A DNA stretch of 36,339 bases from Tissierella sp. (GTDB lineage Bacteria; Bacillota; Clostridia; Tissierellales; Tissierellaceae). Below are positions 1 through 36,339 of this stretch, one piece after another. The stretch is from contig JAAYGX010000179.1 in assembly GCA_012735585.1 (NCBI GenBank), positions 1-36,339 of the forward strand, read 5' to 3'. Position 1 is the stretch's first letter; each line of letters begins with the position of its first letter. The notes beneath the pieces are model-generated. The model saw nothing but the letters and a program-made list of their open reading frames with translations, made no database searches and was not told the DNA's origin. The position numbers were made by a program, and so were the translations under genes.

Positions 1-1141
1 GTATAACCATAACAGTTACTCCGCCAATATTCTTGCTAACGATGGCTTCTTTACCTCTTATATCGTTAAGTTCCTCATCGATAACTATATTTAGACACTC
101 TAATCCATCACAAATTAATTCTCTCATACTTGCTGAGTTTTCACCTATACCAGCAGTAAATACTAATACATCTATTCTACACATTTGTGCAGCATAAGCT
201 GCTATAAATCTTCTAACTCTACTAGCAAATACATCAAGAGCTAACTTTGCTCTAGTATTTCCCTCTTCTGCTGCAACTTCTAAATCTCTAAAGTCACTAC
301 TTACACCTGAGATTCCTAGAACTCCAGATTCCTTATTAAGCATTTGATTAACTTGGTCAAAAGTCATATTCTCTTTATCCATAAGGAAAGTAATAATTGC
401 TGGGTCTATGTTTCCTGATCTTGTTCCCATAGCAACACCTTCAAGAGGAGTGAAACCCATACTTGTGTCTATAGATATTCCACCTTCAACAGCTGTAACA
501 CTTGATCCATTTCCTAAGTGAGCAGTAACAATATTCAAATCTTTAATATCTTTACCTAGAATTTCAGCAGCTCTTTGTGATACATATTTGTGGGATGTAC
601 CGTGGAATCCATATCTTCTAATCTTATATTTTTCATAGAATTCATATGGAATTGCATAAACAAAATTCTCAGCAGGAATTGTTTGATGGAAAGCTGTATC
701 AAATACTCCAACCATAGGTGTATTTGGCATTAATTCTTTACAAGCTTCAATTCCCATGATATTTGGTGGGTTGTGTAATGGAGCTAATTCAATATTTCTT
801 TCTAGAGCATCCATAACAGCATCATCAATAATAACTGAACCTGCAAAATCTTCTCCACCATGTACAACTCTATGTCCTACAGCACCAATTTCATCCATGG
901 ATTTAATTGCACCATATTTTTCATCAACAATAGCTTCCAATACTAATTCAAGAGCTCTTTTATGATTTTCCATAGGCTCCTCTATAATAACTCTTTCTTT
1001 GCCAGTTGTGTCATGTTTAATTCTTGCACCTTCAATACCAATTCTTTCAACAAGACCAATCGCCAATACTTTTTCCCCATCCATATCTATTAATTGATAC
1101 TTTAATGAAGAACTACCACAGTTAATAACCAAAATATTCAT
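1..1141 (-). CDS. ackA: Acetate kinase (C-terminus cut by window edge)
   Basis: Acetate kinase interconverts acetate plus ATP with acetyl phosphate in the cytoplasm and is the ATP-yielding step of acetate fermentation. I translated the minus strand by eye: it opens [17 protein letters not shown] and continues through GHRVVHGGE, the FDTAFHQT motif, [13 protein letters not shown], the ASKHA phosphate-loop region [19 protein letters not shown] and FTAGIGENS, all family hallmarks. About 380 codons are visible, so roughly the last 15-20 residues lie outside the window. The start at 1141 is preferred over an in-frame ATG at 1147 because AGGAGG (1154-1149) lies 7 bases before the first but touches the second. 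It is divergent from tmcAL; whether pta is nearby cannot be seen. Confidence 0.97.
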
Positions 1142-1175
1142 TCTCATTCCTCCTAAATGTACTTTCACTATTACA

Positions 1176-1204
1176 ATATTATTACATTAGTGTTAAAAAA
1201 TCAA
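1176..1204 (-). promoter_or_regulatory. Probable sigma-A promoter of ackA
   Basis: On the minus strand TTGATT (1204-1199) is followed after 17 bases by TAATAT (1181-1176), about 35 bases before the ackA start. The spacing is ideal and the -35 is good; the -10 matches only 4 of 6. Confidence 0.45.
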
Positions 1205-1253
1205 CATTTTTCACTACTTTTATTCTAGTTAAAGATTAAATAATATTATAATA

Positions 1254-1262
1254 TGGTATAAT
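1254..1262 (+). promoter_or_regulatory. Extended -10 promoter of tmcAL
   Basis: TGgTATAAT at 1254-1262 is a perfect extended -10 element lying 27 bases before the tmcAL start codon. No convincing -35 is present, as expected for an extended -10 promoter. Confidence 0.45.
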
Positions 1263-1289
1263 CACATAAAATAGTATTTGGAGGAGAAA

Positions 1290-2531
1290 ATGAAAGTAGT
1301 AGGATTTATTACAGAATACAACCCATTTCATTACGGTCATAAATATCATCTAGATAAATCACTTCAGTTAACAAGGGCAACACACTCAATTGCAGTAATG
1401 AGTAGTTCCTTTGTCCAACGTGGAGAACCTTCAATTGTCGATAAATGGACCAAAGCAAAGATAGCCATAGAAAATGGAGTCGATTTGGTTATAGAGCTTC
1501 CATTTGTTTATTCTACACAAAGCGCCGAGTTTTTTGCACTTGGTGGAGTTAAAGTATTGGATTCATTAAATATTGTAGACTATATTGCTTTTGGCAGTGA
1601 AATCGGTAATTTAGAACCATTGACTCAAATAGCCGATCTATTATTAAAGGAAACAGATGAGTTCAAAAATAGCTTAAAGAAAAACCTGGATTTAGGAATG
1701 TCCTTTCCTGCCGCTAGAAGTTTAGCAATTGAGTATTCTTTAAAATTCAAAGGCTTAAATAGTTTTGATTATGGATCAATACTAAAACAATCTAATAATA
1801 TACTAGCAATTGAGTATTTAAAGGCCTTAAAAAAGATTGGCTCATCTATTAACCCTATTCCCATTACAAGGCAAGGATCTGATTACAAAGAAGAAACCAT
1901 CAGAGAAACCTTTGCTTCAGCTACAGCCATTAGAAAAAGTATACTAGCAAATGGGATTCAATCTATAAAAAATCTAGTTCCAGATAAAACATATGAACTA
2001 CTACAGGAATTTTATTATAATCACAATAATTTTAACCATCTTGAAAATTACTATTCAGTTATTAAATATTTGCTACTAACCACTCATAGAGATGATTTAA
2101 AAGAAATACTTGATATGGAAAATGGTTTAGAAAATAGAATAGTAGAACAGTCACTGCATTCTATAAATATGGAAGAGTTGATTGGAAATTCATCAACAAA
2201 AAGATACCCAAAAACAAGAATCCAAAGAATATTGACACATTTATTAAATAGTATCTTTGGAAGTACCATACAAGATATTTACTCTAAGGAAGTGCCCTAT
2301 ATCAGATTTTTAGGAGCAAATCAAAAAGGTTTAGAATTACTAAGTCTAATTAAAGAAAAATCAAATATACCTATACTTACTAAGTTTTCTCATCATGAGA
2401 ATATTAAAAATGATATAGTAGATCAATTTATATATTACGAAAAAAATGCCACAGACTTATATTACTTTGGTTTAAACATGAAAAACCCCAAAAATATGGA
2501 TTACAAAACATCACCCTATATAAAAAAATAA
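1290..2531 (+). CDS. tmcAL: tRNA(Met) cytidine acetate ligase TmcAL
   Basis: TmcAL (YlbM in Bacillus) uses ATP and acetate to place N4-acetylcytidine at the wobble base of elongator tRNA-Met. The 413-residue product starts MKVVGFITEYNPFHYGHKYH; HYGH at residues 14-17 is the HxGH nucleotidyltransferase motif, and the length matches the family (about 400). An in-frame TTG at 1278 precedes the ATG, but GGAGG at 1280-1284 lies five bases before the ATG at 1290, which also gives the family-standard N-terminus. It is followed by ylbJ after 57 bases, as in Bacillus, where ylbM and ylbJ are also close. Use of acetate fits the divergent acetate kinase gene, but that link is inference. Confidence 0.93.
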   Translation: MKVVGFITEYNPFHYGHKYHLDKSLQLTRATHSIAVMSSSFVQRGEPSIVDKWTKAKIAIENGVDLVIELPFVYSTQSAEFFALGGVKVLDSLNIVDYIAFGSEIGNLEPLTQIADLLLKETDEFKNSLKKNLDLGMSFPAARSLAIEYSLKFKGLNSFDYGSILKQSNNILAIEYLKALKKIGSSINPIPITRQGSDYKEETIRETFASATAIRKSILANGIQSIKNLVPDKTYELLQEFYYNHNNFNHLENYYSVIKYLLLTTHRDDLKEILDMENGLENRIVEQSLHSINMEELIGNSSTKRYPKTRIQRILTHLLNSIFGSTIQDIYSKEVPYIRFLGANQKGLELLSLIKEKSNIPILTKFSHHENIKNDIVDQFIYYEKNATDLYYFGLNMKNPKNMDYKTSPYIKK

Positions 2532-2586
2532 TCACCCTTCCCTCATATTATATTATAAAAAAAATATAATGAATGGAGGGGTGATT
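2530..2586 (+). promoter_or_regulatory. Hairpin from the tmcAL stop codon to the ylbJ ribosome binding site
   Basis: AATCACCC (2530-2537) is complementary to GGGTGATT (2579-2586), and ATTATATT pairs with AATATAAT around an A-rich loop, with TCC/GGA pairing between the two stems. The right arm contains most of the ylbJ Shine-Dalgarno GGAGGGG (2575-2581), so folding would hide it. The left arm begins on the last two bases of the tmcAL stop codon. There is no T-tract, so it does not look like an intrinsic terminator. The pairing is read from the sequence; a regulatory role is inference. Confidence 0.5.
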
Positions 2587-2588
2587 TA

Positions 2589-3788
2589 ATGAATTTATCT
2601 ATATCTATAAAAAATAATATTAGAAATAAGTTTTTTCAAATTATAGTTTTAGTACTTATGGTCTCACTGGTTATAAATCCATCTATGGGCCTAAATAGTG
2701 CTAGAAACGGTCTTCATCTCTGGTTCAATATATTACTTCCTTCATTGCTGCCCTTCTTTATTTTATCAGAGTTATTTATTGCATCAGGTCTTGTTCAGTA
2801 CTTTGGTAGGCTATTGGGTCCAATCATGGGACCTATCTTCAAAATTTCAGGGGAAGGTAGTTTTCCTTTGATCATGAGTTTTGTATCCGGATATCCTGTA
2901 GGTGCAAAACTAACCTCAAGATTAAGAGGCCTAAATCTAATATCTAAAAGAGAGGGGGATCGACTTGTTACATTGGCCTCAACATCAGGGCCACTATATA
3001 TCTTGGGAGCCGTACTTATTGGGATGCTTTCAATGCCAAATCTAACTGGTCTTATGATAATTCCCCACTATCTAGGTGCTATAACTGTTGGCATTGTATT
3101 TAGCCATCTCCCAAATAATCCTAAAAGATCAAGAAAACAATATATCCCATCAAAGCAAATAACAAATAACAATAAAATAAAGAGCGATTCATTACCAGTC
3201 ATTATCACCAACAGTGTTAGAGATGGAGTCAATTCAATATTGCTAATAGGTGGGTTTGTGATCATCTATAATGTAATAATTGACGTATTATTGTCATCCC
3301 ATTTAGTTAATATTTTCATAATCCATATTGGGAATATGATAAATATAAATCCAGAATTAATTAAAGGTATCTTTGCTGGACTTATAGAGTTAACTACTGG
3401 ATGCAATCGGATTTCATCATTGGATATCAGCATGATACACAAAATACTAAGTATAAATTTTATAATTGGTTGGGGTGGATTATCCATACTTAGCCAAGCC
3501 ATTAGTTTCATAAGCCAAACTGATATCAATGTGAAACTATACTTCGTCTCCAAAGCGCTACATGGATTCATATCAACTGTATATACATATATTTTGTATA
3601 TACTATTTTATAAGGATTATTTAATACCTTCTTCCCTAGATAATTTCATAAAAGAAGAAGTTTACAATCTAAAGACATGGTTGGAAAATATATATTTTTC
3701 TACCAAAATGTCCTTTGGAATATGTATATTTTTTATAGTATTAAGTATTTTAGTTCACAATATAAGTTTTATAAAAAAAAGAGGCTAG
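2589..3788 (+). CDS. ylbJ: Sporulation integral membrane protein YlbJ
   Basis: A polytopic membrane protein of 399 residues. YlbJ is needed for full spore cortex/coat maturation in Bacillus and resembles the nucleoside-recognition/gate domain family; its transported substrate is not settled. The N-terminal half shows the typical pattern: a membrane segment at about 17-33, the family stretch LHLWFNILLPSLLPFFILSE, then SFVSGYPVGAKLTSRLR and TLASTSGPLYILGAVL. Further hydrophobic segments run to the end. The start is fixed by GGAGGGG, 7 bases upstream. The last codons AGAGGCTAG also form part of a terminator stem for the opposing operon, and the stop codon directly abuts the stop of the minus-strand neighbour. 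In Bacillus ylbJ is a mother-cell gene; no sigma-E promoter is obvious here. Confidence 0.93.
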   Translation: MNLSISIKNNIRNKFFQIIVLVLMVSLVINPSMGLNSARNGLHLWFNILLPSLLPFFILSELFIASGLVQYFGRLLGPIMGPIFKISGEGSFPLIMSFVSGYPVGAKLTSRLRGLNLISKREGDRLVTLASTSGPLYILGAVLIGMLSMPNLTGLMIIPHYLGAITVGIVFSHLPNNPKRSRKQYIPSKQITNNNKIKSDSLPVIITNSVRDGVNSILLIGGFVIIYNVIIDVLLSSHLVNIFIIHIGNMININPELIKGIFAGLIELTTGCNRISSLDISMIHKILSINFIIGWGGLSILSQAISFISQTDINVKLYFVSKALHGFISTVYTYILYILFYKDYLIPSSLDNFIKEEVYNLKTWLENIYFSTKMSFGICIFFIVLSILVHNISFIKKRG

Positions 3789-3804
3789 TTAATTCCCGCC
3801 TCTT
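3773..3804 (-). terminator. Intrinsic terminator of the coaD operon
   Basis: Read on the minus strand, AAGAGGC (3804-3798), a 12-base loop and GCCTCTT (3785-3779) are followed by a run of eight T (3780-3773 region). The stem covers the last codons of both convergent genes: the 3' end of ylbJ and the final codons of the coiled-coil gene. The T-run is present only for minus-strand transcripts. Confidence 0.75.
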
Positions 3805-4235
3805 AGTTCTTTCCTATTTTCATTAAGTTCAGTTATTACATCTTTAAGTTGTTCTTGGGTTTCAAGCAATAGGCTGTCCGCATATTCCATAGCACCGAGC
3901 CTGATCTCTTTTGCTGTGGTCTGTGCTTTATTTATTAACTCTTCAGCTCTTTCCTTTGCTGCTTTAGTTATGGCTTCTTGATCTATAAGTTCTTCTAGTC
4001 TATATTCGGCTTCATTAAGTAAATTATCAGCATCTTTTTGAGCCTCAGCTAATATTCTTTGTTTCTCATCCTTAATCCATGCTGCCTGTTTGATTTCATC
4101 TGGTAATCTTATTCTGATCTCTTTGATTATATCCAAGATCTCATCCACATCTACCATTACTTTTTTAGAAAACGGCAAGGTAGAGCCATCCTCTATAATA
4201 TCTTCAATCTCATCAATAAGCTTTAATACATCCAC
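3789..4235 (-). CDS. Coiled-coil protein of unknown function, V-ATPase subunit H/E or DivIVA-like
   Basis: A 148-residue, highly charged helical protein without signal peptide or membrane segment. Residues about 45-135 are a continuous heptad-rich stretch (DEKQRILAEAQKDADNLLNE and similar) that resembles the stalk helices of V/F-type ATPase peripheral subunits and the tail of DivIVA proteins, so automatic annotation often calls such proteins 'ATPase'. I do not recognise a defined function. The start is GTG at 4235, preceded by AAAGGGGG inside the coaD 3' end; coaD ends two bases earlier, implying translational coupling. Similar proteins beside coaD and ylbJ are, to my knowledge, common in Clostridia. 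Its last codons form part of the operon terminator. Confidence 0.75.
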   Translation of the reverse strand: MDVLKLIDEIEDIIEDGSTLPFSKKVMVDVDEILDIIKEIRIRLPDEIKQAAWIKDEKQRILAEAQKDADNLLNEAEYRLEELIDQEAITKAAKERAEELINKAQTTAKEIRLGAMEYADSLLLETQEQLKDVITELNENRKELRGGN

Positions 4236-4237
4236 TA

Positions 4238-4720
4238 TTATAAGCCCCCTTTAAACTTATTTGTTAATGCATCTTCTACTACCTTAGGAACAAAACATGC
4301 TATTTCTCCACCATAATATGAAACTTCCTTAACGATACTAGAACTTAAATATACATGTTCTGCATTAGAAACCATAAATAAGGTTTCCATATCATTATAG
4401 GTTTTTTTATTAACTAAAGCCATTTGCATTTCATACTCAAAATCAGAAACTGCTCTCAAACCTCTTATGATTGTTGAACAATTCTTGCTTTTTGCATACT
4501 CTGTCAGTAAACCAGAGAAAGTATCTATCTCAACATTGGGGAAATCCTTAGTTGTTTCTTTGAGTAATGCAATCCTTTCCTCAACAGAAAAAAGACTTTG
4601 TTTTTGAATATTATTTAATACTGCAATTATTACTGTATCAAACTTATTGGCACATCTTTCAATTATGTCTAAATGCCCGTAAGTAACTGGGTCAAAACTT
4701 CCTGGGTAAATTGCTTTCAT
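4238..4720 (-). CDS. coaD: Phosphopantetheine adenylyltransferase
   Basis: CoaD transfers AMP from ATP to 4'-phosphopantetheine, making dephospho-CoA in the fourth step of coenzyme A synthesis. The 160-residue protein begins MKAIYPGSFDPVTYGHLDII, with the GSFDPxTxGH nucleotide-binding loop. It contains the RGLRAVSDFEYEMQMA region and the C-terminal SSSIVKEV version of the ISSTxVR motif. The length equals the family norm. A clear AGGAGG lies upstream, and the gene follows rsmD by 12 bases, the usual rsmD-coaD pairing. It acts in the same pathway as coaBC, encoded at 23073-24281. Confidence 0.97.
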   Translation of the reverse strand: MKAIYPGSFDPVTYGHLDIIERCANKFDTVIIAVLNNIQKQSLFSVEERIALLKETTKDFPNVEIDTFSGLLTEYAKSKNCSTIIRGLRAVSDFEYEMQMALVNKKTYNDMETLFMVSNAEHVYLSSSIVKEVSYYGGEIACFVPKVVEDALTNKFKGGL

Positions 4721-4732
4721 AACTACCTCCTA

Positions 4733-5287
4733 TTAATCCCTGCCTAAAAAAGTTATTCTTTTACTCCCATATCTTCTTTCATCAACCTTATTAAAATCAA
4801 ATATATTATCTTCTAAAATTAACTCACTTTCATGTTCAATAATTAACAAAACATTATCCGAGAAAATTGGATACTCCTTTAGAGTACTCAATACACCAAA
4901 TAGTAAGTCACTATGTCTATAAGGCGGATCTAAATATATATAATCAAATTCTAATTTCTTATTGTTTAGATGCTTTATTGCTTTTATAGCATCGGATTTA
5001 ATTACAGTGGCTGATTCCATTAATTTAGTATGTATTAAATTTTCTTTAATAGTAGAAATACTTTTAGTAGAAGAATCTACAAAATAGCACTCCTTAGCAC
5101 CTCTACTTAAAAATTCTATGCCTATGGATCCGGAACCTCCAAACAAATCTAAAACAACAGAATCTATCTGAATATGACCTAATATATTAAAAAGTGATTC
5201 CTTGATTTTATCTTCAGTTGGCCTAGTATCCGATCCCTTGGGAGTATTAAGCCTATGTCCCTTTCTTAATCCTGATATAACTCTCAA
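4733..5287 (-). CDS. rsmD: 16S rRNA (guanine(966)-N2)-methyltransferase RsmD
   Basis: A SAM-dependent methyltransferase that modifies G966 (E. coli numbering) of 16S rRNA in the small subunit. The 184-residue product opens MRVISGLRKGHRL and has the family block DTRPTEDKIKESLFNIL, the SAM-binding loop DLFGGSGSIGIE and the catalytic DPPY motif (YIYLDPPYRH). The start is TTG at 5287, selected because AAGGAG lies 7 bases upstream and the translation fits the family N-terminus exactly. It lies 66 bases below recG and immediately upstream of coaD. Confidence 0.95.
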   Translation of the reverse strand: MRVISGLRKGHRLNTPKGSDTRPTEDKIKESLFNILGHIQIDSVVLDLFGGSGSIGIEFLSRGAKECYFVDSSTKSISTIKENLIHTKLMESATVIKSDAIKAIKHLNNKKLEFDYIYLDPPYRHSDLLFGVLSTLKEYPIFSDNVLLIIEHESELILEDNIFDFNKVDERRYGSKRITFLGRD

Positions 5288-5304
5288 ATCAAAGCTCCTT
5301 TATA

Positions 5305-5333
5305 CTTATTTAGCAATATTCTATCATATAATA
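5305..5333 (-). promoter_or_regulatory. Weak candidate promoter for rsmD-coaD
   Basis: In the 66-base recG-rsmD gap, minus-strand TTTATT is followed after about 17 bases by TAGAAT. The -35 is poor, so rsmD may simply be read through from recG. Coordinates are approximate. Confidence 0.25.
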
Positions 5334-5353
5334 GATTATAAATAAATCATATT

Positions 5354-7405
5354 TTAATTAATACTATCTATTCCCTTGAACAACTCACTAATCCTTTTGT
5401 TCATAATTATAAATTCTTCACCATCAAGATTGGGATTAGATTCTAAAATATCATGTGCTTCTTTCTGAGCAGCTTTTAAAACATTCAAATCCCTAAATAA
5501 ATTTGCTATCTTTAGATCAGGTAAACCATGCTGTTTAGTGCCAAAAAATTCACCAGGACCACGTAATTCCAGATCCTTCTCAGAAATCACAAATCCATCA
5601 GTAGAGCTTTGCATAATTCTCATTCTATCCCTAGCTATTTTAGTCCTGCCATTGTTAATAAGTATGCAATAAGATTGATACTCTCCTCTACCCACCCTGC
5701 CTCGTAGTTGATGTAATTGAGCCAAGCCAAATCTTTCAGCGTCATAGATTACCATTATATTTGCATTAGGTACATTTACTCCCACTTCAATAACTGTAGT
5801 TGAAATCAATATGTCTATTTTATGATTTTTAAACTCTTCCATAATTAAGTCTTTCTCGCTAGCTTTCATCTTACCATGTAGAAGTCCAACAGAGTAGTTT
5901 TTAAATACATTGTTTTTATAGTTTTCATATAGTTCTTCCACTGATTTTAAATCTAGTGTTTCAGATTCCTCTATTAAAGGGGAGACGATATATGCCTGTC
6001 TTCCTCCTAATATTTGTTTTTCAATAAAGCTATTAACCCTATCTACCATTTGAGAATTAACAGCAAAGGTCTCTATTTCCTTTCTACCAGGTGGTAATTC
6101 GTCAATGATAGAGATGTCTAAGTCACCATACAAAATCAGCGCCAGGGTCCTTGGAATTGGTGTAGCGGTCATAACCAATATATCTGGGTTGTTGCCTTTT
6201 TGACTGATGATCATTCTTTGTTTAACTCCAAATCTATGTTGCTCATCTGTTACTACAAGTCCAAGGTTTTTAAACTCAACAGTATCTTGAATTAGGGCAT
6301 GGGTACCAATTAAAATGTCAATCTTTCCTTCTTTTAAATCATCAACTATATTTTCTTTAGTTTTCTGGCTTAAACTACCTACTAATAATTCACATCGAAT
6401 ATTGTATTTATTAAATAATGGTGATAAAGATTCAAAATGTTGGGTGGCTAGTATTTCAGTAGGTGCCATCATAGCTGCTTGGTATCCTGATTTAACTGCC
6501 CTAAACATAGAGGCAGCCGCAATTATAGTTTTACCCGAACCTACATCACCTTGTACCAACCGATTCATCTGTTTGATATTATCCATGTCCTGTTGTATCT
6601 CAGATAGCACTCTACTTTGGGCATTGGTCAATTTAAAAGGTAAACTACTTAAGAACACTTCTAAATCAGTACATGGGGGAAATTGTATACCATTATTCTT
6701 CTCATAGCTTTTGTTTTTAATCATAAATAAACCAATTTGCAAAAGTAAAAGCTCTTCAAATATTAATCGTCTTCTAGCTTCATGAAGGTACTCACTATTT
6801 ATAGGAAAGTGTATGTTCTGAATCGCATCTTTTATTCCTATTAGACGGTACTTGTCCCTAATCCTATCTGGAATTGTTTCTTCTGTAAATGATAAATATT
6901 CCTTTAAAGAGCTATCCATTATTTTGATAATCTCATTATTGGTTATTCCTTTAGTTAAACCATAAATAGGAATGATCTTACCAACTTTGTTTTCCTTGTT
7001 CATTTTTTCATAAACAGGGTTCATAACTTGAAACTCCATACCTATTCTATTGATTTTTCCATTTATTCTATAAGACTGCCCAATAACAAATTTATCCTTT
7101 AAGTATTCTTGATTAAACCATACCAAATATCCATGGCCACTTTCATCTTTAAAGGGAACTTTTAATATTGACATATTTCTTCTGGGTCTAGAAATTTGGG
7201 CTTGCCCAACGATCTCTACCTCTAAACTAGCTTTTTCTCCAATTATAGCTTCTTTAATGGTAGTAAAAATTGATCTATCTTCATAATCCCTTGGAAAATA
7301 ACTTAATAGATCATCAATGTTTTCAACTCCTAATTTTTTTAAACTACTTGCTCTCTTAGGCCCAACACCTTTAATATATTGGACACTCATAGAAAGATTA
7401 TTCAT
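5354..7405 (-). CDS. recG: ATP-dependent DNA helicase RecG
   Basis: RecG remodels stalled replication forks and branched recombination intermediates. The 683-residue product matches the family length. It has an N-terminal wedge/OB domain (about 1-240) opening with the helix-hairpin-like YIKGVGPKRASSLKKLG. The superfamily-2 motor shows Walker A GDVGSGKT at 286-293, DEQH at 387-390, motif III TATPIPRT, and motif VI QLRGRVGRG. The ATG at 7405 follows GGAGGGA. Between it and fakA sits a 17-bp perfect hairpin without a T-run. The fakA-recG-rsmD-coaD order is typical of Clostridia. Confidence 0.97.
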   Translation of the reverse strand: MNNLSMSVQYIKGVGPKRASSLKKLGVENIDDLLSYFPRDYEDRSIFTTIKEAIIGEKASLEVEIVGQAQISRPRRNMSILKVPFKDESGHGYLVWFNQEYLKDKFVIGQSYRINGKINRIGMEFQVMNPVYEKMNKENKVGKIIPIYGLTKGITNNEIIKIMDSSLKEYLSFTEETIPDRIRDKYRLIGIKDAIQNIHFPINSEYLHEARRRLIFEELLLLQIGLFMIKNKSYEKNNGIQFPPCTDLEVFLSSLPFKLTNAQSRVLSEIQQDMDNIKQMNRLVQGDVGSGKTIIAAASMFRAVKSGYQAAMMAPTEILATQHFESLSPLFNKYNIRCELLVGSLSQKTKENIVDDLKEGKIDILIGTHALIQDTVEFKNLGLVVTDEQHRFGVKQRMIISQKGNNPDILVMTATPIPRTLALILYGDLDISIIDELPPGRKEIETFAVNSQMVDRVNSFIEKQILGGRQAYIVSPLIEESETLDLKSVEELYENYKNNVFKNYSVGLLHGKMKASEKDLIMEEFKNHKIDILISTTVIEVGVNVPNANIMVIYDAERFGLAQLHQLRGRVGRGEYQSYCILINNGRTKIARDRMRIMQSSTDGFVISEKDLELRGPGEFFGTKQHGLPDLKIANLFRDLNVLKAAQKEAHDILESNPNLDGEEFIIMNKRISELFKGIDSIN

Positions 7406-7425
7406 AAAATCCCTCCATTGGTGTA

Positions 7426-7462
7426 ATTAGAATAACCCTACCAAGGGTAGGGTTATTCTAAT
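7426..7462 (-). repeat. 17-bp perfect inverted repeat across the fakA stop codon
   Basis: 7426-7442 and 7446-7462 are exact reverse complements separated by only three bases. The right-hand arm covers the last codons (Leu-Glu-stop) of the fakA-like gene. Neither strand shows a T-run after the stem, so an RNA-processing or mRNA-stabilising hairpin is more likely than a terminator. Confidence 0.7.
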
Positions 7463-9090
7463 GAAAATATATAATAATATAATGGTTGCCCACCAAATAA
7501 TAGTTCAATATCCACATCTTTATATTTCTCTTCTAATATGCCTGATAATTCCTCAGCCTTTTCCTCTTCCATATTGTCACCATAGAAAATTGTAATGATC
7601 GAGACATCATCATTAATCATATCATTGATTAAATCTAGGGCTACATCATTTATTTCTTTACCTGCAGCAACGATATCTCCATTGGATAATCCTATAATAT
7701 CATCTTTCTTAATCTCATTACTATTAAATTCACTATCTCGAACAGCAAAAGTAACTTGACCGGTTAAAATATTCTTGATATTTTCATTCATATTGTTAAC
7801 ATTATCATCTAGACTTGCACCTTCATCATATGCCAACAGTGCTCCTATTCCTTCAGGAATAGATTTAGTAGGCAATACTACTACATTTCTGCTGCTTAAT
7901 TCTTTAGTCTGTTCAGCAGCTAAAATTATATTTTTGTTATTTGGTAGCACAAACACATTTCTTCCTTGGGTAGATTCAATAGCTTTTAAAATATCTTCGG
8001 TACTCGGGTTCATAGTTTGACCACCAGAAACAATATAATCAACATGTAACTCCCTAAATACTTCATCAATGCCTTCACCAATGGAAATAGCTACAAAAGA
8101 ATATTCCTTTGTTGGTTCCTTTGGTCCTTGTGAGTCAATGGTCTTTAGCTCTTCTTTTAACAAAACTTCTTCGTGTTGGTATCTCATATTATCAATTTTT
8201 ATATCACTTAATTCACCAAGTAACAACCCTTTTTCTAATACAAGGCCAGGATTGTTCGTGTGAACATGAACTTTAATGATGCCATCTCCACCAACTACTA
8301 ATAATGAATCACCATGACTTGATAGTTCATCTCTAAACCCATCAATTTCATCAGAGTTTCCATTTATCATAAATTCAGTACAGTATCCAAATTCAATATC
8401 ATCAGTGTCTATATGTTCTCTATGGACAACCTTTGGTTCTACAACAACTTCAGCAGTATCTTCATAATGTTCAATACCTGCTAAAGAATTATATAATCCA
8501 ATAATAATATACATAAGTCCCTTACCGCCAGCGTCCACAACTCCAGCTTGTTTTAAAACTGGCAACATATCTGGTGTCTTTTCTAATGTATTGTTACCAT
8601 GCTCTATAACTTTTTCTAAAAAAATAAGAATATCCTTCTCTTTCTTAGAAATAGACATAGAGAATTCACCTATCTCCCTAGCTACTGTTAAAATAGTACC
8701 TTCGGTAGGTTTCATAACTGCCTTGTAGGCGGTTTCAGCTGCTTGTTTAAAACCTTCAGCGAAAGTTTTTACGTCTATTTCGGTTTTTCCTTTTATTCCT
8801 GTAGCAAAACCCCTAAATAATTGAGACAGTATAACACCAGAATTTCCCCTAGCTCCCATCAAAGATCCTTGACTTGCAGCTAAAGCTATCATATATGCAT
8901 CATTACCAGTTGCACTAGATGCTTGTTTTACAGCTGATTTAACTGTCAAAGACATATTCGTACCAGTATCTCCATCTGGAACAGGAAAAACATTTAAGGA
9001 GTTAACCTCCTCTTTATTCTTCTCCAGGAGACCCGATCCCGCTGCTAAAGCTTTTTTGAGCAGATCTCCATCAATAATTTCAATTTTCAA
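7453..9090 (-). CDS. fakA: DAK2-domain fatty acid kinase, FakA/YloV family
   Basis: FakA phosphorylates fatty acids held by a FakB (DegV-family) carrier, feeding exogenous fatty acids into phospholipid synthesis. The 545-residue product carries an N-terminal DAK2 kinase domain (about 1-200) with the nucleotide/metal loop NVFPVPDGDTGTNM, the ARGNSGVILSQLFRG motif and the AGVVDAGGKGLM motif. The C-terminal half (about 330-545) is the DegV-like partner region, with VLPNNKNIILAAEQ and YYYIFSLE near the end. No fakB gene is in the window. It lies 18 bases after the Asp23-family gene, the conserved yloU-yloV arrangement, and its stop codon is inside a strong hairpin. Confidence 0.92.
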   Translation of the reverse strand: MKIEIIDGDLLKKALAAGSGLLEKNKEEVNSLNVFPVPDGDTGTNMSLTVKSAVKQASSATGNDAYMIALAASQGSLMGARGNSGVILSQLFRGFATGIKGKTEIDVKTFAEGFKQAAETAYKAVMKPTEGTILTVAREIGEFSMSISKKEKDILIFLEKVIEHGNNTLEKTPDMLPVLKQAGVVDAGGKGLMYIIIGLYNSLAGIEHYEDTAEVVVEPKVVHREHIDTDDIEFGYCTEFMINGNSDEIDGFRDELSSHGDSLLVVGGDGIIKVHVHTNNPGLVLEKGLLLGELSDIKIDNMRYQHEEVLLKEELKTIDSQGPKEPTKEYSFVAISIGEGIDEVFRELHVDYIVSGGQTMNPSTEDILKAIESTQGRNVFVLPNNKNIILAAEQTKELSSRNVVVLPTKSIPEGIGALLAYDEGASLDDNVNNMNENIKNILTGQVTFAVRDSEFNSNEIKKDDIIGLSNGDIVAAGKEINDVALDLINDMINDDVSIITIFYGDNMEEEKAEELSGILEEKYKDVDIELLFGGQPLYYYIFSLE

Positions 9091-9108
9091 GTATAGTACC
9101 TCCTTAAA

Positions 9109-9465
9109 CTACTTTCCTACTCTTATTCCTTGAACATGGACATTAATACTATCTACTTTGTATCCAGTAATCTTCTCTACATTGAACTTAACTCGTTCAA
9201 TAATGTTCTCTGCTACAACGGATATCTTAACTCCATATTCCAATATTACATGTAAATCGATACTTAATTGATTATCTTTTGTATATACTTTAATTCCTTT
9301 AGATAAATAGTCCCATTTAAGTAATTCAAAAATTCCATCTGCTGCATTCTTGGACGCCATACCTACTATGCCATAACTTTCCATAGCTGCAACTCCAGCT
9401 ATAGTAGCTATAACACTGTCATCTATAACAATCGCTCCCAAGTCAGTAATAGTTTTGGTTGGCAT
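9109..9465 (-). CDS. Asp23/Gls24 family protein (YloU-like)
   Basis: A 118-residue Asp23-family protein. Members are small, abundant, cytosolic or membrane-attached proteins linked to envelope stress; YloU is encoded beside the fatty acid kinase in many Firmicutes, and the molecular role is unsettled. Seen here: GAIVIDDSVIATIAGVAAME (residues 10-29), the glycine-rich VGM segment, and the paired strands LSIDLHVILEYGVKI and VNVHVQGIRV typical of the family. AGGAGG precedes the ATG at 9465. A good sigma-A promoter lies upstream, so this is the likely first gene of asp23-fakA-recG-rsmD-coaD. Confidence 0.92.
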   Translation of the reverse strand: MPTKTITDLGAIVIDDSVIATIAGVAAMESYGIVGMASKNAADGIFELLKWDYLSKGIKVYTKDNQLSIDLHVILEYGVKISVVAENIIERVKFNVEKITGYKVDSINVHVQGIRVGK

Positions 9466-9501
9466 AGAATCTCCTCCTTGTTTAAATATACCAATATTAT
9501 C

Positions 9502-9530
9502 ATTTTACAATAAATATTGCAATAGTTCAA
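9502..9530 (-). promoter_or_regulatory. Sigma-A promoter of the asp23-fakA-recG operon
   Basis: On the minus strand TTGAAC (9530-9525) is followed after exactly 17 bases by TAAAAT (9507-9502), 37 bases before the asp23-like start. This is one of the best promoter matches in the window. Confidence 0.6.
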
Positions 9531-9568
9531 CTAAATCTATTGTTTACTAAGATTATAACACATTATAG

Positions 9569-9598
9569 TTGCATTTATGTAATAATTTGTGTTACAAT
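9569..9598 (+). promoter_or_regulatory. Probable rpmB promoter
   Basis: TTGCAT (9569-9574), an 18-base spacer and TACAAT (9593-9598), with an extended TG one base before the -10. It would give a leader of about 65 bases before rpmB. A neighbouring overlapping TATAAT (9598-9603 area) is an alternative -10. Confidence 0.45.
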
Positions 9599-9670
9599 AT
9601 AATCTGTTATTATAGCATATAAGAAACTATTATAGAGTTTTCTCGTGTAATCCTAAGGAGGTGTTTCATA

Positions 9671-9862
9671 ATGGCAAGAGTATGTGATGTATGTGGTAAA
9701 GGCAAGATATTTGGTAATAAAGTTACTTTCTCAAATAAAAAGAGTTCAAGAAGTTGGTTACCTAATATAAGAAGAGTTAGAGCAGATGTTAATGGAACTG
9801 TAAAAAGAATCAATGCATGTACTAGATGTTTAAGATCTGGATATGTTAAGAGAGCATTATAA
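9671..9862 (+). CDS. rpmB: 50S ribosomal protein L28 (zinc-binding form)
   Basis: A 63-residue basic protein of the large ribosomal subunit. It begins MARVCDVCGKG and contains NIRRVRADVNG and CTRCLRSGYVKR. Two CxxC pairs (Cys5/Cys8 and Cys51/Cys54) mark it as the zinc-ribbon 'C+' paralogue, as opposed to the Zur-regulated C-minus version. AAGGAGGTG precedes the ATG. It is monocistronic and divergent from the asp23 operon, as in Bacillus and Clostridia, and is followed by a hairpin at 9879-9909. Confidence 0.97.
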   Translation: MARVCDVCGKGKIFGNKVTFSNKKSSRSWLPNIRRVRADVNGTVKRINACTRCLRSGYVKRAL

Positions 9863-9878
9863 GAAATGGCAAAATGAG

Positions 9879-9909
9879 AAGGCTACCAATAAATAATACT
9901 GGTAGCCTT
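9879..9909 (+). terminator. Terminator hairpin after rpmB
   Basis: AAGGCTACCA (9879-9888) pairs perfectly with TGGTAGCCTT (9900-9909) around an 11-base loop, followed by TATTTCAT. The T-run is weak. The arm also touches the stop codon of the opposing small membrane gene, so it may serve both directions. Confidence 0.6.
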
Positions 9910-10081
9910 ATTTCATATACAACAAAATGCCCATCATTATCAAACCTAGTCCAATCAGAAAAAGTAAAAATTTGTAACTCATTACATTAATAAGTATCAT
10001 AAATCCTATGACTCCTAGGGTTATTCCTACAATTTTCTTTATCTTATGATTTTTCCTATAACCATAGAAAAAGCTTTTCAT
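9908..10081 (-). CDS. Small two-helix membrane protein, unknown
   Basis: A predicted 57-residue protein, MKSFFYGYRKNHKIKKIVG and onward, with a basic N-terminus followed by two hydrophobic segments (about 18-34 and 38-54) separated by a short polar turn. The ATG at 10081 is chosen over an upstream GTG at 10090 because a G-rich SD-like stretch (10096-10091) is spaced for the ATG and abuts the GTG. No family is recognised. It lies 74 bases after thiN on the same strand and could be the last gene of the thiamine operon, ending in the rpmB terminator palindrome. Its small size leaves some doubt that it is translated. Confidence 0.5.
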   Translation of the reverse strand: MKSFFYGYRKNHKIKKIVGITLGVIGFMILINVMSYKFLLFLIGLGLIMMGILLYMK

Positions 10082-10154
10082 AACCAACACTCCCCCAATC
10101 CATATATAATATATTATTCAAAAGGGTAATATTAGTTACATATATGTATTATAA

Positions 10155-10790
10155 TTAATCCAATGATTCAAAGACTAATGCTTCGCCTTTGTATATCATT
10201 ACGGTTCCATAGTCATGGATAATTTCATTGCTAACCCCTAAAGTCGAAGAGAATTTAATATGCTTATCCTTCAGTGGATATTTAAATCCTATTAAGCTTA
10301 CAACGATCCCTTCACTATTTAAAGGTATTATAGAAATAAATCTATTTTCCTTTTTTTCTATTCTTATTGCATCAGTTACATAGTTGATTACGTTGTTATC
10401 ATCAACTATTCTAAAAAATACACCATCTTTATTAAATTTCTTTAATAAGAATATATTTGCCACAGTATGATCCAGTCTAGTACCTGTACCACCTATTAAA
10501 GTAATATGGTCCATACCTTTATTAATTAAATGGATTATGGCTAACTCTGTATCTGTATTGTCCTTTATAGAAGGAAATTTTTCTATTTCAATATTTTTTT
10601 CCTTTATATACTTAACACCTAAATCACTGATAGAATCCAAATCCCCAAGTATAATATTGGGGATTTTATCTACCTGCATTATGTGGTCAAGCCCACCATC
10701 AGCACAAACAATATAATCATTTTCACAAATCAATTTTTCCAGTAAACTATAATCATTGATTTTTCCACTAGAAATAATTAACCCTTTCAT
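10155..10790 (-). CDS. thiN: Thiamine diphosphokinase
   Basis: ThiN transfers pyrophosphate from ATP to thiamine, giving the cofactor TPP. The 211-residue product shows the family blocks CADGGLDHI, IILGDLDSI, FPSIKDNTDTELA (metal and ATP binding), and LIGGTGTRLDHTVANI. The C-terminal beta domain ends in TLGVSNEI and the following strand. The ATG at 10790 is preferred over one at 10796 because AGGAAG (10802-10797) touches the earlier codon but lies 6 bases from the later. It directly follows thiT, so imported thiamine is phosphorylated at once; the TPP riboswitch upstream of thiT probably controls both. Confidence 0.95.
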   Translation of the reverse strand: MKGLIISSGKINDYSLLEKLICENDYIVCADGGLDHIMQVDKIPNIILGDLDSISDLGVKYIKEKNIEIEKFPSIKDNTDTELAIIHLINKGMDHITLIGGTGTRLDHTVANIFLLKKFNKDGVFFRIVDDNNVINYVTDAIRIEKKENRFISIIPLNSEGIVVSLIGFKYPLKDKHIKFSSTLGVSNEIIHDYGTVMIYKGEALVFESLD

Positions 10791-10800
10791 AATCATCTTC

Positions 10801-11337
10801 CTATCTTGTAATTGATTTCCTTAAAGGTTTCCATATTAACATCAATACTAATAATGATATTATAAGTTCTGGAACCAAGTATGTCATATTATACCCTATA
10901 GAATATATCCATGGATTTTTATCCCCAGCATATTCTGCAAAGAATATTACACCAGATAAAGTATGACTAATAGCTCTGCCCATAACCCCTAAGGATATTC
11001 CTAAAGATAGTTTACCATATCCATCAGATTTATTGTTTAAATATCCTAAACCGGCTAGCCCTAGTAATCCAAAAGCTAATGGATAATCTAATATGAACTG
11101 TAATGGGTGATAGAAATACGGCTTCAAAATAAAATCAATTAGTCCATAAGTTGCGCCAACTAACATACCAGGTCCTACTCCCCAACGAATAGCAAATATC
11201 ATCAACGGAATCATGCTACCAGCAGTTACACTGCCTCCATTAGGTAATTGATACAACTTTATATAACTAAGAAGTACAGATAATGCTATCATCATTCCGC
11301 CCTCAGTTATCATTTTTACATTAAAACGTTTATTCAT
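10801..11337 (-). CDS. thiT: ECF-type thiamine transporter S component ThiT
   Basis: ThiT is the membrane substrate-binding subunit of an energy-coupling factor transporter; the shared EcfAA'T module must be elsewhere. The 178-residue protein has about six hydrophobic helices, the family motif GSVTAGSMIPL and LDYPLAFGLLGLAG with aromatic residues of the thiamine pocket, and HTLSGVIFFAEYA. The ATG at 11337 has GGAGG (11348-11344) six bases upstream. An in-frame open extension reaches 11466 but shows no family similarity and is untranslated leader. Regulation by the TPP riboswitch at 11553-11636 is strongly supported. Confidence 0.95.
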   Translation of the reverse strand: MNKRFNVKMITEGGMMIALSVLLSYIKLYQLPNGGSVTAGSMIPLMIFAIRWGVGPGMLVGATYGLIDFILKPYFYHPLQFILDYPLAFGLLGLAGLGYLNNKSDGYGKLSLGISLGVMGRAISHTLSGVIFFAEYAGDKNPWIYSIGYNMTYLVPELIISLLVLMLIWKPLRKSITR

Positions 11338-11464
11338 AGTATACCTCCAAATTTTGAAATTAATTAAACTACTATCCTTATTCAATATGATATACAGATA
11401 GATATTTGTAGTTTTGCAATTTAATTTTATGCTCGGCCAATCTTTAAGAGCGCTGTAGAATACC

Positions 11465-11491
11465 ATCGATTTACAAAAAGTGTAAATCGAT
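11465..11491 (-). repeat. 11-bp perfect inverted repeat in the thiT leader
   Basis: ATCGATTTACA (11465-11475) and TGTAAATCGAT (11481-11491) with a 5-base loop. It lies just downstream of the riboswitch terminator and about 130 bases before thiT. There is no T-run after it. It could be a stabilising 5' hairpin or an operator. The rest of the leader between 11338 and 11464 shows no feature beyond the thiT ribosome binding site. Confidence 0.55.
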
Positions 11492-11501
11492 TATAAGTCA
11501 T

Positions 11502-11537
11502 AAAAAAATCCACTACCTATGGGCATAGGTAATGGAT
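11502..11537 (-). terminator. Riboswitch-controlled intrinsic terminator
   Basis: Read on the minus strand, a 13-base arm (11537-11525) and a 13-base arm (11520-11508) form a stem with one mismatch around a 4-base loop, followed by seven T (11508-11502). It sits 15 bases after the TPP aptamer, the expected position of the expression platform, so TPP binding would stop transcription before thiT. Confidence 0.85.
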
Positions 11538-11552
11538 AAAATTGCTTACTCC

Positions 11553-11636
11553 ACACTTCCCTACGCTAGTATTACCTAGTTCAGGTCATAAGGGTCGGGA
11601 TTTAGTCCGCTCTCAGCCATAAGGCTCCCCTAGTGT
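11553..11636 (-). ncRNA. TPP (THI element) riboswitch
   Basis: The minus strand contains the conserved TPP aptamer: GGGGAGCC, then GGCTGAGA (pyrimidine-sensing CUGAGA), then GACCCTTATGAACCTGA-like sequence (here ACCCTT and ACCTGAACTAGG), and GCGTAGGGAAGTG. ACACT (11636-11632) pairs with AGTGT (11557-11553) to close P1. It precedes thiT-thiN and has a terminator directly downstream, so it senses TPP and turns off thiamine import and activation. The aptamer identity is nearly certain from the invariant blocks; the exact ends are within a few bases. Confidence 0.95.
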
Positions 11637-11665
11637 CCAATGATTAAATATTTGTTTGTATATTT

Positions 11666-11694
11666 ATGATATCATAAAAGATTCTATTATACAA
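11666..11694 (-). promoter_or_regulatory. Promoter of the TPP-riboswitch thiT-thiN transcript
   Basis: TTGTAT (11694-11689), a 17-base spacer, and TATCAT (11671-11666) on the minus strand, starting inside the last codons of rpe and placing the transcript start just before the aptamer. The -10 lies within a 16-bp perfect palindrome, 11663-11678. Confidence 0.45.
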
Positions 11695-12340
11695 TCAGTT
11701 TATTAAATTCTCTAGTTCTTAGAACCACATCTTCTGCGCCAAATATATCAGAACCTACAACTACTAAATCAGTTCCTGCATTAACAATCTCCTCAACATT
11801 ATCCAATTTTACCCCGCCATCTACCTGTAGGATAATATTAGGATTATGTGTATCAATTAATTTTCTTGTTGCTTTAATTTTCTCTATCATAGCCTGTATA
11901 AACGATTGTCCGCCAAATCCAGGATTTACACTCATTATAAGAATTAAGTCTATGTCCTTAATTATATAATCAAGGACGTCTAATGGTGTCGCAGGATTTA
12001 AGGACACTCCTGCTTTTACTCCATTGGACTTTATCTCTTGAATGGTACTGTGAAGATGTGTGGTCGACTCTTGATGAATCGTTATGATATCAGCTCCAGC
12101 ATTTACAAAATCCTTTATATATCTCTCAGGCCGATCTATCATTAGATGTACATCAAAGATTAAGTCTGTTATAGCTCTTAAACTTTTAATAACTGGTATA
12201 CCAAAGGAAATATTCGGCACATAATTTCCATCCATAACATCTAAATGAAGATACTCAGCTCCACCAGTTTTAATTTTAGATATTTCTTCTTCCAAATTTG
12301 CAAAATTAGCTGCCAATAAGGAAGGTGCAATTTTTGCCAT
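11687..12340 (-). CDS. rpe: Ribulose-phosphate 3-epimerase
   Basis: Rpe interconverts ribulose 5-phosphate and xylulose 5-phosphate in the pentose phosphate pathway. The 217-residue TIM-barrel protein begins MAKIAPSLLAANFANL, then EYLHLDVMDGNYVPNISFG (metal-binding His and Asp), FDVHLMI, IHQEST, MSVNPGFGGQSF (phosphate loop) and QVDGGV. The start at 12340 is set by AGGAGGT seven bases upstream; this SD lies inside the end of rsgA, which stops two bases earlier. An open extension to 12370 lacks family similarity. Same order as Bacillus: prkC-rsgA-rpe, then thiamine genes. Confidence 0.97.
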   Translation of the reverse strand: MAKIAPSLLAANFANLEEEISKIKTGGAEYLHLDVMDGNYVPNISFGIPVIKSLRAITDLIFDVHLMIDRPERYIKDFVNAGADIITIHQESTTHLHSTIQEIKSNGVKAGVSLNPATPLDVLDYIIKDIDLILIMSVNPGFGGQSFIQAMIEKIKATRKLIDTHNPNIILQVDGGVKLDNVEEIVNAGTDLVVVGSDIFGAEDVVLRTREFNKLIV

Positions 12341-12341
12341 T

Positions 12342-12920
12342 CTAGTACCTCCTAATGTTTCTAACTTCATTTAATAAAAGTAGATAATTATTATATCTTT
12401 CTTCATCGATAATACCTTCTTTGACTTTTTCTTTAATAGCACAATTAGGCTCCTTATCATGTAAACAAGATAAAAATCTACAATCCTGACTATATTTATT
12501 AATTTCTCTAAAATAATCTTTAACGTCAGTTTCATCTTCAATAAAATCTAGATTCAAAGAAGAAAATCCTGGTGTATCCAGTATAAAAGACTCACTATCT
12601 AGTTCCAAAAGTTCAATGTGTCTAGTAGTATGTTTACCCCGCCTGGTCTTATTGCTCACAGTACCAGTTTCCAGATTCAGTCTATTATCAACCTTGTTTA
12701 ACAAAGATGATTTGCCAACTCCTGAAGGTCCAGCAAAGACACTAATATTTCCCAATAGATTTTTCTTTAAATCATCTATACCAATATCTAGTTTCGTACT
12801 AGTTAATAAAACTTTGTAACCAGCTTTCTCATAAATTTTCTTATATTTTTCACTTAAATCCAGATTTAAATCGGACTTGTTGATGCATACAGTAACATCA
12901 AGACCTTCATACTCAGACAT
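12342..12920 (-). CDS. rsgA: RsgA, GTPase and zinc-domain part of an interrupted gene
   Basis: RsgA is a circularly permuted GTPase that matures the 30S ribosomal subunit. This piece (192 codons from an ATG) holds the permuted G motifs: G4 NKSDL, G1 GPSGVGKSSL, G3 DTPGFSSL. It ends with the zinc site CRFLSCLHDKEPNC and the C-terminal helix. It is in the same frame as the OB-fold piece upstream (12930-13217); the two are separated only by TAG-Phe-Leu-TAG. The ATG at 12920 follows the second TAG directly, so reinitiation is conceivable, but no good SD precedes it. Intact homologues are about 290 residues, equal to the two pieces plus four codons. I regard this as a broken gene or a sequence error, with split expression possible. 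Confidence 0.8.
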   Translation of the reverse strand: MSEYEGLDVTVCINKSDLNLDLSEKYKKIYEKAGYKVLLTSTKLDIGIDDLKKNLLGNISVFAGPSGVGKSSLLNKVDNRLNLETGTVSNKTRRGKHTTRHIELLELDSESFILDTPGFSSLNLDFIEDETDVKDYFREINKYSQDCRFLSCLHDKEPNCAIKEKVKEGIIDEERYNNYLLLLNEVRNIRRY

Positions 12921-12929
12921 CTACAAAAA

Positions 12930-13217
12930 CTAATCCAAGAGCCATGTGTTTATGTCAGGACTCTTCACACTCATAACAACTATGGCTTGTGTCACATTAG
13001 CCACAGGTGGCCTTAGAAGCTGAGTGCTTCTATTAGCAATATCTACAACATATCCAGTTCCATCTTCTTGGCTTATTCTTACCTTTACTTTGTCACCAAC
13101 TAGAGGGGTGATATCACTATCTCTGAACACCCCTCTAGCACGGCTCTCTATGACACCTTCTTTAGTTTTTACATAATAAAAACCGCCAATACCTTTGATT
13201 ATTATACCTTCTAACAT
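12930..13217 (-). pseudogene. rsgA: RsgA, N-terminal OB-fold part of an interrupted gene
   Basis: Ninety-five codons encoding the OB-fold that binds 16S rRNA: MLEGIIIKGIGGFYYV, RARGVFR, TPLVGDKVKV, RSTQLLRPPVANVTQAIVV and SPDINTWLLD. Family members continue with a sequence like LLDRFLVLAEYEGL; here the codons read Leu-Leu-Asp-TAG-Phe-Leu-TAG-Met-Ser-Glu-Tyr-Glu-Gly. Each TAG (12932-12930 and 12923-12921) is one substitution from a plausible codon (AAG Lys, TTG Leu), and no frameshift is needed. GGTGA precedes the ATG, just after prkC. The gene terminates normally with a third TAG at 12342, so TAG also works as its true stop. Confidence 0.8.
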
Positions 13218-13227
13218 ATATTCACCA

Positions 13228-15189
13228 TTATTCCGTTATAGTTTGAGTGAATTGATATATATCATCAAAATAAATATCAAATTCTGCGCCTACAATACCT
13301 CTTAAGCCTATAGCAACTTCACCATCACTAAATTTATGGTTTTCCTTGTATATCTGCATCTGTAATCCTTCTTGTTTTCTAATGATCTTGATTTCTGTTT
13401 CTTCCCTGTCACTAAATGGTGTCAAACCTATAGTTATAGTTCTTTCACTATTTGGATCATCAGTAGTCGGCTCTTCTTCCTCTTCAACCTCTTCAGGTCC
13501 TAAACTTATATATATATCTACAGCAGTCTTTGTTTCAACTTCAGTACCTGGCTCATATGATTGCCAAAACACCTCGCCTATTGGTGCTGTTTCATGATGC
13601 TCTTTCTTAGCTTCCCCAACTACTAGATCCGCACCTATAATTTCATTACGGGCTGCAGTCTCGCTAAGTCCAACAAGACTAGGCATTGGAACATTTTTAA
13701 TCTCTTCTCCTTGACTAATAAGCAGATTAACTCTAGAACCAGGAGCTAAATAAGTAAATGCTTCAGGCTCCTGCCTCATAACAACATTATTTGGAGTTAC
13801 ATCAGATGGTTCATATTTTCTTTCGCCAACTTGTAGTCCTGCGTCCTGCAACGCCTTTTCAGCTTCTTCATAAGTGTAATTAACTACACCAGGAACCCTT
13901 ACTAAATCTTTGCCTTCGCTAATTACAACATCAATAGTAAATCCTTCTTTAACCTTAGAATCTGCCTTTACACTTTGACTAATTACTCTACCTGGTTCGA
14001 TTTCAGTACTAGTTGCTGTACTCTTAACATTAAATATTAGACCTAATTCTTCTATTTGTTCCCTGGCTTCACTTTCAAGTTGCCCTCTAATATCAGGAAC
14101 TATAACTTCTGCTACATCAAAGAAATCTTGTAGCTTTAACCAACCAGCAAATACAATTGTTACTACTAAAAAGGCTAATAAAATGGCCAATAAAATCATT
14201 TTTATGCCGCCGTCACCTTTTTTGTTTTTATTTTTTCTATTATTCTTTCCCTTAACCTTTGAAGTATTCTTCATCTCATCAACACTCTCTTCTTTAATGA
14301 TTGGAATCATTCTTGTAGGTTGTTCACCAGCATCTGTATCTATAACAAAGTTAGAGGCACCATTATTCTTTATTTTTTTCAAATCATTAATAAGAGCCCC
14401 AACATTCTCGTATCTATCACTTTGTCTTTTTTGGACGCATTTCAATATGATTGATTCAATACCAACTGGAACAGTACCATCTACCTCCCTAGGTGGCACT
14501 ATCTCATCTTGGACATGCTTTAATGCAACTGAAATAGGCGTTTCACCATCATATGGCAGTTTACCAGTAATCATCTCATACATAACGATACCAAGAGAAT
14601 ATATATCAGATTTTTCGTCAGTATATCCTCCCCTAGCTTGTTCAGGGGAAAAATAATGGACTGAGCCTAATACATTTGAAGTAGTAGTTAAAGTTGAGGA
14701 AGTAGCAGCCCTAGCAATTCCAAAATCAGTCACTTTAACTCTATTGTCCTCATTAATCATAATGTTTTGTGGCTTAATATCCCTATGTACTATATGATTA
14801 AGATGGGCATGTTTTAACGCTTCCGCTATTTGTATTGAATAATTTACTGTCTCATCAAAGGATAATTTACCATTTTCCCTGATTACTTCTTTTAAAGTCT
14901 TACCTTTGATATATTCCATAACTATATAATGAATTTCTTTATTATCTGATTTTTCAACACCTACATCGTAAATGTTCATAATATTATGATGTGATAGACT
15001 AGCTGCTGCCTGAGATTCTCTTTTAAACTTTCTAATAAACTCTTCATCTTCTAAAAATTCATTTCTTAGTATTTTTATGGCAACAAATCTATTTAAAAGA
15101 TGACATTTAGCCTTATATACAATGGCCATGCCGCCTCCGCCAATCTGTTCAATTATTTCATATCTATCACCTAAAATTTTTCCTATCAT
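13228..15189 (-). CDS. prkC: PASTA-domain Ser/Thr protein kinase PrkC
   Basis: A membrane-anchored serine/threonine kinase of 653 residues that senses muropeptides or lipid II outside and phosphorylates cell-division, wall and translation proteins inside; it promotes spore germination in Bacillus. Kinase domain about 10-270: glycine loop IGGGGMAIVY (16-25), Lys39, HRD at 135-137, DFG at 155-157, and SPEQARG. A basic linker (310-328) precedes one membrane helix (about 330-350). Three extracellular PASTA repeats follow (about 361-427, 428-496, 497-566), then an acidic linker and an extra C-terminal beta-rich segment of about 70 residues. It lies between prpC and rsgA, the standard arrangement; RsgA is a known target of PrkC. 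Confidence 0.96.
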   Translation of the reverse strand: MIGKILGDRYEIIEQIGGGGMAIVYKAKCHLLNRFVAIKILRNEFLEDEEFIRKFKRESQAAASLSHHNIMNIYDVGVEKSDNKEIHYIVMEYIKGKTLKEVIRENGKLSFDETVNYSIQIAEALKHAHLNHIVHRDIKPQNIMINEDNRVKVTDFGIARAATSSTLTTTSNVLGSVHYFSPEQARGGYTDEKSDIYSLGIVMYEMITGKLPYDGETPISVALKHVQDEIVPPREVDGTVPVGIESIILKCVQKRQSDRYENVGALINDLKKIKNNGASNFVIDTDAGEQPTRMIPIIKEESVDEMKNTSKVKGKNNRKNKNKKGDGGIKMILLAILLAFLVVTIVFAGWLKLQDFFDVAEVIVPDIRGQLESEAREQIEELGLIFNVKSTATSTEIEPGRVISQSVKADSKVKEGFTIDVVISEGKDLVRVPGVVNYTYEEAEKALQDAGLQVGERKYEPSDVTPNNVVMRQEPEAFTYLAPGSRVNLLISQGEEIKNVPMPSLVGLSETAARNEIIGADLVVGEAKKEHHETAPIGEVFWQSYEPGTEVETKTAVDIYISLGPEEVEEEEEPTTDDPNSERTITIGLTPFSDREETEIKIIRKQEGLQMQIYKENHKFSDGEVAIGLRGIVGAEFDIYFDDIYQFTQTITE

Positions 15190-15205
15190 CTTATCACCTC
15201 ATTTG

Positions 15206-15934
15206 CTAGAATTTAATTATAATAAGGGTTATATTATCCGAACCACCATTTTTCTTAGCAAGATCAATTAAACTTTGGCATGCTAAAGATACATCTTCTT
15301 CTGATTTGATAATATCAAACACTTTATCTTCTTTAACCATATTTGATAAACCATCACTACAAATTATTAATATATCGCCTATTTTATATTTTATAGTTTG
15401 AATATCAACTTCAATATCAATGCTTGTCCCCAAGGCCTTAGTTATTACATTTCTTTGAGGATGGTTTTTGGCTTCCTCTATGGTAATACTTCCATTCTTG
15501 ATCAGCTCGTTAACTAGGGAATCGTCTTCTGTTAATTGATCTATATCACTATCACTTATATAATATGCTCTACTATCACCGATATGCCCAATATAGATTT
15601 CATTATCAAATATGTAAGACATTGTAAGAGTAGTTCCCATCCCTGAATACTCAGGTGTACTTAAGGCCTTAAAATATATTTTTTTATTAGCTTCAAAAAC
15701 TGAATCTTTAATCGTCTTAATTATACTATCCTTAGATTGTAGATTTTCTCTAGTATCCATAAATTTTTCTTTAATGGCTTCAACAGCAATACTGCTTGCT
15801 ATTTCACCAGCATTATGTCCACCCATTCCATCAGCCACTATAAAAAGAGGTAATTCCCTTAAATCAGAAACAAATAAAGAATCTTGATTGCTTTCCCTTG
15901 ACAGTCCATTATCAGTTAAGCCACATGCTTTCAT
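15206..15934 (-). CDS. prpC: PP2C-type protein phosphatase PrpC
   Basis: A 242-residue metal-dependent Ser/Thr phosphatase (PPM family) that reverses PrkC phosphorylation. It begins MKACGLTDNGLSRESNQDS, followed by the metal-binding VADGMGGHNAGEIAS. The motifs GMGTTLT, GHIGDSRAY, ICSDGLSNMV and GGSDNITLIII provide the remaining Asp ligands. Cytosolic, no membrane segment. The length equals the family norm (about 240-250). GGGGTGATAT precedes the ATG. It ends 16 bases before prkC, forming the conserved phosphatase-kinase pair. Confidence 0.96.
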   Translation of the reverse strand: MKACGLTDNGLSRESNQDSLFVSDLRELPLFIVADGMGGHNAGEIASSIAVEAIKEKFMDTRENLQSKDSIIKTIKDSVFEANKKIYFKALSTPEYSGMGTTLTMSYIFDNEIYIGHIGDSRAYYISDSDIDQLTEDDSLVNELIKNGSITIEEAKNHPQRNVITKALGTSIDIEVDIQTIKYKIGDILIICSDGLSNMVKEDKVFDIIKSEEDVSLACQSLIDLAKKNGGSDNITLIIIKF

Positions 15935-15960
15935 TATATCACCCCAATTTTGAATATTAA

Positions 15961-16998
15961 TTACTCATTAGATAGATAATCCCTACGCAATTGTCCACAT
16001 GAAGCACTTATATCCATTCCCTTTTCTTTTCTAATAGTAACTTGAATATTGTACTTAGTCAATTGTTTTTGAAATCTTTCTATACTACTTAAACTAGGCC
16101 TATCCTTTTTATATTCTTTAATAGGATTTAGTGGGATCAAATTGATGTGAGAGTTCGTGCCTTTTAGTATCCTTCTTAGCTCATCCACATCTTCTTTTCG
16201 ATCATTTACGCCCTCTATTAAAGTATATTCAAAGGTTAGTCTTCTATTAGTAGTCTTTTCATAGAACTTACAACCTTCAATTATATCTTTAATTTTATAC
16301 TTTTTGCCTATTGGCATCATTTCAGTCCTTACATCATCAAATGGTGAATGTAGTGATATGGACAATGTTATGGGAATATTTTCCTTGGCCAAATCATAAA
16401 TTCTAGGAACTATACCACATGTAGATAGAGTTATATTTCGATAACTGATATTGTGTCCCTTTGTGTCATGGATAATATTTAAAAATTTCATAGTATGATC
16501 ATAGTTATCTAAAGGTTCACCACTTCCCATAAGAACGATATTTGATATACTTTTACCTATGTTTTTTTCAATAAAATAGATTTGGTTTAACATTTCGCTG
16601 GGTGTTAAATTACGGATTCTACCTTCCTTTGTAGATGCGCAAAAGCTACATCCCATACTACAACCAACCTGTGTAGATATACAAACAGTTAAACCATGAC
16701 TATACTCCATTAAGACACTTTCAATTATATTATTATCTTCCAACAGAAATAAGAACTTCTTAGTATGATCTACTTTAGAATCAAATCTTTTTAGAAGTCT
16801 AATTTCATTTACCTTTACATTTTCTTTTAAGTCTTCCCTTAACTTAAGTGGCAATACCTGCAATTCATCTAAATTTAGGCCCATACGACTATTGAAGAAT
16901 GAAAAAACTTGTTCACCTCTAAAGGCTTTTTCACCTATAGACACCATATAAGATCTAAGTTCATCTAGCCCCAAGCTATTTAGCTCAATTTTATCCAA
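15961..16998 (-). CDS. rlmN: 23S rRNA A2503 / tRNA A37 C2-methyltransferase RlmN
   Basis: A radical-SAM enzyme that methylates C2 of A2503 in 23S rRNA and A37 of some tRNAs by a two-cysteine mechanism. Of the 345 residues, the radical cluster motif is CSMGCSFCAS (CxxxCxxC). GSGEPLDNY and SLHSPFDDVR are family blocks, and the C-terminal SASCGQLR holds the catalytic Cys. The start chosen is TTG at 16998, with GAGGTG five bases before; an ATG at 17028 gives ten extra residues but has no SD. It follows rsmB by 54 bases, with an AT-rich gap. Confidence 0.95.
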   Translation of the reverse strand: MDKIELNSLGLDELRSYMVSIGEKAFRGEQVFSFFNSRMGLNLDELQVLPLKLREDLKENVKVNEIRLLKRFDSKVDHTKKFLFLLEDNNIIESVLMEYSHGLTVCISTQVGCSMGCSFCASTKEGRIRNLTPSEMLNQIYFIEKNIGKSISNIVLMGSGEPLDNYDHTMKFLNIIHDTKGHNISYRNITLSTCGIVPRIYDLAKENIPITLSISLHSPFDDVRTEMMPIGKKYKIKDIIEGCKFYEKTTNRRLTFEYTLIEGVNDRKEDVDELRRILKGTNSHINLIPLNPIKEYKKDRPSLSSIERFQKQLTKYNIQVTIRKEKGMDISASCGQLRRDYLSNE

Positions 16999-17052
16999 TA
17001 AATCACCTCTATATATCCTCTCAAACATTATACATAATAATTAGTTAATTAT

Positions 17053-18390
17053 CTATCTTTCTTTGACTAATTTTGCAATAAAGAAACCATCAGTATTATG
17101 TAAATGTGGGAATAACTGAATATAACCATCCTTAAGAGTGTCAAGGTTTTCTTTATATTTGAATCTGTCTTCTATACTTTCCAATTTAAAATCTGGATTT
17201 TCCTTAATAAATCTATTTATAATATTGATGTTCTCATCTTTTTCTATGGTACAAGTACTATACAAGAGGGCGCCCCCAGGTTTTATATAGTCTTTAACAT
17301 TTTCTATTATATCATATTGAAGCTTTGATAAATTACCAATATCTTCCTGAGACCTATTCCACTTAATCTCTGGTTTTCTGCGAATAAGTCCTAATCCTGA
17401 ACAGGGTGCATCTAGTAATAAATAATCAACTTTTCCAATTAGTCCTTGGTCTTTATCCAAAGCATCATAATTCTCTACATTTATTATTTCGATACCAAGT
17501 CTTTTAGAGTTTTCTTCAACCAACCTTATTTTATGATCAAATATATCCCTGCTGATTATCTTGCCTTTATTATTCATATATTGAGCCATATGGGTTGATT
17601 TGCCACCAGGAGCACTACATACATCTAATACAACTGCCCCTTCCCTAGGATTCATTACTTGGGCAACAAGCATACTGCTTTCATCCTGTATAGTAAATAG
17701 GCCATCCTTGAATTCTTGAAGACCTGTTATATTATTTACTTCATCAATGATTAAACAATCATCGGCATATAAAGCTTCTTTTAATTTTACTCCCTTGTTA
17801 CTTAATTTTGAAATTAGCTCTTTTTTGCTAATCATTAAAGTATTTACCCTGATATTTAAAGAAGGTGTTTCATTGTTAGCTTTACATAGATTTTCAGTAA
17901 AATCTATACCGTATTCCTTTACCCATCTTTCAACCATCCATTTTGGATGGGAATACTTAATCGAAATAAATTCAATTTTATCATTTTTATCTATCACTGT
18001 AAACTTATCTTTATCCCTAGTAATCGCTCTAAGAATTCCATTAACATACCCAATGGTTCCTTTATGTCCATACTTTTTAGCCAAATTAACAGATTCATTT
18101 ACAGCGGCACTATTAGGTATCTTATCCATAAATAGGATTTGATATATACCTATCCTTAAAATTTCTAAAATAACAGGATGTATTTTCTTCAATCTAATCT
18201 TTGAAGCTTTGGAAATTATATGGTCTATATAGAGTTTATTTTCAATAACTCCATATACTATCTCTCTTACAAGATTTTCATCTCGGGGATCCATATCCTT
18301 ATCCATTTTATTTAACTCAATGTTTGAATATGCTTTTTTTTCATTAATACCTACTAATATCTTTAATGCAACTTCTCTTGGGTTTACCAT
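17053..18390 (-). CDS. rsmB: 16S rRNA (cytosine(967)-C5)-methyltransferase RsmB
   Basis: A SAM-dependent m5C methyltransferase of 445 residues. The N-terminal NusB-like RNA-binding domain (about 1-140) opens MVNPREVALKILVGI, with LVREIVYGVIEN and EILRIGIYQILFMDKIP. The C-terminal Rossmann domain has the SAM loop VLDVCSAPGGKSTHMAQ, the motif IV Cys in LLLDAPCSGLGLIRRKPE, and the catalytic motif VI Cys in LLYSTCTIEKDEN. The ATG at 18390 is preceded by GGAGGTG, so the upstream ATG at 18405 is rejected. A strong hairpin separates it from the upstream yugP gene. Confidence 0.96.
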   Translation of the reverse strand: MVNPREVALKILVGINEKKAYSNIELNKMDKDMDPRDENLVREIVYGVIENKLYIDHIISKASKIRLKKIHPVILEILRIGIYQILFMDKIPNSAAVNESVNLAKKYGHKGTIGYVNGILRAITRDKDKFTVIDKNDKIEFISIKYSHPKWMVERWVKEYGIDFTENLCKANNETPSLNIRVNTLMISKKELISKLSNKGVKLKEALYADDCLIIDEVNNITGLQEFKDGLFTIQDESSMLVAQVMNPREGAVVLDVCSAPGGKSTHMAQYMNNKGKIISRDIFDHKIRLVEENSKRLGIEIINVENYDALDKDQGLIGKVDYLLLDAPCSGLGLIRRKPEIKWNRSQEDIGNLSKLQYDIIENVKDYIKPGGALLYSTCTIEKDENINIINRFIKENPDFKLESIEDRFKYKENLDTLKDGYIQLFPHLHNTDGFFIAKLVKER

Positions 18391-18405
18391 TACACACCTC
18401 CACAT

Positions 18406-18439
18406 AAGAAGGGATTAGGAAGTCCCCTAATCCCTTCTT
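18406..18439 (-). repeat. 14-bp perfect hairpin on the yugP stop codon
   Basis: 18406-18419 and 18426-18439 are exact reverse complements with a six-base loop. Read on the minus strand, the first arm encodes the last residues (Arg-Arg-Arg-Asp-stop) of the zinc protease; the second arm ends 9 bases before the rsmB SD. No T-run, so processing or mRNA stability is more likely than termination. Confidence 0.7.
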
Positions 18440-19125
18440 CTATTGACTATTGATAATAATCTTAATAATTCAGCTATAGCTGTTAAAGTTGCCGCTACAT
18501 AAGTTAAAGCTGCTGCTGATAGCATACTTTTAGCAGGCCTTATACTTTCAGCGGGTGAGATTCCATCCTCTAATTGGGCCAATGCTCTTCTACTTGCATT
18601 TAATTCTACTGGTAATGTTATTACCTGAAACAACACCACAAAAAGGAATAAGGCAATCCCCACTTCTATTAGAAAAGGGCTTATAAGAAAACCTGCTACA
18701 ATTAGTATCCATACAAATCGAGAGCTAAAGTTAACTATTGGCGCTAAATTATTCCTTAATATAAGAGGAAAATATCCATCTGCATGTTGTAAAGCATGAC
18801 CAACCTCATGGGCTGCCACACTCATAGATGCCACACTACTTCCACTATAAATTGAATTTGACAGTCTTATGACTCTAGTTCTAGGATCATAATGATCCGT
18901 CAGTTGACCTGGTGTATGCTCTATTACCACATCATGAAGGCCATTTCTGTCTAAAATTCTTCTAGCAACCTGAGCACCAGTTAATCCAGTACCACTATTG
19001 ACCTTTGAAAATTTATTATAAGAACTTCTAACTTTGCCTTGTGCCAGTAATCCTAGTATTAATGCTGGCAAAACAAAAATAAACCATGAGCTGTCATAGT
19101 ACATTCCATATCCTAATCCATACAT
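18427..19125 (-). CDS. yugP: Zinc-dependent membrane metallopeptidase, YugP family
   Basis: A 232-residue membrane protein of the neutral zinc metallopeptidase (DUF/Zn_peptidase_2) family, of unknown substrate. Residues start MYGLGYGMYYDSSWFIFVLP, an N-terminal membrane helix. The cytoplasmic or surface part has the SGTGLTGAQVARRIL block and DHYDPRTRVIRLS. The catalytic HEVGH lies in SVAAHEVGHALQHADGY, with further helices at about 130-180 and an AlaAla-rich C-terminus. The ATG at 19125 follows AGGTGATAATT; a GTG at 19134 overlaps the SD. It sits 15 bases after the original end of fmt. Confidence 0.9.
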   Translation of the reverse strand: MYGLGYGMYYDSSWFIFVLPALILGLLAQGKVRSSYNKFSKVNSGTGLTGAQVARRILDRNGLHDVVIEHTPGQLTDHYDPRTRVIRLSNSIYSGSSVASMSVAAHEVGHALQHADGYFPLILRNNLAPIVNFSSRFVWILIVAGFLISPFLIEVGIALFLFVVLFQVITLPVELNASRRALAQLEDGISPAESIRPAKSMLSAAALTYVAATLTAIAELLRLLSIVNRRRD

Positions 19126-19140
19126 AATTATCACCTCATA

Positions 19141-19233
19141 CTATTTTAATATCGTTCCGGTATCAATTGTATTCCCAGCCAAGTATTCCATAACTTTCAT
19201 ACGCCTTTTATTTGGAAATTGTAATTCCTCAAT
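19141..19233 (-). pseudogene. fmt: Detached C-terminal codons of fmt
   Basis: Directly beyond an in-frame TAA (19236-19234) the same frame stays open for 30 codons to a TAG at 19143-19141. It reads IEELQFPNKRRMKVMEYLAG and onward, which is the conserved C-terminal strand and helix of Fmt (family pattern LQ-P-KKRM-x-x-x-x-L-x-G). The yugP ribosome site begins right after the TAG. The true gene therefore ended here, and the TAA is a point mutation (for example TTA to TAA), a sequencing error, or a readthrough codon. Confidence 0.7.
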
Positions 19234-20070
19234 TTAAATAATTTTATCTGAAGTATTCACTGATACCCCATTATTTGATACTTCTATTATTTTACCTGGC
19301 TCACCTTGGCTATTTTGGTCACTTAATTTTACTTTGTGAACCTTAACCTGACTATCATTATAATAGGTAAAAGCCCCAGGCCAAGGAGTAAGTCCACGGA
19401 CATGATTGAAAATCTCCCTAGCAGATTTATTCCAATCAATTTTACCAGTATCCTTGTATAACATTGGTGCATAGGACGATTCTTCATCATTTTGTGGGGT
19501 ATAAACTGCTTTACCTTCAGCTATATCCTTTAAAGTAGATACAAGAAGCTCTCCACCTAGTTTAGATAATTTATCATGTATACTTGTAGCATTATCATCT
19601 TCAAGTATTGGTACGATACCTTTACTTATCATATCCCCCGTATCTAATCCTTCTTCAATTTTCATTATAGTAACGCCAGTCTCTTTTTCCCCATTGATTA
19701 TGGACCAATTAATCGGTGCTGCTCCTCTATACTTTGGCAGTAACGAAGCATGAACATTGATACAATCTATTTTTGGAATATCTAGAACTTTTTTCTTTAA
19801 TATTTGTCCATAGGCAACTACAATTAGAAAATCAGGATGAATCTCTTCTAATATTTTTAAAGATTCTTCATTGTTTATATTATCCGGTTGATAAATTTCT
19901 AGTCCCAGTTCCAATGCCTTTTCTTTTACCGGTGTATATTGAAGCTTCTTACCTCTTCCTTTAGGCTTATCTTTTTGAGTGATAACCAAAGGAATATCAT
20001 AACCACTTTTAAATAGCTCCTCTAATGTGGGCACAGCAAAGTCTGGTGTGCCTGCAAAAACAATTTTCAT
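19234..20070 (-). CDS. fmt: Methionyl-tRNA formyltransferase, truncated by an in-frame TAA
   Basis: Fmt formylates initiator Met-tRNA using 10-formyltetrahydrofolate, making fMet-tRNA for initiation. The 278-residue open frame starts MKIVFAGTPDFAVPTLEELF and has the folate-site block CINVHASLLPKYRGAAPINW (catalytic Asn and His) and the EEGLDTGDM Asp. The second, tRNA-binding OB domain begins at about 205 with RGLTPWPGAFT. Fmt proteins are usually 305-315 residues; the missing 31 are encoded beyond the TAA in the same frame (see 19141-19233), giving 309 in total. The lost segment is the last strand and helix of the C-terminal domain, so activity could be reduced. It follows def by six bases. 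Confidence 0.9.
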   Translation of the reverse strand: MKIVFAGTPDFAVPTLEELFKSGYDIPLVITQKDKPKGRGKKLQYTPVKEKALELGLEIYQPDNINNEESLKILEEIHPDFLIVVAYGQILKKKVLDIPKIDCINVHASLLPKYRGAAPINWSIINGEKETGVTIMKIEEGLDTGDMISKGIVPILEDDNATSIHDKLSKLGGELLVSTLKDIAEGKAVYTPQNDEESSYAPMLYKDTGKIDWNKSAREIFNHVRGLTPWPGAFTYYNDSQVKVHKVKLSDQNSQGEPGKIIEVSNNGVSVNTSDKII

Positions 20071-20076
20071 TTTAAA

Positions 20077-20556
20077 TTACTCCTCTTCTTCCTCTTCGTC
20101 GGTGGATATATCTACATATTCAATAACTTTATCCGTATAAAGTATACCATCTAAATGATCGATCTCGTGGCAAATAGCCTTTGCCAATAGGCCAGTCCCC
20201 TCCAGGATATTTTCTTCCCAATGCTCATCTAGATATTTTATCTTCACTCTTTCAGGTCTTTCAACAGTTCCAGCCTTATTTGGAATAGATAAACAGCCTT
20301 CTATATCTATATATGATCCTTCTGTTTCTATAAACTCAGGATTGATCATCTTAATAGGGCCTTCTCCTATATCTATAATTACAATTCTTCTAAGAACTCC
20401 TACTTGTGGTGCAGCTAACCCCACACCATCAGCATGATCCATAGTTTCTACCATATCATCTAATAATACTTTTATTCGATCAGTCATTTCTTCAACTGGT
20501 CGTGATTTTTTCCTTAAAATAGGATCTCCTTCTAATCTTATGTTTCTCAATGCCAT
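20077..20556 (-). CDS. def: Peptide deformylase
   Basis: A metalloenzyme that removes the formyl group from nascent proteins, acting after Fmt. The 159-residue protein has the three motifs: [10 protein letters not shown] (motif 1), EGCLSIP (motif 2, metal-binding Cys) and HEIDHLDG (motif 3, two His and Glu). It ends in a run of glutamates. It lies between priA (11 bases upstream) and fmt (6 bases downstream), the usual priA-def-fmt order. Confidence 0.97.
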
Positions 20557-20567
20557 ATCAATTCCTC

Positions 20568-23036
20568 CTATAAAATTGTGTTAGGATTTATGTCTATACT
20601 AACCTTTATATCATCCATTTTTAAATTATATTCATTAATTATACATACCCTATAAATCAAGTCCTTTAACTCATCTTTATAAACTTCCTCTACCTTTATT
20701 ATAATCTGATATCTATAGTTTTTCTTAATTTTCTCCAGTGGTGCAGGATAAGGACCTATGATATAATCTCCATAGGATTTTTGATAAATATTATAAATTT
20801 CTTTTCCTATTATATTATATATCTCTTTAGAAAGTTTACCAACTTTTTGCTGGTTTTCACCATAGATTAAAATACTGATAAGATTAATAAATGGTGGATA
20901 CAAAAATGATTTTCTTAAAGCGATCTCAGTGTTATAAAAGCTTTCATAATCCTGATTTTTTGCATGAACAATACTATAATGGTCTGGATTGTAAGTTTGT
21001 AGGACTACTTTTCCCTCACTATCTCCTCTACCAGCTCTTCCGGCAACTTGGGTAACCAATTGGAAAGATTTTTCAGGAGATTTATAGTCAGGTAAGTTTA
21101 AAGTGGTATCAGCAGCAATTATACCTACTAAAACTACATTTTCAAAATCCAATCCCTTAGATATCATTTGGGTCCCAATTAATATATCGATTTTTTTATT
21201 TTTCATATCATCCAGAATATCGTCATAGCTACCTTTTTTAGTAGTAGTATCTCCGTCCATTCGGACAATATTGGCTTCAGGGAACATCTCACGAACCATT
21301 TCTTCTACCTTTTCAGTACCTATACCAAAATATTTGATATATTTACTACTACATGAAGGACACACTTGGGGAATGTTTTCAGTTACTCCACAATAATTAC
21401 ATCTCATTTTATTTATATTTTTGTAATAAGTCATGGAAATTTCACAATTGTCACATTTAACTACATAGCCACACTCCCTACAGGAAACAAATGTTGAAAA
21501 TCCCCTTCTATTTAAAAACAGTATTATCTGCTTATGATTATCCAGTGCATTGACCATTTGGTTTTGCAAATCGGAACTAAAAATGGACTTATTACCGTTT
21601 TGTAATTCTTCTCTCATATCCACCAGTTTTATATCTGGCATGATTTGCTTATTTGCACGCTGTTTAAGGGTAAGTAATACAATTTCATTATTCAAAGATT
21701 TGTAATAAGTCTCCAAAGAGGGAGTAGCAGTGCCCAATACTAAAAATCCGTCTTCCATATCAACCCTTTTTCCAGCTACTTCTATGGTATTATATTTAGG
21801 GTTTTGGGAAGACTTGTAAGTGGATTCATGTTCTTCGTCAATTATTATAAGCCCAAGGTTATTAAATGGAGCAAACACAGCTGATCTAGCACCTACTACT
21901 ATTTTTACCCTGCCTTTTTTAATTCTTCTCCATTGATCAAATCTCTCACCTTGGGACAATCTACTGTGTAAAATCGCTACATTATCTCCAAATCTCCCAA
22001 CAAATCTATCTATGGTTTGAGGAGTTAGTGATATTTCAGGTACCAATACTATTGAGTCCTTACCTCTCTTAAGCATCTCCTCTACCAACTGAAGATAGAT
22101 CTCCGTCTTACCACTACCAGTTACACCATGGATCAGAAATTTATTATCACTATTCTCTTTAATTACAGAACTTAAAATTCTATTAAAAACATTATTTTGT
22201 TCAATATTTAATATATGCTTATTATAATCTGGAATAAACTTTTTAATCGGATCTCTGTATAGTTCTTTATAATATGATTTGATGATTCCTTTTTCTTCCA
22301 GTGATTTCACAGTGCTAAGACTTGTATTTAATTCTTTTATAAGTAAATTTAAAGCCATATCCCCATTTTCATAAATATATTTTGCTATAAGAACTTGTTT
22401 GCTGGCTCTCTTGCCTATAAGATTGGATATTTCATCTATAGTCAAATGGTTAAAATTTAGTTTCACCCATTTTTCTTTCTTCTTTTTTACTGTGGTTACG
22501 ATATCAATAGTAGTCTCAATAATACCAATACTTTCTAATCTATTTAGATACTTATTTATATAAGGAAGTTTTAAATCATTTTTTAAATCAAATAAAAGGG
22601 ATGTATCCTTTTCTTTCAAATAGTTTATTATTATTTCTTCTTCATGATTATCAGGACTATATTTATCATCTATTAATTCTACAAATGTATTAACTTGTTT
22701 ATAATCTCCAGGTGGCAATATAGGTTGTAATGCTTCTAAATAGGTACATAGATATTCTTCCTTTATCCAGTACCCTAGCTTTAACATTTCCTTAGATATA
22801 ATAGGCTTATCATCTAATACATCTATAATGCTTTTTAACTGATAACCTTCGGTAAATTCATCTACAATAGATACAAGCAAGCCCTTTATAGGCTTATTAC
22901 CTCTACCAAAGGGAACTATAACTCTCATGCCTTCCTTTGCTATATCTATAAAATCCTCATTTATTACATAGGTAAACAATCGATCTAGTTGTGAAGCATA
23001 ATTATCAATTAATATTTGTCCATATTTTTTAGCCAT
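20568..23036 (-). CDS. priA: Primosomal replication-restart helicase PriA
   Basis: PriA recognises abandoned forks and reloads the replicative helicase. The 822-residue protein begins [18 protein letters not shown] and has an N-terminal 3'-end-binding domain (IPFGRG-like [14 protein letters not shown]), a winged-helix part, and Walker [14 protein letters not shown]. The helicase block continues with [17 protein letters not shown] and VAGRAGRG. The zinc-binding insert has [18 protein letters not shown] and CPSC. The ATG at 23036 is preferred over one at 23060 because the GGGGG SD falls between them and gives the family N-terminus. Confidence 0.96.
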
Positions 23037-23053
23037 TTTTACACCCCCTCTAG

Positions 23054-23086
23054 AAAACAAAAGCTAGATATACTAGCTTTTGTTTT
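23054..23086 (-). repeat. 14-bp perfect hairpin on the coaBC stop codon
   Basis: 23054-23067 and 23073-23086 are exact reverse complements with a five-base loop. The TAG of coaBC (23075-23073) forms the inner end of the first minus-strand arm. The descending arm is CTTTTGTTTT, U-rich, so it could act as a weak terminator between coaBC and priA, though the priA SD follows within a few bases. Confidence 0.7.
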
Positions 23087-24281
23087 TAAGAATTAAATAT
23101 GCTTTATCTAGAATAGTTTTTGAAAGCTTACTTTTTGTCATAATAGGATATGACTCTATCTCACCTTTATTATCAATGATAGTAACTATATTGGTATCAG
23201 ATTTAAAACCAGCACCTTCCTTTGTAACATCATTGGCCACTATAAAATCAAAATTCTTCTTTTCAAGCTTATTTTTTGCATATTCAACTAAATTATCTGT
23301 TTCAGCAGCAAATCCAATGACTATTTGCTTATTCTTTTTATTCCCATAGTGTAAAGCAATATCAGGATTTCGTACAAATTTTATATTTAGTTCATCCTCT
23401 TTATTATCTTTTTTCTTTATTTTAGTAGAGCTAATATTTTCCGGTCTATAATCTGCTGGTGCTGCGGATTTAATCAATATATCACAAGAGTCAAAATGTT
23501 CCCCAACTGCGTCAAACATTTCCTGAGTAGTATTGACATGAACTACTTGGACTCCCTTTGGAGCTTCTAAAGATGTAGGCCCAGATATAATTACAACTTC
23601 CGCACCTCTACTTTTAGCTTCCTTACCTAAAAGATAACCCATTTTGCCACTGGAATGATTGGTAATATATCTTACAGGATCTAAAGGTTCAATCGTTGGT
23701 CCAGCCGTAATAACTATTTTTTTACCCTTTAAATCTTTCTCCACAAAAGCGTCTATTACATACTCGACAATGTCAGCTGGCTCAGCCATTTTTCCTGCAC
23801 CATAATCCCCGCAAGCAAGGAGTCCTACTCCAGGCTGGATAAACCCATATCCCAGTTTTTTCAGTTTATTCATATTCTCCTGTTGAATAGGATTGTTGTA
23901 CATTTCAGTATTCATAGCAGGTGCAAAGACAATCTTTGCATGGGATGCCATGATTACCGTAGTTAATAAATTATCTGCAAATCCATGGGCAACCTTTGCA
24001 ATCGTATTAGCAGTAGCAGGGGCTACCAGTATCATATCAGCTTTCTTTGCCAAAGAAATATGCTCCACATCAAATTTATCAATTTTATTAAACATACTTG
24101 TGTGTACAGGATTATTGGACATTGTTTGAAAAGTCAAAGGATTTACAAACTCCATAGCAGCATCTGTCATAATTACTTCCACATTAGCATTTTGTTTCTT
24201 TAATCTACTTACTAAATCTGCAGCTTTGTAAACTGCAATACCACCTGTTACACCTAATATAATATTTTTTCCCTTTAACAC
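23073..24281 (-). CDS. coaBC: Bifunctional phosphopantothenoylcysteine decarboxylase / phosphopantothenate-cysteine ligase
   Basis: CoaBC performs two successive steps of coenzyme A synthesis: ligation of cysteine to 4'-phosphopantothenate (CoaB) and decarboxylation (CoaC). The 402-residue fusion has the flavin-binding CoaC domain (about 1-180): ILGVTGGIAVYKAADL, VEHISLAKKADMILVAPATANTIAK, PAMNTEMYNNP, and LLACGDYGAGKMAEP. The CoaB domain (about 188-400) has ITAGPTIEPLDPVRYITNHS, SGKMGYLL, SAAPADYRP and IGFAAET. GTG start with AGGTGA upstream. Its product line continues through coaD in this window. Confidence 0.97.
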   Translation of the reverse strand: MLKGKNIILGVTGGIAVYKAADLVSRLKKQNANVEVIMTDAAMEFVNPLTFQTMSNNPVHTSMFNKIDKFDVEHISLAKKADMILVAPATANTIAKVAHGFADNLLTTVIMASHAKIVFAPAMNTEMYNNPIQQENMNKLKKLGYGFIQPGVGLLACGDYGAGKMAEPADIVEYVIDAFVEKDLKGKKIVITAGPTIEPLDPVRYITNHSSGKMGYLLGKEAKSRGAEVVIISGPTSLEAPKGVQVVHVNTTQEMFDAVGEHFDSCDILIKSAAPADYRPENISSTKIKKKDNKEDELNIKFVRNPDIALHYGNKKNKQIVIGFAAETDNLVEYAKNKLEKKNFDFIVANDVTKEGAGFKSDTNIVTIIDNKGEIESYPIMTKSKLSKTILDKAYLILKNKS

Positions 24282-24289
24282 TTCATCAC

Positions 24290-24499
24290 CTACTTAATAC
24301 TATTTACTTCAGGGTTTTTATACTTAACCTTTTCTCCAACTATTTCTTCAATGGCAATTGTCACTGGTTTATGAGAATCTGTGTCGATTAAAGGCTCACT
24401 ACCTTCAACTATTTGGCGAGCTCTTTTTGCAGTCAACATTACTAGAGTGTACCTACTATCACCTTTTTCTAAAACATGATCAAATGATGGATTTAACAT
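24290..24499 (-). CDS. rpoZ: DNA-directed RNA polymerase omega subunit
   Basis: A 69-residue omega subunit that stabilises beta-prime in RNA polymerase. It begins MLNPSFDHVL and contains SRYTLVMLTAKRARQI, the diagnostic helix, and SHKPVTIAIEEI. Its ATG overlaps the gmk stop codon by one base (TAATG) and its SD lies in the last gmk codons, so the two are translationally coupled, as is usual for gmk-rpoZ. Confidence 0.97.
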   Translation of the reverse strand: MLNPSFDHVLEKGDSRYTLVMLTAKRARQIVEGSEPLIDTDSHKPVTIAIEEIVGEKVKYKNPEVNSIK

Positions 24500-25113
24500 T
24501 AATCTTCCTCCTTATTTATTACCCTTTTCTTTATATCGCTATGACGCTTTACTCTTAATTTTTCAGCCTGAATAATATGTTCAATATCCAAAACTGCATT
24601 TTCAACTTTATCATTAACAACAAAATAATCATATTCCCCTACAAAATCCAATTCTTCAAAGGCATTTTTGAATCTTCTTTCAATATCCTCTTCTGATTCT
24701 GTACCTCTTTTTATAATTCTATTTCTTAATTCGTCCATAGTAGGAGGCAATAGAAACACAAATACTACATTCTTATAATTTTTCTTGACTTGTAGTGCTC
24801 CTTGAACATCTATTTCAAGAAGAACAATCTCTCCTTTATCTATTTGCTGTAAGACAAAATCCTTAGGAGTTCCATAGTAGTTCGTATGAACAAATGCATG
24901 CTCCAAAAACTGATTATCTTCAACTTTTTTCTTAAAATCTTCTTCCTCTAAAAAGAAGTAATTCACACCATCTTCTTCTGTAGGTCTTGGTTTTCTAGTA
25001 GTAGCCGATATGGAAAAGACAATATCTTTATTTCTACTTAATAAACCCTTGCTCACAGTACCTTTACCAGAACCAGATGGCCCAGATATAACTAATAAAA
25101 ATCCCTTTGACAA
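24499..25113 (-). CDS. gmk: Guanylate kinase
   Basis: Gmk phosphorylates GMP to GDP and is essential for GTP and (p)ppGpp pools. With the TTG start at 25113 the product is 204 residues: MSKGFLLVISGPSGSGKGT (P-loop), ISATTRKPRPTEEDGVNYFF (GMP site), FLEHAFVHTNYYGTP, VLLEIDVQGALQVKK and IIKRGTESEEDIERRF. GGTGG is six bases before the TTG, and the translation then matches the family start; the ATG at 25146 would overlap remA and adds 11 unrelated residues. It lies 16 bases downstream of remA. Confidence 0.96.
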   Translation of the reverse strand: MSKGFLLVISGPSGSGKGTVSKGLLSRNKDIVFSISATTRKPRPTEEDGVNYFFLEEEDFKKKVEDNQFLEHAFVHTNYYGTPKDFVLQQIDKGEIVLLEIDVQGALQVKKNYKNVVFVFLLPPTMDELRNRIIKRGTESEEDIERRFKNAFEELDFVGEYDYFVVNDKVENAVLDIEHIIQAEKLRVKRHSDIKKRVINKEED

Positions 25114-25129
25114 GTTAGTCCACCAACTT

Positions 25130-25387
25130 TCATATATTCTTTTCATCTTTTGCGTTTAAACGATTGCCAATAGTCTCAGGCTGTACTGCAGTCAATACAA
25201 TATGATCACTATCAGTTATAATAACTGCCCTAGTTTTTCTACCATATGTAGCATCAATCAGTAAACCTTTATCCCTAGTTTCCTGTATCAATCTTTTAAT
25301 AGGAGCTGATTCTGGGCTTACTACTGCAACAATTTTATTAGCAGAAACCATATTCCCAAAACCTATATTAATCAGTTTAACTGTCAT
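25130..25387 (-). CDS. remA: Extracellular matrix regulator RemA (DUF370)
   Basis: An 85-residue DNA-binding protein. In Bacillus RemA forms ring-like oligomers that activate biofilm-matrix and osmoprotection operons. The sequence [34 protein letters not shown] and [18 protein letters not shown] is nearly the family consensus. It lies between yicC and gmk as in most Firmicutes. Target genes in this organism are not visible. Confidence 0.95.
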
Positions 25388-25401
25388 ATAATCCCTCCTA
25401 A

Positions 25402-26283
25402 TTATTCAATATTTTGAACTTGTTCTCTTATTTTTTCTAACTCAGCTTTTAATTCAACAACATTCTTGGATATTACTATATCATTAGCTTTGCTTCCAAT
25501 TGTATTGATTTCTCTATTGAACTCTTGAATCAGAAAATCTAATTTTCTGCCTACAGAATCCTTTTCTTCTAAAATATTTATAAATTGCTTAATATGGCTT
25601 TTAAGTCTAACTATTTCCTCATCTATACTACTTTTATCAGCAAAAATAGCCACTTCAGAACTTAAACGTTCCTCATCAATTGAAATACTATTATCTAATA
25701 ATTCTTCTATTCTCTCTCTTAACTTATCTCTATGCTCAATTACAACAGAAGGAGATCTATCTTCTATGATCTGAAGGAAATTTTCAATATTAGCTAATTT
25801 ATTTAGCATATCCTTTTTAAGTTCTTTACCTTCTTGTTCTCTCATTTTTGTAATATGATCAATAGCCAAACTAAGAGCTTTCATTAAGCAATCGGCTACT
25901 AAGTTTTCATCAATATTCTTTCTTTCAGTTTTAACAACTTCATTCATACCTAGGATATTATTTAGTCTAATATGATCTTCAATATTTAACTTAATCTTTA
26001 ACTCTTCTAATACATTTTTATAAGACAATGCCAAAGGAATATCTACTTTTACATCTACAGCTGAATCGTTGACATATTCCAAATTGATATATACATCTAC
26101 TTTTCCTCTGTTAATCTTTTCCTTTATAGTTTTTTTAATACTATCCTCTAAATAAGATATGTGACGTGGCATCTTAACTGATATATCATTATATCTATGG
26201 TTAACTGACTTTATCTCAATAATAAATCTATATAATTCATTTTCGTACTCACCCTTACCATAACCAGTCATGCTTTTTAACAA
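25402..26283 (-). CDS. yicC: YicC/YloC-family endoribonuclease
   Basis: A YicC-family protein of 293 residues. Recent work describes YicC/YloC as endoribonucleases affecting small-RNA and mRNA stability; earlier it was known only as a stationary-phase stress protein. The N-terminal domain has [20 protein letters not shown] and [12 protein letters not shown]. The C-terminal DUF1732 domain has RLKSHIKQF and [24 protein letters not shown] at 26283, five bases after AGGTGG, is chosen as start. It is the first gene of the remA-gmk-rpoZ-coaBC-priA-def-fmt group, with a divergent promoter shared with rqcH. Confidence 0.92.
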
Positions 26284-26363
26284 CTTACCCACCTCTTTCT
26301 ATGTATGTAGTTTGATGTATCATTATAAACTGTAACGGTATTATAATCCACCATTTATTACGA

Positions 26364-26397
26364 ATTCTTAATAATATTATATCATAGTATTAAGAAT
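26364..26397 (-). promoter_or_regulatory. yicC -10 element inside a 10-bp inverted repeat
   Basis: ATTCTTAATA (26364-26373) and TATTAAGAAT (26388-26397) are exact reverse complements; the 14-base centre holds a minus-strand TATAAT (26381-26376). No convincing -35 is visible. A repressor binding this palindrome would block the yicC operon; this is inference from AT-rich sequence. Confidence 0.35.
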
Positions 26398-26398
26398 C

Positions 26399-26427
26399 TT
26401 TATAATTAACTTAAGAAATGGTATACT
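26399..26427 (+). promoter_or_regulatory. Candidate rqcH promoter
   Basis: TTTATA (26399-26404), 17-base spacer, TATACT (26422-26427), 25 bases before the rqcH ATG. Spacing is ideal; the -35 matches 4 of 6. Confidence 0.4.
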
Positions 26428-26451
26428 CTTATTATTGGAGGGATATAAAAT

Positions 26452-28230
26452 ATGTCATTTGACGGTATAGTAACTAGATCAGTAGTAGATGAACTTAAGT
26501 CCTCTTTACTAGGAGGTAGAATAGATAAGATTTATCAACAAGAGAAAGATGAAATACTGATTCAGGTTTATAATAAAGGAGTAAATCATAGATTATTAAT
26601 TTCTGCAAGTAGTAATAACCCAAGGATTTATATAACTAATTTTTCAAAGAAAAATCCAGATACACCACCTGTATTTTGTATGCTACTTAGAAAACACCTT
26701 TCTGGTGGTATTGTATTAAATATTGAGCAATATAGTATGGATAGAGTTGTGATTATTGATGTTTCAAGTCTTGATGAGTTGGGTCTTCCCACGGAAAAAA
26801 GCCTTATAATCGAGATTATGGGTAAGCATAGCAATATTATTTTAGTTGATAAAAGCAGTAGCAAAATCATGGATTCTATTAAAAGGGTTAGAGAAGACAT
26901 GAGTAGGGTAAGGCAAATACTTCCAGGATTTATATATGAGTATCCACCAACACAAGATAAAAAAGACCCCCTTAACACTTCTAAAGATGAATTTATGAAG
27001 GTTCTTAATGAGGATAAAGATGGTATACATCTGTACAAATTTTTCTACTTTAATTATACAGGTCTTAGTCCTTTAATAAGTAAAGAAATCTGTTTCAGGG
27101 CCAATTTAGATATAGATAGGCCTATAGGAAGTATAAGTCATGAGGAAAAAGAAAACTTGTATCATGTTTTCGAAGAAATAATGTCTGATATAAAGGAAAA
27201 TAAATATAACCCATTATGTATATATAATGAATCAGATGAGCTTGTGGCCTTTTATTGTTTAGATCTTCAACAGTTTGGATCTACTAACAAAGATTTTTCC
27301 AATTCTATTTCCAATGTATTGGATAATTCTTTTAGACGGAAGGATGTTTTTGATAGGATTAGTCAAAAATCCCAATCCATGAGAAAGATGATTCAAGGAA
27401 GATTAGATAGAGCTATAAAAAAACATGCTAAACAAAAAGAAGAACTATTTGATAGTCAAGACAGAGAAAAGTACAAAATATATGCTGATTTAATATCTGC
27501 TAATATTCATTTGATTCCAAAGGGAGCCAAGAGTATTGAGTTAGATAATTTCTATGATGAAAATATGGCTAAAATAGATATTCCTTTAGACTATAAAATA
27601 TCTCCAGCCCTAAATGCCCAAAGATATTATAAGAAATATTCTAAATTGAAAACTGCAGAAAACTTGTTATTAGAACAAATTCCAGAGACTGAAGATGAAA
27701 TACTATATTTAGAAAATGTTCTAGTAAGTATAGAAAATTCCTATGAAGTGGAAGAACTAGATGAAATTAAGGAAGAGTTGATTAAAGAAGGATATATTAA
27801 GGACAATAGTAAAAATAAGAAGAAACGAAAAAATAAGGAAGAGAAACTTTCGTCACCTTATCACTATATTTCAAGGGATGGATTCACCATCTTTGTTGGA
27901 AAAAACAATAGGCAAAACGAACAGCTTACATTAAAAACTGCCCATAAGGAGGATATTTGGTTACATGTACAGAATATGCCCGGTAGCCATGTAATTATAA
28001 AAAAAGAAAATAAGGATATACCAGACACTACTTTGGAAGAAGCAGCCATCCTAGCTGCATATTATAGTAAGGGTAAAAATGGCAACCATATTCCTGTAGA
28101 CTATACCATGAGAAAAAACGTACGAAAACAACCAAATTCTAAACCTGGTATGGTTATATATGATAACTACAAAACGATATCCGTAAGTCCAGATAAAGAA
28201 GTAGTAAATAAAATTCAATTAATGAAATAA
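26452..28230 (+). CDS. rqcH: Ribosome quality control factor RqcH (NFACT / fibronectin-binding-like)
   Basis: RqcH binds peptidyl-tRNA-blocked 50S subunits and directs addition of C-terminal alanine tails that mark stalled products for degradation. It was formerly annotated as fibronectin-binding protein FbpA/Rqc2 homologue. The 592-residue product starts MSFDGIVTRSVVDELKSSLL (NFACT-N, about 1-230) with GRIDKIYQQEKDEI and MLLRKHLSGG. It has a helical coiled-coil middle (about 300-430). The C-terminal NFACT-R domain has SRDGFTIFVGKNNRQNE, DIWLHVQNMPGSHVII and YYSKGKNG, then VDYTMRKNVRKQPNSKPG. GGAGGG precedes the ATG. It converges with pyrR. Confidence 0.95.
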   Translation: MSFDGIVTRSVVDELKSSLLGGRIDKIYQQEKDEILIQVYNKGVNHRLLISASSNNPRIYITNFSKKNPDTPPVFCMLLRKHLSGGIVLNIEQYSMDRVVIIDVSSLDELGLPTEKSLIIEIMGKHSNIILVDKSSSKIMDSIKRVREDMSRVRQILPGFIYEYPPTQDKKDPLNTSKDEFMKVLNEDKDGIHLYKFFYFNYTGLSPLISKEICFRANLDIDRPIGSISHEEKENLYHVFEEIMSDIKENKYNPLCIYNESDELVAFYCLDLQQFGSTNKDFSNSISNVLDNSFRRKDVFDRISQKSQSMRKMIQGRLDRAIKKHAKQKEELFDSQDREKYKIYADLISANIHLIPKGAKSIELDNFYDENMAKIDIPLDYKISPALNAQRYYKKYSKLKTAENLLLEQIPETEDEILYLENVLVSIENSYEVEELDEIKEELIKEGYIKDNSKNKKKRKNKEEKLSSPYHYISRDGFTIFVGKNNRQNEQLTLKTAHKEDIWLHVQNMPGSHVIIKKENKDIPDTTLEEAAILAAYYSKGKNGNHIPVDYTMRKNVRKQPNSKPGMVIYDNYKTISVSPDKEVVNKIQLMK

Positions 28231-28246
28231 CTGTACTTTTACAAGA

Positions 28247-28284
28247 TACAACAAATCCCCTTATATTTAAGGGGATTTGTTGTA
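28247..28284. terminator. Bidirectional terminator between rqcH and pyrR
   Basis: 28247-28263 and 28268-28284 are exact 17-base reverse complements with a four-base loop, including AATCCCC/GGGGATT. It lies 16 bases after the rqcH stop and 32 bases from the end of pyrR, between convergent genes. The T-tracts are weak on both strands (TTTGTTGTAG), but the long perfect stem and the position argue for termination of both. Confidence 0.65.
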
Positions 28285-28316
28285 GTTATTATAGCCTGGA
28301 ATTATTTTTTTATTTC

Positions 28317-29759
<1,443 letters not shown>

Positions 29760-29773
<14 letters not shown>

Positions 29774-30236
29774 TATAATCACCAATCTCAAATTTATCAA
29801 ATAAGACTAAATATACAATAAAAATTGTACTGATTACAACAAATATATCTGCTATATTAAATACTGGAAAGTCATACCCCTTTATCAGTTTGACACTTAA
29901 AAAATCAACGACATAACCAAACCTAGCCCTATCAATCATATTTCCAATAGCGCCACCTATTAACATTGCCAAAGAAATTCTTGTAAAAGTATTCAATTGA
30001 TTGTAGTATTTAATCAAATAAAATGAAATTATCAAAATTACTGCAATGGTAATTATAAGAAACAACACTCTTTTGCCTTGTAGAATTCCAAATGCTGCAC
30101 CTCTGTTCTCAACATAGATCAATTGAAAGAAGTTCTCTATGACTACAATAGGTCTTTGATGTTTTAAATATTTAATCGCAGCAAACTTACTAAGCTGATC
30201 CAAAATAATTATTACTAATGTTAAGATAAATACCAA
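29760..30236 (-). CDS. lspA: Signal peptidase II (lipoprotein)
   Basis: LspA cleaves the signal peptide from prolipoproteins after diacylglyceryl transfer. With the TTG start at 30236 the product is 158 residues with four membrane helices. Catalytic Asp residues lie in IGNMIDRARFGYVVDF and FNIADIFVV; VENRGAAFGILQ is the conserved loop. GGAGG is seven bases before the TTG; the longer frame to 30284 lacks an SD and adds 16 polar residues. It overlaps rluD by 14 bases. Confidence 0.94.
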
Positions 30237-30293
30237 AATTTTTCCTCCTTGAATAAGACAAATGCCTGCCCTACACTTGTCCAAATAAATGAA

Positions 30294-30311
30294 AGAGGCT
30301 ATTAAGCCCCT
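30294..30311 (-). repeat. Short hairpin at the divIVA stop codon
   Basis: AGGGGCT (30311-30305) pairs with AGCCTCT (30300-30294, one G-U) around a four-base loop on the minus strand. The divIVA stop codon lies at the loop. It is followed by TTCATTTATTTGG, mildly T-rich. It may attenuate read-through into lspA. Confidence 0.4.
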
Positions 30312-30817
30312 AAATCTTCCGATTCCTCTGTTGGAATCATTTCCTCAATTTCTGTAGTTTTCTTATTGTCAATTTGCTGGTAAAATTCATGTAATGAAAG
30401 AAGCTGTGATTCTATAAAGGATTGATATCTGGTCTTAAAAATAAATATTTCTTTTTTAAGATTATCATATTCATTTTTTATATTCTTAACATCATCTTTA
30501 GCCGCTTCAATCAACTTTTGCCCTTTTATTTCAGCATCTTCAATTATATTTTCAGCTTTATGCCTAGCTGAACCCGTAACCTCATCGGCAGTTGTTTGTG
30601 CTATAATAAGGGTATTTTTAAGCGTCTCTTCTAAAGTATTATACTGGCGAATCTGATCAGCTAACATATTTACTTTATCTTTCAATTCAATATTTTCCTT
30701 ATACATTACTTCATAGTCTTTTAATATTTCATCCAAAAAACTATCTACAGACTTCGGGCTATAACCTGCCACAGATTTTTTAAATTCTTTTTTTTGAATT
30801 TCCAAAGGTGTTATCAA
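30302..30817 (-). CDS. divIVA: DivIVA-domain septum/pole placement protein
   Basis: A 171-residue membrane-curvature-binding coiled-coil protein that marks poles and septa. It begins MITPLEIQKKEFKKSVAGYS, with the lipid-binding N-terminal domain and the usual PLEIQKKEF motif. VDSFLDEILKDYE and a long heptad region (about 30-140) follow. TTG start with GGAGTG upstream. It stands next to ylmH-yggT-sepF as in most Firmicutes, so its role is in division or sporulation. Confidence 0.93.
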   Translation of the reverse strand: MITPLEIQKKEFKKSVAGYSPKSVDSFLDEILKDYEVMYKENIELKDKVNMLADQIRQYNTLEETLKNTLIIAQTTADEVTGSARHKAENIIEDAEIKGQKLIEAAKDDVKNIKNEYDNLKKEIFIFKTRYQSFIESQLLSLHEFYQQIDNKKTTEIEEMIPTEESEDLGA

Positions 30818-30831
30818 CTAGCATCACTCCA

Positions 30832-31617
30832 TTAAATTAATATTCTGATGTTGCCCATCACTCTACCTTTTCTACTTAAACCCTCGATACTATAAAGTAT
30901 AAATCTTCCGTAGCCTCTAACAGAAACCACATCTCCTTCACTTACTTCTTTAGCAGGTTTATCAATAGGCTCCCAATTGATTTTTACAAAACCTCTTTTA
31001 ATAATATCCATACTATCTTTTCTAGATAAATTAAAAGCTTCGCTAATAACTAGGTCTATCCTTAATGAAGTTAAAAACCGCTTTATCTCCTTATATTCCA
31101 CAGAGGGAATTTCCAAATCTGTAAAGGTGGTATTTGTAGTGCTTACATTTTTATTACCAATCTTCTCTAGATTATATAAAACATAATTACCAATCTCATC
31201 CTTTACAATAATATAACCATAGTCCTTATGTACTAAAATATCCCCTACTTTTTCTCTTTTAATACCCAAATTAAGTAAAGCACCTAAATAGTCTTTGTGA
31301 GATAAGGTAACTAAGTCACCTTCTACTTTAATGCAAGATAGAGAGTCTTCTATATGATCTAAAAACATATATGATGGTGATATTAATATCATCTTCCTTT
31401 CAGAATTATTATAACCACCATAGTCAATATAATTTATCTCATCAAATCTATTTAAAATAGACTTAGCTAAATAAACCTCATAGGGATCAAGAAAGTCTGT
31501 GCTTTGGACTATATGTTTATTTAATACAATTTCAATTTTATCTAGTATCCTTCTCATTTTTATAAGTTTCTCACCATCTTTAATATGAGAAGTATAATAA
31601 TCTTTGTCAATTATCAT
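30832..31617 (-). CDS. ylmH: YlmH family S4-domain RNA-binding protein
   Basis: A 261-residue protein with a C-terminal S4 RNA-binding domain (about 180-240: LRIDLVISEAFNLSRKDSMD, FVKINWEPIDKPAKEV, GDVVSVRGYGRF). In Bacillus YlmH (RqcP2-like) can contribute to ribosome quality control, releasing peptidyl-tRNA complexes; related RqcP works with RqcH. The N-terminal part has the YlmH-specific FLDPYEVYLAKSIL and LISPSYMFLD. The ATG at 31617 lies two bases after the yggT stop with no clear SD, suggesting coupling. Linkage to rqcH in the window (26452) is suggestive. Confidence 0.9.
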   Translation of the reverse strand: MIIDKDYYTSHIKDGEKLIKMRRILDKIEIVLNKHIVQSTDFLDPYEVYLAKSILNRFDEINYIDYGGYNNSERKMILISPSYMFLDHIEDSLSCIKVEGDLVTLSHKDYLGALLNLGIKREKVGDILVHKDYGYIIVKDEIGNYVLYNLEKIGNKNVSTTNTTFTDLEIPSVEYKEIKRFLTSLRIDLVISEAFNLSRKDSMDIIKRGFVKINWEPIDKPAKEVSEGDVVSVRGYGRFILYSIEGLSRKGRVMGNIRILI

Positions 31618-31619
31618 TA

Positions 31620-31883
31620 TTAAAACATGATACTACGTGTTAAATTTAAAATAACTCTCAGGAGTAACATTGCAACTATAGGTGAGAAATCAATCATTCC
31701 AGTGTTAATTCCTAGTTTCGCAATCAAAGCCCTAGCTGGGGCTAATATAGGCTCAGTCAATTCATAAATAAAACGACCAAATGCATTGTTTCCATTAAAA
31801 TTTATAAAGGACATAACTATTCTTACAAGAATCAATATTTCAATTAGATTTACCAAATATATTAATGATCTATATAATAACAT
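31620..31883 (-). CDS. yggT: YggT family membrane protein
   Basis: An 87-residue membrane protein with two hydrophobic segments (about 5-28 and 62-83) and the family loop GRFIYELTEPILAPARALI. YggT proteins are linked to division and potassium/osmotic physiology, but the mechanism is unresolved. The ATG at 31883 has GGGAG nine bases upstream. It lies between sepF (24 bases) and ylmH (2 bases), the standard order. Confidence 0.92.
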   Translation of the reverse strand: MLLYRSLIYLVNLIEILILVRIVMSFINFNGNNAFGRFIYELTEPILAPARALIAKLGINTGMIDFSPIVAMLLLRVILNLTRSIMF

Positions 31884-31907
31884 TCTGCCAAACTCCCATA
31901 TAATTTA

Positions 31908-32336
31908 TTACCAAGGAAAGATACCACTGTTCTTTAACTCTTCTTTTAATCCATCAATCTCCACATTACTTGGTGCTAATATAAAGATATCCTTCGTTAC
32001 TTTTTGAATCTTACAATCAAGAGCATATAATGCTCCATTAACAAAATCAAATATTTGCCTTTTTAGGTTTTGGTCAAGTTGTTCAAAATTCACAACAACA
32101 GCTTTCCTCGACTTTAAATCATCAGCAATCAATGGCGCTTCTTCATAGCTTAATGGTTCATGTACTACGATCTTCATATTACTATTAGTATGGATATTTA
32201 CAACATTATTATTAATCTTTCTGGTTTTTGTTGCCAAAGGAACTTCTAAATCCTCTTCCACGTGAAATTCTTCTTCATCCTCTTCGTAATCATCAATCCC
32301 AATAAAATACTTAAACTTGTCCATAAAGTTACTCAT
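31908..32336 (-). CDS. sepF: Cell division protein SepF
   Basis: SepF forms rings that align FtsZ filaments and tethers them to the membrane by an N-terminal amphipathic helix. The 142-residue product begins MSNFMDKFKYFIGID (the helix), then an acidic linker (17-37). The conserved domain (about 50-142) has IVVHEPLSYEEAPLIADDLK, AVVVNFEQLD, RQIFDFVNGALYAL and DIFILAPSNVEI. AGGAGGGG precedes the ATG. Confidence 0.95.
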   Translation of the reverse strand: MSNFMDKFKYFIGIDDYEEDEEEFHVEEDLEVPLATKTRKINNNVVNIHTNSNMKIVVHEPLSYEEAPLIADDLKSRKAVVVNFEQLDQNLKRQIFDFVNGALYALDCKIQKVTKDIFILAPSNVEIDGLKEELKNSGIFPW

Positions 32337-32347
32337 ATTAACCCCTC

Positions 32348-33034
32348 CTAATAATTTCTATCTCCAAATATTCCACTTCCAACTCGGATCATGTTTGACC
32401 CTTCTTCAATTGCAATTTCATAATCGTTTGTCATACCCATTGACAAAAAATCCATAGATAGATTTTCATAACCAGCTTTACTTATTTCCTCTTTTAACTT
32501 ATACATTGTTCTAAAAACATTTCTCAGAAGTACCTTATCATCCGTATAAGGAGCGATTGTCATTAAACCTTTAATCCTTATATTACTAAATTTTAATACC
32601 TCTTCAACAAAAGGTAATACCTTATTTACTTCTAACCCAAATTTAGTATCTTCTTCTGCCACATTTACTTGTACTAAAGTGTCTATAATTAGATCATTCA
32701 TCTTAGCTCTTTTATCTAATTCTTTAACCAGTGACATACGATCTAAGGAATGGATTAGTTTTACTTTATCTATAATATTTCTGACCTTATTTGTTTGTAA
32801 ATGACCAATTAAATGATAATTAACATTATCACCGATTTCTTCAATCTTTTTTTCTAATTCTTGGACTCTATTTTCACCAATATCAGTAATACCTAATTCA
32901 ATAGCTTTATTTATCGTCTCCACATCAACCGTCTTAGTCACAGCAATAAGAGTCATATCTTCTAAGTCTCTGCCTGTCCTTCTAAGTGTTGTTTCTATCT
33001 CTTCTTTTATTCTTTCAATATTATCTTTTAAGAT
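32348..33034 (-). CDS. yggS: YggS family pyridoxal-phosphate homeostasis protein with an ATC start
   Basis: YggS/YlmE binds PLP without known catalysis and keeps B6 and amino-acid pools balanced. The 228-codon frame reads LKDNIERIKEEI at the N-terminus, then MTLIAVTKTV (PLP lysine in AVTKT), GENRVQELEKK, YHLIGHLQTNK, HSLDRMSLVKEL, VQVNVAEEDTKFG, LMTIAP, LSMGMTNDYEIAIEEGS and RVGSGIF. The expected start position (33034-33032), eight bases after GGAGG (33047-33043), is ATC rather than ATG. The first ATG is at 32956, inside a conserved strand and without SD; it would drop 26 residues. Either ATC initiates, or the start is mutated or misread. It lies 11 bases upstream of sepF. Confidence 0.88.
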   Translation of the reverse strand: MLKDNIERIKEEIETTLRRTGRDLEDMTLIAVTKTVDVETINKAIELGITDIGENRVQELEKKIEEIGDNVNYHLIGHLQTNKVRNIIDKVKLIHSLDRMSLVKELDKRAKMNDLIIDTLVQVNVAEEDTKFGLEVNKVLPFVEEVLKFSNIRIKGLMTIAPYTDDKVLLRNVFRTMYKLKEEISKAGYENLSMDFLSMGMTNDYEIAIEEGSNMIRVGSGIFGDRNY

Positions 33035-33052
33035 ATTAATTACCTCCTACTA

Positions 33053-34339
33053 TTAGTTCAAAATTTCTCCTTCATTAAAGTTTGAAGGATTTATCAATAT
33101 TTCATCATACAATGAAATTGTTCTAACTGGATTTTCTGAATCTAGATTAATTAATCTACTTTCATTACCTTTTGATATAAAAGTATAATTATCTTTTTCA
33201 TCTATGATTTCAACAGGTCTAAATCTTACTATTCCATTAAATTCTTTAATATATACCCCTTTTTGTCCATCATTCTCAATAATAGCCTTTGATGGAATTT
33301 GATATACATTTTGTCTTTTCAACATAATCTCTACTGTTGGAAATCTTAAATCATAGTAATCATACAAGTAAGAATTGAACTTTATGATATATACACCTTT
33401 ATTATTTGATTGGTTAATAGCAACTATATTACCTACCAACTCTCTATCATTATCGGCAACTTTTAAATAAAATGAATCATTTAATTCATAAGATGCTACA
33501 TTACTTATATTATCAATTTTAATAGCTAAATACCAATTAAAATTATTGATTATTTTATATTTATTTAAAGTCTTTTCCTCTTCTTTATCAGATCTTTTTT
33601 TCTTATTTGTTTCAGGTATTTGTAGTTTATCATATGTATAATTCTCAAACTCTTTTGGAACATACATATTTTCAAAATCGTCAATTAAAAAGGATATGAC
33701 TCCTGATTTTTGCGTATAGTAATTTATACTATTATTGTTTATCTCAGCAATTATAATTTCTTTTCTAGAATTTAAACTCTCTAGACTTTGACCCAATAGG
33801 GTATTATCAACTGATACATCGCTTAGCTTCTTATCAGTAAAATAAATTTGATCCTTTAGATCACCTATACTAGCGTAGTCCTTTTCCTTAATTCTTTTTT
33901 GAATTTCATTGATAAGGGATTCCTGAGTGGAAGCCAAACTTTCCTCATCCTCTTTAAAAACCTCTGCCCCATAGTTCTTTTCATTTAGTAATTCTATTGC
34001 CTTATTTATTTCCTTTAACTCTTCATCCAAACTACTTATATCTTTTACAATATTTGCCTTACCAATTTGGAAACCTTGAGGAACCTTCTTTCCCTCCTCT
34101 ACACCTGGATCAATCACCATAGTACCATCTATGTCATATACAGTTTCATCCTTAATAAGAACTGATTGTGCCTCCACTGAAACAATATACTCCTCTTCTT
34201 TAGGCAATATTGTCTTAGGATTCTTTATAATAAAACCATATGCTGTTCTACTTATCATCAATGAAAAAATACTTATAATAATTATATTACGTATTTTTCT
34301 TTTCTTTAATCTTTGTTGTTTTCTATCTTCATAGGACAT
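33053..34339 (-). CDS. HlyD-like membrane-anchored protein
   Basis: A 428-residue protein with a basic N-terminus, one membrane helix (about 16-38) and a large outside part. About 95-205 forms a helical hairpin-like region; two beta-rich parts (about 45-95 and 205-300) resemble the split lipoyl/barrel-sandwich domains of HlyD/RND adaptors, and residues 330-410 look like the adaptor beta-barrel. Many Clostridia encode such a 'HlyD family' protein beside sepF-yggS, without a dedicated transporter; its job is unknown. GGTGAATGT precedes the ATG, and the gene follows the small membrane gene by 11 bases, so they form a pair. It is not a good match to a classical type-1 secretion adaptor. Confidence 0.75.
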   Translation of the reverse strand: MSYEDRKQQRLKKRKIRNIIIISIFSLMISRTAYGFIIKNPKTILPKEEEYIVSVEAQSVLIKDETVYDIDGTMVIDPGVEEGKKVPQGFQIGKANIVKDISSLDEELKEINKAIELLNEKNYGAEVFKEDEESLASTQESLINEIQKRIKEKDYASIGDLKDQIYFTDKKLSDVSVDNTLLGQSLESLNSRKEIIIAEINNNSINYYTQKSGVISFLIDDFENMYVPKEFENYTYDKLQIPETNKKKRSDKEEEKTLNKYKIINNFNWYLAIKIDNISNVASYELNDSFYLKVADNDRELVGNIVAINQSNNKGVYIIKFNSYLYDYYDLRFPTVEIMLKRQNVYQIPSKAIIENDGQKGVYIKEFNGIVRFRPVEIIDEKDNYTFISKGNESRLINLDSENPVRTISLYDEILINPSNFNEGEILN

Positions 34340-34350
34340 ACATTCACCCT

Positions 34351-34728
34351 CTAGTTGTTAAAAAATCTACCATATCTACTAACTATTTTAAATTTCATTA
34401 TATTATCTATTTTACATTTGATGACATCATTTTTATAGGTAATAATGTGGATTGTATCTTCAGATTTCTTAGCTCCAATTATTATTCCATTTACTTTCTC
34501 TTCATTTTTTGTAATTACTAAAATTTCGTCACCTGATTTAATACTTTGTCCCTTAAATATAAATTCATTAATATCAGTTTCACTTAAATCCTCTGGGGTT
34601 AAGTGTTTATTATCTATTATTATTATATTATTTTTAAGTAAAAATTTTTCCTTCAGTACAACTAAAACATAACCTGCTATACTTAAGACAAATAAAGTGA
34701 TAGCCAATCTATAAATTAATGTAAACAA
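34351..34728 (-). CDS. Single-pass membrane protein of unknown function
   Basis: A 125-residue protein with an N-terminal membrane helix (about 5-25) and a beta-rich soluble C-terminal part (about 60-115) containing GQSIKSGDEILVITKNEEKV, SH3-like in pattern. I do not recognise a family. TTG start at 34728 with GGAGG seven bases upstream. It leads into the HlyD-like gene and has its own promoter with an operator-like palindrome. The two proteins are each membrane-anchored with outside beta domains, so they may work together; this is inference. Confidence 0.65.
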   Translation of the reverse strand: MFTLIYRLAITLFVLSIAGYVLVVLKEKFLLKNNIIIIDNKHLTPEDLSETDINEFIFKGQSIKSGDEILVITKNEEKVNGIIIGAKKSEDTIHIITYKNDVIKCKIDNIMKFKIVSRYGRFFNN

Positions 34729-34760
34729 TTTAATACCTCCTGATTCAATGCTTATTAACC

Positions 34761-34781
34761 ATTATAGCACAATCTTGTGCT
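34761..34781 (-). promoter_or_regulatory. Extended -10 promoter with AGCACAA-N2-TTGTGCT palindrome
   Basis: On the minus strand TGcTATAAT (extended -10; TATAAT at 34766-34761) precedes the 34351-34728 gene by 32 bases. Immediately upstream and touching it is a 7-bp perfect inverted repeat, 34766-34781, in the -10/-35 spacer, an ideal place for a repressor operator. Confidence 0.45.
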
Positions 34782-34867
34782 CTTTAAAATACTTACTAAA
34801 GGATTTTATTTTGTATTGCATTTATTATCTAAAGATGTTAAATTAGTATAGTCTATTTATATTTTGA

Positions 34868-34903
34868 GAGTGTTTCCTTGGGACCCACTATAAAAATCAA
34901 GGG
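34868..34903 (+). ncRNA. PreQ1-I riboswitch (translational)
   Basis: The layout is that of the small preQ1 class I aptamer: stem AGTG (34869-34872) with CACT (34886-34889); a loop holding CCTTG (34876-34880) and the ligand-contacting CCC before the closing arm; then an A-rich tail ATAAAAAT; then CAAGG (34898-34902). CCTTG and CAAGG form the pseudoknot, and CAAGG is part of the Shine-Dalgarno AAGGGAG of the next gene, so preQ1 binding would hide the ribosome site. The downstream genes are queuosine salvage genes, as expected. Confidence 0.85.
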
Positions 34904-34912
34904 AGTGATAAA

Positions 34913-35617
34913 ATGATACGATATAGTAGGATTTCTGAAAAAAATCCGCGTGAAATTGTACTATTAAAATCGCACCCATGTAAATGGGGGCGATGTTTTT
35001 TTTGTGATTATATTGCTGATAATTGCAAAGATGAACTAGCCATGATTGAATTCAATAATCAGGTATTAACTAATGTAACAGGTGAATTTAGAAGATTGGA
35101 AGTTATAAACTCAGCAAGTGTATTTGAATTGCCTAAGGAAAGCTTACAGGATATAAAAGACATAGTAATTGAAAAGGGAATCAAAGAACTTTATTTTGAG
35201 AGTTATTATAACTATCGACACAGACTGGATGAGATAAAAGAATTTTTCTCTGATGTAAATGTCAAGTTTAAATGCGGCATTGAAACCTTCGATGAAAAGT
35301 TTCGAAATGAGTATTTAAAAAAAGGCATCAGCTTCAAATCACCTGAAGAAGTAGCAAGCTATTTTGATACGATCTGCCTTTTAGTTGGAATAAAAGGACA
35401 AACTAAGGATATGATTTCAAATGATATTGAGATATTACTTAAACATTTTAACCGGGGATGTATTAATATCTATGTAGATAATACTACAGCTGTAAAGGCT
35501 GATCCTCAGCTGATAGAGTGGTTTAAATATGAATATTCATATCTTAAAAACATGGAAAATATAGAGATACTTTGGAACAATACTGATTTTGGGGTAGGTG
35601 ATAAAGATGAGTACTAA
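34913..35617 (+). CDS. queL: Radical-SAM protein, queuine lyase (QueL) candidate
   Basis: A 234-residue protein beginning MIRYSRISEKNPREIVLLKS, with cysteines 23, 28 and 31 in CKWGRCFFC. This CxxxxCxxC spacing differs from the classical radical-SAM CxxxCxxC, but the position near the N-terminus and the following barrel strands (LYFESYYNYRHRLDEI, KFKCGIETFDEKF, CLLVGIKGQ) fit a compact radical-SAM fold. Queuine lyase QueL, described in Clostridioides difficile, cuts queuine back to preQ1 in salvage and is linked to QueT. The preQ1 riboswitch upstream and overlapping queT (11 bases) support this. The specific name is inference from context, as I cannot compare sequences. Confidence 0.65.
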   Translation: MIRYSRISEKNPREIVLLKSHPCKWGRCFFCDYIADNCKDELAMIEFNNQVLTNVTGEFRRLEVINSASVFELPKESLQDIKDIVIEKGIKELYFESYYNYRHRLDEIKEFFSDVNVKFKCGIETFDEKFRNEYLKKGISFKSPEEVASYFDTICLLVGIKGQTKDMISNDIEILLKHFNRGCINIYVDNTTAVKADPQLIEWFKYEYSYLKNMENIEILWNNTDFGVGDKDEY

Positions 35618-36071
35618 AAGACTTGTAAGGGGTGCAGCAGTTGCTGCTATATATGCAGTACTTACATTGACGCTACCTGCCTATAGTTCATTACAATTCC
35701 GATTGTCAGAAGTATTGACTTTGTTAGCATATTATAATCCATTTTATATATTGCCTTTAACCGTAGGATGCGCAATAGCGAATATAGCCAGTCCCTTTGG
35801 CATCATTGACGTTGTCTTCGGAAGTTTAGCAAGTTTTCTAGCTTTAACAGCTATGAGTAAAACTAAAAACATCTATTTAGCAAGTATATGGCCTGCATTT
35901 TTTAGCTTTATTATTGGATTAGAGATCATGTTTTTATCTGCTGAACCAGTTAATTTTTTCCTAATAACAGGTCAGATTATGCTTTCAGAGTTTGTAGTTG
36001 TAACTATAATAGGAGTCCCAATAATGAAATACTTAGAGAAAAAAGAATATCTAGGACTATTAGAAATATAA
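35607..36071 (+). CDS. queT: Queuosine precursor ECF transporter S component QueT
   Basis: A 154-residue membrane protein of the QueT (DUF988) family, the substrate-binding unit of an ECF transporter for queuosine precursors (queuine or preQ1). It begins MSTKRLVRGAAVAAIYAVLT and has the signature QFRLSEVLTLLAYYNP, then NIASPFGIIDVVFGSLAS and further helices (about five in total). GGTGAT lies before the ATG at 35607, which is favoured over a GTG at 35598; it overlaps the radical-SAM gene by 11 bases. ECF energising subunits must be supplied from elsewhere. The operon closes with a strong terminator at 36077. Confidence 0.93.
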   Translation: MSTKRLVRGAAVAAIYAVLTLTLPAYSSLQFRLSEVLTLLAYYNPFYILPLTVGCAIANIASPFGIIDVVFGSLASFLALTAMSKTKNIYLASIWPAFFSFIIGLEIMFLSAEPVNFFLITGQIMLSEFVVVTIIGVPIMKYLEKKEYLGLLEI

Positions 36072-36076
36072 ATTGC

Positions 36077-36117
36077 TACAGCATCAGAAGTAAAATTCTG
36101 ATGCTGTAATTGTTTTT
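36077..36117 (+). terminator. Intrinsic terminator of the queuosine salvage operon
   Basis: 36077-36089 and 36096-36108 form a 13-bp perfect stem with a 6-base loop, followed by ATTGTTTTTT. It starts five bases after the queT stop codon. A textbook terminator on the plus strand. Confidence 0.9.
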
Positions 36118-36131
36118 TGGATTTATTGCCA

Positions 36132-36339
36132 CTATATTGTATTAATAAGTTTATTCAAAACTTCTTGCACATCAGAAGGGGCTTTTATTGTTCCACGCAC
36201 TTTGAAACTTTCAATGGTTTCCCTTGCCAGTTCAGGTGTAACAATGTTAATGTGCCAACCATATAATTCTATAGCTGCTAAAGACAACCTGCGTCCTCGA
36301 ATGTATTCCATAACAGATACACCCTTACATAGACTAAAA
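36132..36339 (-). CDS. Partial ORF with an AraC-like stretch at the right edge
   Basis: Read from the window edge toward 36132, an open frame of 68 codons ends in TAG. The first part, FSLCKGVSVMEYIRGRRLSL and AAIEL, matches the helix before and within the first helix-turn-helix of AraC-family regulators (family pattern F-x-x-x-x-G-x-x-x-x-E-Y-I-R-x-R-R-L-x-x-A-A). The remaining 40 residues do not resemble the second AraC helix-turn-helix and look unrelated (WHINIVTPELARETIESFKV). It may be the tail of a truncated or rearranged regulator. Start and upstream part are outside the window. It ends 15-24 bases after the queT terminator. Confidence 0.45.
   Translation of the reverse strand, partial: FSLCKGVSVMEYIRGRRLSLAAIELYGWHINIVTPELARETIESFKVRGTIKAPSDVQEVLNKLINTI

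Follow-up and report, generated by a model that had tools for sequence, protein, structure and literature searches.

A premature stop codon in fmt of a Tissierella draft genome: a probable base error in a consensus with similar stops in other conserved genes

The window, which is the whole stretch of 36,339 nucleotides analysed here from a draft Tissierella assembly, carries the gene fmt with def directly upstream and a yugP-like gene (Pfam profile PF04298, Zn_peptidase_2) directly downstream. Coordinates of these and all other features are collected in Table 1. Positions 19135-20070, read on the minus strand, translate as ...NTSDKII*IEELQFPNKRRMKVMEYLAGNTIDTGTILK*YE. The initial annotation had proposed that fmt contains a TAA near its end, that the frame continues beyond it to a total of 309 residues, and that it closes just before the yugP ribosome site. 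Translation confirmed each of these points: the TAA is codon 279, the frame comprises 309 codons followed by TAG, and 3 bases separate this natural stop from the GAGGTGA of the yugP-like gene.

Table 1. Features of the window and in-frame stops in conserved genes elsewhere in the same assembly (positions without a contig name refer to the window).
Feature	Position	Strand	Basis
fmt, 309-codon frame plus stop	20070..19141	-	translation
fmt codons 1-278, both Fmt domains, the second incomplete	19237..20070	-	TIGR00460, PF00551, PF02911
in-frame TAA, codon 279 of fmt	19234..19236	-	translation; sense codon in 29/29 other aligned sequences
Fmt-like tail past the stop, 30 codons	19144..19233	-	longer profile match on read-through; 77% and 83% identity to same-genus Fmts
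natural TAG closing the fmt frame	19141..19143	-	translation
GAGGTGA, ribosome-site-like, of the yugP-like gene (ATG 19125-19123)	19131..19137	-	read from sequence
def (peptide deformylase), open	20077..20556	-	sole PF01327 match in genome
rsgA frame, 291 residues, interrupted	12342..13217	-	TIGR00157, PF16745, PF03193; aligned with both same-genus genomes
in-frame TAG, rsgA codon 96 (K in both same-genus genomes)	12930..12932	-	alignment
in-frame TAG, rsgA codon 99 (L in both same-genus genomes)	12921..12923	-	alignment
aspS-gatC, TAA	C213:1639-1641 (L154)		profile across stop
gpsA, TAA	C99:75081-75083 (L153)		profile across stop
SDR, TGA	C213:64429-64431		profile across stop
histidine kinase, TAA	C227:33043-33045		profile across stop
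peptide-binding protein, TAA	C218:30233-30235		NCBIfam profile only
asnS, TAA	C1:14982-14984 (L179)		NCBIfam across stop; two Pfam domains flank stop

The codons past the TAA had been described as family-typical, and the profile searches agreed. The truncated fmt frame scored 304.0 bits against TIGR00460 and 323.9 bits when read through, both above the curated cut-off of 201.5 bits. For the C-terminal domain (Formyl_trans_C, PF02911; profile length 100) the match rose from 79.8 bits over positions 3-77 to 105.2 bits over positions 3-99, so that this domain is incomplete in fmt as annotated and complete only on read-through. Identity of the tail to the Fmts of two same-genus genomes (G001 and G002) was 23/30 and 25/30 residues, and that of the body 203/278 and 185/278. 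Judged by sequence, the 30 codons beyond the TAA are plainly an Fmt C-terminus. The gene resembles known Fmt (TIGR00460; PDB 1fmt, 2fmt, 3q0i, 4iqf) in having both domains within a 309-codon frame, and it carries no change of its own at the 62 invariant columns; it differs in its TAA at codon 279, with a stop in none of 57 other Fmt-bearing genomes. Another Fmt gene in this genome was ruled out: there are only two further Formyl_trans_N matches, and sequence and neighbours point to other enzymes in both cases. The match on C213 we take to be purN-like, and that on C231 is presumably a sugar formyltransferase-like gene, adjoining a neuB-like gene.

The part of the protein that would be lost was judged from a predicted structure of the intact Fmt of G001 (mean pLDDT 95.0), in which the last long strand spans residues 276-284 and the last helix residues 293-297. 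Alignment to E. coli Fmt had no gaps across the stop site. On this model, ending at codon 279 would cut the last long strand and remove the last helix. The loss of the last strand and helix claimed in the initial annotation is roughly correct. Such a truncation would probably inactivate Fmt; our literature search found no measurement for C-terminal truncations of Fmt, which is not to deny that one exists.

To see how far the stop extends beyond this genome, we searched 59 relatives. No stop was present in any of the 57 that have Fmt; among all 60 genomes, 58 have Fmt and only the genome studied here is interrupted. The remaining two, G019 and G028, gave weak formyltransferase matches and no full Fmt; both are drafts, about 96% complete. 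In a 30-row alignment the column of the stop holds a sense codon in all 29 other sequences, mostly I, V or L. No internal fmt stop was found in the best 80 of 588 loci from named genomes. A class-wide search returned an Fmt match in 372 of 391 genomes, and among the matches listed one other genome was interrupted, the draft G434 (L064, G434:C427:3500-6500), with a lone TAA at fmt codon 35. By these sequence comparisons the stop at codon 279 is private to the genome studied.

The lesion, if real, would also be very young. Relative to the two same-genus genomes the fmt tail differs by 10 synonymous and 7 nonsynonymous codon changes in one case and by 12 and 5 in the other, and the whole protein has no change at the 62 columns that are invariant in the other 29 sequences. 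Since the tail is conserved like the body and the invariant columns are intact, fmt was under selection until very lately, and the lesion is either very young or not real. An excess of missense changes at invariant sites would be beyond the power of these alignments at about 3e-4 errors per base.

A second gene of the window, rsgA, is interrupted by two TAG codons. The best RsgA match was free of stops in every one of the 59 other genomes; G025 has a third, partial match that does contain one. Of the open reading frames of G001 and G002, 29/30 and 34/37, respectively, matched the window. In this search fmt and rsgA were the only genes interrupted inside, and one G002 match also ran over a stop that precedes the gene at 13228-15189. 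The reverse search, with the open reading frames of the window, met stops in two genes only, and there at their ends, where the window frame extends beyond that of the relative. The order of matched genes along the window is the same as in both G001 and G002. Given nine independent stops, the chance of two falling as close as those in rsgA is about 0.004, and their lying within four codons of each other hints at a locally poor stretch of sequence.

Stray stops were also present elsewhere in the assembly (G000), a 3.0-Mb draft made up of 237 contigs. We sampled 587 kb of it (about 20%), with 600 called genes and 526 kb of coding sequence, and counted a gene as interrupted when a family profile ran across an in-frame stop. 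Together with fmt and rsgA, this yielded eight genes with nine stops, the genes being otherwise well conserved. Of the eight genes, fmt was given beforehand and asnS entered through a contig chosen because its stop was already known; the other six are free of such choice. The nine stops comprise six TAA, two TAG and one TGA (proportions expected under random substitution: 0.49, 0.23 and 0.28). Among 32 raw frameshift candidates in the first 412 kb, one was credible by eye. A possible frameshift lies on C213 at about 63161-64074, where past a stop at 63697 the coding signal continues for 125 codons in another frame. An ABC transporter ATPase on C218 (38449-38451, L162) has a TGA at residue 244 followed by a coding-like tail and may be interrupted; it was left out of the count, as the Pfam match stops short of the TGA and only the end of one NCBIfam match passes it.

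Both gpsA and asnS are on the essential list of B. subtilis; some bacteria can do without fmt or rsgA. An AspS-GatC fusion occurs beside an ordinary AspS in this genus and in G007 (G000 C213:691-2865, L154; G001 C234; G002 C125; G007 C193), and the second aspS of the genome studied here is open. The genome also has a second, weaker gpsA homologue without a stop. For asnS, present in this genome, no match was found in G001, G002 or G007.

To assess whether stops are unusually frequent in this draft, we compared it with 400 kb of a closed relative (G021). Raw coding-potential candidates numbered 25 among 600 genes here and 17 among 421 in G021, and because they were equally frequent in the closed control, this screen alone is too noisy. 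Nine of the 25 candidates were profiled (the eight counted genes and the ABC transporter ATPase) and the remaining 16 were discarded by eye; of the 17 in the control, two were profiled: in one the profile extends past the stop, and the other is borderline, with a Pfam match that begins at the stop. The difference between 8/600 and 2/421 interrupted genes was not significant (p = 0.21), nor was that obtained without fmt and asnS (6/600 vs. 2/421, p = 0.48); with one control gene counted instead of two, p was 0.09. An excess of stops over the closed genome is suggested by the kind of gene struck and not proved by their number. Best matches with a stop in other genomes were 0/57 for fmt, 0/35 for asnS, 0/39 for gpsA, 0/59 for rsgA and 1/19 for aspS, a comparison that shows privacy and not frequency, as these genes were picked for their stops here. 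A pooled test of four genes picked in this way carries the same bias and is given no weight as a measure of rate. With the codon usage of this genome, a random substitution creates a stop with a probability of 0.051, and nine stops in 526 kb thus correspond to about 3.4e-4 errors per base, a rate we judge plausible for a draft.

On balance we favour the explanation that the fmt TAA is one of a number of base errors scattered through the draft consensus. Many single-base errors would be present, of which few happen to create stop codons, and the living organism probably keeps an intact 309-residue Fmt and ordinary Met-tRNA formylation. Similar stray stops in other housekeeping genes of the draft make sequence errors likelier than real biology, and we infer that base errors, not real alleles, lie behind its stops. 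In favour of this, the fmt stop is private and the tail beyond it is conserved like the body, the mix of stop codons fits random substitution, and credible frameshifts are few. Moreover, G001 and G002 keep the aspS-gatC fusion without a matching asnS, and here both asnS and the fusion carry stops; were both truly broken, the cell might be left with no way of making Asn-tRNA, provided that the second aspS serves tRNA-Asp only.

Lethality is nevertheless no bar to real decay, since both gpsA and aspS have another, stop-free homologue and fmt and rsgA can be dispensed with in some bacteria. In M. smegmatis, by the account in PMC1852416, resequencing of 73 interrupted genes traced 28 to sequencing errors and 45 to other causes, and such genes accounted for 1.4% of coding capacity. 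These figures count against the base-error reading, and the second is close to the 8/600 found here. The cases here resemble the interrupted coding sequences (ICDS) of bacterial genomes treated in that account, which may be errors or authentic mutations, in that a single in-frame stop interrupts a conserved gene whose frame is otherwise preserved and in that several interrupted genes occur in one genome. They differ in being mostly stops, not frameshifts, and in being known from the assembly alone, whereas errors were told from mutations there by resequencing. Our literature search found no report of base errors creating stops in metagenome assemblies, although such reports may exist.

The next explanation is that the nonsense allele is real and recent, whether fixed or present in only some members of the population; we consider it rather unlikely. 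The resulting Fmt, 278 residues long, would lack half of the last strand and the last helix. Formylation would then be lost or weak and growth would suffer, as it does in known fmt mutants; we think this outcome equally doubtful. The TAA is in the assembly, and loss of fmt can be survived: E. coli without fmt is reported to grow about tenfold more slowly (PMC4611024), and fmt mutants are described as resistant to deformylase inhibitors, with a loss of fitness that further mutations can lessen (PMC2859245). Two of the 59 relatives (G019 and G028) have no Fmt match, though these are drafts. Against a nonsense allele, no further decay was seen in fmt and core genes unrelated to formylation bear the same kind of lesion. 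The sole def is open as well, although def is reported to become dispensable after fmt loss in M. smegmatis (PMC6815462).

Readthrough of a real stop, often enough to yield some full-length Fmt at a lowered level, seems very improbable. The conserved look of the downstream frame would suit it, and one survey makes the case that prokaryotes widely carry in-frame stops under purifying selection, which suggests readthrough (PMC7918605). The fmt case shares with the cases proposed there an in-frame stop and a conserved downstream frame; it differs from them, as they are presented in that survey, in that the stop occurs in no relative (0/57) and nothing positive for readthrough was found here. All three stop codons are involved across the genes, and no tRNA reading a stop was among those found in a tRNA set that is incomplete. 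Both genes with the release-factor domain PF03462, which we take to be RF1 and RF2, are open.

Hardly better placed is a strain mixture or chimeric contig, such that the consensus reflects a minority allele or a join. The assembly measures 3.0 Mb, against 1.7 and 1.9 Mb in the two same-genus genomes, and its asnS has no match in either of them, as might be expected of a mixture. Estimated contamination is only 1.77%, however, and the matched genes of the window follow the order of both relatives. Slimmer still is the prospect that the lineage truly bears all three kinds of stop in fmt, rsgA, asnS and aspS-gatC, with leaky termination lowering and coupling the levels of these proteins. Recoding was ruled out, because a programmed event would be expected to place the stop at a conserved position among relatives, which do not share it, and because all three stop codons are hit across genes.

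The initial annotation had called the loss of the last strand and helix notable. Real loss of formylation is not the likeliest reading of a draft that also has stops in rsgA (two), asnS, aspS-gatC, gpsA and other genes. With eight conserved genes hit in about one fifth of the genome, single stops in this draft are unsafe as signs of gene loss, and losses of function inferred from the assembly, that of formylation included, need read support. Base errors and recent nonsense alleles are both familiar, whichever of them the fmt TAA represents; a real stop would add one more viable loss of fmt, a possibility already known.
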